Positions 1 through 64,000 of a stretch of 64,000 nt of DNA are shown piece by piece (within the stretch, counting starts at the first letter, position 1; the number at the start of each line of letters is the position of its first letter). The position numbers and the translations under genes are program-made. The notes beneath the pieces were generated by a model. That model worked only from the letters and a program-made list of their open reading frames with translations. It made no database searches and was not told the DNA's origin. The stretch covers positions 1,230,001 through 1,294,000 of the forward strand of contig NZ_CP125378.1 of NCBI RefSeq assembly GCF_034008635.1. Direction: 5' to 3'. Source of the DNA: Pseudomonas sp. P8_229 (GTDB lineage: Bacteria > Pseudomonadota > Gammaproteobacteria > Pseudomonadales > Pseudomonadaceae).

Positions 1-200
1 ATTGGTTGGCTGGACGGGCCTCTTCGCGAGCAAGCTCGCTCCCACCGTTGGGTCGGGTGCGGTCAGTTGGAGATTGGTCGGCTCGTAGGCCGCCTTCGCG
101 AGCAAGCCCGCTCCCACCGTTGGGTCGGGTGCGGTCAGCTAGAGATTGGTCGGCTCGTAGGCCGCCTTCGCGAACAGGCTCGCTCCCACAAAAGCGCTAA
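1..200. repeat. Tandem 72-bp repeat carrying REP palindromes
   Basis: Three copies of a REP-type core (TTCGCGAGCAAGCTCGCTCC and variants) begin near 23, 95 and 167, exactly 72 bp apart. The two intervening spacers are nearly identical (both contain TTGGGTCGGGTGCGGTCAG and GATTGGTCGGCTCGTAGGCC). A degenerate copy of the spacer end precedes the first core, so the array probably continues left of the window. The third core is diverged (GCGAACAGGCTCGC). Because 72 is a multiple of three, the array reads as a 24-residue peptide repeat in an open frame, which I regard as an artefact. Confidence 0.85.
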
Positions 201-589
201 AGCCGAGCACATGCTCTTCACCACTCAATGGCCGAGTGTCAGCTCGCCGAAAGCTCTTGATCTTGCCTTACCGGCCCCATCGGCAGGCTGAGTGGAGGGA
301 TTGATCCGGGAGTGGGAGCGCAGCGACCGTTCGACGAAGTCGAACACATCGAGAGGAGGTGCAGCGAAGCAAACCGGAGGCGATGCGCCCGGATCAATTC
401 CGGAACGAAGGAACCCCGAGCCTTAGCGAGCGGGCCGTACGCCGGGGCCAAGCCTTTTGGTTACTTTTCGGCGTCTGGAAAAGTGACTCGCCGTCAGGGC
501 GAAACCGCCAGCCGCCACACCCAAAGAAACGGATATTCACACAACCCAATCAAGAACATGGTCGGCCCAAAGGCCGCCAAATCACAGCG
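201..589. other. Gene-free intergenic region with an inverted repeat
   Basis: No convincing gene lies here. At 460-487 there is an imperfect inverted repeat (GTTACTTTTC, 7-nt loop, GGAAAAGTGAC) followed by a stretch that resembles intergenic repeats I associate with many Pseudomonas genomes (CGCCGTCAGGGCGAAACC). It lies just beyond the 3' end of the permease gene at 590 and could end that transcript, but there is no T-tract. Family assignment is from memory. Confidence 0.4.
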
Positions 590-1642
590 TCACCGCCGAT
601 CCTCAACCCGAGCCTGACTCTTGCTCCAATCCGTCAACAAACTATAAGCCACCGCCAAAAGCGTAGGCCCGATAAACAACCCGATAAACCCAAACGCAAT
701 CAACCCGCCAAACACCCCAAGCAACACAATCACCAACGGCAGATTCCCGCCCCGGCTGATCAGATAAGGCTTCAACACGTTATCCACGCCACTGATGATG
801 AACGTCCCCCAGATCCCGAGAAACACCGCCATCCCATACTCACCCTTCCACGCCAGCCACGCCGTAGCCGGAATCCACACCAACGGCGGCCCCATCGGAA
901 TCAGACTGAGCAGGAAGGTCACAATCCCCAGCACCAGTGCCCCAGGAACCCCGGCAATCAGAAACCCGATCAGCGCCAGAATCGCCTGCGCCGCCGCCGT
1001 ACCGATCACCCCGTTGACCACCCGCTGCACAGTGCCAGCCACCAGTTCGATGTAATACCCGGCACGCTCACCGATCAGCCGTTCCAGCAGACTGTGCACA
1101 AACGCTGCCAGCCGCGGCCCGTCACGGTAGAAAAAGAACACAAAGACAATGCTCAGGGTCAGCTCGAGGATACCGCCGCCGATCTGCGCACTGCGCGCCA
1201 GCAGCCAGTTACCGACCTGCCCCAGATACGGCTTGATCGACACCATCAGCGCCGCACCCTGCTGATCGATGCTGTTCCAGACCCCAACCAGCCGCTCACC
1301 CACCAGCGGCACGGAGCCGAGCCAGACCGGCGCCTCCGGCAGTCCGTCAACCTGCACATCCTTGATGAACGCTGTGGCATCGCGCACATGATCGGCCAGG
1401 TTGAACCCCAGCCACACCAGCGGCGCCGCCACCAGCAGCATCCAGCCCAGGGTCAAAATAGCTGCAGCGAGGGATTCGCGGCCATTGAGCCAACGGGTCA
1501 GCAGACGCATCAGCGGCCAACTGGCAAACGCCAGCACCGCGCCCCAGAACAGCGCCGACCAGAACGGCGCCATCACCCAAAAACTGGCACCAAACAGCAC
1601 CAGCAGGAGGATTTGCACCAACAGCCGATCATTATTGAGCAT
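590..1642 (-). CDS. AI-2E/PerM-family membrane permease (YdiK-like)
   Basis: A 350-residue inner-membrane protein with about seven to eight hydrophobic segments. Two lie in the first 75 residues, then a soluble stretch (about 80-150), then the C-terminal half holds the family signature: IPMGPP at 248-253 and DNVLKPYLISRGGNLP near 287-302. The AI-2E transporter family (PF01594) includes the putative autoinducer exporter TqsA and many proteins of unknown substrate. Length and the DNxxKP motif fit; the actual substrate cannot be read from sequence. It stands as the last gene of a minus-strand run, 69 bp after the DUF4892 gene, with no obvious own promoter. Confidence 0.85.
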   Translation of the reverse strand: MLNNDRLLVQILLLVLFGASFWVMAPFWSALFWGAVLAFASWPLMRLLTRWLNGRESLAAAILTLGWMLLVAAPLVWLGFNLADHVRDATAFIKDVQVDGLPEAPVWLGSVPLVGERLVGVWNSIDQQGAALMVSIKPYLGQVGNWLLARSAQIGGGILELTLSIVFVFFFYRDGPRLAAFVHSLLERLIGERAGYYIELVAGTVQRVVNGVIGTAAAQAILALIGFLIAGVPGALVLGIVTFLLSLIPMGPPLVWIPATAWLAWKGEYGMAVFLGIWGTFIISGVDNVLKPYLISRGGNLPLVIVLLGVFGGLIAFGFIGLFIGPTLLAVAYSLLTDWSKSQARVEDRR

Positions 1643-1711
1643 GTAGAGTCTCGAAAAAGTCAGTCCGTCAAAGAGTAGGCGAACACGCCACGCGTGCTCG
1701 CCCGATACAGC

Positions 1712-2518
1712 TTATCGCAACAGATCGATGCGCAGGCCCGCGCTATCGGCACTCCCTGCCTCCATCCGTGCCGCACGCACGCCCTGACCGATCAGCGCCT
1801 GACGCCAGGCCTCGGCCTTCGGCCCGGAAATCGTCACCCGCTGAGTGGTGTCGAGGTTCAAGCCACGGGAAATCAACCGCAGCCAGGTGTCATCCGGGTC
1901 GCCCACCAGTTTGGGCAGGTTCAGCTCGCCCGTGCTCTTGAGCTGGCGCAACAGCGTGGCCGAGGTCGGCAGCAACTCGCCCAGTGGCGCGCTCGCCTCG
2001 AACTGCTCGACATGCAGGTAGGCTTTGCGATTACCTCGGGTGATGCTGTAGAGCGCCACCAGGGTGTTGTCCTTCGGGGCAGCCAGGCGCAACAGCAAGT
2101 AAGCCTGTTGCTCGTCGGCACCGTACAGCTTGGAATTGCCGAACACCTCGTTGGCCCACAGGCTGCTTTCGCCGCAGTCGCGGGCCTGACACCAGAACAG
2201 CAGCTCGGCGCCCTGTTTTTGCAGGGCTTCGCGGGCAGCGGTGAAGGCTTCGGTGGCGGCGTGTTCCGGCGGCAACTCGTAGGTCACCGCCGTGGTCTGG
2301 CCGCGCGCGGTGACCTGGCCGTCGAAGCGCAACTGGCCGCTGATCTTGCGGATCGAGCCCAGCGGATAAATGCGCTCGAGCTCCACGGGAGGGCGATAGT
2401 CGACGATCTGCGCATCGGCCAGACGCGGCACGATCTGCAGATCCTGGCTGCCCGGTACATCGGCAGCGAATAGAACGGGACTGAAACAGCACAGCGTCAA
2501 CAGACTGAGTGACCGCAT
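1712..2518 (-). CDS. DUF4892 domain-containing exported protein
   Basis: I place the start at the ATG at 2518 (268 residues), because the protein then begins with a signal peptide, MRSLSLLTLCCFSPVLFAAD, cleaved after the AxA-like site near residue 19. An ATG four codons upstream (2530) is also possible; the open frame continues further upstream, but that part lacks secretion features. The mature protein resembles DUF4892 family proteins of Pseudomonas, which are periplasmic or outer-membrane-associated and of unknown function. It has two cysteines close together (CQARDCGES). No enzymatic motif is visible. It follows the hydrolase gene in the same direction. Confidence 0.7.
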   Translation of the reverse strand: MRSLSLLTLCCFSPVLFAADVPGSQDLQIVPRLADAQIVDYRPPVELERIYPLGSIRKISGQLRFDGQVTARGQTTAVTYELPPEHAATEAFTAAREALQKQGAELLFWCQARDCGESSLWANEVFGNSKLYGADEQQAYLLLRLAAPKDNTLVALYSITRGNRKAYLHVEQFEASAPLGELLPTSATLLRQLKSTGELNLPKLVGDPDDTWLRLISRGLNLDTTQRVTISGPKAEAWRQALIGQGVRAARMEAGSADSAGLRIDLLR

Positions 2519-2633
2519 AGTCAGGCTCATCGGATCGGCATGGCTTGGCGGGTCGGGGTCGCAGCAGTATAGAAATCCATCGTGTTTGTCTCCCATTTCA
2601 ACCCGCCCAGCCTCGACAGTTGCCCGGTGCAAG

Positions 2634-3488
2634 TCAAGGAATGGCGAAGAAGCGATTGAAACAGTCTGCGACAAGCTCGGCACCGAACTCATCGTTCAGG
2701 TGCAAATGGTGCCCGCCCGCCAGCTGTTCCTGGCTAAAGGGTAGACGTTCCAGCAACTCAGGATGTTTGGTCAGCATGCCATCGGCGGCGACCACCAGTT
2801 GCGCCGGGCAGATAATGCGCTGGACGAAGGCCATGGCCTGTTCCTGCGTCAGGCGCAGCGGCGATGGCAAGGTCAGGCGATTGTCGGTGCGCCAGGTGTA
2901 GCCGCCGGGTACTGGCATCAAACCGCGTTGCGCCAGCAGTTCGGCGGCTTCGCGACTGACCGCCACCAAACCTTTCATCCGCGCTTCGATGGCGCGGTCG
3001 AGGGTGTTGTAGACCGGTTTGCGCTTCGCGCGCAGGTCCAGTTGTGCCTGCAGGGCCATGCCCATGCGTTCGGCGGCGTTTTCGCCTTTGTCCGTAGGCG
3101 GAATTACTCCGTCAATCAACGCCAGATGGCTGATGCGCTCCGGTAACGAGCCCGCCAGCACCAGCGAAACAATCGCGCCCATCGAATGCCCAAGCAGGCC
3201 GAAGCGCTTCCAGCCTAGTTGCTCGGCGACCTGCAGCACATCATGGGCGTAATCCCACAAGGCATAGCCGGCACCGTTGGGACGATGTCCGGAGTGACCG
3301 TGCCCGGCCATGTCCAGGGCAACGATGCGCAGGCCTTTGAGCTTCGGCGCCAGCCGCGCGAAGCTGTTGGCGTTGTCGAGCCAGCCATGCAGAGCAATCA
3401 CCGGCAGACCGTCCTCGGGACCGAACAAATGCGCCGCCAGTTCGATATGCGGCAGGCTCAGGCGCACTTCTTCGACGGTCGGGCTCAT
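2634..3488 (-). CDS. Alpha/beta-fold hydrolase
   Basis: This 284-residue protein has the full alpha/beta hydrolase plan: the oxyanion-side HGW motif at 34-36, the nucleophile elbow GHSMG at 100-104 (Ser102) and a C-terminal histidine cluster GGHHLH at 258-263. The N-terminal sequence ALHGWLDNANSF resembles serine-hydrolase-like (SERHL) and esterase proteins. Its start overlaps the end of the upstream hydrolase gene by 4 bp (ATGA), so translation is likely coupled. The two hydrolases are only distantly alike. Substrate is unknown; the thioesterase and acyl-CoA synthetase genes upstream suggest an acyl ester or thioester. Confidence 0.85.
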   Translation of the reverse strand: MSPTVEEVRLSLPHIELAAHLFGPEDGLPVIALHGWLDNANSFARLAPKLKGLRIVALDMAGHGHSGHRPNGAGYALWDYAHDVLQVAEQLGWKRFGLLGHSMGAIVSLVLAGSLPERISHLALIDGVIPPTDKGENAAERMGMALQAQLDLRAKRKPVYNTLDRAIEARMKGLVAVSREAAELLAQRGLMPVPGGYTWRTDNRLTLPSPLRLTQEQAMAFVQRIICPAQLVVAADGMLTKHPELLERLPFSQEQLAGGHHLHLNDEFGAELVADCFNRFFAIP

Positions 3489-4291
3489 GCGCAGTCCTTG
3501 TCCTGACGACCTTCCCAGCGGTTGAACAGATTCTTCAACAGGCGCGCGGTGTCCTGCGGACGCTCCAGCGGAAACATGTGCCCGCCCGGCATGCTCAGCA
3601 ATTCTCCCTGCGGCAGGCGCGAAACGAAACTGCCGTGATGACGCATCACCACGCGACTTGTGTGCCCGCGCACTACCGCCAGCGGCACTTTCAGTTGCCG
3701 GGTGCGGCCCGGGCTGGTGTGCGGCACGCCGCGATAGATGCTGATTTCAGTAGCCGGATCGAAGCGCAGGCGCAACGTGTCGCCGACCTTGTGCAAACCG
3801 TGTTGCAGGTAGGCGTCGAAGCACTCCGGATCAAAACCGCGGAACAGGCTCTTGCCGGCAAAGTAACTGCGCGCACTGGCGAGATCGGCAAACTCTTCAC
3901 GACGGCCAAGCGTGCGGCCGGCGGGGGTCAGTTTGTCGATGAAACCAAAGCGCTTGGCGGCGCGGATCACCCATTGATCAGTGCGGGTCAGCACCGGCGA
4001 GTCGAGCATCACCACGCCGCGATACAGTTCAGGGCAACGCAGCGCCGCGTGCAGGTGCAACACGCCGCCAAAGGAATGGCCGACGCCCCACACCGGTTGA
4101 TCCTGCTGCTGCAAATGGTGGATCAGTTCGTCGACGAGGTTGTACCAGTTGTCGTCCGCTGGAAAACGCGGGTCATGGGCATGCAGTTCCAGATGCGCGA
4201 CCCGATACTCGGGCGCCAGCGCCGCGAACAACTTGCCATAGGTGCCCGAGGGAAACCCGTTGGCGTGGGTGAAAAAGATCGGTTGCGACAT
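3485..4291 (-). CDS. Alpha/beta-fold hydrolase
   Basis: Started at the ATG at 4291 (268 residues), where the family-like MSQPIFFTHANGFP begins; the open frame extends 21 codons further but without similarity. Signatures are HANGFP near residues 9-14, the nucleophile elbow GHSFGG at 71-76 (Ser73) and a late MPGGHMFPLE histidine. This THANGFP/GHSFGG pattern is typical of a conserved proteobacterial hydrolase subgroup. It is second to last in a minus-strand set (acyl-CoA synthetase, thioesterase, this, next hydrolase), with a 120-bp gap before it and a 4-bp overlap after it. Substrate unknown. Confidence 0.85.
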   Translation of the reverse strand: MSQPIFFTHANGFPSGTYGKLFAALAPEYRVAHLELHAHDPRFPADDNWYNLVDELIHHLQQQDQPVWGVGHSFGGVLHLHAALRCPELYRGVVMLDSPVLTRTDQWVIRAAKRFGFIDKLTPAGRTLGRREEFADLASARSYFAGKSLFRGFDPECFDAYLQHGLHKVGDTLRLRFDPATEISIYRGVPHTSPGRTRQLKVPLAVVRGHTSRVVMRHHGSFVSRLPQGELLSMPGGHMFPLERPQDTARLLKNLFNRWEGRQDKDCA

Positions 4292-4411
4292 ACCGGTAAA
4301 TCCATGAGCGGAAAACATGCCGCTGATTGTCCGCAAGAGCGCGCCCCTGAGCAATGACCGTAACTGCCAGGAATGATGACAGTCCGGTCATGGCTATGGG
4401 CGCATCGGACT

Positions 4412-4855
4412 TCAACGTGCCGGCGGCTGCTCGCCCAGCGGCACCACCGCCATGGTCAGGCGCGACACACAACTGGCCTTGCCTTCATCACTGGTCAGGC
4501 GGATATCCCAGACATGCGTGGTGCGGCCGATATGAATCGGTTTGGCCACCGCCGTCACCCGCCCGCTGCGCAAGCCGCGCAAATGGTTGGCGTTGATCTC
4601 CAGCCCCACGCAATAGAACTTGCTGGCGTCGATGCACAGGTAACTGGCCATCGAGCCGACGGTTTCCGCCAGCACCACCGAGGCCCCGCCATGCAGCAGA
4701 CCGTAAGGCTGGTGAGTCCGGTGGTCGATGACCATGCTCGCCGTCAGCGACTCTTCGTCGAAGGACTCGAAGCGGATATCCAGCACTTCGCCGATGGTGT
4801 TTTTCTGGATTGCGTTCAACTGCTCGATGTTCGGAGTGGTGCGCCACAAGGTCAT
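4412..4855 (-). CDS. Hotdog-fold acyl-CoA thioesterase
   Basis: A 147-residue single hotdog-domain protein of the PaaI/EntH (YbdB)-like thioesterase group. The key loop is LLHGGASVVLAETVGS with HGG at 55-57 and the likely catalytic Glu64. The later GLEINANHLRG is the usual second half of the fold. Such enzymes hydrolyse acyl- or aroyl-CoA and often proofread CoA pools. It begins 31 bp downstream of the acyl-CoA synthetase gene, so the pair likely makes and breaks the same class of CoA thioesters. The start ATG at 4855 is preceded by an AAGGAAG-like ribosome site. Confidence 0.9.
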   Translation of the reverse strand: MTLWRTTPNIEQLNAIQKNTIGEVLDIRFESFDEESLTASMVIDHRTHQPYGLLHGGASVVLAETVGSMASYLCIDASKFYCVGLEINANHLRGLRSGRVTAVAKPIHIGRTTHVWDIRLTSDEGKASCVSRLTMAVVPLGEQPPAR

Positions 4856-4886
4856 CGCAGGCTTCCTTTGTTGTTTTGATCGTCAC

Positions 4887-6542
4887 TCAATCCTGCCACA
4901 GCACCGCCTCGCTGCGCTCGCTCCATTCTTCAAAGCGCGCACCGTAGGTGTCTTCGATGACATTGCGCTTGATCTTCAACGTCGGCGTGAGAAAGCCGTT
5001 TTCCACCGCCCAACTGTCCTTGACCACCACCAGCCGCCGCAGCCGCTCATGCTTGTCGAGCACGGCGTTGACCTCTTCCAGCAGTTTCTCCAGGCTCGAA
5101 TGCAGACTCGCCCGGCCCTCTTCCTGATGGACCGTCGAGAGCACGCACAAGCCCAGCGGCGCACTCAGACCATCACCCACCACGCAGACCTGCTCGATTC
5201 GCGAGTGCACCGCCAGGCGGTTTTCAATCGGCGCCGGGGCCACGTATTTGCCTTTGCTGGTCTTGAAGATTTCCTTGAGCCGCCCGGTCAGGCGCAGGCG
5301 CCCCTCGGCGTCCTGCTCGCCCTTGTCGCCGGTACGCAGGAAGCCGTCTTCGGTCAGGGTTTCGGCGGTTTTCTGCGGTTCTTTGAAATAACCGAGCATG
5401 TTCGCCTGACTGCGCACCTGCACCTCGCCGGACTCGTCGATACGCACCTCGACATCCGGACACGGCCTGCCGATCCAGCCTTGTTTGTATTGGCCCGGCA
5501 GGCAGATGTGCGAGTAGCCGCAACTCTCGGTCATGCCATAGACCTCGAGTACATCGAGGCCGAGCTTCTGATACCAGGTGAGCAGGGTCTGTGGCACCGG
5601 CGCCGCACCGGACAGGGCGACGCGCAAGGCATCGAGGCCCAACCCGGACAACACCTTGTGCCCTACCCGCTTGCCAATCAACGGCAGGCCGAGCAGGAAA
5701 TCCAGGCGTTTGGCCGGGATCTTGCCGTATACGCCCATCTGGAACTTGGTCCAGATCCGCGGCACGCCGAACATCGCCGTCGGCCGCGCCCGTTGCAGGT
5801 CGTTGATGAAGGTGTCGAGGCTTTCGGCAAAGAACACGGTTTGCCCGGTGTAGATCGAGGCCAGCTCAACGAACATCCGTTCGGCGACATGGCACAGCGG
5901 CAGGTACGACAGCAGCCGATCGTGCTCGTTGAGGCCGAACAACTGCGTGCCACGAGTCGTAGCGAACCCCAGATTGGCAAAGCTGTGCATCACGCCCTTG
6001 GGCAACCCGGTGGTGCCGGAGGTGTAAATGATGGTTGCCAGTTGCTCGCCTGCCGGGCACGGGTCGTCCTGGATCGGCGAGCTCTTTTGCAGGTCGTCCC
6101 AACTGAAATCGAACGCGCCGGGCGGGTGCAGCGGCAGGCTGATGGTTGGCAGCCCCGACGCAATCCCATTGGACATCCCGGGCCAGTCATCGAGTTTGCC
6201 GATGAACGCCAGCACGCTTTGCGAATGGGTGAGCACCTGGTTCACCGAGTCTGCGGTGAGGTTGGGATACAGCGGCACCGACACGTGCCCGGCCATCCAG
6301 ATCGCCAGATCGGCAATGATCCAGTGCGCGCAGTTTTTCGAGATCAGCGCGATGTGGCTGCCTTGCGGCAATTCCCGGGCGCGCAGCCAGTGCGCGGCGC
6401 AACGGGCCTGATGAGCGACATCGGCCCAGGTCAGGGTCTCGACCTGCCCGCCGCCGATGGGCTGCACGAGAAAACGCTGGCGCGGGTGCCGGGCCTCACG
6501 TTCGTAGAACACGTCCAGCGGCAAACGGAATGCGGCAGACAT
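4887..6542 (-). CDS. Long-chain fatty acid CoA ligase (AMP-binding enzyme)
   Basis: With the start at 6542 the protein has 551 residues (an ATG 11 codons upstream is less likely because it falls near the operator). It is an ANL-superfamily adenylating enzyme: P-loop YTSGTTGLPKG at 173-183, VYGMTESCG mid-protein, then FLRTGDKGEQDAEG and the C-terminal catalytic lysine region GKYVAPAPIEN. The PAPIEN form is typical of the FadD15/long-chain AMP-dependent synthetase group rather than of FadD1. It heads a four-gene minus-strand cluster with a thioesterase and two hydrolases. A perfect palindrome 42-61 bp upstream of the start suggests control by a TetR-family acyl-CoA sensor encoded elsewhere. Confidence 0.9.
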   Translation of the reverse strand: MSAAFRLPLDVFYEREARHPRQRFLVQPIGGGQVETLTWADVAHQARCAAHWLRARELPQGSHIALISKNCAHWIIADLAIWMAGHVSVPLYPNLTADSVNQVLTHSQSVLAFIGKLDDWPGMSNGIASGLPTISLPLHPPGAFDFSWDDLQKSSPIQDDPCPAGEQLATIIYTSGTTGLPKGVMHSFANLGFATTRGTQLFGLNEHDRLLSYLPLCHVAERMFVELASIYTGQTVFFAESLDTFINDLQRARPTAMFGVPRIWTKFQMGVYGKIPAKRLDFLLGLPLIGKRVGHKVLSGLGLDALRVALSGAAPVPQTLLTWYQKLGLDVLEVYGMTESCGYSHICLPGQYKQGWIGRPCPDVEVRIDESGEVQVRSQANMLGYFKEPQKTAETLTEDGFLRTGDKGEQDAEGRLRLTGRLKEIFKTSKGKYVAPAPIENRLAVHSRIEQVCVVGDGLSAPLGLCVLSTVHQEEGRASLHSSLEKLLEEVNAVLDKHERLRRLVVVKDSWAVENGFLTPTLKIKRNVIEDTYGARFEEWSERSEAVLWQD

Positions 6543-6583
6543 GCGACTCGCTCCTGTTTTTTGGGTCTGGAGCAAGCGTAGTC

Positions 6584-6603
6584 AACCAAGCAAGTGCTTG
6601 GTT
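6584..6603. promoter_or_regulatory. Perfect palindrome, probable TetR-family operator
   Basis: AACCAAGCAAGTGCTTGGTT is a 9-bp inverted repeat around a 2-bp centre, lying 42-61 bp upstream of the acyl-CoA ligase start codon. Arms of this type (CCAAGCA/TGCTTGG) are typical of TetR-family regulators of acyl-CoA metabolism in Proteobacteria. No regulator gene is adjacent, so the cognate protein is unknown. Confidence 0.65.
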
Positions 6604-6658
6604 GGAAAATTCAAACAAATAATTTCAACTGACAATGAGGTCACCTGTGGGATCAGCG

Positions 6659-7111
6659 TCAGGGGTGCTTGAGGCTGTTAAGCGTCATCGAACCGATCAG
6701 CAGCTCAGGGCTTTCCAGCTCAGCCAGGCCAGCGGTGCTGACCTTCTCCGGCGGATACCCGGCGCCATGCTGCAGATAACTTAGCAGATTGCCCACCAGC
6801 GGGTTGTGGCTGACCAGCAGCACATTGCTCACCGATACCAGTTGATCGGTGACCTTGTCCGGATCGGTCTCCGGGGTCAGCCACTCGACGGTGCGAATCT
6901 CCGGCTCGAAACCCAAGGCCTCGCGGACAATCTGCGCGGTCTGCTGCGCACGCAGATAAGGGCTGGCATAGATCGCCGTCAGTGGCTGACCGATCAACCG
7001 GGCTGCACTGCTCAAGGCCTCTTTGCGACCATGCTCGGTCAGTTCCCGCTCGGAGTCGGGGCACGAGCCATAAGGCACCGCCTCACCGTGACGCAATACC
7101 CAGAGTTTCAT
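6659..7111 (-). CDS. sixA: Phosphohistidine phosphatase SixA
   Basis: A 150-residue single-domain histidine phosphatase. The phosphoacceptor motif LRHGE is at residues 6-10 (His8) and the second catalytic histidine is in LLVSHNPLVGNL. Length and the compact form, lacking the insertions of phosphoglycerate mutases, match SixA, which removes phosphate from histidines of phosphorelay Hpt domains and of the nitrogen PTS protein NPr. Its ATG overlaps the end of the DUF4389 gene by 4 bp, and gpsA lies just upstream, so gpsA-DUF4389-sixA form one transcription unit, an order I associate with Pseudomonas. Confidence 0.92.
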   Translation of the reverse strand: MKLWVLRHGEAVPYGSCPDSERELTEHGRKEALSSAARLIGQPLTAIYASPYLRAQQTAQIVREALGFEPEIRTVEWLTPETDPDKVTDQLVSVSNVLLVSHNPLVGNLLSYLQHGAGYPPEKVSTAGLAELESPELLIGSMTLNSLKHP

Positions 7112-7455
7112 AGCTTGGGTTCCTCATCTCGGACCGGATGCGGGGCTGGCGGCACGGCGTGCGGCGTCTCGCCTTCCGGGGCACGCGGGGTTGGCCAGTC
7201 GGCGAACGGCCACGGTTTCTGATCGCTGTTAAAGCTGCCGAAGCGGCCGATCTGCGCCAGGAACTGACTCAGGCTGTCGCCGAAATTCATCAGGCCGGCG
7301 CTCGGCGCGCCATAAATCAAACGATAGATCAGTTGCACCAGCACCACCGCGCCGAGGATGAACTGCGCCACTTGCCAGACCAGCACGTAGACGATCATCC
7401 ACAGCACCCGCAGGAGAATGGATTCGTACTTGGCTTCGGTTTTCGGATCGTTCAT
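7108..7455 (-). CDS. DUF4389 domain-containing membrane protein
   Basis: A 115-residue protein with two adjacent hydrophobic segments in the first 55 residues (IVYVLVWQVAQFILGAVVLVQ and the following stretch) and a proline-rich, charged C-terminal tail (about 80-115) ending in PVRDEEPKL. This fits DUF4389, a small membrane family of unknown function. It lies 18 bp after gpsA and overlaps sixA by 4 bp, so it is translated with the phosphatase gene. No catalytic motif is visible; a membrane partner or anchor role is only a guess. Confidence 0.85.
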   Translation of the reverse strand: MNDPKTEAKYESILLRVLWMIVYVLVWQVAQFILGAVVLVQLIYRLIYGAPSAGLMNFGDSLSQFLAQIGRFGSFNSDQKPWPFADWPTPRAPEGETPHAVPPAPHPVRDEEPKL

Positions 7456-7473
7456 GGCTCGCTTCCTGTTGAA

Positions 7474-8499
7474 TCAGTTGAAACCGCTGGTGGAAATAAA
7501 GTCGACGTCGGTTTTCGGCTCGGCACGCATCAGTAGACCGATCACCTGCTCCAGCGTGCGTCCTTCAAACAGAATCGCATGCAGCCCGGCGACCAGCGGC
7601 ATGTATACACCGACCTCCTGGGACTTGGCCTTGAGCACTTTCAGGGTGTTGACCCCTTCGGCGACTTCGCCCAGACGCGACACCGCTTCATCAAGGCTCA
7701 AGCCCTGACCGAGGGCAAACCCGACCTGATAGTTGCGGCTCTTCGGTGACGAGCACGTGACGATCAAATCACCGACCCCGGCCAGACCGAGGAAGGTCAT
7801 CGGGTTCGCGCCCTGATTCACCGCAAACCGGGTCATCTCGGCCAGGGCGCGGGTGATCAGCATGCTCTTGGTGTTCTCGCCCATCTCCAGCGCCACGGCC
7901 ATGCCGGCGATGATCGCGTAGACGTTTTTCAGTGCGCCGCCCAGTTCGACACCAAAGCGGTCGGCACTGGCATAGACGCGGAAGGTGCGGCCATGCAGCG
8001 CAGCCTGCACCTGCTTGCACAGGTCTTCGTCTTCGCTGGCGACCACGGTGGCGGTCAACGCGTGCTCGGCGATCTCGCGCGCCAGGTTCGGCCCGGACAG
8101 CACGCCGATGCGCGCCTGCGGGGCGATTTCTTCGAGGATCTGGCTCATCAGTTTGAAGGTGTGGGCTTCGATGCCCTTGGTCAGGCTGACGAGCATCTTG
8201 CCGCTCAGGCGCTCGGCGTGGGCGGCCAGCACTGTGCGCAGGGCGCTCGATGGCAGCGCGACGAAGCACAGCTCGCAGGCGTCGAGCGTTGCCTGCAGGT
8301 CAGTGACGGCGGTCACCCCCGGCAAAATCTTGATGCCCTTGAGGTAACGCGGGTTCTCGCGATTGACCCGGATGGCCTCGGCCTGCTCGGGGTCACGCAT
8401 CCACTGCCGGACTTGATGGCCGTTCTCGGCCAATAGATTGGCCACGGCGGTACCAAAACTTCCGCCTCCCAGGACCGCAATCGGGCGCTGTTCAGTCAT
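7474..8499 (-). CDS. gpsA: Glycerol-3-phosphate dehydrogenase [NAD(P)+]
   Basis: Reduces dihydroxyacetone phosphate to sn-glycerol 3-phosphate, the backbone precursor of phospholipids, in the cytoplasm. With the start at 8499 it has 341 residues, the normal GpsA length; a longer frame to 8577 has no family similarity. Visible features are the N-terminal dinucleotide-binding loop [10 protein letters not shown] (9-18), [21 protein letters not shown], the catalytic lysine segment GALKNVYAI, and the C-terminal [14 protein letters not shown] with RNYQVG. It is first in a unit with DUF4389 and sixA, and divergent from the TonB receptor gene. Confidence 0.97.
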
Positions 8500-8683
8500 A
8501 TGCAATCCGTTAATCCATACCAGTGGCGATGCCGGCATTATACGGGGCGACCGGGTCGCGGCCAGCCCCTGCGTCAATTACCGGCACTTGTAGGAAGAAG
8601 ACCAATAAAACCGAGGAAAATGCCCGCATCTTGACTGGAAAAGTCGCTGCCCTCGGTTAACATGCGCGCCAATTCTTTGCGAT

Positions 8684-8698
8684 CAAGGCTGTGTCGTG
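8684..8698 (+). promoter_or_regulatory. Ribosome-binding site setting a GTG start
   Basis: CAAGG at 8684-8688 stands 7 nt before GTG at 8696. No ATG exists in the receptor frame upstream, and an ATG at 8662 is in another frame, so the GTG is the best start for the TonB receptor. Confidence 0.6.
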
Positions 8699-10819
8699 TC
8701 TTTTGGTGCTCCCCCTTCGCGTTCGTCCCTGTTGCTGGCGCTGCTGTTCAGCCCGGTGTTGCAGGCGGACGACCTGTTTGTCGACGGCGAAACGCTGCCG
8801 CAGGTGCTGACGGCCACGCGCCTGAAACAGACGCCAGCGGAAGTTCCGGGGAGCATGACCGTCATCGACAGTGAATTGATCAACGCCAGTGGCGCCCGCG
8901 ACATCAGCGAACTGCTGCGCCTGGTGCCGGGGATGATGGTCGGCAACATCAGCGGCAATCAGGCCGCGGTCAACTATCACGGGACCAACGCCAGTGAAGC
9001 GCGGCGCATGCAGGTGCTGATCGATGGCCGTTCGGTGTATCGCGCAGGTCTCGCCACGGTGGACTGGAGTGATATTCCGGTGGCCATGGAAGACATCGAG
9101 CGCATCGAGGTTTTCCGTGGGCCGAACACCGTCAGCTATGGCGCCAACGCGCTGATGGCGGTGGTCAACATCATCACCCGCAACCCGGCGGACAGCCACG
9201 GCACGCGACTGAAGTACACCCGTGGCCAGCGCGGCATCAACGATTTCTATGCCAGCCAGGGCACCGGCTGGAATGGCGGCGATCTACGCCTGTCGCTGTC
9301 CGGCCTGGAAGACGATGGCTTCGACAGCGACCGCAGCGGCGCCGATTATCGCGACAGCCGCCGCTTGAACCGCTTCAGCCTCGCCGTCAGCCAGACCCTG
9401 AGCGACAACCAGAGCCTCGACTGGCAGGTCAACGCGAAGGACGGCACCAATCAGCGGCCTTACACCTACCGCCCGGTGTTCTCGGGGATTACCGCCGCCG
9501 GGAACAATTCCGACGTGGTGGCCAAGGATTACGCTGGATCGGTGCGCTGGAATCTCGACATCAATCCGCAACACAGCCTTTATATACAAGGCTCGGCCCA
9601 GCACTGGGATCGCCAGCAAGTGTGGCGCGCGTGCGATGCCGAAGTGTCGTTCAGCCCGCAGTTGACGCAACTGTGGCAACTCAACCCGAACTACACCGAG
9701 CGCCTGGCGCGCAACATCACCCGCTTCACCGGCCCCGGCGCAGCGCCCGGCACCCCGCAGGAAATGGCCCTGGCCAATCAGGTGCTGGATCAGTGGCGCA
9801 ACGGTGCCAGTCAGACCCTGTGCGGCGATATCGACCAGAGCACCCGAGAGTCGCGCTACGACCTGGAATTACAGGACACCCTCAGCCTGTCCGACAGTCT
9901 GCGACTGGTCAGCGGCATGAACTATCGTTACGACCGGGCCGATTCCGAGACCTACTTCAACGGCACGCTGGACGACACCACTTGGCGTGCGTTCGGCCAG
10001 TTGGAGTGGCGCGCCAGTGAACACTGGCTGTTGCAGGGCGGCGCAATGTTCGAAAACACCCAATTGATCGGCAGTTCGCTGACGCCCAGATTCGCGGTCA
10101 ACTACCTGATCAACCCGCGTCATGGGCTGCGCGCGGTGTACTCGGAAGCGATCCGCTCGCCGGACATGTTCGAGAACAACGTCAACTGGAGCTATCAGGT
10201 GAGCAACCTGCGGCCCTCGGCTTACGGTCAGTCTTCGGCCCGCTACTTCGTCAAGACCCGTGGCCCGGGCGATCTCGATCAGGAACACATGCGCTCGCGC
10301 GAGTTGGGCTACAACGGCTATTTCGCCGAACTGGGGCTGGCGGTCGATGTGAAGCTGTTCTACGACGAAATCACCGGGATGATCAGCGAGCCGCTACGCA
10401 ACAACCAGTACATCGCCAGCAACGCCAACAGCTCACGTTTTCGCGGCACCGAAACCCAGCTCGACTGGCGCCTGAGCCTGATCGATCGCCTGCGCTTCAC
10501 TTACGCTTTCGTCGATGCCGAGGCGAGCAATCCGCTGGATCAGCAATTCACCTCACGCAACAGCGGCTCCGCCGGTTGGTTGCGCGATTGGGGCCACGGC
10601 TGGAACAGCGCCCTCTTCTATTACGGCGACAACGCGCTCAACGGCTACCGCTTCGAGCGGGTCGATACGCGCATCGCCAAACGCATCCCTCTGGGCAAGG
10701 CTCAATTGCAACTGGCCGGCGTACTGCAACAGCGGCTCGACAACGAGCCGACCACCTTCGTCGACAACAATTACGACGAACGCCGGGTGATGTACTTCAG
10801 CGCCGAGCTGGAGTTCTAA
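8696..10819 (+). CDS. TonB-dependent outer-membrane receptor
   Basis: A 707-residue receptor starting at a GTG. It has a short signal peptide (SLLLALLFSPVLQA, cleavage near residue 23), then a plug domain: LPQVLTATRLKQTPAEVPGS, RDISELLRLVPGMMVG, VLIDGRSVYRAG and IERIEVFRGPNTVSYGANA are standard plug motifs. A roughly 500-residue beta-barrel follows and ends with the aromatic terminal strand VMYFSAELEF, as expected for BamA-assembled porins. The ligand is unknown. The next gene, a periplasmic binding protein, starts one base after the stop codon, and a hybrid sensor kinase follows with overlap, so receptor, binding protein and kinase form one operon. There is no adjacent inner-membrane ABC permease. 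Confidence 0.9.
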   Translation: MSFGAPPSRSSLLLALLFSPVLQADDLFVDGETLPQVLTATRLKQTPAEVPGSMTVIDSELINASGARDISELLRLVPGMMVGNISGNQAAVNYHGTNASEARRMQVLIDGRSVYRAGLATVDWSDIPVAMEDIERIEVFRGPNTVSYGANALMAVVNIITRNPADSHGTRLKYTRGQRGINDFYASQGTGWNGGDLRLSLSGLEDDGFDSDRSGADYRDSRRLNRFSLAVSQTLSDNQSLDWQVNAKDGTNQRPYTYRPVFSGITAAGNNSDVVAKDYAGSVRWNLDINPQHSLYIQGSAQHWDRQQVWRACDAEVSFSPQLTQLWQLNPNYTERLARNITRFTGPGAAPGTPQEMALANQVLDQWRNGASQTLCGDIDQSTRESRYDLELQDTLSLSDSLRLVSGMNYRYDRADSETYFNGTLDDTTWRAFGQLEWRASEHWLLQGGAMFENTQLIGSSLTPRFAVNYLINPRHGLRAVYSEAIRSPDMFENNVNWSYQVSNLRPSAYGQSSARYFVKTRGPGDLDQEHMRSRELGYNGYFAELGLAVDVKLFYDEITGMISEPLRNNQYIASNANSSRFRGTETQLDWRLSLIDRLRFTYAFVDAEASNPLDQQFTSRNSGSAGWLRDWGHGWNSALFYYGDNALNGYRFERVDTRIAKRIPLGKAQLQLAGVLQQRLDNEPTTFVDNNYDERRVMYFSAELEF

Positions 10820-10820
10820 G

Positions 10821-11753
10821 GTGCGCTACGGCACGGCAAACAAGACGCCAACCCTTGGCCACTGGCTGGCCGGTGTCTGTCTGTTTTTGACCGCGTGGCT
10901 GCACGGCGTCGCGGTGCAAGCCGCCGACATCCTGTTGACCGGCGCCGAAGAAAGCCCTGGGGTGCAGGCCTTCGTCGAGGCCCTGAGCGAACTGCGCCCC
11001 ACCGACAACGTGCGGTTCCAGCCACTGGCGAGCCTGCCGGCGCCGGGTAAATTGCCGAGCAATCTGCGGATGATACTGCTCGACCTGCCCAGCCTCGATT
11101 GGCGCCTTAAGGAGTCTCAGGGACCGGCGACGCTGGTGTTGCGCATCAGCCGCCTGCAGGCCCGGCAGCGCTTGGGTGCCGCGCAACCGGCGCACTTGAG
11201 TCTGCTGTGGAGCGATCCACCGCTGGGGCGGCAGCTGCAATTGATTCAGCGGATTCTGCCGCAGGCGCGGCGAGTCGGCGTGCTGTTCGATAAGCACAGC
11301 GAATTCCTGCTCAATGAGCTGCAACTGGCCGCCGCGCCGTTGCATCTGCAAATCGTCAGTCAGCGCTGGGACAACATTCAGGACAGCCGCCCGTTGCAGA
11401 CGGTACTGAAAAACAGTGACGTGCTGCTGGGCCTCGACGACCCGGACCTGTACAACCCGAAAACCGCGAAGAACCTGCTGCTCAGCAGCTATTCCCGGCA
11501 GATCGCACTGGTTGGACCGAACGCCGCGTTTGTCCGTGCCGGCAGCCTGGCCAGCACTTACAGCGATCAGCACGACTGGCTGACCATCCTCGACGAATTG
11601 CTTGACCGCCCCTCGGCCACATGGCCGCGGACGCTCTATCCCGAACGTTTTAAAGTTTCAAGTAATGCGCAGGTCGCTCGTTCCCTGGGTATCGAGCCAA
11701 TCGATGAAGCGTCTGTTGCCCGCCAGTTGGCTGAAGGAGAAAGCCACCCATGA
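10821..11753 (+). CDS. ABC-type substrate-binding-like periplasmic protein
   Basis: 310 residues from a GTG start immediately after the receptor stop. An N-terminal signal peptide runs to about residue 35 (LAGVCLFLTAWLHGVAVQA then ADILLTG). The mature part has the layout of PF04392-type binding proteins, including the ARRVGVLFDKHSEF segment and LLLSSYSRQIALVGPNAAFVRAGSLAS, where lobes usually bind a ligand. There is no permease or ATPase nearby, and its last codons overlap the start of the kinase gene (ATGA), so it most likely delivers a periplasmic signal to the kinase rather than feeding transport. Family assignment is by pattern, so moderate. Confidence 0.75.
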   Translation: MRYGTANKTPTLGHWLAGVCLFLTAWLHGVAVQAADILLTGAEESPGVQAFVEALSELRPTDNVRFQPLASLPAPGKLPSNLRMILLDLPSLDWRLKESQGPATLVLRISRLQARQRLGAAQPAHLSLLWSDPPLGRQLQLIQRILPQARRVGVLFDKHSEFLLNELQLAAAPLHLQIVSQRWDNIQDSRPLQTVLKNSDVLLGLDDPDLYNPKTAKNLLLSSYSRQIALVGPNAAFVRAGSLASTYSDQHDWLTILDELLDRPSATWPRTLYPERFKVSSNAQVARSLGIEPIDEASVARQLAEGESHP

Positions 11754-13654
11754 ATCTGCGTCGCCGCTGGGATATCAACACCCGCACGCAATTGATCAGT
11801 CTGGGCCCTGCACTGCTGCTCACGCTGCTGCTGATCAGCTTCTTTACCTTCGTGCGCATCCAGGATTTGCGTCAGGAGCTCAATCACACGGGGCAACTGA
11901 TCGCCAATCAACTGGCCCCGGCCACCGAGTACGGGGTAATTTCCGGCAACAACGACGTGCTGGAAAGCCTGCTCAAAGCCACCCTGGCCACACCGAACGT
12001 GCGTTTTATCGAAGTGCAGGACAGCGCCAACCGGATTCTGGCCTACGTTGAACAGGCCGCCGACGCGCACAACCGACCGCATCAGGTCGAAGTGTTCCAG
12101 GCCCCGGTGCGCCTGCAACGGATCGCCCTCAACAGCGACTTTTTCCACGACGCCAAAGCCAGCAACAACGTAACCAGCGAGGATTATCTGGGCCGGGTGA
12201 TCGTCGGCCTGTCCAACGATGCCTTCAGTCAGCGCCAGCAGGAAATTCTGCTCAAGGCGGGGATTCTGGCGTTGTTCGCCCTGCTCTTCACTTTTGTTCT
12301 GGCGCGACGTCTGGCCGGCAGTCTGTCGGCGCCGATCCGCGATATCGGCAACGCGGTCAAGGCGATTCAGCAAGGCGACTACAAGACCCCGCTGCCGATT
12401 GTCGATGACACCGAACTGGGCGCCCTGTCGCAGCATATCAACAACCTCGCCCAGGCACTGGAGCAGGCCAGCCGCGAACAGCATCAGGCGATGGCACAAC
12501 TGATCCAGACCCGCGAAGAAGCAGAAAAGGCCAACAACGCCAAATCCGACTTCCTGGCGATGATGAGCCACGAACTGCGCACGCCCATGAACGGCGTGCT
12601 GGGCATGTTGCAGTTGCTGGAAACCACGGACATGACCGAGGAGCAGATCGAGTATGCAGCGCTCGCTTCCGAGTCCACCGAGCATCTGCTGAAAGTCATC
12701 AACGACATTCTCGACTTCTCGCGGATCGAACGCTCGGAGCTGGAACTGGAGCACATCCCGTTCAACCTCGCCGACCTGATCGGCGCTTGCGCCCAGTCGT
12801 TCCAGCACAGTGCGGTGCAGCGTGGCCTGGCCCTGAACCTGCGGATCCCCGAGGACATGCGCGACTTGCAGGTGCAAGGCGACCCGACGCGGATCCGGCA
12901 GATTCTGGTCAACCTGGTGGGCAACGCCCTGAAGTTCACCGAGCGCGGCCGGGTCAGCATCGAGGCGCAGTGGCAGTCGCTGGATCACGAACTGCTGTGG
13001 TTCACCTGTTCGGTGCGCGACAGCGGCATTGGAATCTCGTCGGAAAGTCTGGAGTTGATGTTCGACGCGTTCCAGCAAGCCGACAGTTCGATTTCGCGCC
13101 GTTATGGTGGCACCGGGCTCGGCCTGCCGATCGCCCGCACCCTGGCCGAACGCATGGGCGGGACGTTGCGTGCGCAAAGTGAAGAAGGTCTCGGATCGGT
13201 ATTCACCCTGGAAATCCCGTTGGCTTTATATAAGCAGACGTTGCCGCAACTGGCGGCACCGCGCGCAGCCAATGGCAACGGGCATGGTGAAGGGCGCAAT
13301 GTGTTGCTGGTGGAGGACAATCCGGTCAACCAGACGGTCATCGAGGCAATGTTGCGCAGCCTGGGCTTTACTGTCAGCGTCGCCACCGATGGCGCGCAAG
13401 CGGTACGCAGCGCCGAAGGTAATGATTTCGAAGTGATTCTGATGGACTGCCGTCTGCCGATCATCGACGGCTATGAAGCGACCCGGCAGATCCGTCTGCT
13501 GCCCGGACGCAGCGAGGTGCCGATCATCGCGCTGACCGCCAACGCATTGCAGGGTGACCGCGAAACCTGCCTGTCGGCGGGCATGAACGATTATCTGGCG
13601 AAGCCGTTCAAACGCAATGACCTACAACAGATTCTGCAGCGCTGGGTGCAGTAG
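11750..13654 (+). CDS. BarA/GacS-like hybrid sensor histidine kinase (PA1611-type)
   Basis: 634 residues. Order: membrane segment at about 15-35, periplasmic sensor of the BarA/GacS type (IANQLAPATEYGVISGNND at 51-69 parallels GacS), second membrane segment at about 168-186, HAMP (190-240), dimerisation/phosphoacceptor domain with His274 in MMSHELRTPMNG, ATPase domain with GNALKF, DSGIGI and GGTGLGL, and a C-terminal receiver (about 517-634) with Asp566 and Lys618. There is no Hpt domain, so it cannot complete a four-step relay alone. It lies directly upstream of fabA, as does P. aeruginosa PA1611, which is known to bind RetS and thereby affect GacS/Rsm signalling. That identity is inferred from position and architecture. 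Confidence 0.9.
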   Translation: MNLRRRWDINTRTQLISLGPALLLTLLLISFFTFVRIQDLRQELNHTGQLIANQLAPATEYGVISGNNDVLESLLKATLATPNVRFIEVQDSANRILAYVEQAADAHNRPHQVEVFQAPVRLQRIALNSDFFHDAKASNNVTSEDYLGRVIVGLSNDAFSQRQQEILLKAGILALFALLFTFVLARRLAGSLSAPIRDIGNAVKAIQQGDYKTPLPIVDDTELGALSQHINNLAQALEQASREQHQAMAQLIQTREEAEKANNAKSDFLAMMSHELRTPMNGVLGMLQLLETTDMTEEQIEYAALASESTEHLLKVINDILDFSRIERSELELEHIPFNLADLIGACAQSFQHSAVQRGLALNLRIPEDMRDLQVQGDPTRIRQILVNLVGNALKFTERGRVSIEAQWQSLDHELLWFTCSVRDSGIGISSESLELMFDAFQQADSSISRRYGGTGLGLPIARTLAERMGGTLRAQSEEGLGSVFTLEIPLALYKQTLPQLAAPRAANGNGHGEGRNVLLVEDNPVNQTVIEAMLRSLGFTVSVATDGAQAVRSAEGNDFEVILMDCRLPIIDGYEATRQIRLLPGRSEVPIIALTANALQGDRETCLSAGMNDYLAKPFKRNDLQQILQRWVQ

Positions 13655-13752
13655 TGACGGTTTTTCGACCATCTGCGACTGGCGTGAAAAGCGAAAGTGC
13701 GGCAGTCTTAGGCACCCGAACAAGCCGCAAAACGGGCTTGAATAAAAATTTC

Positions 13753-13770
13753 AGTGCACAAGTGTACATT
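13753..13770. promoter_or_regulatory. Imperfect palindrome upstream of fabA, candidate operator
   Basis: AGTGCACAAGTGTACATT is an 18-bp imperfect inverted repeat (outer 8 bp match at 6 of 8 positions) 132 bp upstream of the fabA start. In P. aeruginosa the TetR-family regulator DesT binds a palindrome in the fabAB promoter; this site is a candidate for that or a similar regulator. I cannot confirm a match to the published site. Confidence 0.45.
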
Positions 13771-13901
13771 CATGTCCTTGGTGCTGTGACTTTCACCACA
13801 ACGCAATAGTCTATGAGTAGGCTGCCGATTCGAGGCATGAACGCGTCGATCGGTCGGGAAGATTTGCCCCACCTGCCGCATGGGATTATTGAGGAGCTCG
13901 C

Positions 13902-14417
13902 ATGACCAAACAAAACGCCTTTACTCGGGAAGATCTGCTGCGCTGCAGTCGCGGTGAGCTGTTCGGCCCAGGTAACGCGCAACTGCCCGCCCCGAACATG
14001 CTGATGGTGGATCGCATCACCCTGATCAGTGAAGAAGGCGGCAAGTACGGCAAAGGTGAATTGGTCGCCGAGCTGGATATCAACCCTGATCTGTGGTTCT
14101 TCGCGTGCCACTTCGAAGGCGATCCGGTGATGCCGGGCTGCCTGGGTCTGGACGCCATGTGGCAACTGGTCGGCTTCTTCCTGGGCTGGCAAGGCCTGCC
14201 GGGCCGTGGCCGTGCGCTGGGTTCGGGCGAAGTGAAATTCTTCGGCCAGGTCCTGCCGACCGCCAAGAAAGTCACCTACAACATTCATATCAAACGCGTC
14301 CTCAAGGGCAAGCTGAACCTGGCCATCGCCGATGGTTCGGTGACTGTCGACGGTCGCGAAATCTACACCGCCGAAGGCCTTCGCGTCGGCGTGTTCACCT
14401 CCACTGACAACTTCTAA
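13902..14417 (+). CDS. fabA: 3-hydroxydecanoyl-ACP dehydratase/isomerase
   Basis: Dehydrates (R)-3-hydroxydecanoyl-ACP and isomerises trans-2- to cis-3-decenoyl-ACP, the branch point of anaerobic unsaturated fatty acid synthesis. It is the usual 171 residues. The active-site helix region [20 protein letters not shown] carries the catalytic histidine (His71) and aspartate (Asp85). The ribosome site GAGGAG precedes the ATG by 6-7 nt. fabB follows after 11 bp, the conserved Pseudomonas fabAB operon, which ends at the terminator near 15700. A candidate operator lies at 13753-13770. Confidence 0.98.
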
Positions 14418-14428
14418 GGGTTATTCGC

Positions 14429-15649
14429 ATGCGCCGCGTCGTTATCACTGGTCTGGGCATTGTTTCGTGCCTGGGCAATGACAAAGAGACCGTCTCCGCT
14501 AACCTGCGTGCAAGCCGCCCTGGCATCCGGTTCAACCCGGAATATGCTGAAATGGGTCTGCGTAGCCAGGTTTCCGGCTCCATCGACCTCAACCTTGAAG
14601 AACTGATCGATCGCAAGATCTATCGTTTCGTCGGCCACGCAGCGGCTTACGCCTACCTGGCCATGAAAGACGCCATCGCTGACTCCGGCCTGACCGAAGA
14701 GCAAGTGTCCAACCCGCGTACCGGCCTGGTGGCTGGCTCCGGTGGTGCTTCCACGCTGAACCAGATGGAAGCGCTGGACATCCTGCGCGAGAAAGGCGTG
14801 AAACGCGTTGGCCCATACCGTGTAACGCGGACCATGAGCAGCACGGTTTCCGCTTGCCTGGCCACGCCATTCAAGATCAAAGGCCTGAACTACTCCATCG
14901 CTTCTGCCTGCGCCACCAGTGCTCACTGCATCGGTACCGCCATGGAACAGATCCAGATGGGCAAGCAGGACATCGTCTTCGCCGGTGGCGGTGAAGAAGA
15001 GCACTGGAGCCAGTCGTTCCTGTTCGACGCCATGGGCGCTCTGTCCAGCAAGCGTAACGACACCCCGGAACAAGCCTCCCGTGCCTACGACAAAGACCGT
15101 GACGGTTTCGTTATCGCTGGCGGTGGCGGTATGGTCGTGGTTGAAGAGCTGGAACACGCTCTGGCCCGTGGCGCCAAGATCTACGCTGAAATCGTTGGCT
15201 ACGGCGCAACGTCCGATGGCTACGACATGGTTGCCCCGAGTGGCGAAGGCGCGATCCGCTGCATGCAGATGGCAATGTCCACCGTCGACACCCCGATCGA
15301 CTACCTGAACACCCACGGCACCTCGACTCCGGTCGGCGACGTTGCGGAAATGAAAGGTGTGCGTGAAGTGTTCGGCGACAAGGCGCCAGCGATCAGCTCG
15401 ACCAAGAGCCTGTCCGGCCACTCCCTGGGCGCCGCCGGCGTTCACGAAGCGATCTACTGCATGCTGATGATGGAAGGCAACTTCATTGCCGGTTCCGCCA
15501 ACATCGACGAGCTGGACCCTGAAGTGGCCGATCTGCCGGTGCTGACCAAGACCCGCGAAAACGCCACCATCAACACTGTGATGAGCAACAGCTTCGGCTT
15601 CGGCGGCACTAACGCCACGCTGGTACTGAAGCGCTGGGAAGGCAAGTAA
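14429..15649 (+). CDS. fabB: Beta-ketoacyl-ACP synthase I
   Basis: Condensing enzyme that elongates cis-3-decenoyl-ACP made by FabA. 406 residues, the normal KAS I length. The catalytic triad is visible: nucleophilic cysteine in [14 protein letters not shown], histidine in [11 protein letters not shown], and histidine in [16 protein letters not shown]; the C-terminal [15 protein letters not shown] closes the active site. Spacing to fabA is 11 bp with no promoter between. A strong intrinsic terminator follows 28 bp after the stop codon. Confidence 0.98.
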
Positions 15650-15676
15650 TTCCTCCCCGCTTGAGCCACACATGAA

Positions 15677-15707
15677 AACGCCCCGACTGGTTCGGGGCGT
15701 TTTTTTT
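15677..15707 (+). terminator. Intrinsic terminator after fabAB
   Basis: A 10-bp perfect stem, AACGCCCCGA and TCGGGGCGTT, with a 5-nt loop followed by a T-run to 15707. Confidence 0.92.
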
Positions 15708-15747
15708 GGTCTGCAGAAATTAGCCGGGACACTACTGGCCCGTGCTG

Positions 15748-15782
15748 TTGATCGTTCCCACGCTCTGCGTGGGAACGATCAA
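15748..15782. repeat. Perfect 16-bp inverted repeat (GTTCCCACGC-type)
   Basis: TTGATCGTTCCCACGC, loop TCT, GCGTGGGAACGATCAA. The same element in inverted orientation (loop AGA) occurs at 17689-17723, showing a dispersed repeat family rather than a local terminator. Confidence 0.9.
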
Positions 15783-15916
15783 AAGACAGGGCTCCAGAGC
15801 GTTCTGAAAATGAAACTTCTGTCATGAAACTTTGCCCCCTGCGACCGAATGTCGCGGATTACGTGGGCTGCAGCACTGTTGCAAAAAACGCAACAACACC
15901 TTGCACGAATCAGCCA
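15783..15916. other. Remainder of the gap after fabB
   Basis: The 348-bp gap from 15650 to 15997 holds the fabAB terminator, one palindromic repeat, and an AT-rich upstream region of the small gene at 15998. I see no gene in it. Confidence 0.5.
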
Positions 15917-15946
15917 TTTACTTAGCAAGCTAACAAATAATATAAA
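15917..15946 (+). promoter_or_regulatory. Candidate sigma-70 promoter with inverted repeat
   Basis: TTTACT (15917-15922) and TATAAA (15941-15946) are 18 bp apart in an AT-rich stretch 51 bp upstream of the small ORF. The inverted repeat TTAGC-AA-GCTAA (15922-15933) sits between them, where a repressor would block polymerase. Confidence 0.4.
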
Positions 15947-15997
15947 AGAGTCCTGCACACGCCTTGCTGCAGATAACTTGAGATTTGGAGCTAGCAG

Positions 15998-16186
15998 ATG
16001 ACTGTAAAAGTAACTGAACGCGACGATTCACACATGTCCCATGAAGGCGTAGCCGCCGGTGTACGGATCTGGGATGTGCATCAACAAGACTTGCTGGTCG
16101 GCATGTTCCACAACGAGATCGATGCCCACAACTACAAGGCCGAACTGGAAGTGCTGGAGCAACAACGCGAAGCCCGCTCCTCCTGA
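15998..16186 (+). CDS. Small conserved-looking protein of unknown function
   Basis: A 62-residue acidic, soluble protein without signal peptide or membrane segment. I do not recognise a domain. It looks real: a ribosome site (GGAG, 9-10 nt upstream of the ATG) precedes it, a candidate promoter with an inverted repeat lies upstream, and a strong terminator follows 18 bp after the stop. The sequence has a predicted beta-turn part (GVRIWDVHQQDLLVGMFH) and a helical C-terminal tail (NYKAELEVLEQQREA). It is a single-gene unit between fabAB and the convergent DUF2058-mazG genes. Confidence 0.75.
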   Translation: MTVKVTERDDSHMSHEGVAAGVRIWDVHQQDLLVGMFHNEIDAHNYKAELEVLEQQREARSS

Positions 16187-16204
16187 ATCAACCACAGCAT
16201 TGAA

Positions 16205-16239
16205 AACGACAAACCCCGCCGTGAGCGGGGTTTGTCGTT
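16205..16239. terminator. Bidirectional intrinsic terminator
   Basis: Perfect 15-bp stem AACGACAAACCCCGC with GCGGGGTTTGTCGTT and a 5-nt loop, between the convergent ends of the 62-residue gene and the DUF2058 gene. Only short T/A runs flank it. Confidence 0.85.
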
Positions 16240-16256
16240 GTTACAGCTTTATCGAT

Positions 16257-16799
16257 TTACCACATCAGGTCATCAGGGATCTGATAGGCCGCGTACGGAT
16301 CGTCCTCGGCATTGACCTCTTCGGTCTGCACGTTGAGCTGCACGATGCGCTGCGGATCGCGCTCCTGGATCTTCAAGGCCGCTTCACGGGGGATCACTTC
16401 GTAGCCGCCGGCATGGTGCACGATCGCCAGCGAGCCGCTGCTGAGCTTGTTGCGCATCAGCGTGTTGACCGAAATGCGCTTGACCTTCTTGTCATCGACA
16501 AAGTTGTAGTAGTCCTCGGTGGTCAGCTTCGGCAGACGCGAGACTTCGATCAATTGCTTGACCTGCGCGGCACGGGCCTTGGCCTCGGCTTTCTCTTGCT
16601 GCTGACGGTTCAGCTCCTGGTCGCGCTTGACCTTCTCGGCCATGGCTTCCTGGGCGGCGCGTTGCTGCGAATCATCCAGCTCGGCCTGCCCCTTGTGGGC
16701 CAGACGCTGTTGCTTCTGCTTGTCTTTGCTGACCTGTTTGGCCTGCTTTTGGTTGACCAGGCCTGCTTTGAGCAACTGGTCGCGAAGGGAAATACTCAT
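16257..16799 (-). CDS. DUF2058 domain-containing protein (YaiL-like)
   Basis: 180 residues. The N-terminal part (MSISLRDQLLKAGLVNQKQAKQ) followed by a highly charged, lysine/glutamine-rich coiled-coil region (about 20-95) and a compact C-terminal domain (VSRLPKLTTEDYYNFVDDKKVKRI onward) is characteristic of DUF2058, called YaiL in E. coli. The function is not established; the basic coiled coil suggests binding of nucleic acid or a ribonucleoprotein. It begins 25 bp after mazG in the same direction and probably shares its transcript. Confidence 0.9.
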   Translation of the reverse strand: MSISLRDQLLKAGLVNQKQAKQVSKDKQKQQRLAHKGQAELDDSQQRAAQEAMAEKVKRDQELNRQQQEKAEAKARAAQVKQLIEVSRLPKLTTEDYYNFVDDKKVKRISVNTLMRNKLSSGSLAIVHHAGGYEVIPREAALKIQERDPQRIVQLNVQTEEVNAEDDPYAAYQIPDDLMW

Positions 16800-16824
16800 G
16801 GGGCTTACTCACTTGGGCAGTTGC

Positions 16825-17658
16825 TCAGCCGCAGCTGGGCGCATTCTTTTCCTGACGTTTGGCTTCACCCCACAGGGCGTCCAACTCTTCGAGGGTGCAA
16901 TCTTCCATGGGACGATGGGTGTCGCGCAATGCCTGTTCGATAAATCGGAAACGTCTTTCGAACTTGGCGTTGGCGCCCCGCAGCGCGGTTTCCGGATCGA
17001 CCTTCAGATGCCGCGCCAGGTTGACCACGGAAAACAGCAGGTCGCCGATCTCGTCGGCCACGGCCACCGGATCGTTTTCGGACATCGCTTCGAGGACTTC
17101 ATCGAGCTCTTCACGCACCTTGTCGAGCACCGGCAAGGCGTGCGGCCAGTCGAAACCGACCTGCCCGGCACGCTTCTGCAACTTGGCTGAACGGGATAAT
17201 GCCGGCAAGGTTGCGGGCACGTCATCGAGCAGTGACAGTTGCTCGGGCGCGGCGGATTTCTCGGCGCGCTCTTCGGCCTTGATATCTTCCCAACGCTGCT
17301 TGACCTGCTCTTCGCTCAGACCCGGCACATCCAGTGGCGCATACAGATCACCGGTGGGGAATACATGAGGATGACGGCGGATCAGCTTGCGGGTAATGCT
17401 GTCGATCACGCCGGCGAACTCGAAGCGCCCTTCTTCCCGCGCCAGCTGGCTGTAATACACCACCTGGAACAGCAGATCACCGAGTTCACCCTGCAAATGA
17501 TCGAAGTCGCCGCGCTCGATGGCATCGGCCACTTCGTAGGCTTCTTCGAGGGTGTGCGGGACGATGGTCTCGTAGGTTTGCTTGATGTCCCACGGGCAAC
17601 CGTATTGCGGATCGCGCAGACGGCTCATGAGGTGGAGCAGGTCTTCAAGGCTGTACAT
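16825..17658 (-). CDS. mazG: Nucleoside triphosphate pyrophosphohydrolase MazG
   Basis: Hydrolyses NTPs and dNTPs to monophosphates and pyrophosphate; in E. coli it lowers (p)ppGpp-dependent responses. Started at 17658 (277 residues), where MYSLEDLLHLMSRLRDP begins. Two MazG domains are visible: the first with CPWDIKQTYETIVPHTLEEAYEV and GELGDLLFQVV, the second with REELDEVLEAM and DEIGDLLFSVVNLAR, each supplying the acidic magnesium-binding residues. The order relA-(repeat)-mazG is conserved in many gamma-proteobacteria; a palindromic repeat now sits between the two genes. Confidence 0.96.
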   Translation of the reverse strand: MYSLEDLLHLMSRLRDPQYGCPWDIKQTYETIVPHTLEEAYEVADAIERGDFDHLQGELGDLLFQVVYYSQLAREEGRFEFAGVIDSITRKLIRRHPHVFPTGDLYAPLDVPGLSEEQVKQRWEDIKAEERAEKSAAPEQLSLLDDVPATLPALSRSAKLQKRAGQVGFDWPHALPVLDKVREELDEVLEAMSENDPVAVADEIGDLLFSVVNLARHLKVDPETALRGANAKFERRFRFIEQALRDTHRPMEDCTLEELDALWGEAKRQEKNAPSCG

Positions 17659-17688
17659 ACAAACTCTCACTCAACTCTTTCTGCGATC

Positions 17689-17723
17689 TTGATCGTTCCC
17701 ACGCAGAGCGTGGGAACGATCAA
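17689..17723. repeat. Perfect 16-bp inverted repeat (GTTCCCACGC-type)
   Basis: Same arms as the element at 15748-15782, with loop AGA, i.e. inverted orientation. It lies in the short gap between relA and mazG and will form a hairpin in their shared transcript. Confidence 0.9.
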
Positions 17724-17741
17724 CTCCTACAGTGATCATCT

Positions 17742-19985
17742 TCACGGGGTACGGTTACGCCGCGTCTCGATGATGTTCGGCAACTGCGAAATCCGCCCCA
17801 GCAACCGCCCTAGCGCATCAAGTCCCGGGATCTCGATGGTCAGGGACATCAGCGCCGTGTTGTCTTCCTTGTTCGAGCGGGTGTTGACCGCCAGTACGTT
17901 GATGCGCTCGTTGAGCAGCACCTGCGAGACGTCACGCAGCAGACCGGAACGGTCGTAGGCGCGGATGACAATGTCCACCGGATAGGTGAGCACCGGCACC
18001 GGGCCCCAACTGACCTGGATGATCCGCTCCGGTTCGCGCCCGCCCAGTTGCAGCACCGAGGCACAATCCTGACGGTGAATGCTTACGCCACGACCTTGAG
18101 TGATGTAACCGACGATCGCATCGCCCGGCAGTGGCTGGCAGCAGCCGGCCATCTGCGTCATCAGGTTGCCGACACCCTGGATCTGAATGTCGCCGCGCTT
18201 GCCCGGTTTGTAACCGGTGGCTTTACGCGGAATCAGCTCCAGCTGTTCGTTGCCGCGTTCCGGCTCGACCAGTTGCTGCGCCAGATTGACCAGTTGCGCC
18301 AGACGCAAGTCGCCGGCGCCGAGGGCGGCGAACATGTCTTCGGCGGTTTTCATGTTGGCCTTGTCGGCCAGCTTGTCGAAATCCACCGCCGGCAGGCCGA
18401 GACGCGTCAGTTCGCGCTCGATCAGGGTTTTACCGGCCGCCACGTTCTGATCGCGAGCCTGCAACTTGAACCAGTGAACGATCTTCGCCCGCGCCCGCGA
18501 GGTGGTGACGTACCCGAGGTTGGAGTTCAGCCAGTCGCGGCTCGGCGTACCGTGCTTGCTGGTGATGATCTCGACCTGCTCACCGGTCTGCAGGCTGTAG
18601 TTGAGCGGTACGATGCGCCCGTTGATCTTCGCACCACGGCAGTTGTGGCCGATTTCGGTGTGCACGCGGTAGGCGAAGTCCAGCGGCGTCGCGCCCTTCG
18701 GCAAATCGATGGCGTGACCGTCGGGCGTGAAGATGTAGACCCGATCCGGTTCGATGTCGACGCGCAGCTGTTCGGCCAGACCACCGATGTCACCCAGCTC
18801 TTCGTGCCACTCGAGGACCTGACGCAGCCAGGAGATTTTCTCTTCGTAGTGGTTGGAGCCGGATTTGACATCGGTGCCCTTGTAGCGCCAGTGCGCGCAG
18901 ACACCGAGTTCGGCCTCTTCGTGCATCGAGTGTGTACGGATCTGCACCTCGAGAACTTTGCCTTCCGGGCCGATTACCGCAGTGTGCAGCGAGCGGTAGC
19001 CGTTCTCTTTCGGGTTGGCGATGTAGTCGTCGAATTCTTTCGGGATGTGCCGCCACAGGGTGTGGACGATACCGAGCGCGGTGTAGCAGTCGCGCATTTC
19101 CGGCACCAGCACGCGCACCGCACGCACGTCGTAGATCTGGCTGAATTCCAGACCCTTGCGCTGCATTTTGCGCCAGATCGAATAGATGTGTTTGGCCCGG
19201 CCGCTGATGTCGGCGTCGACGCCGGTGGCCTGCAATTCGTCCTTGAGCTGGGTCATCACGTCGGCGATGAAACGCTCGCGATCAAGCCGCCGCTCGTGGA
19301 GCAGCTTGGCGATCTGTTTGTATTGATCCGGCTCCAGGTAACGGAAGGACAAGTCCTCCAGTTCCCATTTGATATGACCGATACCGAGACGGTGCGCGAG
19401 CGGCGCATAGATGTCGAAGACTTCCCGGGCGACCCGGTTGCGCTTTTCGTCGTCGGCGGTTTTCACCGCACGAATGGCACAGGTGCGCTCGGCGAGCTTG
19501 ATCAGCGCGACGCGCACGTCGTCGACCATCGCCACCAGCATCTTGCGCAGGTTTTCCACCTGACCCTGGGTGCCCATCACCATCGACTGGCGCGGACTGA
19601 GGCTGGCACTGATGGCCGCCATGCGCTGCACGCCGTCAATCAGCTTGGTCACCACCGGGCCGAAACGCTGGCTGACCGCCGTGAGTTCGATCTGGCCTTC
19701 ACGGACGCCACGGTACAGCACCGCCGCGACCAGCGAGTCCTGGTCGAGCTTGAGGTCGGCGAGGATCTCGGCGATCTCAAGACCGGTGCTGAAACTGCCG
19801 CTGCCCTCGGCCCACAGATTTTTTGCGGCGTTGGACTGCTGTTCGGCCTCGCGAGCGAACTCGCAGGCTTCTTTCAAGGCTTCGCGATCCAGTGCCAGAT
19901 CGACACTGACCGCGTGATCGAGCCAAGCCTCGAGATTGATACTGCCGTCAGTGTTGATCGGCTGGTGTGCTCTCACCTGTACCAT
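17742..19985 (-). CDS. relA: GTP pyrophosphokinase RelA
   Basis: Ribosome-associated stringent factor that makes (p)ppGpp on amino-acid starvation. 747 residues, the usual RelA length. Domains: an N-terminal pseudo-hydrolase (to about 200) that lacks the metal-binding HD residues of SpoT (AVLYRGVREGQIE in place of an HD site), the synthetase domain with YIANPKENGYRSLHTAV and EVQIRTHSMHEEAELG, a TGS domain (RVYIFTPDGHAIDLPKGATPLDFAY), a zinc-finger-like region with GCCQPLPGDAIVGY, and a C-terminal ACT domain. It is followed by mazG on the same strand and preceded by rlmD with a 102-bp gap. Confidence 0.97.
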   Translation of the reverse strand: MVQVRAHQPINTDGSINLEAWLDHAVSVDLALDREALKEACEFAREAEQQSNAAKNLWAEGSGSFSTGLEIAEILADLKLDQDSLVAAVLYRGVREGQIELTAVSQRFGPVVTKLIDGVQRMAAISASLSPRQSMVMGTQGQVENLRKMLVAMVDDVRVALIKLAERTCAIRAVKTADDEKRNRVAREVFDIYAPLAHRLGIGHIKWELEDLSFRYLEPDQYKQIAKLLHERRLDRERFIADVMTQLKDELQATGVDADISGRAKHIYSIWRKMQRKGLEFSQIYDVRAVRVLVPEMRDCYTALGIVHTLWRHIPKEFDDYIANPKENGYRSLHTAVIGPEGKVLEVQIRTHSMHEEAELGVCAHWRYKGTDVKSGSNHYEEKISWLRQVLEWHEELGDIGGLAEQLRVDIEPDRVYIFTPDGHAIDLPKGATPLDFAYRVHTEIGHNCRGAKINGRIVPLNYSLQTGEQVEIITSKHGTPSRDWLNSNLGYVTTSRARAKIVHWFKLQARDQNVAAGKTLIERELTRLGLPAVDFDKLADKANMKTAEDMFAALGAGDLRLAQLVNLAQQLVEPERGNEQLELIPRKATGYKPGKRGDIQIQGVGNLMTQMAGCCQPLPGDAIVGYITQGRGVSIHRQDCASVLQLGGREPERIIQVSWGPVPVLTYPVDIVIRAYDRSGLLRDVSQVLLNERINVLAVNTRSNKEDNTALMSLTIEIPGLDALGRLLGRISQLPNIIETRRNRTP

Positions 19986-20087
19986 CTTGCATTACCTTCC
20001 CTACGACGCAGATTCAATGCGTCAAAATCGCTGACCTCTATTGCCCGGTTGCGCTCACGGGGCTGATGCGAGCGCTGTACGGACAGA

Positions 20088-21464
20088 TCAGACGGATTCA
20101 GACGAGCCATCCTGGCTCGCTTCAAATAACGCCATGGCCTCGACATGTGCCGTCTGAGGAAACATATCGAGAATCCCGGCACGTTTTAACCGGTAGCCCT
20201 GCTTGATCAATTCGACCGTGTCGCGCGCCAGAGTTGCAGGGTTGCACGACACATACACCAACCGTTTGGCACCCAGGGTCGCGAGCTTGCGCACCACCTC
20301 GAAAGCACCGTCACGCGGTGGGTCCAAGAGTACCGCAGAAAAGCCGTTTCCGATCCATTTGGCATCGGTCAAAGGCTGGGATAAATCGGCTTGAAAAAAC
20401 TTTGTGTTATGCAAATTGTTACTAGCGGCGTTCGCAGCGGCGCGATCGACCATGGTCTGTACGCCCTCCACCGCCACCACTTCACGCACGCTTTTGGCCA
20501 GCGGCAGGGCGAAGTTGCCCAAGCCGCAGAACAGATCCAGCACGCGCTCGTCGGCGCGCGGTTTCAGCCAGTCCAGCGCCTGCGCCACCATCGCCTCGTT
20601 GACCCCGGCGTTGACCTGGATGAAATCCCCCGGCCGCCAGGCCAGATCCAGATCCCACTGTTCCAGGCGATAGCCCAGCGACTGCGTGGCATCGACCGGT
20701 TGCGGCTCGCCTTCGCCATGCAGCCACAGTTGCGCTTCATGGAACTGGCAGAATTCCTTGAGAATCGTCAGGTCCGCTTCGGACAACGGCGCCATGTGCC
20801 GCAGCAGCAAGGCCAGCGATGAACCGCTGAACAACTCGACATGCCCCAGCGCCTGCGGCTTGCTCAAACGACGGAGCATCTCCGGCAAACGGGTCATGAT
20901 CGGTTGCAAGGGCTGTACCAGCACCGGGCATTCGCTGATCGCGACGATGTCCTGGCTGCCAGCGGCGCGGAAACCGACTTCGAGGTGCTTCGTCTTCATG
21001 TCCCAGCGCACGGCGATCCGCGCGCGACGACGATAGCCGAACTCCGGACCGCTCAACGGCGCGGCCCATTCTTCAGGCGCGACGCCTGCGACCTTCGACA
21101 ACTGCTCGGCGAGCATGCGTTGTTTCAGGGCAAGCTGTTCGTCGTGGGGCAAGTGTTGAACGCTGCAACCGCCGCAGCGGCCGGCATGCGGACAGGCGGC
21201 CGGACGGCGCAGTTCGCTGGCCTTGAACACGCGCTCGGTGCGCGCTTCGACCACTTTGCCGTGGGCGCCAAGCACCCGTGCCTCGACTTCTTCACCCGCC
21301 AGGGCGCCGAGGACGAACCAGGTACGGCCTTCGAAAAACGCGATGCCACGACCGTCATTGGCCAGGCGCTCGATGTTCAAGCGCTGTTTTTTGCCGGTCG
21401 GGATTTGCGGGGCCTTGCTGCCGCCGGTGGGCTGGAAGCGCAGGCCTCTCTCGTGCCTGGCCAT
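20088..21464 (-). CDS. rlmD: 23S rRNA (uracil-1939-C5)-methyltransferase RlmD
   Basis: SAM-dependent methyltransferase that makes m5U1939 in 23S rRNA. 458 residues. An N-terminal TRAM domain (about 25-80), the iron-sulfur cysteines [10 protein letters not shown], then the catalytic domain with [16 protein letters not shown] for [12 protein letters not shown] and the nucleophile cysteine in [12 protein letters not shown]. Its ATG overlaps the cysM stop codon (TGATG), so it is translationally coupled to cysM, and relA follows. The start at 21464 is taken because of that overlap and the basic N-terminus seen in Pseudomonas RlmD. Confidence 0.96.
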
Positions 21465-22366
21465 CAGTTGGGCGCGTCGAAAATGCCGGTCGACAGGTAA
21501 CGGTCGCCACGGTCACAGATGATCGCGACGATCACCGCGTTTTCAACTTCCCTGGACAGACGCAGCATCGCTGCCACCGCACCACCCGAAGACACACCAC
21601 AGAAGATGCCTTCTTCACGTGCCAGACGGCGAGTGACGTCCTCGGCTTCGCTTTGCGCCATGTCGACAATGCGGTCGACGCGGTCGGCCTGATAGATCTT
21701 CGGCAGGTACTCTTGCGGCCAGCGACGGATGCCGGGAATGGCCGAGCCTTCCATCGGCTGCAGACCGACGATCTGCACGCTGTCGCTCTGCTCCTTCAAG
21801 TAGCGCGAGACGCCCATGATGGTCCCGGTGGTGCCCATCGAGCTGACGAAATGGGTAATGGTGCCCTGGGTCTGACGCCAGATTTCCGGGCCGGTGGTGG
21901 TGTAGTGCGCTTCAGGATTGTCGCCGTTGGCGAACTGGTCCAGCACTTTGCCACGACCTTCGGCTTCCATCTGCTGAGCGAGATCGCGAGCGCCTTCCAT
22001 GCCCTCTTCCTGGCTGACCAGAATCAGCTCGGCGCCATAGGCGGTCATCGCCGCCTTGCGTTCGGCGCTGGAGTTGTCCGGCATGATCAGGATCATCTTG
22101 TAACCCTTGATCGCCGCAGCCATGGCCAGTGCAATGCCGGTGTTGCCCGACGTCGCTTCGATCAGCGTGTCGCCAGCGTGGATCTGCCCGCGCAGTTCGG
22201 CACGGGTGATCATCGACAGCGCCGGACGGTCCTTGACCGAACCCGCCGGGTTGTTCCCTTCGAGCTTGAGCAATAGGGTGTTGCTGGTGGCACCGGGCAG
22301 GCGCTGCAAACGCACCAGCGGAGTGTTGCCGACGCAATCGGCGATGGTTGGGTACTGCAGGGTCAT
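21464..22366 (-). CDS. cysM: Cysteine synthase B (O-acetylserine sulfhydrylase)
   Basis: PLP enzyme forming L-cysteine from O-acetylserine and sulfide or thiosulfate. Started at 22366 (300 residues), where [20 protein letters not shown] begins. The PLP lysine is in [15 protein letters not shown], the substrate loop is [12 protein letters not shown], and the phosphate-binding GTTGTIMG motif follows. The shorter length and [11 protein letters not shown] form distinguish it from the CysK encoded at 45197-46171. Its stop overlaps the rlmD start. The gene upstream is a broken DUF1016 nuclease. Confidence 0.96.
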
Positions 22367-22475
22367 GGCGTATTCGCAATCCAGACGTGCGGGGGCGCCT
22401 ATCATACCGGCAAACCCGCGCAGGCCATATCACGCAAAGTGCGGTGCTTATGGTTTCTGGGAATAAGCAGATGAC

Positions 22476-23497
22476 TCAGCCTTCCTCTTCCTCTGCGACA
22501 TTCATGGCATAGAACTCGTGCAATTTGGCTTGCAGCAATCGTTTGTCTGGCAACTGCACCTGATATTCCGCGATCAGCGCCGCAGACAAGCTGCGGTTGA
22601 GGGCGTACTCGACGACCTCGTCCTCCTTGCTGGCGCAAAGCAATAGCCGATGGCCGGATTCTCGTGAGGTTTGCGAACACCGCGATCCAGCGCTTCAAGG
22701 TAGAAATTCAGCTTGCCCAGATATTCAGGTTCAAAACGTCCGACCTTGAGCTCGATGGCTACAAGACAGTTGAGCCCACGATGGAAGAACAGCAGATCAA
22801 GGGCGAAATCTCGGCCGCCAACTTGTACCGGATACTCCGAGCCGACGAAGCAGAAATCGCGCCCCAACTCGATCAGAAACTCCTTCAGTCGCCCCAGCAA
22901 CCCTTGATGCAGATCGGTTTCGGCGTGCACGCCGGGCAGGTCGAGAAATTCGACCATGTAGGCGTCACGGAAGATCTCGAGCGCAGCGGGATGAGTCTGT
23001 TTGAGGACAGCAGAAGCCTTTGCTGGCTGGGTGACGCTGCGCTCGAAGAGCGCAGCCTTGAGCTGGCGTTCGAGTTCGCGCTTTGACCACTTCTCCTGAA
23101 TCGCCATGCGCAGATAGAACTCGCGCTCCTGCGGGTGTTTGCTTTGACTTAGAACGATCATGTTATGAGTCCAAGGCAATTGTCTCACCAGTGGTGAGAC
23201 AATTGAGTCGCCTCGATATGTATCGTAGAACTGACGCATGCGAAACAGGTTGGGCCGGGTAAATCCGCGCAAGCCCGGCTGTGTCTGGGCCAGATGTTCA
23301 GCTAACTGACTGATAACCGAATCGCCCCACTCAGCCTTCTCCATCTTGCGACTGATGTACCCCCCAACCTGCCAGTACAAATCGATCAGTTGGGTATTTA
23401 CTGCCTGAACAGCTTGCTGTCTGGCGCTCTGAATCAGCGCCAGCACTTCATTGAAACGGTCATTGGAGGTGTTGCCGTCGATGCCGCTTGCAGTCAT
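22476..23497 (-). pseudogene. DUF1016/YhcG-family PDDEXK nuclease, frameshifted
   Basis: Reading from ATG 23497 (ribosome site AAGGAA), the protein shows the DUF1016 N-terminal domain (NEVLALIQSARQQAVQAVN, LIDLYWQVGGYISRK) and then the PDDEXK nuclease core: VQVGGRDFALDLLFFHRGL with VAIELKVGRFEPEYLGK, where Asp, Glu and Lys form the expected active site. Near 22643-22648 the frame breaks after ENPAIG. The correct continuation (LLCASKEDEVVEYALNRSL, then down to a TGA at 22476) lies in another frame, as if one base were lost. The annotated frame would end early with an unrelated tail. The core is intact, so a truncated product may still be made. Such nucleases are often linked to restriction or mobile DNA. 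Confidence 0.85.
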
Positions 23498-23640
23498 GAC
23501 CAGTTCCTTGAGGACGAGGGGAACCCGAGCATAAACGGTCAAGGATGGGTTAAATCGTCGATAAATCCCTTTAGGAAAGGTCGTACAAAAATACGAGAAT
23601 TCTCCCGCAGTGGCTTTCAGCGGTGAATCGAAACGCCTCA

Positions 23641-23733
23641 TCGCGAGCAGGCTCACTCCCACAGTGGACGGTGCTGCTCACCCAATCTGAGGCAAACACC
23701 TGTCCAGTGTGGGAGCAGGCTTGCTCGCGAAGG
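23641..23733. repeat. REP pair (REPIN) overlapping a gene end
   Basis: Two inverted REP cores, TCGCGAGCAGGCTCACTCCC and its complement-like GGGAGCAGGCTTGCTCGCGA, face each other across about 45 bp. The sensor kinase coding sequence ends at 23678, inside this element. Confidence 0.88.
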
Positions 23734-25111
23734 CGCCAGAGCCGACGACACTGCTCTCAGCCACCAGCCGCAAATTCAGGCGCAACCCTGCCCCGGCATT
23801 TTCCGCCCACAACATCCCGCCCTGGCGCTGCACCGCATTCCTCGCAATGCTCAACCCCAGGCCAAACCCGCCATCCCCCGGGCGCGAGCCGTCGAGGCGG
23901 GTGAAGGGCGAGAAGATCCGCTGCAGATCGCCCTCGGCCACGCCACCGCCCTGATCTTCCAGCCACAGATGCCAGTAGTCACCGTCACGCCGTCCATCGA
24001 GGCGAACAATACCGCCGTCAGGCGAATGACGAATGGCATTGCGCAGAATATTCTCCAGCGCCTGCGCCAAGGTGTTGAGGTTGCCCCGCACCCAGCACGA
24101 CGACGGCAACGCGCACTGCAATTGCAGGCTCGGCCAGCCGCTTTCGTAACAGGCGTTGTCGGTGAGCATTTCCCACAGCGCCTGAATCTGGATCGCTTCG
24201 TCCGGCAATGGCGCACGTTCGGTGTCGAGCCAGGCCAGTTGCAGGGTGTCTTCGACCAGCCGCTGCATGCCGTCAACTTCACGCCCGATACGCTCGCGCA
24301 GCTGCCGCAGATCCTGTTCGCTCTCGCTGGCCACCCGCAGCCGGCTCAGCGGTGTGCGCAGTTCATGGGACAGGTCGCGCAGCAACTGCTGTTGCAGGGT
24401 CACGGTAGATTGCAGGCGTTCGGACATCGAGTCGAAGGCCCGGGCCAGTTCACCGAGTTCGTCCGGACGCTGGGTGATGCCGCTCGACAGGCGCACATTC
24501 AATTGATCGGCGCGCCAGGCGTTGGCCTGCCCGCGCAAGTTGTTTAGCGGCACCACCAGCAAGCGATACAAGCCGACACACAACAGCAAGGTAAACAACC
24601 CAGGAATCACGCCGTTGGTGATCACCCGCCAGAACACCCGGTATTTGCCTGGCAGGAAACGCTCGGGCAACTCGATCACCAGACTACCGGCGGACGGTTC
24701 CTGGGGAAACGGTACGCGCAGCCACGGCCGGCCTTTTTTGTGGATCGGCCAGTCGAGGCCGCGCAAAAAGGTCAGGTGCTGGATTTCCTGTTCATTCAGC
24801 GGATCGCTGCTCAATGACTGCAGATTGCGGTCGATCACCCCAACCCAACCGGTCTCGCGCAACCCCATGCTCTGCAGCCAGTTATCGACCCCGTCACGCT
24901 CGCCGTGCTGCCACGCCCGCTCGGCTTCGGCGGCATATCGGCTCAGGGTGCCGCGCGCCTCGTCGGAGAGGAACTGATTGCGCTCCTCCATGTAACGGCC
25001 CCAGGACCAGCTCAGCCAGATCATCAGCAGACAGAACGCCACTAACAGACACGCCAGTTTCCAGAACAGCGAATGCCGCCCCGGCAGGTCAGAGACTTTC
25101 ATCGGACGCAC
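23678..25111 (-). CDS. Sensor histidine kinase, PirS-like
   Basis: 477 residues, classical membrane kinase: membrane segment at about 15-38, periplasmic domain, second membrane segment near 165-187, HAMP, phosphoacceptor LLRDLSHELRTPLSRLR, and ATPase domain with NILRNAIRHSPDGG and GFGLGLSIA. The overlap with the response regulator gene (stop/start region 25089-25111) shows a two-component operon. In P. aeruginosa the genes between cysM and gacS are pirA (ferric-enterobactin receptor), pirS and pirR; by position this is PirS, but no receptor gene is present. The last 20 or so residues (after LVAESSVVG) are read from a REP element and are unlikely to be ancestral. Confidence 0.88.
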   Translation of the reverse strand: MRPMKVSDLPGRHSLFWKLACLLVAFCLLMIWLSWSWGRYMEERNQFLSDEARGTLSRYAAEAERAWQHGERDGVDNWLQSMGLRETGWVGVIDRNLQSLSSDPLNEQEIQHLTFLRGLDWPIHKKGRPWLRVPFPQEPSAGSLVIELPERFLPGKYRVFWRVITNGVIPGLFTLLLCVGLYRLLVVPLNNLRGQANAWRADQLNVRLSSGITQRPDELGELARAFDSMSERLQSTVTLQQQLLRDLSHELRTPLSRLRVASESEQDLRQLRERIGREVDGMQRLVEDTLQLAWLDTERAPLPDEAIQIQALWEMLTDNACYESGWPSLQLQCALPSSCWVRGNLNTLAQALENILRNAIRHSPDGGIVRLDGRRDGDYWHLWLEDQGGGVAEGDLQRIFSPFTRLDGSRPGDGGFGLGLSIARNAVQRQGGMLWAENAGAGLRLNLRLVAESSVVGSGAFASKPAPTLDRCLPQIG

Positions 25112-25811
25112 TCAACACATAGCCTTTGCCCCACACCGTACGCACTTCCCGTTCGGTGTAACCGATAGCCTTGAGTTTGCGGCGGATCTGGCTGATGTGC
25201 ATGTCGAGGCTGCGGTCGTGGGCCGCATAGCCGCGCTGCAACACATGCTGATAAAGGAAGGCCTTGCTCAGCACTTCTTCGTCGTTGCGATTGAGGGTTT
25301 CCAGCAGCCGGTATTCGCTGCGGGTCAGGCCTGCGGCTTGCTGGTTATAGAAGACGTCGCACTGTTCATCGTCGAACCGCAGCGCGCCGCTGATCGAAGC
25401 CGGCGCAATGGCTGGCGGACGCCGATCCAGCGCCACCCGCCGCAGGATCGCCTCGATCCGCACATGCAGCTCGGCCATGCTGAACGGCTTGGGCAGGTAA
25501 TCATCGGCCCCCAGACGGAAGCCGCTGATACGATCGGCCTCGGCGCCCAGGGCCGACATCAGCAACACAGGCGTCGAATGGCTCTGGCGCAATTGCGTCA
25601 GTACCTTCAGGCCATCGAGTCCCGGCAACAGAATGTCCATCAGCACCACGTCGAATGGCTGGTGGCGGGCGATGTTCAAGCCGTCCTGGCCGTTCTGGCA
25701 CCAGGTCACCGCAAAGCCGCTGCGGCCCAGATGTTCGTGGACATAGGCACCGAGCACCGGATCGTCTTCGATGGAAAGAATGCGTGGCTGGCCAGCGGAA
25801 ACAGGAGTCAT
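25089..25811 (-). CDS. OmpR-family response regulator, PirR-like
   Basis: Started at ATG 25811 (240 residues); a TTG four codons upstream with a GAGA ribosome site is an alternative. Receiver domain: acidic pair in SIEDDPVLG, phosphoacceptor aspartate in VVLMDILLPGLDG, lysine in YLPKPFS. Winged-helix DNA-binding domain in the C-terminal 100 residues with LTRSEYRLLETLNRN and TVWGKGYVL. It overlaps the kinase gene downstream and is transcribed divergently from gacS. The position between cysM and gacS matches PirR of P. aeruginosa; the target here is uncertain because the pirA receptor gene is missing. Confidence 0.88.
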   Translation of the reverse strand: MTPVSAGQPRILSIEDDPVLGAYVHEHLGRSGFAVTWCQNGQDGLNIARHQPFDVVLMDILLPGLDGLKVLTQLRQSHSTPVLLMSALGAEADRISGFRLGADDYLPKPFSMAELHVRIEAILRRVALDRRPPAIAPASISGALRFDDEQCDVFYNQQAAGLTRSEYRLLETLNRNDEEVLSKAFLYQHVLQRGYAAHDRSLDMHISQIRRKLKAIGYTEREVRTVWGKGYVLSASDESL

Positions 25812-26019
25812 GAGTATCTGCAAGTAATTCTCAGTTGAGAGCGATTATTCAAGATTGCCCGTCATCGGGCAACCCAAGGTTGACCGGCCGGACAAACGAG
25901 CCTGCCCCCGCCGACCGATGCCGAGATGATTTTTCCGAAGATTGCCTGCCTGCAAATCGCTACACTGCGCCCATACCGCGTGCCGGACGCACGTGCGAGT
26001 CAACAGTTCAGCGGGATGC

Positions 26020-26030
26020 AGGAGATGGGT

Positions 26031-26033
<3 letters not shown>
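26020..26033 (+). promoter_or_regulatory. Ribosome-binding site fixing the gacS start at GTG
   Basis: AGGAG (26020-26024) lies 6 nt before GTG at 26031. The ATG codons at 26016 and 26025 sit on or too near this site. Using the GTG gives phosphorelay residues His294, Asp717 and His863, the established GacS numbering. Confidence 0.85.
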
Positions 26034-28784
<2,751 letters not shown>

Positions 28785-28869
28785 TCCACGGCAATGCCGC
28801 GCACGTTGTCCCACGCTAAAGTGAGGGCGGGTCAACACTGACTCGCCACCCCGCGCCAAGGAGGAATAC

Positions 28870-29859
28870 ATGCGCACGATCGTTTTCAGCAGCCAGACCT
28901 ACGACCGCGACAGTTTCCTCGCCGCCGACTGCCCGGCCACTATCGAGCTGCACTTTCAACCGGCCCGACTCAGTCTCGACACGGCCGCGCTGGCCGAGCA
29001 GCACGAAGTGGTCTGCGCCTTCATCAACGATGATCTCAGTGCGCCAGTGCTGGAGCGCCTCGCCGCCGGCGGCACGCGGCTGATCGCCCTGCGCTCGGCG
29101 GGCTACAACCATGTCGATCTGGTCGCGGCGAAACGCCTCGGGCTGGCCGTGGTGCGGGTGCCGGCCTACTCGCCGCATGCGGTGGCCGAACATGCCGTGG
29201 CGCTGATCCTGGCGCTCAATCGGCGCCTGCACCGCGCTTACAACCGCACCCGCGAAGGTGATTTCAGCCTGCACGGCCTGACCGGTTTCGATCTGGTGGG
29301 CAAGACCGTCGGCATTGTCGGCACCGGACAGATCGGTGCCACATTCGCGAAAATCATGCACGGTTTCGGCTGTGAATTGCTGGCCTATGACCCGTACCCG
29401 AACCCCGCAGTCGAGGCCTTGGGGGCACGTTATCTGAGCTTGCCGGAGCTGCTTGCGCAGTCGCGGATCATCAGCCTGCACTGCCCGCTCAACACGCAGA
29501 GCAAACACTTGATCAACCGCGAGTCACTGGCGCACCTGCAACCGGGAGCGATGCTGATCAACACTGGGCGCGGCGGTCTGGTGGACACACCTGCACTGAT
29601 CGACGCCTTGAAGGACGGCCAACTGGGCTATCTGGGACTGGATGTCTATGAAGAAGAAGCGCAGCTGTTTTTCGAGGATCGCTCCGACCTGCCGTTGCAG
29701 GACGACGTGCTGGCGCGGTTGCTGACGTTCCCGAACGTGATCATCACCGCGCACCAGGCGTTTCTGACCCATGAAGCACTGGGCGCAATTGCCGCGACCA
29801 CCCTGCACAACATCGCGACCTGGGCCGCAGGCGCGCCGCAGAACCAGGTTGAAGGTTGA
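28870..29859 (+). CDS. ldhA: D-lactate dehydrogenase (2-hydroxyacid dehydrogenase)
   Basis: NAD-dependent reduction of pyruvate to D-lactate during oxygen limitation. 329 residues with strong ribosome site AAGGAGGA. Features of the D-2-hydroxyacid family: ALRSAGYNHVDL near residue 76, the nucleotide-binding loop GKTVGIVGTGQIGATFAK near 145, catalytic arginine in LINTGRGGLVDT, glutamate in LGLDVYEEE, and the histidine in ITAHQAFLT. The LDVYEEEAQLFFED segment is typical of LdhA. It follows gacS by 85 bp, as in P. aeruginosa. Its final codons lie inside a tandem 7-bp repeat (29847-29867). Confidence 0.95.
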   Translation: MRTIVFSSQTYDRDSFLAADCPATIELHFQPARLSLDTAALAEQHEVVCAFINDDLSAPVLERLAAGGTRLIALRSAGYNHVDLVAAKRLGLAVVRVPAYSPHAVAEHAVALILALNRRLHRAYNRTREGDFSLHGLTGFDLVGKTVGIVGTGQIGATFAKIMHGFGCELLAYDPYPNPAVEALGARYLSLPELLAQSRIISLHCPLNTQSKHLINRESLAHLQPGAMLINTGRGGLVDTPALIDALKDGQLGYLGLDVYEEEAQLFFEDRSDLPLQDDVLARLLTFPNVIITAHQAFLTHEALGAIAATTLHNIATWAAGAPQNQVEG

Positions 29860-29867
29860 AGGTTGAA
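29847..29867. repeat. Tandem 7-bp repeat across the ldhA stop codon
   Basis: GGTTGAA occurs three times in a row and spans the TGA at 29857-29859. Gain or loss of one unit would alter the ends of the ldhA product. Confidence 0.9.
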
Positions 29868-29878
29868 GGCTTATCGGT

Positions 29879-30334
29879 TTACTTCGGCGACAGCGAGGAG
29901 GCCAGGATCAGCAGGGCCAACCAGCCAAATCCGAAAAAGCGCTGCTTCATCGAGTGACCGTTACGCAGCAGGAACCAGACAAAAACCATCGGCAGCAGAA
30001 ACACCATGATCTTCAACCAGCCTTCCACCGGACGCGAACCGTCGGCGTTGACCTGCAGTTGAGGTGCTCGCGCTGGTTCCGGTTGCCGACGGCGGCGACC
30101 GACCGCAGCGGGTGTCGCTCTCGGCGCGGGCTCCGGGGCCGGCGGCAGGACAAACGCCTCGGGCACGGATTTGTTACGTGGCAGGCTGCCAAATGAAATC
30201 GTCGACGTTGCGGCGGCGGCTGCTTGCGCCGGGGTATGCCCATGCTGCTGCGCCATCGGAGCACCACAATGAATGCACGCCTTTACTTCCGAGCTGATGC
30301 TCCGCTTGCATTCATAACATTCGATCAGCGCCAT
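29879..30334 (-). CDS. Zinc-ribbon membrane protein
   Basis: Started at ATG 30334 (151 residues), giving MALIECYECKRSISSEVKAC. Two CxxC pairs (Cys6/9 and Cys20/23) form a zinc ribbon at the N-terminus. An alanine- and proline-rich linker with a basic patch (VGRRRRQPEPAR) follows, then two hydrophobic segments near the C-terminus (IMVFLLPMVFVWFLL and FGWLALLILASSL). A cytoplasmic zinc ribbon tethered to the membrane is implied; the function is unknown. It lies convergent to ldhA and divergent from the gene at 30468. Confidence 0.8.
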   Translation of the reverse strand: MALIECYECKRSISSEVKACIHCGAPMAQQHGHTPAQAAAAATSTISFGSLPRNKSVPEAFVLPPAPEPAPRATPAAVGRRRRQPEPARAPQLQVNADGSRPVEGWLKIMVFLLPMVFVWFLLRNGHSMKQRFFGFGWLALLILASSLSPK

Positions 30335-30467
30335 GTTCCGTTCCCTCAGAGTGAAGGGCGGCAGTTTGCCATGTGCGTCGACCAATTTGAACCGGATCGA
30401 AGGTCGCACGCGTTCGCCATCCTGCAATCAAGCCCGTGCTAGCATGTCGCGCATATTTGGAGGACCC

Positions 30468-30902
30468 ATGGTCGAACACGATTTCCGCTACACCCTGATG
30501 AACCCGCAACACACCCTCACCGAATGCCGCGCCCTCGTACCGGGCCGCTATCAGGTCACCGGCAATGGTGGCTCGATCCGCAACGGTGACGTCCTGTTGG
30601 TCACTCTCAAAGGCAGCAAGGACTTGTCCATGCGCCTGACCGTCGACACCGTGCGACACCTGATCAATCCGCCGGGCCAATGGACCGCGATGACCACCGG
30701 CCCGGTATTCGGCGAACTGGCGATCCACACCTGGCAGGTCAACTGCGACAGCTGCGCCAAAGAGCTGAACTTCGAGTTCGCGGTCGACGCCAAGCTGGGC
30801 AAGAACGCCGAGAAACCGGCCGCCACCGCGCGCATCGCCGAGTTGGGCTGGAAAGCCGTCGGTGACAAGCACCTGTGCCCGAAATGCCAGGAGCCTGCGT
30901 GA
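30468..30902 (+). CDS. Conserved-looking protein with two CxxC motifs
   Basis: ATG 30468 follows a good ribosome site (GGAGGA). 144 residues, soluble. No family recognised. It has a beta-rich central part (ALVPGRYQVTGNGGSIRNGD, VLLVTLKGS) and two cysteine pairs, CDSC near residue 90 and CPKC near the C-terminus, which could bind a metal together. The frame extends upstream to 30333, but that part overlaps the divergent gene and has no family features. Its TGA overlaps the start of the META lipoprotein gene by one base (TGATG), indicating coupling. Confidence 0.75.
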   Translation: MVEHDFRYTLMNPQHTLTECRALVPGRYQVTGNGGSIRNGDVLLVTLKGSKDLSMRLTVDTVRHLINPPGQWTAMTTGPVFGELAIHTWQVNCDSCAKELNFEFAVDAKLGKNAEKPAATARIAELGWKAVGDKHLCPKCQEPA

Positions 30903-31306
30903 TGAAACGCCTTGCCCTGCCCCTGCTGGTCGGTGCCGCTCTGGTGGGCTGTGCCGCAGAGCCTGTGCAATTGCAACAGAACCGCAGCTACATTCTGGAG
31001 TGGATCGGCGAGCGGCCATTGATGGATTACAGCCACCTGACCGTGACCCTCGGGGACGATGGCCGCGCGTATGGCAACGGCGGCTGCAACCACTGGTTCG
31101 CACCGTACACCCTCGAAGGCGACAAGCTGAGCTTCGGCCCGATCGGCAAGACCCGCAAACTCTGCGCACCGGCACTGATGGAGCAGGAACAACGCTTCCT
31201 GCAGGCGCTGCAAGGTGTCGAGCGCTGGGACATCTCGCCGATCGAGCAGATGCGCTTCTGGCCCGCTGAAGGCAAGCCGCTGCGCTGGTGGCTGGAAGAG
31301 GGTTAA
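30902..31306 (+). CDS. META-domain lipoprotein (HslJ-like)
   Basis: 134 residues. The signal ends in a lipobox, LVGC at residues 14-17, so the mature protein is lipid-anchored. The rest fits the META domain: LTVTLGDDGRAYGNGGCNHWFAPYTL and the RFLQALQGVERWDI segment, as in HslJ. HslJ-type proteins are linked to heat and novobiocin resistance in E. coli, but the molecular role is unclear. The protein overlaps the preceding gene by one base and ends just before a REP-like pair. Confidence 0.85.
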   Translation: MKRLALPLLVGAALVGCAAEPVQLQQNRSYILEWIGERPLMDYSHLTVTLGDDGRAYGNGGCNHWFAPYTLEGDKLSFGPIGKTRKLCAPALMEQEQRFLQALQGVERWDISPIEQMRFWPAEGKPLRWWLEEG

Positions 31307-31329
31307 TCCTCTCCTGCTGCTGAGACTAC

Positions 31330-31454
31330 CCTGTGGCGAGGGGATTTATCCCCGATGGGTCGCGGAGCGACCCCCTTCGGAGAGTCAGGATAAACCGAGC
31401 TCTCGGGTTTCAGGGCTGCTGCGCAGCCCATCGGGGATAAATCCCCTCACCACA
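31330..31454. repeat. Long inverted repeat pair (GGGATTTATCCCC-type)
   Basis: GTGGCGAGGGGATTTATCCC and its inverse GGGATAAATCCCCTCACCAC face each other across about 90 bp, between convergent genes. The same family recurs at 54550-54673 and 58897-59031, with a degenerate half-copy near 47396. Confidence 0.88.
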
Positions 31455-31468
31455 AAACCTCACGTGTT

Positions 31469-31936
31469 CTACTTGGCAGCCTGCAACGCCTCCAGCTTGG
31501 CCAAAACTCCCGCCGCCGTCTGCTCGCCCATCAACTGCTCACGCACCTTGCCCTTGTTGTCGATGATGTAAGTCACCGGCAAGGCCTCACTGCGCGGCAG
31601 GTCGAACAGGTCCGCCGGATCCTGCGCCAGCACGGTGAACTTGATGCCCAGTTTCTCGCTGGCAGACTTGAGATCCTCGCCCTGTACGTTGTCGAAGTTG
31701 ACCCCGAATACGCCGATGTTCTTGCTCTTCAACTCGTCAGACAAATGATTCAGTTCGGGAATTTCCGTGCGGCATGGCCCGCACCATTCGGCCCAGTAAT
31801 TGAGCACTACCCATTGCTTGTCCAGACGCTCGGACGCCACCTTCTGACCGTTCTGGTCTGTGCCGTAGTCGTTCCCGCAGCCCCCCAGCATCAACGCCCC
31901 GATCATCGTCAATGCCGCTGCCAATCGCCGTGTCAT
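31469..31936 (-). CDS. TlpA-family thioredoxin-like lipoprotein
   Basis: Started at ATG 31936 (155 residues). The signal peptide ends in a lipobox LGGC (residues 17-20), so the protein is membrane-anchored in the periplasm or outer membrane. The thioredoxin fold shows the active site WAEWCGPCRTEIP and the cis-proline in ALPVTYIID. Such proteins reduce disulfides in the periplasm, typically in cytochrome maturation or oxidative repair. No Ccm genes are nearby, so the partner is unknown. It is divergent from arsC. Confidence 0.9.
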   Translation of the reverse strand: MTRRLAAALTMIGALMLGGCGNDYGTDQNGQKVASERLDKQWVVLNYWAEWCGPCRTEIPELNHLSDELKSKNIGVFGVNFDNVQGEDLKSASEKLGIKFTVLAQDPADLFDLPRSEALPVTYIIDNKGKVREQLMGEQTAAGVLAKLEALQAAK

Positions 31937-32050
31937 GTCGTGTTCCCTGGTCAAAAATTGAATGCGCCTGCGACCCATCGCCTCTGAAGGTTCTGGATTG
32001 CGCGCTGCACAGTTAGAATAGCCGCCACTTTACGCCAGAAGCGACCCGCC

Positions 32051-32997
<947 letters not shown>

Positions 32998-32999
32998 GG

Positions 33000-33425
33000 G
33001 TGGCGAAGAAACCGAAAATCCTGCCCTCCGTCGGGTGGCTCGAACCCCGCGTCAAGGCGATGCGGATCATCAGCCTGCTGTGTTTCCTTGGCCTTGCCGG
33101 GCTGCTTGCCGCTTACTATCTGGTGTTCGCCGACCTGCACGGCGCCCGACCGTGGGTGATTCTGCTGGTCGAACTGATCCCGTGGCTCGTCCTTGCACCT
33201 GCGATGATCATGGGCAGCGCACGTGGGCATTCGTGGATGTGTTTTGTGGTGAACCTGTATTTCATCAAAGGCGCATTGGCGGCCTATGACCCGAGCCGAC
33301 AGCTGTTTGGGGTGCTGGAAATGATCGCGAGCCTGGCGCTGTTCTGCTCGGCACTGCTGTATGTGCGATGGCGTTATCAGTTAAATCGCAAACTGGCTGG
33401 CGAGGGCGGGATCAGCGGCGCCTGA
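33000..33425 (+). CDS. DUF2069 membrane protein
   Basis: From a GTG at 33000, two bases after the wrbA stop, it has 141 residues with four predicted membrane segments (IISLLCFLGLAGLLAAYYLVF, PWVILLVELIPWLVLAPAMI, MCFVVNLYFIKGALA and MIASLALFCSALLYV). This layout matches DUF2069, whose function is unknown. It is the last gene of the arsC-wrbA unit, convergent with hrpA. Confidence 0.88.
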   Translation: MAKKPKILPSVGWLEPRVKAMRIISLLCFLGLAGLLAAYYLVFADLHGARPWVILLVELIPWLVLAPAMIMGSARGHSWMCFVVNLYFIKGALAAYDPSRQLFGVLEMIASLALFCSALLYVRWRYQLNRKLAGEGGISGA

Positions 33426-33480
33426 ACTGACGCCGTCGCAGGAAAACCCGCACACACAGGGGCCTGTGCATGTCTGTGGA

Positions 33481-36400
33481 TCAGGCCTCGACCTGAGTCC
33501 ACTGCTTGCTCAGGCGCTTGTCCGAGATCGGCGCTTTCGTCCCCAACTGCTGGGCGAACAGCGAAACCCGGTATTCCTCCAGCCACCAGCGATACAACTC
33601 AAGCTGCGGATCGCGCTTACCCTCTTGGGCGTGCTTGGCGGCGCGGGTCTGGTATTGCGTCCAGAGACCGGCCAGTTCGCCGCTCCAGACCCGATCCTTC
33701 TGCACCTGCGCGCCCAGTTTCTCGAAACGCTGCTCGACCGCCTTCAGATAACGCGGCAACTCCTTGAGCCATGGCATCGGTGTTTCCCGGACAAACCCCG
33801 GGTAGACCAAATGGCTGAGTTGCAGCTTGATGTCATTCAGCGCGACCGCTTGTGCCAGATCGATCTTGCCCTTGAAGCGCTTTTGCAGACCGTGCCACAG
33901 CTTGAGAATCTCCAGCGTCAGCCGCGCCACGCGCTCAGCGTGTTCGGCCCAGCTGCCGCGCTTGCGTTCGGCCAATGCTGCGAGCCCGGCGCCGTCACGC
34001 GGCAACGGGTCTTCGCCTTCCAGAATGCAGCTGTCGAGGCTGGCCAGCAGAATGTCTTCGACCAGCGCATCGACCCGACCCAGCTCACGATAGAGCAGGC
34101 CCAACTCGGTGATACCCGGCAGTTTGCCGCGCAGGAATTTCGCCGGCTCGGCCAGTTGCTGCATCAGCAGGCGCTGCAAGGCGCGGCGATGCTGGAACTC
34201 GGCTTCGGCCGGGGTCGAGAAACGCCCTTCCTTGACCGTGCCACCCTCTTCCACCAGCGCCGGATATACCGTCATCGACAGCCCGGCGATCTTCTGCTGC
34301 GTCTTTTCCGCCACCGGGGCGAAGACCTTGGCCTCCACCGGTTGCTGACTTTTCGCGCTCTGCGGCACCGCCAATGCAGCCTGACTGGCTTCGGCAAAAC
34401 GCGCAGTCAGCTCGGCCAGGTCACGCCCTTCGCCAAGGAATTTGCCTTGGCCATCGACGATCTCCAGATTCATCCGCAGATGCCCTTCGACCCCTTGTTC
34501 AGCTTCCGCCCACGCCTCATCGCTGACCCGTGCGCCGGTCATGCGCAGCAGTTCGCGACCGAGCGCTTGCGGCAACGAACCTTCGGCGAAAGTCATGCGC
34601 TGCAACGCCGCCTTGATGAAATCCGGCACCGGCACAAAGTTCTTGCGCAAGGCCTTCGGCAGGTTACGTACCAAGGCAATGCACTTGGCCTCGATCAGCC
34701 CCGGCACCAGCCATTCCAGGCGTTCCGGCGGCAGCATTGGCAGCAGCGGCGCCGGCACGCGCAGGGTCACGCCGTCGCGCGGGTGATTGGGTTCGAAGTG
34801 ATAGGTCAGCGCCAGTTCCAGATCACCGATGTGCAGCGTGTCCGGGTAATCGCGCGCGGTGACTTCACTCGCCTCGCGAGCCAGCACGTCTTCTTCGCGC
34901 ATGATCAGCAGTTGCGGATTCTTCTGGCTGTTGACCCGATACCAGCTGTCGAAGGTTGCAGTCTGGTGAATCTCCGCCGGCAACCGTGCGTCGTAGAACG
35001 CATACAGGGTTTCTTCGTCAGCGAGAATGTCGCGGCGACGGGCCTTGGCTTCCAGTTCGTCGAGCTGTTCAAGCAACTGTTTGTTGGCCGTCAGGCACCT
35101 GGCTTTGGACTGAATCTCGCCACGCACCAGGCCTTCGCGGATAAACAACTCGCGCGAGACCACCGGATCCACCGGGCCGTAATGCACCGGGCGGCGGCCG
35201 ACCACGATCAGCCCGAACAGAGTGATCTGTTCAAACGCCACGACTTGGCCACGCTTCTTTTCCCAGTGCGGTTCGAAGTGGTTCTTCTTGATCAAATGCC
35301 CGGCCAGCGGCTCGATCCAGTCGGCGTCGATCTTGGCGACCATGCGCGCGTAGAGTTTGGTGGTTTCCACCAGTTCGGCGGTCATCAGCCACTGCGGACG
35401 CTTCTTGCCGATGCCCGACGAGGGGTGAATCCAGAAACGCCGCTGACGGGCGCCGAGGTAATCGCCGTCTTCGGTTTTCTGGCCGATCTGGCTGAGCAGG
35501 CCGACCAGCACCGCTTTGTGCAGTTTCGGGTAATCCGCCGGTTCTTTGTTGAGGCTCAGCTGCATGTCGCGGCAGATCAGGCTCAACTGGCGATGGGAGT
35601 CGCGCCACTCGCGCAAGCGCAAGTAGTTCAGGAAATTCTTGCGGCACCAGTTGCGCAGCGGGCTGGCAGTCAACGCCTGGCGCTGCTCTTCGAAGCCGCG
35701 CCACAGATTGACCAGTCCGGCGAAGTCCGAGTCGGTGTCTTTCCATTGCGCGTGGGCTTGATCCGCAGCTTGCTGACGCTCCGGTGGACGCTCGCGCGGG
35801 TCCTGAATCGACATCGCACTGGCGACGATCAGCACTTCCTGCAGACTGCCGAGCTTGGCCGCTTCAAGCAGCATGCGGCCCATGCGCGGGTCCACCGGCA
35901 AGCGCGCCAACTGGCGACCCAGCGGAGTCAGTTGACTGTTGCGATCCACCGCCGAAAGTTCTTGCAGCAGATTGAAACCGTCGCTGATCGCCTTGCCGTC
36001 CGGTGGCTCGATAAACGGGAACGCGGTGATCTCGCCGAGGCGCAGATGCAGCATCTGCAAAATAACCGCGGCGAGGTTGGTGCGCAGAATCTCCGGATCA
36101 GTGAATTCCGGGCGACCGAGAAAATCTTCTTCGCTGTACAACCGAATGCAGATGCCCGGCTCGACCCGGCCGCAGCGACCTTTACGCTGGTTGGCGCTGG
36201 CCTGGGAAATCGCCTCGATCGGCAGGCGCTGAACCTTGGCGCGGTAGCTGTAGCGACTGATCCGCGCAGTACCGCTGTCGATCACATAGCGAATGCCCGG
36301 TACGGTCAGTGAGGTCTCGGCGACGTTGGTCGCCAGCACGACGCGACGGCCTGGGTGCGACTGGAAAATCCGCTGCTGTTCGGCCGGCGACAGGCGTGCG

Positions 36401-37392
36401 TACAGCGGCAGGATTTCAGTGTGTTTGAGCTGGGCCTTGCGCAGCATGTCGGCGGCGTCGCGAATCTCGCGCTCGCCCGGCAGGAACACCAGCACATCAC
36501 CGGGGCTACGACGTTCGCTGCGCTCGTAGGCGGCGATTTCGTCGAGAGTGGCGAGAATTGCCTGATCCACGGTCAGGTCGTCCTCGACACGGTTGCCTTC
36601 TTCGTCCTGCTCCAGGGTCAGCGGGCGATACCAGGTGTCCACCGGGAAGGTACGGCCGGAGACCTCGACAATCGGCGCGTCGTCGAAGTGCCTGGAGAAG
36701 CGTTCCAGATCGATGGTCGCCGAAGTGATGATGACTTTCAGGTCCGGGCGCCGCGGCAGCAGGGTTTTCAGGTAACCGAGCAGGAAGTCGATGTTGAGGC
36801 TGCGTTCGTGGGCTTCGTCGACGATGATCGTGTCGTAGCGTTCGAGGTAGCGATCGTTCTGGGTTTCCGCCAGCAGGATGCCGTCGGTCATCAGTTTGAT
36901 CAGGGTATTGGAGTCGCTCTGATCTTCGAAACGCACCTGATAGCCGACCAGCGAACCCAGCGGTGTACCGAGCTCTTCGGCAACCCGGCTGGCGACGCTG
37001 CGCGCAGCGATTCGACGCGGCTGGGTGTGGCCGATCAGGCCGTGCTGACCGCGACCGATTTCCAGACAGATTTTCGGCAGCTGGGTGGTTTTGCCCGAGC
37101 CGGTTTCGCCGGCGATGATCAGCACCTGATGCTTCTCGAGCGCAGCCTTGATTTCATCGCGCTTGGCGGCAATCGGCAGGCTGTCGTCGTAACGAATCAC
37201 CGGCAGGCTGGCACGGCGTGCCAGCACCTGATCACAGGACGCCTGCATACGCGCCACCCACTGGGCCAGTTTGGCCTCGTCGGGTTTCTTGCGCAGCTCA
37301 AGCAACTGCCGCCGCAGCCGGTGACGGTCGGCGAGCATGGCGTGATCGAGGTTTTTCAGCAGTTTGTCGATGGAGGGCGATTCGTCGGTCAT
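33481..37392 (-). CDS. hrpA: ATP-dependent RNA helicase HrpA
   Basis: 1303 residues, the size of HrpA. DEAH-box helicase with motif I GETGSGKTTQLPK near residue 94, motif II VDEAHERSLNIDF near 190, motif III SATIDL, motif VI QRKGRCGRVEPG, then the helicase-associated and OB domains and the long HrpA-specific C-terminal region. In E. coli HrpA resolves stalled or collided ribosomes and takes part in fimbrial mRNA processing. It is a monocistronic-looking gene, followed by an IS element before aceK on its upstream side. Confidence 0.97.
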   Translation of the reverse strand: MTDESPSIDKLLKNLDHAMLADRHRLRRQLLELRKKPDEAKLAQWVARMQASCDQVLARRASLPVIRYDDSLPIAAKRDEIKAALEKHQVLIIAGETGSGKTTQLPKICLEIGRGQHGLIGHTQPRRIAARSVASRVAEELGTPLGSLVGYQVRFEDQSDSNTLIKLMTDGILLAETQNDRYLERYDTIIVDEAHERSLNIDFLLGYLKTLLPRRPDLKVIITSATIDLERFSRHFDDAPIVEVSGRTFPVDTWYRPLTLEQDEEGNRVEDDLTVDQAILATLDEIAAYERSERRSPGDVLVFLPGEREIRDAADMLRKAQLKHTEILPLYARLSPAEQQRIFQSHPGRRVVLATNVAETSLTVPGIRYVIDSGTARISRYSYRAKVQRLPIEAISQASANQRKGRCGRVEPGICIRLYSEEDFLGRPEFTDPEILRTNLAAVILQMLHLRLGEITAFPFIEPPDGKAISDGFNLLQELSAVDRNSQLTPLGRQLARLPVDPRMGRMLLEAAKLGSLQEVLIVASAMSIQDPRERPPERQQAADQAHAQWKDTDSDFAGLVNLWRGFEEQRQALTASPLRNWCRKNFLNYLRLREWRDSHRQLSLICRDMQLSLNKEPADYPKLHKAVLVGLLSQIGQKTEDGDYLGARQRRFWIHPSSGIGKKRPQWLMTAELVETTKLYARMVAKIDADWIEPLAGHLIKKNHFEPHWEKKRGQVVAFEQITLFGLIVVGRRPVHYGPVDPVVSRELFIREGLVRGEIQSKARCLTANKQLLEQLDELEAKARRRDILADEETLYAFYDARLPAEIHQTATFDSWYRVNSQKNPQLLIMREEDVLAREASEVTARDYPDTLHIGDLELALTYHFEPNHPRDGVTLRVPAPLLPMLPPERLEWLVPGLIEAKCIALVRNLPKALRKNFVPVPDFIKAALQRMTFAEGSLPQALGRELLRMTGARVSDEAWAEAEQGVEGHLRMNLEIVDGQGKFLGEGRDLAELTARFAEASQAALAVPQSAKSQQPVEAKVFAPVAEKTQQKIAGLSMTVYPALVEEGGTVKEGRFSTPAEAEFQHRRALQRLLMQQLAEPAKFLRGKLPGITELGLLYRELGRVDALVEDILLASLDSCILEGEDPLPRDGAGLAALAERKRGSWAEHAERVARLTLEILKLWHGLQKRFKGKIDLAQAVALNDIKLQLSHLVYPGFVRETPMPWLKELPRYLKAVEQRFEKLGAQVQKDRVWSGELAGLWTQYQTRAAKHAQEGKRDPQLELYRWWLEEYRVSLFAQQLGTKAPISDKRLSKQWTQVEA

Positions 37393-37498
37393 CGGGTACG
37401 CAATTCGGTCGTCTATATGTGCAGGGGGCGGATTGTCGCAGATTTGGCGGATTTGTGGCGTGTCTGGGGGATTGCTGCCCTCACCCTAGCCCTCTCCC

Positions 37499-38783
37499 TG
37501 TATGTACCGGAGACATGGTGGACACATGTTCGGAGACATGGTGGACGGTTTTAGATCTTCTTACCTGCCGTCACGATCTGCAAGTTCAAGTCGATTTGGG
37601 CGATACGATGTCTACTCCAGTAGACATCGTGGATGCCGTCCTCCGTCGTTTCCCGGATAACTACTGATCTTCCGTAAAAAGCCTTTCCGACTGTGTATTC
37701 ACGATTCCCCCAGTAAATCTCGCCCTTCACCTGAACCTTCCTGACCACATCACCTTCGTCGTACTCCGGGGCCGCGGGTTGCTCCTGATATTCCCGTGGG
37801 CTGCTGCTGTAACGAGTGGCAGGAACCTGCATGTCCAACGCTTGATGCGGACGCTTCTGGTTGTAGATATCACGCCAAATATCAAATGCCCGTTGCGCGT
37901 CGTTGAGATCGATAAAATGCCGGTCTCGCAGGACTTCATTTTTCAGGCTGCGGTGGAAGCGTTCCAGCTTTCCTTGGGTTTGCGGATGATAAGGACGAGA
38001 GTGGCCGACCTTGATGCCTTGGCTCATCAGCCAGACCTCCAGCGCGGTATAAACGCCCGTCTGGTCACCCCAGGGCGAACCGTTGTCCATCGTCATGCGC
38101 AAAGGCAGGCCGTTACGCCGAAAGACCCGGATTAGATGCTCTTGGACGGTTTCACGTTGCTCATTGATGCATGCCGCGATGCACAGCGAAAACCGCGAAT
38201 GATCGTCCAATATCGTCAACGGATGGCAACGCCCCTGAGCCAGGCTGATATGCCCCTTGAAGTCCATCTGCCAAAGATCGTTGGGCGCTTCATGTTCGAG
38301 TCGGATAAACGGTTTGATCTCAGCGGCCTTTGGGTCGACACGCGAATGACGCTGTAAAACCGCATGCACAGTACTGACGGAAGGCATCACTGCGCCTTCG
38401 TCTTCTAACACGCGCTTGAGCTTGCGAGCGCCCCAAGCCGCGTACTCCTGACTCACGGTCAGAATCTGCTGTTCAGTCTCGTCAGCGCAGCGTTTGGGGG
38501 ACGTCTTTGGTCGTCGAGACTGATTGATCAATCCCTCTGCACCTGAGGTTTCAAACCTCTTGAGCCATTTGTAGGCGGTGCTTGGGCTGATGTTGAATCG
38601 ACGGCAAAGCTGCCGAACATTGGCCCCTTCCTGCCGAGCCAAAAGTACGAATTCTGTACGAAGCTGCACGGTGGACACCTCTTCCCAAGACACAGGCCAT
38701 CTCCTTCGCGATGAGCAATGTGTCTATTTAAAAGTGTCCACCATGTCTCCGAACACCTGTCCACCATGTGTCCGGTACATACA
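37499..38783. mobile_element. Complete IS481-family insertion sequence
   Basis: 1285 bp bounded by 48-bp inverted repeats (37499-37546 and 38736-38783) that begin TGTATGTACCGGA and differ at three positions. Each end also contains two copies of CGGAGACATGGTGGAC-like sequence, one terminal and one subterminal. The flanks repeat the 5 bp CTCCC (37494-37498 and 38784-38788), a target duplication. The element holds one transposase gene and interrupts a GC-rich palindromic repeat (CCCTCACCCTAGCCCTCTCC, with the partner half starting GGAGGGAGAG). It lies between hrpA and aceK and breaks no gene. Confidence 0.93.
37551..38693 (-). CDS. IS481-family transposase
   Basis: 380 residues from a GTG at 38693 with an AAGGAG site. 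N-terminal helix-turn-helix (VRQLCRRFNISPSTAYKWLKRF), then the rve integrase core. The DDE triad is in NDLWQMDFKGHIS, LRMTMDNGSPWG and TQGKLERFHRSLK; the sequence HSRPYHPQTQGK before the glutamate is typical of IS481. The reading frame is full length and no residue of the triad is missing, so the element may be active. It fills nearly the whole insertion sequence. Confidence 0.95.
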   Translation of the reverse strand: MSWEEVSTVQLRTEFVLLARQEGANVRQLCRRFNISPSTAYKWLKRFETSGAEGLINQSRRPKTSPKRCADETEQQILTVSQEYAAWGARKLKRVLEDEGAVMPSVSTVHAVLQRHSRVDPKAAEIKPFIRLEHEAPNDLWQMDFKGHISLAQGRCHPLTILDDHSRFSLCIAACINEQRETVQEHLIRVFRRNGLPLRMTMDNGSPWGDQTGVYTALEVWLMSQGIKVGHSRPYHPQTQGKLERFHRSLKNEVLRDRHFIDLNDAQRAFDIWRDIYNQKRPHQALDMQVPATRYSSSPREYQEQPAAPEYDEGDVVRKVQVKGEIYWGNREYTVGKAFYGRSVVIRETTEDGIHDVYWSRHRIAQIDLNLQIVTAGKKI

Positions 38784-38903
38784 CTCCCGGAGGGAGAGGG
38801 GACCGATTGGGGGATGCTGAAGATGTTCAGCGACCTGAAACCGCTTTACCGAATCCATAATCGCCAAGGTCTTCAGGTCGGCGTTTGACCCAAGACACCT
38901 CGG

Positions 38904-38939
38904 CCCCCTCTCCCTCTGGGAGAGGGCTGGGGTGAGGGG
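38904..38939. repeat. GC-rich palindromic repeat (CCCTCTCCC-type)
   Basis: CCCTCTCCCTCTGGGAGAGGG followed by CTGGGGTGAGGGG in compact form. The same family, in the other orientation, is the sequence split by the IS element 120-1400 bp upstream. Confidence 0.8.
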
Positions 38940-38951
38940 CTTTTAAAAGAG

Positions 38952-40673
38952 CTACTCGTTATCGAGACCTTTGCGTCGATACGGGAAAACATCAATGATT
39001 TTCCCCGCCCGAATCGCCTCCTGCAAACCCTTCCAGTAATCGGCGTTGTACAACTCGCCATGCAACTGATCGAACAGTTTGCGTTGCGCCGAATCAGCAA
39101 ACAGGAACGGCGGAAACTCTTCGGGAAACACATCCAGTGGCCCGATCGAGTACCACGGCTCCGAGGCCATTTCGTCCTCCGGCGTACGCGGCGCGGGGAT
39201 GTGGCGGAAGTTGGCTTCGGTCAGGAAACAGATCTCGTCGTAGTCATAGAACACCACCCGCCCGTGCCGAGTGACGCCGAAATTCTTCAGCAGCATGTCG
39301 CCGGGAAAGATGTTGGCCGCCGCCAGTTGTTTGATCGCCAGACCATAATCCTCCAGCGCCTCGCGCACCTGCGCATCATTGGCGTTTTCCAGATAGAGGT
39401 TGAGCGGGGTCATCCGCCGTTCGGTCCAGCAGTGGCGGATCAGCACTGTGTCGCCTTCGACCGAGACCGTCGACGGCGCGACCTCAAGCAGTTCTTCAAG
39501 GCACGCCGGATCGAATTTGCTCAGCGGAAAACGGAAATCGGCGAACTCCTGGGTATCGGCCATGCGCCCGACCCGGTCGACGCTTTTCACCAAACGGTAC
39601 TTCTCGATGACCGTTGCCCGGTCGACGTTTTTCGACGGCGAGAAGCGGTCCTTGATGATCTTGAACACGGTATTGAAGCCCGGCAGGGTAAACACGCTCA
39701 TGACCATGCCACGCACGCCGGGGGCCATGATGAACTGGTCGTCGGTGCTGGCCAGGTGATTGATCAGCGCCCGGTAGAACTCGGACTTGCCGTGCTTGTA
39801 GAAACCGATCGAGGTGTACAGCTCGGCGATGTGCTTGCCCGGCAGGATACGCCGCAGGAACCCGATGAATTCCGCTGGCACCGGCACATCGACCATGAAA
39901 TACGAGCGGGTGAAGGAAAAGATGATCGACACATCGGCTTCATCGGTGATCAGCGCGTCGATCTGAATTCCGCGGCCCTCACGGTGCAGTAGTGGGATCA
40001 CCAGCGGCCACTGCTCGTCGCGGGTGTAGATGCGCCCGACCAGATACGCGCCTTTGTTGCGGTACAGCACCGAGGAAAACAGCTCGACGGCCAGTTCCGG
40101 ATCCTTGCACACCCAGTCCGGCAGGTTCTCGCGCAACTGCGCTTCGAGGCGCTGCAGGTCGCCGGGCAAATCGGCGTAGTCCTCGCTGAAGCGGTAGTCG
40201 GCAAAGATGCTCGCGAGCATCGACGACAGCTGGCCTTGCGGCTTGTAGGTGCGGGTTTGCGCAGCCCGGGCGCGGCGCAGGCTCGGACGGGTGGTGTGGA
40301 TGAACATGCAACCGTCGCTGATCAGGTCATGGCTGAACAGCCCGCAGAAGATCGAGTTGTACCAGGTCTCGGACAGCTCATCATCAAAGCGCAGGTCGAT
40401 CACGCTGATGTAGGCGCTTTTCACCAGCGGCCAACTACTGACATTCATCAGCGTCTCGTCGTCGAAGTGCTCGCGCAGCCGGGCGATGGTTTCGCCGACC
40501 TTTTCTTCGTAGAGATTGATCCGCGCGGCCGACGCGGTCTGCGTCTCCTGCCAGCGCGCCTGCTCGAAGCGTTCGCGCGCGCCATCGGTGATCCGCCGGA
40601 AATGCTCGCGGTAATCGTCAAAGCCATCGAGAATCATGCGGGCGATGTCGGTGGCTGGCCATTGCTGCGGCAT
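38952..40673 (-). CDS. aceK: Isocitrate dehydrogenase kinase/phosphatase
   Basis: Bifunctional enzyme that phosphorylates and dephosphorylates isocitrate dehydrogenase to route carbon to the glyoxylate shunt. 573 residues, the family norm. The kinase-fold parts [20 protein letters not shown] (ATP loop and lysine), [23 protein letters not shown] (catalytic and metal loop) and the N-terminal regulatory domain are visible. No aceA or aceB lies nearby, so aceK is not in an ace operon, as usual in Pseudomonas. Its upstream neighbour on this strand is separated by the divergent EamA gene. Confidence 0.97.
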
Positions 40674-40892
40674 AGATTGAGACCTCGGCGTGCAAGTGGA
40701 AATCTGTGCCTGAGCTTAGCCACGGAACAGGGCACAGGTGAAGTGCAATTTCTGCCAAAAGCCAAGCGCAGGCGTCCGTCGCGGGATTTTTCCCTGGGCA
40801 AAGCCGCGTGCGCAATTAAATGCCCGATTAGCGGTTGCCATCGACCGGGCGCTCGGCAACACTCTCGTCCCGATCAAGGAAGGAGTGCCATC

Positions 40893-41801
40893 GTGAGCGC
40901 TGTCGATATTTTCCGCATGCTGTCGCTGGCCGCCATCTGGGGCGCGAGCTTCCTGTTCATGCGCATTATTGCGCCGGTGATCGGCACGATTCCGACCGCA
41001 TTCTTTCGCGTGTCGATTGCTGCCGTCGGTCTGCTGGTGATTCTCGGCCTGATGCGCATCAGCTGGGATTTCAAGGGCAAACTGAAAACCGTGATGCTGC
41101 TGGGCGTGATCAACTCGGGGATTCCGGCGACGCTGTATTCGGTGGCGGCGCAAGTGTTGCCGGCCGGTTATTCGGCGATCTTCAATGCCACCACGCCGTT
41201 GATGGGCGTGTTGATTGGCGGGCTGTTTTTCAGTGAAAAGCTCACTGTCGCCAAACTGGCGGGGGTGTTCCTCGGCTTGTTCGGTGTCGGTGTGCTGACG
41301 CGTGCAGGGCCGGTGGCCTTCGACATGCAATTGCTGATGGGCGCCCTCGCCTGCCTGCTTGCCACCACTTGTTATGGTTTCGCCGGATTTCTCACGCGAC
41401 GCTGGCTGGATCATAGCGGTGGGCTCGACAGTCGCCTCTCGGCCGTGGGCAGCATGCTCGGCGCCTCGCTGTTTCTCTTGCCGTTGTTCGGCTACAGCGT
41501 GATCACCGCCCCCCCGGCAAGCTGGGGTGGGTGGAATGTCTGGCTGTCACTGCTGGGTCTGGGGCTGGGTTGCACGGCGTTCGCCTACATCATTTATTTC
41601 CGCCTGCTCAGCTCCATCGGCCCGGTCAAATCGATGACCGTGACCTTCATGATCCCGGCATTCGGCGTGTTGTGGGGAGCGTTGCTGCTGGATGAGCCGT
41701 TGTCGATGGCTCACCTGTATGGCGGGGTGTTGATTGCACTGGCGTTGTGGCTGGTGCTGAAGCCTGCGGTGGTGAAGCCTTCTGCCGCAACAGCCCGATG
41801 A
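40893..41801 (+). CDS. EamA (DMT) family permease
   Basis: From a GTG at 40893 with an AAGGAAGGAG site 7 nt upstream, 302 residues. The frame is open far upstream (to 40236) but that part runs antisense to aceK and is not coding. Ten hydrophobic segments and two EamA repeats are predicted: MLSLAAIWGASFLFMRIIAP opens the first, and MGALACLLATTCYGFAGFL the second. The substrate is unknown; the family exports amino acids, purines or small metabolites. It is divergent from aceK and is followed by a REP pair. Confidence 0.85.
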   Translation: MSAVDIFRMLSLAAIWGASFLFMRIIAPVIGTIPTAFFRVSIAAVGLLVILGLMRISWDFKGKLKTVMLLGVINSGIPATLYSVAAQVLPAGYSAIFNATTPLMGVLIGGLFFSEKLTVAKLAGVFLGLFGVGVLTRAGPVAFDMQLLMGALACLLATTCYGFAGFLTRRWLDHSGGLDSRLSAVGSMLGASLFLLPLFGYSVITAPPASWGGWNVWLSLLGLGLGCTAFAYIIYFRLLSSIGPVKSMTVTFMIPAFGVLWGALLLDEPLSMAHLYGGVLIALALWLVLKPAVVKPSAATAR

Positions 41802-41825
41802 TTTTGCGGCGTTGATCAGTCCGTC

Positions 41826-41912
41826 TTCACGAGCAAGCCTGCTCCCACAGGGTGATGCGCCATTTTCAAATTGGCGCTGACCCTGTGGGAGCGGGCTTGC
41901 TCGCGAAGAGGC
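41826..41912. repeat. REP pair (REPIN)
   Basis: Inverted REP cores TTCACGAGCAAGCCTGCTCC and GGGAGCGGGCTTGCTCGCGA, about 45 bp apart, between convergent EamA genes. Confidence 0.9.
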
Positions 41913-41949
41913 CGGACCAGACACTGGAAATGCCTGGCCCGACTTGCGC

Positions 41950-42816
41950 TTATCCAGCAGATTTACGGAACACAAACGCCAGACCGACAATGATCAACAG
42001 CATCCCCAGTACGCTCAACGCCGCCAGACGATTGCCGAAAATCAGATAGTCCATCACTGCCGTCACCGCCGGCACCAGATAGAACAAACTGGTGACATTC
42101 ACCAGATTGCCCCGGGCGATCAGGCGATACAGCAACAGCGTCGCCAGCACCGACACCACCAGCCCCATCCACAAGACCGGCACGATGAAACCTGCGCCGT
42201 GTTCAAAGTGGAACGGCTGAAACGGCACGAAAATCCCGCACAACAACAGTCCGGCCAGGTACTGCACCGGCAGCGTGCCGAGGGGGTTATCGGTGATGCG
42301 TTTCTGCATGATCGAGCCCAGAGTCATGCTCGCCAGCGCCAGCAGGCCGAACAGCATACCCGCCCAGGACATCCCGGCCAGACCGATCCCCTGGTAAACC
42401 ACCATGATCAGACCCGCCAGGCCCAGCGCCAGACCGAACATCCGGCTCGCCGAGCGCTGGCGCTCCATCAGTACCACGGTGAGGATCGGCTGCACGCCCA
42501 TGATGGTCGCCATCACCCCCGGCGTAACTTTGGTGTTCAGCGCCAGCAGATAGAAAATCTGGTAGGCCCCCAACAGCACCACCCCGGTGGCGATCGCATA
42601 CAGCATCGACCTGCCGCCCTTGGGCAACTTCAATTTGAGCAGGGGCGCCAACAGCAGCAGCCCGCAGAGGGCGATCACAAAACGAATCAGCAGAAAGGCA
42701 AAGGGCGACGCGTGGGCCAGGCCCCATTTGGAGAAGATCGCCCCACTGCTCCACAGCAGAACGAACAGGCTCGTGGACGTCGCCGCGAGCGCGGACTTTT
42801 TCGAAAGGACAAACAT
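41950..42816 (-). CDS. EamA (DMT) family permease
   Basis: Started at ATG 42816 (288 residues), preceded by an AGGTGG ribosome site. About ten membrane segments: STSLFVLLWSSGAIFSKWGL opens the first EamA repeat, and LFGLLALASMTLGSIMQKRI opens the second. The family includes RhaT and RhtA-type exporters; the substrate is unknown. The transcript carries an unusually long leader, about 310 nt, from the promoter at 43133-43162, with a proline-rich candidate leader peptide, so expression may be controlled by translation or attenuation of that peptide. Confidence 0.85.
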   Translation of the reverse strand: MFVLSKKSALAATSTSLFVLLWSSGAIFSKWGLAHASPFAFLLIRFVIALCGLLLLAPLLKLKLPKGGRSMLYAIATGVVLLGAYQIFYLLALNTKVTPGVMATIMGVQPILTVVLMERQRSASRMFGLALGLAGLIMVVYQGIGLAGMSWAGMLFGLLALASMTLGSIMQKRITDNPLGTLPVQYLAGLLLCGIFVPFQPFHFEHGAGFIVPVLWMGLVVSVLATLLLYRLIARGNLVNVTSLFYLVPAVTAVMDYLIFGNRLAALSVLGMLLIIVGLAFVFRKSAG

Positions 42817-42911
42817 GAATACCACCTGTAGTCAGGCAAATAGCCAACTCAGCCGAGGCTGAAATTCAGTAGGTTTTTCTGGCGGGCGCAGGGGTTGGCA
42901 GAGAATGCCGA

Positions 42912-43076
42912 TCAGCCCGAAACGCCAACGCCCGGCGGTGATACGACTGCGCACACCGGCGTGCTACTGACAGGTGGTGGGTAATGACTGATCTGCCTAG
43001 GCTGCTGATTCCCGCACGGCACGACGCCAGCGTTGACCGCTGAATCGACTACCGCGTTGATGAGGGATGCAGGCAT
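42912..43076 (-). CDS. Candidate leader peptide upstream of the EamA gene
   Basis: An open frame of 54 codons (MPASLINAVVDSAVNAGVVP... ending ...GVGVSG) in the 5' leader of the EamA permease gene, 95 bp before its start. It holds a polyproline run (HYPPPV) and Pro-Gly-rich ending (VVSPPGVGVSG), features of ribosome-pausing peptides. A good promoter precedes it and a 7-bp hairpin lies at the expected transcript end. Against: no clear ribosome site precedes the ATG. After the stop, the same frame stays open for 20 codons. The gene-free region otherwise holds nothing I can identify. Confidence 0.4.
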   Translation of the reverse strand: MPASLINAVVDSAVNAGVVPCGNQQPRQISHYPPPVSSTPVCAVVSPPGVGVSG

Positions 43077-43106
43077 TGAGGCTGATCTTTTTTGAGGGGC
43101 TGGAAA

Positions 43107-43124
43107 GTGAATCGCCTGATTCAC
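43107..43124 (-). promoter_or_regulatory. Hairpin at the predicted 5' end of the EamA transcript
   Basis: GTGAATC, 4-nt loop, GATTCAC: a perfect 7-bp stem starting within a few bases of the predicted start site. It may protect the 5' end. Confidence 0.45.
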
Positions 43125-43132
43125 CAGCGCCG

Positions 43133-43162
43133 ACTATAACCAGCGCCCGACATGGATTGCAA
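43133..43162 (-). promoter_or_regulatory. Sigma-70 promoter for the EamA leader transcript
   Basis: On the minus strand, TTGCAA (43157-43162) and TATAGT (43133-43138) are separated by 18 bp. Transcription would begin near 43126, leaving a leader of about 310 nt before the permease ATG. Confidence 0.6.
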
Positions 43163-43227
43163 CGGTTTGTACAAAGGGCCAGCAGGGACAGGCCGAAGAC
43201 AGGCGCATAGGCTGATGAGCAAAGGAT

Positions 43228-43812
43228 ATGCCCATTGATGGAGAGACAGGGAGTGCTCGAGATCACATGCCAAGGGAACGGACGAATTTGCGGTATCAGT
43301 TGTATCGGTCAGAGGCGAGGAAGCAGGCTGCCATCGTCATCCTCCATCTTCAGCGTCAGTTGGAACGTCACGGCTCTACCGCCGTCGATTTATCGAAAGT
43401 TCGTTTCGAGCCTATCGACCAGCAAGCACTGCAAGCATCAACGCTCTGGAGAGACCAGCACTTTTGCTGGAATGAGGTCATTGAGTGGAAGGGGCGGGAG
43501 CCGTTATCTCTGGACATCGCTATCTGGTTTGAAGAAGAGCTTTGCGGGCTGTGTTTCGCAAATCCAAATGCCAGCAAAAACAGAATACGAATCGTGCGTT
43601 TGGAGGGGCGCCCCTACGAATCCCATCCGTTATAAAAACGTATTGGGGCACTGGCGATGATTGTGATTGAACAATACGCCCAGCTCATTGGCAGCAAGGT
43701 TCTCGAAATTCAGGAACCTTTAAGGGGGGCAATTTCCCACTATCAGGAGCTAGGTTTCGGCTTCGACGCTGGAGGCCGCCTTGTCAAAACCTTGGAGAAC
43801 CTAGTATCGTGA
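43228..43812 (+). pseudogene. GNAT-like acetyltransferase gene split by an in-frame stop
   Basis: The frame from 43228 (or ATG 43267) ends at TAA 43633-43635, but the same frame continues without any other stop to TGA 43810-43812, with ATG 43657 inside it. The two pieces read as one protein: the first has CGLCFANPNASKNRIRIVRLEGRPYE, the second VIEQYAQLIGSKVLEIQEPL and YQELGFGF, the classic acetyl-CoA-binding helix and final strand of N-acetyltransferases. The stop falls between them, in the cofactor loop. Either it is a recent nonsense mutation or two half proteins are made. No ribosome site is strong. Identification as GNAT is by pattern only. Confidence 0.6.
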
Positions 43813-44012
43813 AAACTGTTCAATTAACGATCAACACTGGTGGAAAAATGAGCAAATCAACCAAGAAGCCTTCCGCCAGAAAAGACATACTTCCTCGCGG
43901 CAGAAAATCCGGCGAGGTAACGCTCACCACGAGTCAGAGGCGTCTGTTGCAGTTACTGATAACAGGCACTGAAAGCGAAGAGCCAAACGTACTCGCCGCT
44001 GGCCGACTGTAG
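43809..44012 (+). CDS. Small basic protein of unknown function
   Basis: 67 codons from GTG 43809, which overlaps the stop of the GNAT-like frame (GTGA); an ATG at 43848 with a GGTGGA site gives 54 residues and is at least as likely. The N-terminal part of the short form is lysine- and serine-rich (MSKSTKKPSARKDILPRG), then a hydrophobic helix (QRRLLQLLITG). I recognise no domain. The coupling to the broken acetyltransferase gene and a terminator directly downstream suggest a real two-gene unit. Confidence 0.5.
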   Translation: MKTVQLTINTGGKMSKSTKKPSARKDILPRGRKSGEVTLTTSQRRLLQLLITGTESEEPNVLAAGRL

Positions 44013-44027
44013 ACTTATCTGCATACA

Positions 44028-44056
44028 AAAAAACCGCTCACAAGGAGCGGTTTTTT
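44028..44056. terminator. Bidirectional intrinsic terminator
   Basis: AAAAAACCGCTC, 5-nt loop, GAGCGGTTTTTT. It ends the small-gene cluster on the plus strand and lpxO on the minus strand. Confidence 0.92.
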
Positions 44057-44073
44057 AGTTATAGCGTCCAGCC

Positions 44074-45012
44074 TCAACCAAACAGCCAATACCCCAACAG
44101 CGTCAGCACCACCACTGCCAGAATTGGCCGCAGGATGCGGTAGGCCTTGGGATTGCGACGTTTCCACTGTTTGACCACGCCGCTGAACTTGTCACTGAAA
44201 TTCTTGCTCCACGCATAGGCCTGGTTGATCCCGCCGACGCGCTCATCATCAAGGTTCTGCGGAGCGGTGGCACGGCCCAGCCAGGCACTGATGGCGCGGT
44301 TGATTCGGGTCATCAGGCGGTTGCGCAGCGGGCGTTCGACGTCGCAGAACAGGATGACGCGGGTCTGTTCGGTTTCGTTCTTGACCCAGTGCACGTAAGT
44401 CTCGTCGAACATCACGTCTTCACCGTCACGCCAGGCGTAGACCTGACCGTCAACGAAGATCCGGCAATCGTCGGAGTTAGGCGTCGACAGGCCCAGGTGA
44501 TAACGCAGGGAACCGGCAAACGGATCGCGGTGCGGGTTCAGGTGGCTGCCACCCGGCAACAGCGCGAACATCGCGCCTTTGACGTTGGGAATCGCACTGA
44601 CCAGCGCCACCGTTTTCGGGCACAGGGTTTCGGCCGACGGCAGCGGTTTGTCGTACCACTTGAGGTAGAAACGCTTCCAGCCCTTCTTGAAGAAGGAACC
44701 GAAACCGGCGTCATTGTTCTTCTCGGCGGCGCGGATGTAGCCCTCGTCGAACAAGTGCATGGCCTCGTCGCGAATGGTTTCCCAGTTGTCGCGCAGCACA
44801 TCCAGTTCCGGAAACTTGCTGCGATCCAGATACGGTTTGGACGGCACACCGGAGAACAGGTACATCAGGGCGTTATACGGAGCGAACAGCGCCGAGTGGT
44901 TGACGAACTGACGCAGGACCGGCAAACGCGCCTTGCCGCGCAAATGCACATAGAGGATGCTGCCCACAAACAGCAGCAACACCAACACCTTGGCGGCTAA
45001 CGAAAAGGTCAT
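44074..45012 (-). CDS. lpxO: Fe(II)/2-oxoglutarate lipid A hydroxylase LpxO
   Basis: Hydroxylates the secondary acyl chain of lipid A at the 2-position. Started at ATG 45012 (312 residues). An N-terminal membrane anchor (LAAKVLVLLLFVGSILYVHL) and a C-terminal hydrophobic segment (ILAVVVLTLLGYWLF) bracket the aspartyl/asparaginyl beta-hydroxylase domain. The iron ligands are in GGSHLNPHRDPFAGSLRYHL and in FDETYVHWVKNETEQTRVIL. It ends at the terminator shared with the small-gene cluster. Confidence 0.9.
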   Translation of the reverse strand: MTFSLAAKVLVLLLFVGSILYVHLRGKARLPVLRQFVNHSALFAPYNALMYLFSGVPSKPYLDRSKFPELDVLRDNWETIRDEAMHLFDEGYIRAAEKNNDAGFGSFFKKGWKRFYLKWYDKPLPSAETLCPKTVALVSAIPNVKGAMFALLPGGSHLNPHRDPFAGSLRYHLGLSTPNSDDCRIFVDGQVYAWRDGEDVMFDETYVHWVKNETEQTRVILFCDVERPLRNRLMTRINRAISAWLGRATAPQNLDDERVGGINQAYAWSKNFSDKFSGVVKQWKRRNPKAYRILRPILAVVVLTLLGYWLFG

Positions 45013-45196
45013 CAACGACTCCTTGAATAAAGACAACGCTGCGCAATGCCCTTTACCCGGCATGGCAGCCGGCCATGATAAACACTACCGGCCTCGGGAA
45101 AAACCCGCCCAACCCAAGATTCAGTGTTAAGAATTGCGCAATAAAGCATTTATTAGCATAACGATCCTGAACCCCGGCTGATCTGAATCAATTGGC

Positions 45197-46171
45197 TTAC
45201 TGCTGATTCTCCTGTTCGGTGAACAGATCGCTGAACAGCATGCTCGACAGATAACGCTCGCCGGAGTCCGGCAGAATCACCACGATGGTCTTGCCCTGCA
45301 TCTCCGGGGTCTCTGCCAGTCGCACCGCTACAGCCATTGCTGCGCCGCAAGAGATACCGCACAAGATCCCCTCTTCCTGCATCAATCGCAGCGCCATGGC
45401 CTTGGACTCGTCGTCGGTGACCTGCTCAACGCGGTCGACCATCGACAAATCGAGGTTCTTCGGCACGAAACCGGCGCCAATCCCCTGGATCTTGTGTGGG
45501 CTCGGCTTGATCTCTTCGCCCGCCAGCGCCTGGCTGATCACCGGCGAGGACACCGGCTCCACCGCCACCGACAGAATCGGTTTGCCCTGGGTATTCTTGA
45601 TATACCGCGAAACGCCGGTGATGGTTCCGCCGGTGCCGACGCCAGCCACCAGTACATCCACGGCGCCATCGGTGTCGTTCCAGATTTCCGGACCGGTGGT
45701 TTTTTCGTGAATCGCCGGGTTGGCCGGGTTATCGAACTGCGATGGCATGAAGTAGTTGTCGGTATCGCTGGCAACGATTTCGGCAGCCTTCTCGATCGCG
45801 CCTTTCATGCCCTTGGCTGGTTCAGTCAGGACCAGTTCTGCACCCAGCGCCTTGAGCACCTTGCGCCGCTCGATACTCATCGAGGCCGGCATGGTCAACA
45901 TCAACTTGTAGCCACGGGCCGCCGCGACAAAGGCCAGGCCGATGCCGGTATTGCCGGAGGTCGGCTCGACGATGGTCATGCCCGGCTTGAGTTTGCCGCT
46001 GCTTTCGGCATCCCAGATCATGTTCGCGCCGATCCGGCACTTGACCGAATAACCGGGGTTGCGCCCCTCGATCTTGGCCAGGATGGTCACGCCACGCGGC
46101 GCGATGCGGTTGATCTGCACCAACGGCGTGTTGCCGATGGAATGGGCGTTGTCAGCAAAAATACGGCTCAT
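45197..46171 (-). CDS. cysK: Cysteine synthase A (O-acetylserine sulfhydrylase)
   Basis: Makes L-cysteine from O-acetylserine and sulfide. 324 residues. [20 protein letters not shown] opens it; the PLP-site region [20 protein letters not shown] holds the Schiff-base lysine, and the loop [11 protein letters not shown] binds substrate. [14 protein letters not shown] binds the phosphate. It is longer than the CysM at 21464 and has the SVKCR form of CysK. Whether it pairs with CysE cannot be told; no serine acetyltransferase gene is near. Confidence 0.95.
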
Positions 46172-46298
46172 GGCTGGGTCCTTATGCAGCGTTGAATTCA
46201 GCCTTCCACGGTATGCCTGTTGCCTGACGCAGTCCAGTCAGGTCGAACGTCTGCGCCGCGCAACAGTCAATCGCTTACATCGTTCGGGAATTGCCGCC

Positions 46299-47375
46299 AT
46301 GAAGCGTCGCTATAGCTGGCCATTAGGGATTTTTGCCGTCGTCGTTGTGGTGCTGGTCGCCCTGCACATCGCCCTGCCCTACGTGGTACGCGACTACCTG
46401 AACGACAAACTGGCGGACATGGGCGATTACCGGGGTCAGATCACCGACGTCGATCTGGCCTTGTGGCGCGGGGCCTACAAGATCAACGGGCTGAAAATCG
46501 TCAAGGTCGACGGCAAGGTGCCGGTGCCGTTCGTCAACGCACCGCTGATCGATCTGGCGGTCAGTTGGCACTCGCTGTGGTACGACCATGCCGTGGTGGC
46601 GCAGGTGAAGTTCTTCAATCCCGAGGTCAACTTCGTCGATGGCGGCCCCAACAAGCAGAACTCCCAGACCGGTAAAGGCACCGACTGGCGCGCGCAACTC
46701 AGTAAATTGCTGCCGATCACCCTCGACGAGGTGCAGATTCACGACGGCAAAATCAGCTTCCGCAACTTCAGCTCCAATCCACCGGTGAACATGAATGCCA
46801 CCAAGGTCGAGGCCAGCATCTACAACTTGACCAACGTGGTCGACAAACAGGGCAAACGCGATGCCCGCTTCGAAGGCAAGGCCCTGCTCCTGGGGCATGC
46901 ACCACTGGAAACCACCGCCACCTTCGACCCGCTGAGCAATTTCGAAGACTTCCAGTTCCGCCTGCGCGCCCGCGACATCGAACTCAAGAGCATGAACGAC
47001 TTCGCCTCGGCCTACGGCAAGTTCGACTTCAATGCCGGCCACGGCGACGTGGTGATCGAAGCCCAGGCGAAAAAAGCCCAGGTCAACGGCTACATCAAGC
47101 CGCTGCTGCGTGACGTCGAAGTTTTCAACTGGCAGCAGGACGTGGAAAACAAGAACAAGAGCATCTTCCGCTCGGTCTGGGAGGCACTGGTGGGCGGCAC
47201 CGAAAACGTGTTGAAGAACCAGGCGAAAAACCAGTTCGCCACCAAAGTCGAACTCAGCGGCAACGTGCACCAGCAAAATATCAGCGCGTTCGAAGCGTTT
47301 TTGCAGATTTTGCGCAATGGCTTCATCCAGGCCTTCAATGCGCGGTATGAGCGGCCGAAGCCAGATGCGGGCTAG
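46299..47375 (+). CDS. DUF748 domain-containing AsmA-like protein
   Basis: From ATG 46299, 358 residues; the upstream frame to 46059 is antisense to cysK. An N-terminal membrane anchor (WPLGIFAVVVVVLVALHIAL) is followed by a beta-rich part: VDLALWRGAYKINGLKIVK and FVNAPLIDLAVSWHSL, then repeated beta-strand segments. This is the DUF748/AsmA-like layout, a family now linked to lipid transport across the periplasm or to envelope integrity. Single gene; it is divergent from cysK and not clearly in an operon. Confidence 0.8.
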   Translation: MKRRYSWPLGIFAVVVVVLVALHIALPYVVRDYLNDKLADMGDYRGQITDVDLALWRGAYKINGLKIVKVDGKVPVPFVNAPLIDLAVSWHSLWYDHAVVAQVKFFNPEVNFVDGGPNKQNSQTGKGTDWRAQLSKLLPITLDEVQIHDGKISFRNFSSNPPVNMNATKVEASIYNLTNVVDKQGKRDARFEGKALLLGHAPLETTATFDPLSNFEDFQFRLRARDIELKSMNDFASAYGKFDFNAGHGDVVIEAQAKKAQVNGYIKPLLRDVEVFNWQQDVENKNKSIFRSVWEALVGGTENVLKNQAKNQFATKVELSGNVHQQNISAFEAFLQILRNGFIQAFNARYERPKPDAG

Positions 47376-47504
47376 TTTTTGACGTTTGGGCTGCTTCGCA
47401 GCCATCGGCGATGAATCCCCTCGCCACCAGGGCGATGTCTGGCCCCGGGCCGAAACCGAGTCAACATGTGACGCCCCATTCAGAGACTGAATAAGCCGTC
47501 TGCG

Positions 47505-47534
47505 TTCACAGTCGACCGGGCTGCGCGTTATAGT
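47505..47534 (+). promoter_or_regulatory. Sigma-70 promoter of the MoxR/VWA pair
   Basis: TTCACA (47505-47510) and TATAGT (47529-47534) at 18-bp spacing, 68 bp upstream of the MoxR ATG. Confidence 0.65.
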
Positions 47535-47602
47535 CGGGGCATCCGATTTTTTCGCCCCCGCCCTGCCCGTGCAGGTCGGCGTTACCGTTCGAGGATTAGC
47601 AG

Positions 47603-48448
47603 ATGAAGTTCGAAGGCACCCAGGCCTACGTCGCCACCGATGACCTGAAGCTGGCGGTCAACGCCGCCATCACCCTGGAGCGGCCGCTGCTGGTCAAGGG
47701 CGAACCAGGCACCGGCAAGACCATGCTCGCCGAGCAACTGGCCGAATCGTTTGGCGCCAAGCTGATCACCTGGCACATCAAGTCCACCACCAAGGCTCAC
47801 CAGGGTCTGTATGAGTACGATGCGGTCAGCCGTCTGCGCGACTCGCAACTGGGCAACGAAAAAGTCCACGACGTGCGCAACTACCTGAAGAAAGGCAAAC
47901 TCTGGGAGGCTTTCGAGTCCGAAGAGCGGGTCATTCTGCTGATCGACGAGATCGACAAGGCCGACATCGAGTTCCCCAACGACCTGCTGCAAGAACTCGA
48001 CAAGATGGAGTTCTACGTTTACGAGATCGACGAGACCATCAAGGCCAGGAAGCGCCCGATCATCATCATTACCTCCAACAACGAGAAAGAGCTGCCGGAC
48101 GCCTTCCTGCGCCGCTGCTTCTTCCACTACATCGCCTTCCCGGACCGTACCACCCTGCAGAAAATCGTCGACGTGCACTACCCGGATATCAAGAAGGATC
48201 TGGTCAGCGAAGCGCTGGACGTGTTCTTCGACGTGCGCAAGGTGCCGGGCCTGAAGAAGAAGCCGTCGACCTCGGAACTGGTCGACTGGCTGAAGCTGCT
48301 GATGGCCGACAACATCGGCGAAGCGGTACTGCGCGAACGTGATCCGACTAAAGCCATTCCGCCACTGGCCGGCGCGCTGGTGAAGAACGAGCAAGACGTG
48401 CAATTGCTTGAGCGTCTGGCGTTCATGAGCCGTCGCGGCACCCGCTAA
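47603..48448 (+). CDS. MoxR-family AAA+ ATPase
   Basis: 281 residues. Walker A VKGEPGTGKT near residue 31, Walker B VILLIDEIDKAD near 111, sensor 1 region RPIIIITSNNEKELPDAF and the arginine-finger segment RRCFFHYIAFPD. MoxR proteins work with von Willebrand A domain partners as chaperones, inserting metals or remodelling complexes. The partner gene is 12 bp downstream. The substrate of this pair is not known; it sits alone, not next to a recognisable dehydrogenase or metal enzyme gene. Confidence 0.93.
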   Translation: MKFEGTQAYVATDDLKLAVNAAITLERPLLVKGEPGTGKTMLAEQLAESFGAKLITWHIKSTTKAHQGLYEYDAVSRLRDSQLGNEKVHDVRNYLKKGKLWEAFESEERVILLIDEIDKADIEFPNDLLQELDKMEFYVYEIDETIKARKRPIIIITSNNEKELPDAFLRRCFFHYIAFPDRTTLQKIVDVHYPDIKKDLVSEALDVFFDVRKVPGLKKKPSTSELVDWLKLLMADNIGEAVLRERDPTKAIPPLAGALVKNEQDVQLLERLAFMSRRGTR

Positions 48449-48460
48449 GAGGCTGCTGCC

Positions 48461-49639
48461 ATGTTGCTCAACCTGTTCAATGAAATGCGTGCAGCCAAGG
48501 TGCCGGTGTCGGTACGCGAGCTGCTCGACCTGATCAACGCGCTGAAACAGCGCGTGACCTTCGCCGACATGGACGAGTTCTACTACTTGTCGCGGGCGAT
48601 TCTGGTGAAGGACGAACGCCATTTCGACAAGTTCGACCGCGCGTTCGGCGCCTACTTCAATGGCCTGGAAAAACTCGACGACCACCTGCAGGCGCTGATT
48701 CCCGAAGACTGGTTGCGCAAGGAGTTCGAGCGTTCGCTGACCGATGAGGAACGCGCGCAGATCCAGTCCCTCGGTGGCCTGGACAAGCTGATCGAAGAGT
48801 TCAAGAAGCGTCTGGAAGAACAGAAGGAACGCCACGCCGGCGGCAACAAATGGATCGGCACCGGCGGCACCAGCCCGTTCGGCTCTGGCGGTTTCAACCC
48901 GGAAGGCATTCGGGTCGGCGATGCCGGCAAGCGTCAGGGAAAAGCAGTCAAGGTCTGGGATCAGCGCGAGTACAAGAACCTCGACGACTCGGTGGAACTG
49001 GGTACGCGCAACATCAAGGTCGCTCTGCGTCGTCTGCGCAAATTCGCCCGTCAGGGTGCGGCGGAAGAGCTGGACATCGACGGCACCATCGACCACACCG
49101 CGAAGGACGCCGGCCTGCTGAACATCCAGATGCGTCCCGAGCGACGCAACACGGTGAAGCTGTTGCTGCTGTTCGACATCGGCGGCTCGATGGACGCGCA
49201 CGTGAAGATCTGCGAGGAGCTGTTCTCGGCCTGCAAGACCGAGTTCAAGCATCTGGAGTATTTCTACTTCCACAACTTCGTTTATGAATCGGTGTGGAAG
49301 AACAACATGCGCCGCACCTCCGAGCGCACCTCGACCCAGGATTTGCTGCACAAGTACGGCGCCGACTACAAAGTGATCTTCATCGGCGACGCCGCCATGG
49401 CGCCCTACGAAATCACCCAGGCCGGCGGCAGCGTCGAGCACTGGAACGAAGAGCCGGGTTATGTGTGGATGCAGCGCTTCATGGAGAAGTACAAGAAGCT
49501 TATCTGGATCAATCCATATCCGAAGGACACGTGGGGCTATACCTCGTCGACCAATATCGTGCGGGATTTGATCGAGGATCAGATGTATCCGTTGACGTTG
49601 CGTGGACTTGAGGAAGGGATGCGGTTTTTGTCCAAATAA
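48461..49639 (+). CDS. VWA-domain protein (CoxE-like), partner of MoxR
   Basis: 392 residues. An N-terminal alpha-helical part (MLLNLFNEMRAAKVPVSVRELL) is typical of CoxE-like proteins. The metal-ion-dependent adhesion site is FDIGGSMDAHV (Asp239), a DxGxS variant of the canonical DxSxS, with KVIFIGDAAMAPYE further on. A glycine-rich linker (GTGGTSPFGSGGFNPEG) lies mid-protein. It is cotranscribed with the AAA+ gene. Target unknown. Confidence 0.92.
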   Translation: MLLNLFNEMRAAKVPVSVRELLDLINALKQRVTFADMDEFYYLSRAILVKDERHFDKFDRAFGAYFNGLEKLDDHLQALIPEDWLRKEFERSLTDEERAQIQSLGGLDKLIEEFKKRLEEQKERHAGGNKWIGTGGTSPFGSGGFNPEGIRVGDAGKRQGKAVKVWDQREYKNLDDSVELGTRNIKVALRRLRKFARQGAAEELDIDGTIDHTAKDAGLLNIQMRPERRNTVKLLLLFDIGGSMDAHVKICEELFSACKTEFKHLEYFYFHNFVYESVWKNNMRRTSERTSTQDLLHKYGADYKVIFIGDAAMAPYEITQAGGSVEHWNEEPGYVWMQRFMEKYKKLIWINPYPKDTWGYTSSTNIVRDLIEDQMYPLTLRGLEEGMRFLSK

Positions 49640-49667
49640 TTTTCGCTCTCCGAACGGACGCCATCGC

Positions 49668-49728
49668 GAGCAGGCTCACTCCCACATTTGGAATGCATTC
49701 CCCTGTGGGAGCGGGCTTGCTCGCGAAG
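49668..49728. repeat. REP pair (REPIN)
   Basis: TCGCGAGCAGGCTCACTCCC and GGGAGCGGGCTTGCTCGCGA in inverted orientation, between convergent genes. Confidence 0.88.
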
Positions 49729-49731
49729 CTT

Positions 49732-50655
49732 TCAGTTATCTCTGAAACGCCGCAAATACTCGACATGCTCGCGGTGCGCGACGTCCTGCACCACCGGCCG
49801 CAACCGCACCTGCGCCCCCGGCAGACACTGCGCCAGCCGCGCCAGCGCCAATGGCGTCAATGCCCCCAACCGCGGATAGCCGCCAATGGTCTGCCGATCA
49901 TTGAGCAGCACAATCGGCTGCCCGTCCGGCGGCACCTGCACCGCGCCCAAGGGAATGCCCTCGGAAATCATCGGCCGGCCCTGATACTGCAACGCCTTGC
50001 CCAACAGCCGAATGCCCATGCGATCGGCGCGACTGTCGAGCGTCCACGGACTGTTGAACACATCGAACAGGCTCTGCCCGCTGAACTGGCCGATCTGCGC
50101 GCCAAGCACCAGATCCAGCGGCGTATTGAGTTTCAGATCCGGTCGCAGCGCTACCGGCACTTCACGCACCTGCAGCGTTTCGCCGCGATAGCTCAGCGTC
50201 GCCCCTTTGGTCAGCGGCAATCCCAGACCATCAAGTCCACCGAGTTCTTCGCGCACCACCGTGGCGCTGCTGCCCAGCACCTGCGGCGCGTCGAAACCAC
50301 CGGGGGCCGCCAGATAAGCGCGGGCACCGAGCCGTGGTTGGGGGAACTGCAACGTCTGCCCTTTACGCAGTTTGAAACTGCGCCACGACGCCAGCGCCTG
50401 CCCATCGATCTGCGCGCCAAGATCGGCGCCGGCCAGCGCCAGCACGCAATCCTGCTGCGCAACCACGGCAAACCCGCCGAGGGTGATTTCGATTACCGGC
50501 ACATCCAGGCCGTTACCCAACAACCAGTTGGCCCAACTCATCGAACTCCAGTCCGCCGCGCCGCCCTGGGTCACGCCCAAATGGCGCACACCAAAGCGTC
50601 CGGCGTCCTGCAACAAACACAACGGTGTACTTGCCTCAATCGTCAGTCGGCTCAT
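49732..50655 (-). CDS. pxpC: 5-oxoprolinase subunit C (KipA/PxpC)
   Basis: 307 residues; biotin-carboxyltransferase-like domain: GRFGVRHLGVTQGGAADW, AWANWLLGN-like and GGYPRLGALTPLALARLAQC near the end. With PxpA and PxpB it forms the ATP-dependent 5-oxoprolinase that opens pyroglutamate to glutamate. Its start overlaps the end of pxpB by 4 bp. Together the three genes repeat the conserved pxpABC operon, here followed by nothing on the same strand. Confidence 0.93.
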   Translation of the reverse strand: MSRLTIEASTPLCLLQDAGRFGVRHLGVTQGGAADWSSMSWANWLLGNGLDVPVIEITLGGFAVVAQQDCVLALAGADLGAQIDGQALASWRSFKLRKGQTLQFPQPRLGARAYLAAPGGFDAPQVLGSSATVVREELGGLDGLGLPLTKGATLSYRGETLQVREVPVALRPDLKLNTPLDLVLGAQIGQFSGQSLFDVFNSPWTLDSRADRMGIRLLGKALQYQGRPMISEGIPLGAVQVPPDGQPIVLLNDRQTIGGYPRLGALTPLALARLAQCLPGAQVRLRPVVQDVAHREHVEYLRRFRDN

Positions 50656-51356
50656 GCCTGCGCCTCCAGCGGCGTATCGTCGCCGCCCAGACGGATGAAT
50701 TCGGCGTGACTGACCGCTTCGAAGCGCACCGTGTCGCCGGGTTGCATCAGGCTGTAGCCGTCACGATGGCGGTCGAACAGTTTCGCTGGCGTGCGGCCGA
50801 TCAGGTTCCAGCCGCCGGGCGATACCACCGGGTAAGCGGCGGTCTGCCGTTCGGCGATGCCGACACTGCCGGCTGCAACTTTCTTGCGCGGGGTGTTCAA
50901 GCGTGGTGCCGCCAGAATCTCTTCGACCAGGCCCATGAAGGCAAAGCCCGGCGCAAAGCCGAGAGCGAACACCTGATATTCGCGGCCACTGTGGCGACTA
51001 ATCACCTCCTCCACTGCCAGCCCACTGCGCTCAGCCAGCAAGCTCAATTCCGGCCCGACACTGAGGTCATACCAGACCGGCAACACGTGACATTGGCCGC
51101 TGCTTCGCACATTTGGCGACAAATCAATCAGCGCCTCAGCAATCAATTCCCGCGCCTGATTCGGGTTCAAAACCGTCAAATCGTAATGCACCATCAGCGT
51201 GGTGTAGGACGGCACCAGATCAATCAACTGCGCGCCGAACGCCGCCCGCAAACGCTCACTGGCGGCGAGCATCCACGGCATGTTGGCTTCAGCGATTTCA
51301 TCGAACAGGCGCAGCATCAGGCAGTCCAGGGCTACCACTTCAATCCGTGGGTTCAT
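50652..51356 (-). CDS. pxpB: 5-oxoprolinase subunit B (KipI/PxpB)
   Basis: 234 residues. Signature segments are [34 protein letters not shown], the long [21 protein letters not shown] and [27 protein letters not shown], typical of the KipI family. It overlaps pxpC by 4 bp and pxpA by 4 bp, so the three are translated together. The role is ATP-dependent ring opening of 5-oxoproline. Confidence 0.94.
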
Positions 51357-52105
51357 GGCGCACTCTGCTGATTCAGGGCCTCACGAATGCGTTGCACGGC
51401 GGCCACCGAACTGGCGTTGTCGCCATGCACACACAAGGTGTTGGCCTGCAGATGCAACGCGCTGCCGTCGCTGGCAACGAGGTCACCGCCACGGGCGATG
51501 GTCAGGGCCTGTTCGATGATTTTTTCCGGATCGTGGAGCACCGCGCCCGGCAGTTGCCGCGAAACCAGTTTGCCGGCGCTGTCGTAGGCGCGGTCGGCGA
51601 AGGCTTCGAACCACAGGGTCACGCCGTATTCGTCACCGAGTTGTTGCGCCGCCGAGTTGTCGCGGGTGGCCATCAGCATCAGCGGCAAACTGCGATCGTA
51701 AGCGGCGACGGCCTGAATCACCGCACGCAATTGCGCCGGATTGGCCATCATGTCGTTGTACATCGCGCCGTGGGGTTTGACGTAGCTGACTCGCCCACCC
51801 TGTGCCCGGCAAATGCCGTCGAGCGCGCCAATCTGGTAATGCAGGATGTCTTGCAGCTCCTGCGCGGAATACGCCATGGAACGACGGCCGAAACCGACCA
51901 GATCCTGATAGGCAGGGTGCGCACCGATCTGCACGCCATGGCTCAGGGCCAGGCTGACGGTTTTGCGCATGATGCCTGGGTCGCCGGCGTGGAACCCGCA
52001 GGCGACGTTGGCGCAGTCGATGAAGGGCATGACCTCGGCGTCCAGACCCAGGGTCCAGCTGCCGAAACTCTCGCCAATGTCGCAATTCAATAACAGGCGG
52101 CTCAC
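51353..52105 (-). CDS. pxpA: 5-oxoprolinase subunit A (LamB/YcsF, PxpA)
   Basis: Started at GTG 52105 with an AGGAG site about 8 nt upstream (250 residues); a GTG at 52114 sits on the ribosome site itself. [17 protein letters not shown] opens it, and [23 protein letters not shown] and [11 protein letters not shown] carry the metal-binding residues of the LamB/YcsF family. It heads pxpA-pxpB-pxpC. The MFS gene is the next gene upstream on this strand, separated by a short gap, and probably belongs to the same operon. Confidence 0.94.
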
Positions 52106-52183
52106 GGTAAACACTCCTGTAGCTTCTTGTCTTTCTATCCGTAGGACAAATGCCCGTTGGGCACTGCCCCCGCAGGTTATCAG

Positions 52184-53470
52184 TTACTGCGCATCCAGTT
52201 GCTTGCCGCGGGTTTCCGGCAGGCTCAATGCCGCGATAATCACCACCCCGTACGACACCGCCGCGAACGCACCGATGCCCACGCTCAACGGCACTGTCTG
52301 GCTGAGCAGACCGATCAGCAGTGGAAACAACGCCGCCAGCGCCCGGCCGATGTTGTAGCAGAAGCCCTGCCCCGAACCGCGAATCCGCGTCGGAAACAGC
52401 TCGGTGAGAAATGCGCCCATGCCGCTGAAAATCCCCGAGGCGAAGAAGCCCAGCGGAAAGCCCAGCCACAGCATCACGCCATTACTGACCGGCATCTGCG
52501 TGTACAACAACACGATGGTGAACGAGCCAACCGCGAACAGGATGAAATTCTTTTTACGCCCCAACAGGTCAGTGAGATAAGCGCTGATCACGTAGCCGAC
52601 GTAGGAACCGACAATCACCATCGCCAGATAACCGCCGGTGCCGAGCACACTCAAACCACGTTCGTTCTTGAGGAAGGTCGGCAGCCACGAAGTGATCGCG
52701 TAATACCCGCCCAATGCGCCGGTGGTCAGCAAGGAGGCGCGGAGCGTGGTGAAAAGCATGCCAGGGGCGAAGATCTCGTAGAACTTTGCCGGGTTTTCCG
52801 GAGTTTGCGCGGCCTTGGCTTCGCGGTAGATCTCGGGGTCTTTCACCAGACGACGGACGAAGATCACGAAGATCGCCGGAACGATGCCGAGGATGAACAG
52901 CGCACGCCACGCGTCTTCCGGCGGCAGTACCGAGAACAGCAGCGCATACAGAATCGCCGTCAGCCCCCAGCCCAGGGCCCAGCCGGATTGCACCATGCCC
53001 ACCGCTTTGCCGCGATCCTTGGCGCGGATCACTTCACCGATCAGCACCGCGCCGGCGGTCCATTCGCCGCCGAAGCCGAAGCCCATCAGGGTGCGGGCGA
53101 TCAACAGTTGTTCGTAGCTCTGGGCGAAACCGCAGAGGAACGTGAAGAAGGCAAACCACAGCACCGTCAGTTGCAGCGTGCGTACGCGGCCGATGCGGTC
53201 GGAGAGAATCCCCGCCACCCAGCCGCCGATGGCCGAGGCGATCAGGGTGCTGGTGTGAATCAGCCCTGCTTGCCCGGTGGTGATGCCCCACATGGCAATC
53301 AGGGTCGGCACCACGAAACTGAGCATCTGCGTGTCCATGCCGTCCAGGCCATAGCCGATCTTGCAGCTCCAGAAGGTGCGACGCTCTTGCTGATTGATGT
53401 TGCGATACCAGTCGAACGGGCCGGGACGGGCCGTATTCTTGGGGAGGTCGAGGGTGTCGGGCGCACGCAT
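52184..53470 (-). CDS. Major facilitator superfamily transporter
   Basis: Started at ATG 53470 (428 residues), giving 12 predicted membrane segments. The MFS signature after the second segment is LSDRIGRVRTLQL (RxGRR-type motif), and FGFGGEWTAGAVLIGE is typical of the aromatic-acid/sialate-like H+ symporter groups. The substrate is probably an acidic metabolite; its position before pxpABC suggests it imports 5-oxoproline or a related compound, but this is inference. The divergent LysR regulator gene starts 159 bp away. Confidence 0.85.
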   Translation of the reverse strand: MRAPDTLDLPKNTARPGPFDWYRNINQQERRTFWSCKIGYGLDGMDTQMLSFVVPTLIAMWGITTGQAGLIHTSTLIASAIGGWVAGILSDRIGRVRTLQLTVLWFAFFTFLCGFAQSYEQLLIARTLMGFGFGGEWTAGAVLIGEVIRAKDRGKAVGMVQSGWALGWGLTAILYALLFSVLPPEDAWRALFILGIVPAIFVIFVRRLVKDPEIYREAKAAQTPENPAKFYEIFAPGMLFTTLRASLLTTGALGGYYAITSWLPTFLKNERGLSVLGTGGYLAMVIVGSYVGYVISAYLTDLLGRKKNFILFAVGSFTIVLLYTQMPVSNGVMLWLGFPLGFFASGIFSGMGAFLTELFPTRIRGSGQGFCYNIGRALAALFPLLIGLLSQTVPLSVGIGAFAAVSYGVVIIAALSLPETRGKQLDAQ

Positions 53471-53628
53471 GGCAAGTCTCCGCAGGCTTTTATTGGTCTT
53501 GTTCGAAGTTCCGACGACGCCTATCGTGGGAACCGGATGCGCCGATTTTTGGGCGCGTCGCCCTGCTGCGTCCAACGAATAAAAACCCGCCTTAGGCATA
53601 AGAAAAATTTGTCACCCGAGCCGTTGCC

Positions 53629-54543
53629 ATGAACCTGAAGTTTCTCGAGACCTTTGTCTGGGTCGCCCGGCTGAAGAGTTTTCGCCTGACCGCCGACAAG
53701 CTGTTCACCACCCAGGCGTCGATTTCCAGCCGCATCGCAGTGCTCGAAGGCGAGCTGGGGGTGAAGCTGTTTCTGCGTGATTCACGCGGCGTCAGCCTGA
53801 CGCCCGAAGGCTTGAAAGTGCTGGATTACGCCGAGCAGATGCTCGACACCATGCAGGCGCTCAAGCAATCGATCGAGACCCGTTCGAGCAAGGTCGGCCG
53901 GGTGCGCATCGGCGTGATGGACACGGTGATTCACACCTGGCTCAGCCCGTTGGTGGCGCAGATGACCGACCTGTACCCGCGAGTGGAAATCGAGCTGGTG
54001 GCGGATACTTCGCTCAACCTCTGCGATCAGTTGCAAAAAGGCTTTCTCGATCTGATTCTGCAAACCGACCTGGTGCGCCACGAAAGTGTGCGCAGCCTGG
54101 AACTGGCCAGCCATCCGCTGGGCTGGATCGTCGCAAGCAACTCGATCTACAACCGCAACTACGCCGACCTCGGCGAGCTGGCGCAGGAACGGATCATCAC
54201 CTACTCGAAAAACTCCCGACCGCATCAGGACCTGCTCGCACTGATGCAAGCCAACGGCGTGCCGGCGCCACGTCTGAACTGCGTGAACTCGGTGTCGGCG
54301 ATTACCCGGTTGTTGCGTGACGGTTTTGGTATTGGCGTGCTGCCACCGGTGCTGGTGGCCGAGGAACTGGCGCGGGGTGAACTAACCCTGCTCGACATCG
54401 ACCAACGCCCGCCGAATCTGCAGGTGGTGGTGTCGTGGCGGGTTGGCGTGGAGTGGGTCGAGGAGATGGTGACGTTGTGTCAGCAGGTGCTGGAGGGATA
54501 TGCGCGCAAGGTCGGTGAAAAGTACATCACCCTCACTCCGTAA
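53629..54543 (+). CDS. LysR-family transcriptional regulator
   Basis: 304 residues. Winged-helix N-terminal domain MNLKFLETFVWVARLKSFRLTADKLFTTQASISSR-type (helix-turn-helix about 18-60), and a substrate-binding domain from residue 90 on. It is divergent from the MFS-pxpABC unit, the common LysR arrangement, so it probably activates that unit in response to 5-oxoproline or the transported substrate. I could not point to a clear T-N11-A site in the 158-bp intergenic region. Confidence 0.92.
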   Translation: MNLKFLETFVWVARLKSFRLTADKLFTTQASISSRIAVLEGELGVKLFLRDSRGVSLTPEGLKVLDYAEQMLDTMQALKQSIETRSSKVGRVRIGVMDTVIHTWLSPLVAQMTDLYPRVEIELVADTSLNLCDQLQKGFLDLILQTDLVRHESVRSLELASHPLGWIVASNSIYNRNYADLGELAQERIITYSKNSRPHQDLLALMQANGVPAPRLNCVNSVSAITRLLRDGFGIGVLPPVLVAEELARGELTLLDIDQRPPNLQVVVSWRVGVEWVEEMVTLCQQVLEGYARKVGEKYITLTP

Positions 54544-54549
54544 TCACAC

Positions 54550-54673
54550 CTGTGGTGAGGGGATTTATCCCCGATGGGCTGCGCAGCAGTCCTGAAACCT
54601 GAGCAAGCAGGTTTATCTGACACACCGTTGAGGGCCGCTTCGCGCCCCATCGGGGATAAATCCCCTCGCCACA
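54550..54673. repeat. Long inverted repeat pair (GGGATTTATCCCC-type)
   Basis: TGTGGTGAGGGGATTTATCC and GGGATAAATCCCCTCGCCAC in inverted orientation about 85 bp apart, between convergent genes. Same family as at 31330. Confidence 0.88.
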
Positions 54674-54689
54674 GAGAGCTTTGCAAGCT

Positions 54690-55232
54690 TTAGAGGCCGC
54701 GCACGTCGCGGTCTTCAATCGGCCGGCTCTGACGCAAACGTCGGCCGCCCAGCACCACCCAGTCAATCAGACGAATCAGGCACTCGATGCCGAACGACAG
54801 CAGCAACGCGCCACTCATGCCCCAGATCATCGCTTCCGGGGTCAGCAGGATCTGGTAGCTGTAGCCGTTCCAGGTTTCCTTGCGAATGTCCGGATCAGCG
54901 GCCAGCACCACTTGCAGGAAGCGGATGTACCACGGGCCCTGCATGGCCTGGAACTGTTTATCCAATGCGATCTGGCGGTTGAGCAAGGTGCTCAGGCTGT
55001 CAGCATCGCTGCGAAACACCGGGTCGTCGCTGGCGCGGTAATGCGCGACCAGTGCCTGCAAGTCGCCCTTGAAGAACTGCTCGGCAGTGCCCTGGAAGCC
55101 ACGCAGACCGTTCTGCGCTTCGATCAAGTGGGCTTCGACGCGTTTGGCGTAATCGTTGATGAAACCCGGCACCTGGACACCGATCAACAGGCCCGCCGCA
55201 AACAACACCAGCCGTAGATAACTGAGCAACAT
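54690..55232 (-). CDS. DUF2937 membrane protein
   Basis: Started at ATG 55232 (180 residues). A hydrophobic segment at the N-terminus (MLLSYLRLVLFAAGLLIGVQ), a periplasmic part of about 100 residues, and a second segment near 130 (IWGMSGALLLSFGIECLIRL) match DUF2937. Function unknown. It lies 14 bp downstream of the glutamine amidotransferase gene in the same direction. Confidence 0.85.
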   Translation of the reverse strand: MLLSYLRLVLFAAGLLIGVQVPGFINDYAKRVEAHLIEAQNGLRGFQGTAEQFFKGDLQALVAHYRASDDPVFRSDADSLSTLLNRQIALDKQFQAMQGPWYIRFLQVVLAADPDIRKETWNGYSYQILLTPEAMIWGMSGALLLSFGIECLIRLIDWVVLGGRRLRQSRPIEDRDVRGL

Positions 55233-55246
55233 CGAGGAGAGATCCT

Positions 55247-56023
55247 TTATTCGGTCGTGCCCTGGCTGACGCATTCGCCGCGCCGCCACAGACTCCATTG
55301 GCCCGGTTGGTAACGGGTCCAGGTTTCATTTTCGGTCAAAGGCTCGGTGGCGATCACCGTGACCACGTCGTTGGGTGTGGTTTCTGCCTGGAAATCGACG
55401 ATCACATCGACATCCTTGAGCCGCGCCGGGCCGAACGGTGCGCGCCGGGTGATCTGTGCCAGTTTGGTCGAGCAATAGCAGAACAGCCAGTCGCCATCGC
55501 TGAGCAGGCAGTTGAATACGCCTTTGCTGCGATATTCGGCGCAGGCGGCGACCAGATCCGGCAGCAGCACTTCTATATCGACCGGTTCCGGGAATGCTGC
55601 ACGCACGCGGTTGAGCAAATCGCAGAACGCCGCTTCGCTGTCGGTGTCCCCCACCGGGCGGTAGAAACTCTTGATCGGGGTGAAGTCGGCGAGCTGGCCG
55701 TTGTGCGCGAAACACCAGTTGCGCCCCCACAGTTCGCGCACGAACGGGTGGGTGTTGGACAGACAAACCTTGCCGACGTTGGCCTGGCGGATGTGGCCGA
55801 TGACCACTTCGCTCTTGATCGGATAACGCTGCACCAGATTGGCGACTTCCGACTCGCTGCTGGCGGCCGGGTCCTGAAACAGGCGCAAGCCGCGGCCCTC
55901 ATAGAAGGCGATGCCCCAGCCGTCGCGGTGCGGGCCGGTACGCCCGCCGCGCTGCATCAGGCCGGTGAAGCTGAACACGATATCGGTCGGCACGTTGGCA
56001 CTCATGCCCAGTAATTCACACAT
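55247..56023 (-). CDS. Class II glutamine amidotransferase (YafJ-like)
   Basis: Started at ATG 56023 (258 residues), so that the catalytic cysteine is Cys2 after removal of the initiator methionine ([14 protein letters not shown]), as in N-terminal nucleophile amidotransferases. Further features are [29 protein letters not shown] and [12 protein letters not shown]. The exact synthesis it serves is unknown; YafJ-type enzymes are often involved in gamma-glutamyl or ammonia transfer. Flanked by two membrane protein genes on the same strand. Confidence 0.9.
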
Positions 56024-56039
56024 GTGCGGACTCTCGGGA

Positions 56040-56528
56040 TTACAGACGCGGCTCGACGCGCATGCGCTGCGGATTGTTCGGCACCGGCGGACGACCGTAG
56101 CGGTCATCGCCGGCAGCACCGAACGGCTGATCGTCGTCGCGATCATCAGCACGCGCCGAGGCTTTGGCGGCTTCAGCCTGCTCGCGACGGCCGCGGGAGG
56201 CGCGTTCGATCGGGAAGCGGATCAACACGAAGATCAGGTAGATGCCGAAAGCGATCATGCCGTACATGAACAGGTCGGAAATCGCCCGCCAGGCGTTGTT
56301 GCCGACCTTGAAGGCCAGATCCAGCGCGGTGATGGCGATCGACGGCGCGACCTTGGCCTTCACCGGGTCAATGATGGTCGGGCTGAACAGCAACACTGCC
56401 ATCAGCAACCGCAGCGGCTCGCGCAGCCAGCGCCACATCCAGCGGGTCAGGCGCATCCATACCAACAGGCAGCCCACAGCGGCAAAGGCGTAGAGGCCCC
56501 AGGCGATCAGATAGTCGTTCTCGGTCAT
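56040..56528 (-). CDS. Conserved-looking inner-membrane protein
   Basis: Started at ATG 56528 (162 residues; an ATG at 56537 is an alternative). Hydrophobic segments at about 5-25, 40-60 and 85-110 ([55 protein letters not shown]), then a highly charged C-terminal tail rich in Arg, Asp and Pro ([12 protein letters not shown] and [12 protein letters not shown]). No domain recognised. It is 16 bp upstream of the amidotransferase gene, so likely in one unit with it and DUF2937. Confidence 0.75.
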
Positions 56529-56609
56529 GGTGTCCATGGCAAGGCAGGCAAAGAGGCGCTTATAGTAACGACTTTTCGCCCGCCAGGCTTGTCCCAATAG
56601 ACACACGAC

Positions 56610-56702
56610 CTGTGGGAGCGAGCCTGCTCGCGAATACGGAGTGTCAGTTAAAACATTGTTGTCTGACCCACCGCTTTCGCGAGCAGGCTCGCTCCCACAG
56701 GT
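56610..56702. repeat. REP pair (REPIN)
   Basis: TGTGGGAGCGAGCCTGCTCG and its inverse CGAGCAGGCTCGCTCCCACA, about 50 bp apart, between divergent genes. Confidence 0.9.
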
Positions 56703-56762
56703 GCTGCGGCGGTTTCACGATCCGCGAAAACCTTTATTCCGAACATTGTCCGAGAGCCTTCC

Positions 56763-58817
56763 ATGCCCCAATCCGCCCACGTCAGCAGCGCCCCGATCGC
56801 CCACAAGGCTGCCGGTGCCGACCCGTATGCCTGGTTGCAGGAGCGCGACACCGACGCGGTGCTCGACTACCTCAAGGCCGAAAACGCTTATCAGGAAGCG
56901 CAAACCGCTGATCAGGCCACCCTGCGCGAAAGCCTGTTCGAAGAGATCAAGGGCCGGATCCTCGAAACCGACCTGTCCCTGCCCTCGCCGTGGGGCCCGT
57001 ACCTGTATTACACGCGCACCACCGCTGGCGACGAATACGCCCGCCATTACCGCTGCCCGCGTCCCGCCGACGACAACCTGACCCTCGACGAAAGCCGCGA
57101 ACAATTGCTGCTCGACCCGAACGTGCTGGCCAATGGCGGCTTTTTCTCCCTCGGCGCGTTCAGCATCAGCCCCGACCATCAGCGTCTGGCCTACAGCGTC
57201 GACGCTTCGGGCGACGAGATCTACACGCTGTTCGTCAAGGAACTGGCCAACGACAAGGTCAGCGAACTGGAGTTCGAGGACTGCGACGGCAGCATGACCT
57301 GGGCCAACGACAGTCTGACCCTGTTTTTCAGCGTGCTCGACGACACCCACCGTCCGTACAAACTGTTTCGCTATCGCCTCGATGGCACGGCGGCCGAAGA
57401 GGTGTTCCTCGAGCCGGACGGGCGTTTCTTCCTGCATTGCTACCGCGCAAGCTCCGAGCAGCAATTGCTGCTGACCCTGGGCAGCAAGACCACCAGTGAA
57501 GTCTGGGCGCTGGATGCCCATCAGCCGCACCTGCCCTTCACCTGCCTGGCGCCACGGGTCGAGGATCACGAATACGACGTCGACCACGGCATGCTCGATG
57601 GCGCGTGGACGTGGTTCATCCGCACCAACCGCGACGGCATCAACTTCGCCCTGTATCAGGCGCCGGACACCGGTGTCGCGCCAAGCGAAGCCGACTGGCA
57701 GAACCTGATCCCGCACAGCGACACCGTGATGCTCGACGGCGTGACCCTCAACGCCGAGGCCATGACCCTGAGCCTGCGCGAAGGCGGTTTGCCGGTCATC
57801 GAAGTCCACCCGCAGGGCCTGACGCCGTATCGCGTGCAACTGCCGGACGCGGCCTACAGCCTCTACGTGCAAAACAGCCTGGAGTTCGAGAGCGATCGCA
57901 TCCGCCTGCGCTATGAGGCGTTGAACCGTCCGGCACAGGTACGCCAGTTGATGCTGGCCACCGGCGAGCAAACCGTCCTCAAAGAGACCCCGGTGCTTGG
58001 CCCGTTCGACGCCGACACCTACATCAGCCAACGCCTGTGGGCCACCGCGCCGGACGGCACGCAGGTGCCGATCAGTCTGGTGATGAAACGCGAAATGGTC
58101 GGCAAAGCGGTGCCGCTGTACCTGTACGGTTATGGCGCTTACGGCTCCAGCCTCGACCCGTGGTTCTCCCATGCACGCCTGAGTCTGCTGGATCGCGGCA
58201 TGGCCTTCGCCATTGCTCATGTGCGGGGCGGCGGCGAGCTGGGCGAAGCCTGGTATCGCGCCGGCAAGCAGGAACACAAGCACAACACCTTCAGCGACTT
58301 CATTGCCTGCGCCGAATTCCTGATCCTCAACGGCATCACCACCGCCGAGAAACTGGCGATCAGCGGCGGCAGTGCCGGTGGTCTGCTGATCGGTGCAGTG
58401 CTCAATCAGCGCCCGGACCTGTTCGGCGTGGCGATTGCCGAAGTGCCGTTCGTCGACGTGCTCAACACCATGCTCGACCCGGAGCTGCCGCTGACCGTCA
58501 CCGAATACGATGAATGGGGCAATCCCGAAGAGCCAGACGTCTACGAACGGATCAAGGCCTATGCGCCGTACGAAAACGTCACCGCGCAGGCCTATCCGGC
58601 GACGCTGGTGATCGCCGGCTACAACGACAGCCGCGTGCAGTACTGGGAAGCGGCCAAGTGGGTGGCGAAACTGCGTGCGACCAAAACCGACGATAACCTG
58701 CTGCTGCTAAAGACCGAACTGGGTGCCGGACACGGCGGAATGAGCGGGCGTTATCAGGGATTACGTGACGTAGCGCTCGAATATGCATTTGTGTTCAAGG
58801 TTTTGGGGCTGGCCTGA
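56763..58817 (+). CDS. ptrB: Oligopeptidase B (S9A prolyl-oligopeptidase family)
   Basis: Cleaves short peptides after basic residues in the cytoplasm. 684 residues. An N-terminal beta-propeller and a C-terminal alpha/beta hydrolase domain with nucleophile Ser537 in ISGGSAGGLLIGAV and the histidine in GAGHGGMSGRY; GYGAYGSSLDPWFSH is typical of oligopeptidase B. It is preceded by a REP pair and has no cotranscribed neighbour. The annotated start follows the usual MPQSAHVSSAP N-terminus. Confidence 0.95.
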   Translation: MPQSAHVSSAPIAHKAAGADPYAWLQERDTDAVLDYLKAENAYQEAQTADQATLRESLFEEIKGRILETDLSLPSPWGPYLYYTRTTAGDEYARHYRCPRPADDNLTLDESREQLLLDPNVLANGGFFSLGAFSISPDHQRLAYSVDASGDEIYTLFVKELANDKVSELEFEDCDGSMTWANDSLTLFFSVLDDTHRPYKLFRYRLDGTAAEEVFLEPDGRFFLHCYRASSEQQLLLTLGSKTTSEVWALDAHQPHLPFTCLAPRVEDHEYDVDHGMLDGAWTWFIRTNRDGINFALYQAPDTGVAPSEADWQNLIPHSDTVMLDGVTLNAEAMTLSLREGGLPVIEVHPQGLTPYRVQLPDAAYSLYVQNSLEFESDRIRLRYEALNRPAQVRQLMLATGEQTVLKETPVLGPFDADTYISQRLWATAPDGTQVPISLVMKREMVGKAVPLYLYGYGAYGSSLDPWFSHARLSLLDRGMAFAIAHVRGGGELGEAWYRAGKQEHKHNTFSDFIACAEFLILNGITTAEKLAISGGSAGGLLIGAVLNQRPDLFGVAIAEVPFVDVLNTMLDPELPLTVTEYDEWGNPEEPDVYERIKAYAPYENVTAQAYPATLVIAGYNDSRVQYWEAAKWVAKLRATKTDDNLLLLKTELGAGHGGMSGRYQGLRDVALEYAFVFKVLGLA

Positions 58818-58896
58818 GGAACTCCGTCGGTCACTTGGGTCTTAATTCCAGACTCAAGGGGCCGATACCCCACAGATCCCGTGTAGGAGTGAGCCT

Positions 58897-59031
58897 TTGT
58901 GGTGAGGGGATTTATCCTCGATGGGAGGCAAAGCCGCCCCAAATCTGCAATGCGATTCTTTCAGACAGACCGCATTAGCTGGTTTGCGACTGCTGCGCAG
59001 TCGATCGGGGATAAATCCCCTCACCACAGGC
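58897..59031. repeat. Long inverted repeat pair (GGGATTTATCC-type)
   Basis: TGTGGTGAGGGGATTTATCC and GGGATAAATCCCCTCACCAC facing each other, about 95 bp apart, within the gap after ptrB. Outer GAGCCT/AGGCTC arms extend it. Confidence 0.85.
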
Positions 59032-59092
59032 TCACTCCTGCAAGGAACCGTGTTAAGCCTGGAAACCGTGAAAACAAAAAGACCGCAATGAC

Positions 59093-59566
59093 ATGTCAGA
59101 ACCCACTCTACTGAACAACGAAATCCGCGACTGGCTGATGGACTGCGGCCTGTTCGACCAATTGCAACTGGCAGACTTTGCCGCAGCCTCTGGCTACTTC
59201 AGCATCAGCACCGTGGCCGAAGGCGAAGCGATTTTCCGCGAGGGCGACGCCGGCAGCTTCATGTGCATCATCCACACCGGCCAGGTCGCCGTGCAGAAGA
59301 CCGGGGCCGACGGCCAGGTCATCACCATGGCCACCCTGCGCAGTGGTCGGGCGTTCGGTGAAATGGCCGTGCTCGATGGCGAACGGCGCTCGGCCACCTG
59401 CATCGCCGCGAGCAACTGCCAGTTGCTCAACCTGGGCAAGGACTCGCTGGAAAAGATGCTCAACGACGCACCGAAGATCGCCGCGAAGATCATCCGCGCC
59501 CTCGCTGTCTCCCTGTCCAAACGCCTGCGCATGGCCGACGGTCAACTGGCGGCGCAGCAGATCTAG
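59093..59566 (+). CDS. Stand-alone cyclic-nucleotide-binding domain protein
   Basis: 157 residues, almost all one cNMP-binding domain: EGEAIFREGDAGSFMCIIHTGQ, GRAFGEMAVLDGERRSATCIA (phosphate-binding cassette with Glu and Arg). There is no helix-turn-helix, kinase or channel part, unlike Crp or Vfr. It may bind cAMP or another ligand and act on a protein partner. Its 3' end overlaps the convergent small gene at 59563-59847 by 4 bp. Confidence 0.9.
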   Translation: MSEPTLLNNEIRDWLMDCGLFDQLQLADFAAASGYFSISTVAEGEAIFREGDAGSFMCIIHTGQVAVQKTGADGQVITMATLRSGRAFGEMAVLDGERRSATCIAASNCQLLNLGKDSLEKMLNDAPKIAAKIIRALAVSLSKRLRMADGQLAAQQI

Positions 59567-59847
59567 CCGCCGGGGGATTTGGCCTTGGTACCGCCCGGTT
59601 CGATGCCCGGCACCGGTTGATCCTTGCTCGGCGGGCTGGGCATTTCGATCGGCACCAGCGGCGGACTGCCACTGCCCGCACCTGACTTGGGAATGCTGAT
59701 CGGGGTGATTTGCGGATACGGCGTCGGCGTGGCGGTACCGGGCGACCCGGGTTGCGGCGTCGGGCTGACCGGAATGGTCTGCTGCGCCTGCACTGCAGTA
59801 ATCGAGAGCGCGGCCAGGGCAATGACCGTTAGAATGGTGCGCTTCAT
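59563..59847 (-). CDS. Small secreted proline-rich protein
   Basis: Started at ATG 59847 (94 residues) with a GGAG site 6 nt upstream. A signal peptide (MKRTILTVIALAALSITAVQA) precedes a low-complexity mature part of about 70 residues: proline-, threonine- and glycine-rich (TPQPGSPGTATPTPYPQ). No domain recognised. The composition suggests a disordered periplasmic or secreted protein. The stop codon overlaps the end of the cNMP-binding gene by 4 bp. Confidence 0.7.
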   Translation of the reverse strand: MKRTILTVIALAALSITAVQAQQTIPVSPTPQPGSPGTATPTPYPQITPISIPKSGAGSGSPPLVPIEMPSPPSKDQPVPGIEPGGTKAKSPGG

Positions 59848-59927
59848 CAAGGGCTCCGTTTGGCCTCTAGTCTGCGCTCAGGCTACTCCCAACGGGCCTG
59901 CTTGCCTTCCCCCTTGTAGAGATTTCC

Positions 59928-60614
59928 ATGAAACGTTTCGTTCTGCTCGACACCACGCCGATCCCTGACAACGGTGGCGCCCTGTGCCTGTTCGAGTATG
60001 GCGAGGATTTCGTCATCAAGATCCAGGGCGGCGACGGCGGGCAATTGATGAACACGCGCATGCACGGTTCCGAAGATGCGCTGGCCGAGATTCCTTGCCG
60101 CAAGGTCGCTGGACGGCCGAATTCGCGGGTGCTGATCGGCGGTCTGGGCATGGGCTTTACCCTCGCCTCGGCGCTCAAGCATCTGGGCAAGAGCGCCGAA
60201 GTGGTGGTCGCCGAACTGGTGCCGGGCGTGGTGGAATGGAACCGTGGGCCGCTGGGTGAAAAGTCCGGTCGGCCGTTACTCGATCCACGCACGGTGATCC
60301 GTCAGGACGACGTGGCCAAGGTGCTGCAAAGCGAGCCGAATGGTTTCGACGCGATCATGCTCGACGTCGACAACGGCCCCGAAGGCCTGACGCAGAAGGC
60401 CAACAGCTGGCTGTATTCCGCTGCCGGGCTCAACGCCTGCGCCAAGGCCTTGCGGCCCAAAGGCGTGCTGGCGGTATGGTCGGCCAGCGCTGACCGGCAG
60501 TTTTCCGACAAATTGAAGAAGGCCGGTTTCAAGGCTGAAGAAGTCCAGGTCTTCGCCCACGGCAACAAGGGCACCCGTCACACGATCTGGATTGCCGAGA
60601 AGCTCAAGGGCTGA
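59928..60614 (+). CDS. Spermidine-synthase-like methyltransferase-fold protein
   Basis: 228 residues. The nucleotide-binding fold has RVLIGGLGMGFTLASALKHL for the aminopropyl donor, VVVAELVPGVVEWNR as the second strand, and FDAIMLDVDNGPEGLT in place of the usual DxxD pair. These features resemble bacterial SpeE-like proteins, but the N-terminal beta-sheet domain of true spermidine synthases is missing or short. The real reaction is uncertain. Confidence 0.75.
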   Translation: MKRFVLLDTTPIPDNGGALCLFEYGEDFVIKIQGGDGGQLMNTRMHGSEDALAEIPCRKVAGRPNSRVLIGGLGMGFTLASALKHLGKSAEVVVAELVPGVVEWNRGPLGEKSGRPLLDPRTVIRQDDVAKVLQSEPNGFDAIMLDVDNGPEGLTQKANSWLYSAAGLNACAKALRPKGVLAVWSASADRQFSDKLKKAGFKAEEVQVFAHGNKGTRHTIWIAEKLKG

Positions 60615-60664
60615 GCTAAACTGGCGTCATAACCGTCATTAGTCTTTTTTACAAAGGTGAACCC

Positions 60665-61036
60665 ATGAGTTCGTCCACCCCGACCAACACGTCGAAGCTC
60701 GATCGCATCCTTGCCGACAACCAGCGCGACAAGGAAATGGGCTACCGCGACAAGGCCCTGAAGATGTACCCGCACGTGTGTGGCCGCTGCGCCCGTGAGT
60801 TCTCCGGCAAGCGCCTGAGCGAACTGACCGTGCACCACCGCGACCACAACCACGACAACAACCCGCAGGACGGCTCGAACTGGGAGCTGTTGTGCCTGTA
60901 CTGCCACGACAACGAACACTCGCGCTACACCGACCAGCAATACTTCGACGACGGCTCGCTGAGCACACCGAAGATTGCCAAGGCGACGCACAATCCGTTT
61001 GCCGCCCTCGCCGGTTTGATGAAGAAAGAAGACTGA
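60665..61036 (+). CDS. YajD-family HNH nuclease
   Basis: 123 residues with AAAGGTGA as ribosome site. The HNH core: HVCGRCAREF, LTVHHRDHNHDNNPQDGSNWELL and CLYCHDNEHSRY supply the two CxxC zinc ligands and the catalytic histidines. YajD is a lone HNH protein in many Proteobacteria; its DNA target is unknown. It lies between the spermidine-synthase-like gene and a REP pair. Confidence 0.9.
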   Translation: MSSSTPTNTSKLDRILADNQRDKEMGYRDKALKMYPHVCGRCAREFSGKRLSELTVHHRDHNHDNNPQDGSNWELLCLYCHDNEHSRYTDQQYFDDGSLSTPKIAKATHNPFAALAGLMKKED

Positions 61037-61071
61037 CCATCTTCATTGGCCGCACGGGCCCCATCGCGAGC

Positions 61072-61128
61072 AGGCTCACTCCTACATTTGAAATGCGTTC
61101 CCCTGTAGGAGTGAGCCTGCTCGCGATA
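61072..61128. repeat. REP pair (REPIN)
   Basis: GCAGGCTCACTCCTAC and GTAGGAGTGAGCCTGC facing each other across about 20 bp; the outer arms (CATCGCGA and TCGCGATAG) are also inverted. Confidence 0.9.
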
Positions 61129-61157
61129 GCGGTGTCCTGGACACCACCAATCTCAAA

Positions 61158-61188
61158 CTGAACACCCCTCCCCCAATCCCCGTATAAT
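61158..61188 (+). promoter_or_regulatory. Candidate promoter of the TrmH-family gene
   Basis: TATAAT (61183-61188), a perfect -10 hexamer, 30 bp upstream of the start; the -35 (CTGAAC, 61158-61163) is weak and 19 bp away. Confidence 0.4.
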
Positions 61189-61218
61189 CGCCCTCTTTTT
61201 CCCGAAGGCACCCCGCTC

Positions 61219-61689
61219 GTGGCAGACAAACGTTACAGCTGCATTGGTTTGTACAACCCCAAGTCACCGGAGAACGTCGGTTCGGTGATGCGCGCCGCAG
61301 GCTGTTACGGCGTAGCGTCGGTGTTCTACACCGGCAAGCGTTATGAACGCGCCGCCGACTTCGTCACCGACACCAAGCGCGTGCACTACGACATCCCGCT
61401 GATCGGCATCGACGACCTGAAAAAGATCCTCCCGCTCAACTGCGTACCGGTCGCCGTGGAACTGGTAGAGGGTGCCCGCCCGCTGCCTGAATACACCCAC
61501 CCGGACCGCGCGCTGTACATCTTCGGCCCGGAAGACGGCTCGCTGGATAAAGAGATCCGCGACTGGTGCGAAGACGTGGTCTATATCCCGACCACCGGCT
61601 GCATGAACCTCGCCGCCACGGTCAACGTCGTGCTCTACGACCGCATGGCCAAGGGCCTGAACACCCGCTCAGGACCGAAATTCCGCTGA
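61219..61689 (+). CDS. TrmH-family (SpoU) RNA methyltransferase
   Basis: 156 residues from a GTG. The three SpoU motifs are present: NPKSPENVGSVMRAAGCYG (motif 1), LYIFGPEDGSL (motif 2) and IPTTGCMNLAATVNVVLYDRM (motif 3), forming the knotted SAM site. Size and lack of extra domains resemble TrmL, but motif details do not match it closely, so the RNA target stays open. A strong -10 box lies upstream. Confidence 0.88.
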   Translation: MADKRYSCIGLYNPKSPENVGSVMRAAGCYGVASVFYTGKRYERAADFVTDTKRVHYDIPLIGIDDLKKILPLNCVPVAVELVEGARPLPEYTHPDRALYIFGPEDGSLDKEIRDWCEDVVYIPTTGCMNLAATVNVVLYDRMAKGLNTRSGPKFR

Positions 61690-61771
61690 AACGTCGCACA
61701 TCCGATGGAACGAGCCGGCCGCTGCGGCAGTCAGCTTATCTATCTATTGCACATTGCCTGGGAGACAGATC

Positions 61772-62149
61772 ATGACCGAACTCAAACGCGTCCAACGTAT
61801 CGAATCCACCCCGTTCCAGAGCCGTTCCGAACAGAATGTCGAAGGCTGGGAACGTATCGGATCCTTGGCCGGCGGCGTGATCATGGTCGGCAAGGGCCTG
61901 CGCCGTGGTGGCGTGTTCGGTCTGCTTCAGGTGGCGATTGGCGGTGTGGCGATGGCCCGAGGCATCACCGGACACAGCTCGGTGAAAAGCCTGCTGGAGA
62001 AAAGCCGTCAGGACATGAACAACGTGCGGGCGAAGATCGAACGCGCCGGTGAAGAGTTGAGCAAGCTCAAGGCCAATGCCGAGGCGGCGACCAAAACCGC
62101 TACCGTGACCGGCAATGATTCGGTGAAATCGCCGAAAGCCGGGGTTTGA
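61772..62149 (+). CDS. DUF2892-like small membrane protein
   Basis: From ATG 61772 (125 residues) with GGGAG upstream. A hydrophobic region at about residues 33-67 (SLAGGVIMVGKGL and VFGLLQVAIGGVAMARG) resembles DUF2892, the inner-membrane module of YgaP-type proteins, followed by a coiled coil (SLLEKSRQDMNNVRAKIERAGEEL). No rhodanese domain. Function unknown. Confidence 0.65.
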   Translation: MTELKRVQRIESTPFQSRSEQNVEGWERIGSLAGGVIMVGKGLRRGGVFGLLQVAIGGVAMARGITGHSSVKSLLEKSRQDMNNVRAKIERAGEELSKLKANAEAATKTATVTGNDSVKSPKAGV

Positions 62150-62177
62150 TCCAAGATTTGCGGTGGGGTTAAAGGCC

Positions 62178-62246
62178 CCATCGCGAGCAGGCTCACTTCT
62201 ACATTTGGAATGCGTTCCCTTGTAGGAGTGAGCCTGCTCGCGATAG
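62178..62246. repeat. REP pair (REPIN)
   Basis: GCGAGCAGGCTCACTTCTAC and GTAGGAGTGAGCCTGCTCGC in inverted orientation. Nearly identical to the element at 61072, including the spacer (ATTTGGAATGCGTTCCCTTG), pointing to recent duplication or shared origin. Confidence 0.9.
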
Positions 62247-62251
62247 CGGTG

Positions 62252-63481
62252 TCACTGAAGTAACGCGGTATCAAGGACTTTTGAGGACGCACCGAGAACG
62301 CTCTCGGCCAGTTGCACAAACTCCTTGGTACTCACCGTCCCCAGATGCATCGCCCCGCGCAACACGTCATCCAGCGAGCGCTTGTTACGCGTCTTCAAGC
62401 GAATCTCGCGATCCAGCTCCTGCAGCACAATCACCGCTTTTGAAAGCTGCGCCGGGCTGATCTGCTCGCCGCGCAAGGTCGTGACTTTCTGACTGTCCCT
62501 GGTCAACTTCGCCTGCAACGCCTGATAACGCTCATCGCTCATGCCCCCGGCACGACGCACCAGTTCGATCGCGTAATACTCGGCAAACCCTTCGCTGATC
62601 CAGTCGCTGCGCTGCTCGTCGCTGATCCGCCCGAACACCTGCGCCAGCTCGCGCACCAGCGCACTGCTGCCGCTTTCGCTGACCAGCGGCAGACGCGTGT
62701 TGAGATAGATCGACTCGTGTGCACCGAGGCTGCCACGCCACATCGGGTCGTTGGCGCCGACGATCAGCAGCTTGCCTGGATGCCGTGGGTACACAGCCTG
62801 CACCTGCGGCCAGATGAACGTCAGCAAGGTCAGCACATCCATGCGGCGCATGCCCTGCCCTTGTGGAGAGGCCACGGTGACTTCGGTTTCGCCCAGCCGT
62901 GTGCGGCGGCTGCCGAGATGGCCGGCAAGCATCCAGCCGGTCGGGCGGTCGAACAGGCGTGAAGGGTTGTCGATGCGGAATGTGTTCTTGCCGATGCGCG
63001 GCCAAGCGGTTTCGATGCTTTTCCAGCCGTTGGGCAGTTCGAATTGCAGGCGTGACACCAGCTCGACGCCATCCTGCTGATCGAGTTTGGCCGGTGGTAC
63101 CAGCTCATCGCCGCGCAGCAGTGCCCAGTTCGGGGTCATGCGCGTGTCGAAGCTGCCACTCTTGCGTCCGTGGCTGACGGTGACACGATAGGTCAGGCTG
63201 GCCTTGTCGCCCGTCGGGCGCCAGACGCCCCGGGCCTGCTTGCCTGGCGTCAACTGCCACTGCCCGTCGGCCTTGAAGTCGCTGTAGTGGCTGCCATCGC
63301 CGAGGTCAAAATCGAGGCTGCGCACCGATTCGCCCTTGGCCAGGGTCAGGCGCACCTCGGCCTGATCACTTTGCGGCAACAGACGCACGTGGTAGTCCAG
63401 ATCGACTTTCTTCGCCGCCCACACTGGCGCACTCAACGCCAGCAGTCCGACGAACAGCGCACGCTGCAATCCCACAGCCAT
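62252..63481 (-). CDS. Exported M61-like (gluzincin-fold) protein, active site degenerate
   Basis: Started at ATG 63481 with AAGGAG upstream (409 residues). Signal peptide to about residue 22 (GLLALSAPVWAA). The layout of N-terminal beta domain (about 25-190) and C-terminal helical peptidase domain (about 200-400) resembles M61 glycyl aminopeptidases. But at the expected HExxH site the sequence is VRELAQVFG: the glutamate remains and both zinc-binding histidines are replaced. A downstream glutamate, SEGFAEYYAIELVRR, is conserved. A non-catalytic or altered role is likely. Confidence 0.65.
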   Translation of the reverse strand: MAVGLQRALFVGLLALSAPVWAAKKVDLDYHVRLLPQSDQAEVRLTLAKGESVRSLDFDLGDGSHYSDFKADGQWQLTPGKQARGVWRPTGDKASLTYRVTVSHGRKSGSFDTRMTPNWALLRGDELVPPAKLDQQDGVELVSRLQFELPNGWKSIETAWPRIGKNTFRIDNPSRLFDRPTGWMLAGHLGSRRTRLGETEVTVASPQGQGMRRMDVLTLLTFIWPQVQAVYPRHPGKLLIVGANDPMWRGSLGAHESIYLNTRLPLVSESGSSALVRELAQVFGRISDEQRSDWISEGFAEYYAIELVRRAGGMSDERYQALQAKLTRDSQKVTTLRGEQISPAQLSKAVIVLQELDREIRLKTRNKRSLDDVLRGAMHLGTVSTKEFVQLAESVLGASSKVLDTALLQ

Positions 63482-63517
63482 ACACACTCCTTGGTGAAAA
63501 CTTGAATCTGCGGGCGC

Positions 63518-63967
63518 TTAACCGGCGCGGAAAATCAGGTGGTCCTCCCAGTCGTCCTCCGGCACGCTGCCTTCGGCAAGCATGCGCCCGGACTGGGAAA
63601 TCCGCTCGTGGTGCACGGCGTCACGGTCGCCACACACCAGGTGGTGCCACAACGGCAGGTCCTTGCCTTCGCTGACCAGTCGGTAACCGCAGGTCGGCGG
63701 CAGCCATTTGAACTCTTCGGCCTGGCCCGGGGTGAGCTGGATGCAGTCCGGGACAAACTTGATGCGGTTCGGGTAATCGCTGCACTGACAGGTTTTCAGG
63801 TCCAGCAGTTTGCAGGCGATGCGCGTGTAATAGACGCTGTTGTCTTCTTCATCTTCGAGTTTCTGCAGGCAGCACAGACCGCAGCCGTCGCACAGCGATT
63901 CCCATTCCTCGTGATCCAGTTGATCGAGGGTTTTGCGTATCCAGAACGGTTCGACTTTGGCGGCCAT
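63518..63967 (-). CDS. YcgN-family cysteine-cluster protein
   Basis: 149 residues. The cysteine-rich pattern [12 protein letters not shown], then [18 protein letters not shown], and [18 protein letters not shown] is characteristic of the UPF0260/YcgN group, which probably coordinates a metal such as zinc or iron-sulfur. Function unknown. It is the last gene of the window, on the same strand as the M61-like gene. The 30 bases after it are too short to judge. Confidence 0.9.
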
Positions 63968-64000
63968 GGCTCAAGCATCAACATCAGGTGGTGAAAAGGC

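What the first reader, a model, noticed from the sequence alone, without database searches (positions are those of the whole stretch)
8696..13654. Receptor, binding protein and PA1611-like kinase in one operon: possible outer-membrane input to the Gac/RetS network
A TonB-dependent receptor, an ABC-type binding protein (1-bp gap) and a BarA-type hybrid kinase (4-bp overlap) are cotranscribed directly upstream of fabAB. No ABC permease is present, so the binding protein probably senses rather than transports. The kinase looks like P. aeruginosa PA1611 (from memory, also next to fabA), which binds RetS and so relieves GacS. If so, a specific outer-membrane ligand could control the Gac/Rsm cascade through this trio.
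Basis: partly seen in the sequence, partly recalled or inferred. Interest (0 to 1): 0.7.

Follow-up and report, generated by a model that had tools for sequence, protein, structure and literature searches.

The report
Outer-membrane receptor to kinase relay
Three adjacent Pseudomonas genes (an outer-membrane receptor, a periplasmic binding protein and a membrane kinase) belong to a gene set found together in many other bacteria, probably a relay that carries an outside signal to the cell interior, so the unknown input of a well-studied lifestyle-control kinase becomes testable.

Summary
The trio is real: TonB-dependent receptor (TBDR) 8696-10819, ABC_sub_bind-like binding protein (BP) 10821-11753, hybrid kinase 11750-13654, between gpsA and fabAB. 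The kinase is the PA1611 ortholog (receiver 72% identical to the crystallised PA1611 receiver; next best hybrid here 52%). The arrangement reaches far beyond Pseudomonas: of 119 BP loci from order and class surveys with adequate flanks, 99 have both a TBDR and a protein with the same sCache_4-type sensor nearby; none shows an ABC ATPase motif nearby. Outputs vary (hybrid kinases, GGDEF-EAL, GGDEF) while TBDR, BP and sensor persist, so these look like one input module. In 149 genus genomes losses are nested: TBDR 99, BP 110 (one a remnant), kinase 148. Kinases without BP keep HELRTP but decay at one sensor motif (EYGVISGN, residues 60-67). The RetS exit is not general: RetS is in 149/149 genus genomes whatever the trio's state, and in 20 of 79 BP-bearing genomes of the order; HptB is an equal candidate. 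Binding was not shown, coevolution was inconclusive, the motif-BP link does not reach significance on the tree, and the ligand is unknown.

The parts
8696..10819 (+). TonB-dependent receptor (position of PA1613): Plug and barrel, no STN signalling domain found
   Evidence: ORF; Pfam Plug 8.1e-24 and TonB_dep_Rec 1.9e-26; PDB relatives colicin I receptor, BtuB
10821..11753 (+). Periplasmic ABC_sub_bind-like binding protein (position of PA1612), two-lobed, no permease or ATPase beside it
11750..13654 (+). Hybrid histidine kinase, PA1611 ortholog: sCache_4-type periplasmic sensor, HAMP, HisKA, HATPase, REC, no Hpt found
11846..12247 (+). Periplasmic sensor domain of the kinase (residues about 33-166), homologous to the GacS periplasmic detector domain
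11927..11950 (+). EYGVISGN motif (kinase residues 60-67), at the end of the long first helix; kept with the BP, mostly decayed where the BP is lost
13301..13636 (+). Receiver domain of the kinase, 86 of 119 residues identical to PA1611REC (PDB 7c1j/7cfw)
   Evidence: PDB entries assigned in PMC7467158 (table passage)
7474..8577 (-). gpsA, divergent upstream neighbour that anchors the locus in the genus
13902..14417 (+). fabA, downstream neighbour
   Evidence: TIGR01749 above cut-off
14429..15649 (+). fabB, downstream neighbour
   Evidence: NF005935 above cut-off

Best explanation
The three genes form one signalling relay across the envelope. The TonB-dependent receptor takes up a specific ligand from outside; the binding protein captures it in the periplasm; the liganded (or empty) binding protein docks on the kinase's sCache_4-type sensor, probably at the membrane-distal EYGVxSGN tip, and so shifts the kinase between states. 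In Pseudomonas the kinase then acts through what is known for PA1611: its receiver exchanges phosphate with HptB and its kinase part binds RetS, so a surface ligand tunes the Gac/Rsm and HptB networks. Shown here: gene order, family identities, class-wide persistence of TBDR, BP and sensor with exchangeable outputs, nested loss in the genus, local decay of the motif after BP loss. Inferred: uptake by the TBDR, BP-sensor contact and its site, direction of the switch. From literature on PA1611: the RetS and HptB steps.
For: (1): in 119 loci found by the BP alone with usable flanks (74 of 79 order loci; 45 of 46 class loci with BP profile >=110 bits), a TBDR is near in 109, a protein bearing the same sensor in 109, both in 99, an ABC ATPase motif in 0; a 4-bp overlap of BP and sensor gene occurs in 52 of the 112 loci with BP >=110 bits and a sensor hit. 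Of 14 weakly related BPs (<110 bits) 1 has both and 5 have an ABC ATPase motif. (3) Output change with the same sensor: a GGDEF protein adjoins the BP in 3 of 45 class loci and 28 of 71 named loci (27 of the 28 carry the sensor hit in the same frame); sensor-profile E-values 9.6e-32 to 2e-34 for L224, L226, L231, the profile having been built from order-level kinases. (4) Nested losses in 149 genus genomes: TBDR 99, BP 110, kinase 148; TBDR without BP 0, BP without kinase 0. (5) Pattern EYG[VI][LIV][SA]GN in 18 of 18 trio, 7 of 9 BP-only and 6 of 39 kinase-only kinases, all 66 keeping HELRTP; at 7 motif positions 185 of 189 residues kept with BP against 191 of 266 without, at 22 other conserved positions 586 of 594 against 823 of 836. 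(6) Fold: BP nearest to Trp- and Phe-bound binding proteins; LuxP in its LuxQ complex also matches (1zhh, E 1.3e-4).
Against: No contact between BP and sensor was shown. Residue couplings between BP and sensor were hardly stronger than between BP and the cytoplasmic kinase core (7 against 3 of the top 10, 104 against 96 of the top 200), so they mostly reflect common descent. On the tree the BP-motif association rests on 6-8 changes; in independent pairs the motif goes the same way in 3.7 of 6, the other way in 0.1, sign test median p 0.125. The motif pattern was set after seeing the sequences; a looser one (E,Y and G,N) is kept in 15 of 39 kinase-only kinases. No BP-kinase fusion in the loci scanned. 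In 8 order genomes of one group (g28), in L037 and in L244, TBDR and BP stand without a sensor gene nearby, and 10 of the 119 loci have the sensor but no TBDR nearby. The ligand is unknown; no Fur box in the window and no Rfam match at 7400-14500.
Confidence: 0.62

Rival explanations
1. The TBDR and BP are an uptake route whose cargo the sCache sensor binds directly; the BP merely delivers or concentrates the ligand, or passes it to an ABC permease encoded elsewhere.
For: Single- and double-cache domains with bound small ligands (CitA, DctB, PctA type) are among the fold matches; genomes with the kinase but no BP exist (38 of 148).
Against: No ABC ATPase motif near any of 119 BP loci; BP and sensor genes often overlap by 4 bp; the decay after BP loss is at the helix tip, not at the other conserved sensor positions examined.
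Confidence: 0.2
2. The kinase regulates the receptor and BP genes (as hybrid kinases do at Bacteroides SusCD loci, recalled), and the shared operon serves uptake rather than sensing.
For: Response-regulator genes stand next to several class-level trios (L213, L229, L233, L240, L268; LuxR type confirmed by Pfam for L213 and L229).
Against: No response regulator lies in the Pseudomonas locus, and GGDEF-type outputs replace the kinase in 3 of 45 class and 28 of 71 named loci, which are not transcription regulators.
Confidence: 0.1
3. Classical cell-surface signalling: the TBDR itself contacts an inner-membrane partner through an N-terminal signalling domain, as FecA does.
For: It is a TBDR in a signalling operon.
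Against: No STN domain in the receptor and no sigma or anti-sigma factor among the six proteins tested.
Confidence: 0.03
4. The proximity is an ancient operon of convenience with no common function.
For: Operons can persist by drift or co-regulation.
Against: Persistence in 99 of 119 loci in varied surroundings, nested losses, output exchange and local motif decay.
Confidence: 0.05

Closest known systems
PA1613-PA1612-PA1611 of Pseudomonas aeruginosa
   Same: Same kinase by receiver identity and fabA synteny; PA1612-PA1611 operon upstream of fabA (PMC3462791 passages); PA1613 is treated among iron-acquisition proteins (PMC9864456, one passage)
   Different: PA1611 is studied for RetS and HptB; the searches showed no paper tying it in function to PA1612 or PA1613. 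No P. aeruginosa genome was identified by name here
LuxP-LuxQ of Vibrio
   Same: Type I periplasmic binding protein with a hybrid kinase; LuxP in the LuxP:LuxQ entry 1zhh is among the fold matches (E 1.3e-4)
   Different: No TBDR (recalled); LuxQ's sensor is of another arrangement (recalled); the BP family differs
Solute-binding proteins near sensor kinases AgtS and AruS of P. aeruginosa
   Same: Binding protein encoded beside a sensor kinase (PMC11113362, abstract)
   Different: GABA- and 5-aminovalerate-binding proteins; no outer-membrane receptor mentioned in what I saw
GacS/BarA sensor family
   Same: Homologous sCache_4 sensor; class-level trio kinases are BarA-like, with Hpt in the one checked by Pfam (L209)
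   Different: gacS here has no BP or TBDR match beside it in what I examined and reads APAMGHGN where the trio kinase reads EYGVISGN; the window kinase lacks Hpt and scores 467 against a BarA cut-off of 890
FecA-type cell-surface signalling
   Same: A TBDR starts a signal
   Different: No STN domain, FecR or ECF sigma found; a soluble binding protein and a kinase or cyclase take their place

Membership tests
PA1611 orthologs | Receiver closer to PA1611REC than that of other hybrids in the genome | tested here: met
   72% over 119 aa; best of the ten other hybrids found with the BarA profile at E<=1e-40 is 52%; sole PDB sequence hit at E<=1e-30
PA1611 orthologs | Gene next to fabA | tested here: met
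   PA1611-fabA neighbours in PMC3462791
PA1611 orthologs | HAMP-HisKA-HATPase-REC, no Hpt | tested here: met
   for the window kinase; for PA1611 itself recalled
PA1611 orthologs | Binds RetS and exchanges phosphate with HptB | not testable with these tools
   RetS-type (L152) and HptB-type (L168) genes are present in this genome
ABC_sub_bind binding proteins (PF04392) | Pfam match above the gathering score | tested here: not met
   no match for the window protein; 4 of 10 distant relatives are above it; 3 of the 120 listed homologs carry it
ABC_sub_bind binding proteins (PF04392) | Same two-lobe fold | tested here: met
ABC_sub_bind binding proteins (PF04392) | Partner permease and ATPase nearby | tested here: not met
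   0 of 119 loci with an ABC ATPase motif within 2.5 kb; 5 of 14 weak relatives have one; permeases were not searched as such
LuxPQ-like binding protein-kinase pairs | Binding protein docks on the kinase's periplasmic domain | not testable with these tools
FecA-type transducers | N-terminal STN signalling domain | tested here: not met
   only Plug and barrel found at E<=0.001
GacS/BarA | sCache_4 periplasmic sensor | tested here: met
   PF09984 6.4e-8, partial; hhalign of the sensor alignment to GacS E 2.8e-23
GacS/BarA | BarA equivalog score and C-terminal Hpt | tested here: not met
   466.6 against 890 bits; no Hpt. GacS of this genome itself scores 837

The most novel reading that the evidence does not exclude
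TBDR + ABC_sub_bind-like protein + sCache_4 sensor is an undescribed, class-wide envelope signalling module (Gammaproteobacteria in the GTDB sense, with Burkholderiales) that plugs one outer-membrane input into interchangeable outputs (hybrid kinases, c-di-GMP enzymes); PA1613-PA1612-PA1611 is its Pseudomonas member, and the GacS/BarA sensor is a relative that lost the binding-protein partner, so long-sought Gac-type signals may enter through binding proteins.
Probability: 0.45. Interest if true: 0.85.

Novelty: new variant of a known kind. Interest (0 to 1): 0.75.

Why it matters
The signal read by PA1611 is, as far as I found, unknown, although the kinase acts on RetS/GacS and HptB. If the trio is one module, its two upstream genes are the missing input, and a ligand can be sought by ordinary binding screens of the BP. 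The same module, with c-di-GMP or two-component outputs, stands in many little-studied bacteria, so one worked example would annotate many. It would be another way, beside FecA-type signalling and SusCD-linked kinases (both recalled), for an outer-membrane receptor to report to the cytoplasm. PA1613 is listed among genes mutated in parallel (6 of 10 sub-lineages, as I read the table passage) in chronic-infection lineages (PMC4199492), which fits but does not prove a role.

Tried and rejected
Coevolution: 209 BP-sensor pairs gave 92 inter-protein pairs among the top 200 couplings against 7 (sd 2, 12 shuffles) after shuffling within 40 clusters, but a control with the cytoplasmic kinase core of 175 loci was nearly equal (104 sensor, 96 core of the top 200), so this is not used as support.

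FecA-like signalling: rejected (no STN). Iron or cobalamin control as a clue to the ligand: no Fur box with up to 3 mismatches in the window (consensus recalled), no Rfam match at E<=1 in 7400-14500. Permease search with PF06541 in the own genome: none, but that family was recalled as the partner and is probably the wrong one, so it is not counted. BP fused to kinase, sensor or TBDR: none in the loci scanned. TOL_0244/OmpS (receptors linked to alkanes, PMC6304351 passages): the window TBDR matches that profile at 160 bits against a cut-off of 645, a relative at 153, so membership is not claimed. MxaY of methanotrophs as a functional example: the passages of PMC5018670 that I saw do not describe its neighbours; dropped. 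The GacS periplasmic structure 5o7j is only a weak Foldseek match (rank 25, E 0.49) although the sequence profiles agree. LuxQ is not among the listed sensor matches.

Literature: the searches showed me no description of the trio as a signalling unit; they cover open-licence PMC papers and I saw ranked listings with starts of abstracts. Papers opened: PMC3462791, PMC9864456, PMC4199492, PMC4866733, PMC8175716, PMC10805632, PMC5018670, PMC12997753, PMC11113362, PMC10728633, PMC5595915, PMC7695008, PMC6304351 (passages only); PMC7467158 (outline, abstract, one table passage). Kong 2013 (PA1611-RetS) was seen only as cited.

Limits of counts: the >=110-bit class cut and the motif pattern were chosen after looking. 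5 of the 119 usable loci are from the window's own family; without them 94 of 114 have both partners. Dropped for short flanks: 5 of 79 order loci, 1 of 46 strong class loci, 9 of 80 named loci. The 60 class loci were picked by me from the list, mostly best-scoring places on long contigs plus about 20 weaker ones; they are not a random draw. The named set repeats at least four class loci (equal contig lengths: L284, L290, L295, L301) and many of its members are of a few genera. ABC ATPases, GGDEF and HisKA were recognised by motif patterns, so misses are possible; the HisKA pattern missed HDLRQP-type kinases (seen, one checked). In one search, 39 sensor positions met the 50% cut: 7 in the motif, 22 counted, 10 left out by hand (31, 44, 59, 83, 87, 119, 120, 129, 173, 184), most of them because the genus itself differs from the distant consensus there; position 119 (23 of 27, 33 of 38) could as well have been counted.
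Full report

Identity of the kinase. Its receiver is identical to the crystallised PA1611 receiver at 86 of 119 residues (PDB codes from a table passage of PMC7467158). Against the ten other hybrid kinases found in this genome with the BarA profile at E<=1e-40 the PA1611 receiver's best match is 52%, a SagS-like protein. By domain content GacS is L150, RetS L152 and LadS L159 (the names rest on architecture as I recall it). gacS lies in this same window at 25926-28784.

Genus survey. In 149 genomes drawn evenly from the genus: kinase in 148 at E<=1e-130, BP in 110 at E<=1e-10, one of them a 105-residue remnant in G302, TBDR in 99 at E<=1e-60. The sets are nested without exception. All 38 kinase-only loci and the remnant locus were fetched. 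Of the 20 drawn out gene by gene, 18 show gpsA upstream of the kinase with only short frames between, one of these being the remnant locus (L112 and L121 show no gpsA match in the printed stretch); the other 19 show no TBDR or BP match in their fetched stretches. Of the 11 genomes with BP but no TBDR, one is the remnant genome, one (G292, BP at a contig edge) was not fetched, and nine were read; three of these keep receptor fragments (L133, L134, L136). So the receptor tends to go first, then the BP, while the kinase stays: the order expected if each upstream part is useless without the one below it. RetS is in 149 of 149, so it does not track the trio.

Order and class surveys. A BP search found matches in 79 of 244 order genomes; a profile search found matches in 105 of 369 class genomes, the weaker ones probably ordinary transporters. 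Neighbourhoods were read for 79 order loci (78 genomes other than the window's own) and 60 class loci. Counts: order loci with usable flanks 74: TBDR 71, sensor protein 65, both 62; class loci with BP >=110 bits and usable flanks 45: TBDR 38, sensor 44, both 37; ABC ATPase motif 0 in both sets. The 14 weak class relatives serve as contrast: TBDR 1, sensor 4, both 1, ABC ATPase 5, GGDEF neighbour 6. A scan of named genomes with a class-level BP alignment kept 80 loci (Undibacterium, Methylotenera, Curvibacter, Limnohabitans, Denitromonas, Aromatoleum, Sulfuricella, Chromatiales and others); 71 usable: TBDR 64, sensor 69, both 62, GGDEF neighbour 28, ABC ATPase 0. At least four of these repeat class loci.

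Exchangeable outputs. The sensor profile was built from the kinases of the order loci and the window, yet it finds the sensor in PAS-GGDEF-EAL proteins (L224, L226, L231), GGDEF proteins of about 441 aa (Undibacterium; L315), hybrid kinases with an HDLRQP motif (L277, L343), a BarA-like kinase with Hpt (L209) and a kinase without HisKA match that looks NarX-like, next to a response regulator (L246) (Pfam for L231, L315, L277, L209, L246). In two genomes of one family the trio's kinase has lost its phospho-acceptor His and its receiver (L048, L056; L048), which recalls the statement that PA1611's interaction with RetS does not need its phosphorelay residues (PMC4866733 passage). Keeping TBDR, BP and sensor while the output changes is the strongest sign that these three are one input unit.

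A natural experiment on the sensor. In the genus the pattern EYG[VI][LIV][SA]GN (kinase residues 60-67) is present in 18 of 18 trio kinases sampled (15 of the 99 genus genomes plus 3 of another genus of the family), 7 of 9 BP-only kinases and 6 of 39 kinase-only kinases, one of these six being the genome with the BP remnant; a looser criterion (E,Y and G,N) gives 18 of 18, 8 of 9 and 15 of 39. All 66 kinases keep HELRTP. Taking instead the 39 sensor positions conserved at 50% or more in 118 distant BP-linked sensors, those that fall under 70% in kinase-only kinases while staying at 80% or more in BP-linked ones are Y61 and S65 (25 and 11 of 38); G66 and N67 fall to 27 of 38, E60 to 32 of 38. 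Over the 7 motif positions 191 of 266 residues are kept against 185 of 189 with BP; over 22 other positions 823 of 836 against 586 of 594. The Fisher p-value printed there ignores descent. On a quick tree of the cytoplasmic part BP presence changes at least 8 times (6 forced by well-supported branches); in independent pairs the motif follows it in 3.7 of 6, opposes it in 0.1 and does not differ in 2.3, median p 0.125, and so few events cannot reach significance. In the model the motif ends the long first helix (residues 2-47 of the modelled segment), some 25 residues beyond the expected end of TM1, a natural place for a docking partner; this placement is inference. The GacS sensor is homologous but reads APAMGHGN at this place.

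Exit of the signal. HptB-like proteins (E<=1e-8) are found in 44 of 79 BP-bearing order genomes and RetS-like kinases (E<=1e-120) in 20 of 79; outside the window's family 33 of 73 have neither. The module therefore does not depend on RetS. In Pseudomonas both exits are present, and literature supports both for PA1611: RetS interaction (PMC4866733 passages; Kong 2013 not read) and HptB (PMC7467158 abstract). PA1611 deletion did not change fabA expression (PMC3462791 passages), so the fabAB neighbourhood is probably not the output.

Judgement. What is missing is any direct evidence of binding and any ligand.

Noticed in passing
window 25926-28784: gacS (952 aa: sCache_4, HAMP, HisKA, HATPase, REC, Hpt) lies about 12 kb downstream of the PA1611-like kinase, with ORFs that look by eye like mazG and relA between: two kinases of one network in one neighbourhood.
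   Followed up: partly
L048:4472-5953 (-) and L056:4434-5948 (-): Trio kinases of one family (f20) that lost the phospho-acceptor His (SDELRTP, RQELNTP) and the receiver but keep sensor, TBDR and BP.
   Followed up: partly
L075, L077, L079, L091, L096, L102, L107, L108: Eight genomes of group g28 have TBDR and BP, with a gene that looks by eye like prephenate dehydratase upstream (read in L079), but no kinase next door; where the signal would go is open.
   Followed up: no
L036, L038, L042, L047: Two tandem binding proteins between receptor and kinase, possibly two ligands for one sensor.
   Followed up: no
L213, L229, L233, L240, L268: Response regulators encoded beside class-level trios (LuxR type by Pfam in L213 and L229), candidate direct outputs.
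   Followed up: partly
L251-L256: More distant ABC_sub_bind-like proteins upstream of proteins with GGDEF and EAL motifs, without a TBDR nearby: a possible shorter version of the module.
   Followed up: no
G283 (genus sample): One genus genome lacks kinase, BP and TBDR at the thresholds used but has RetS.
   Followed up: no
PA1613 in a table of PMC4199492: The P. aeruginosa receptor gene is listed among genes mutated in parallel in chronic-infection sub-lineages (passage).
   Followed up: no
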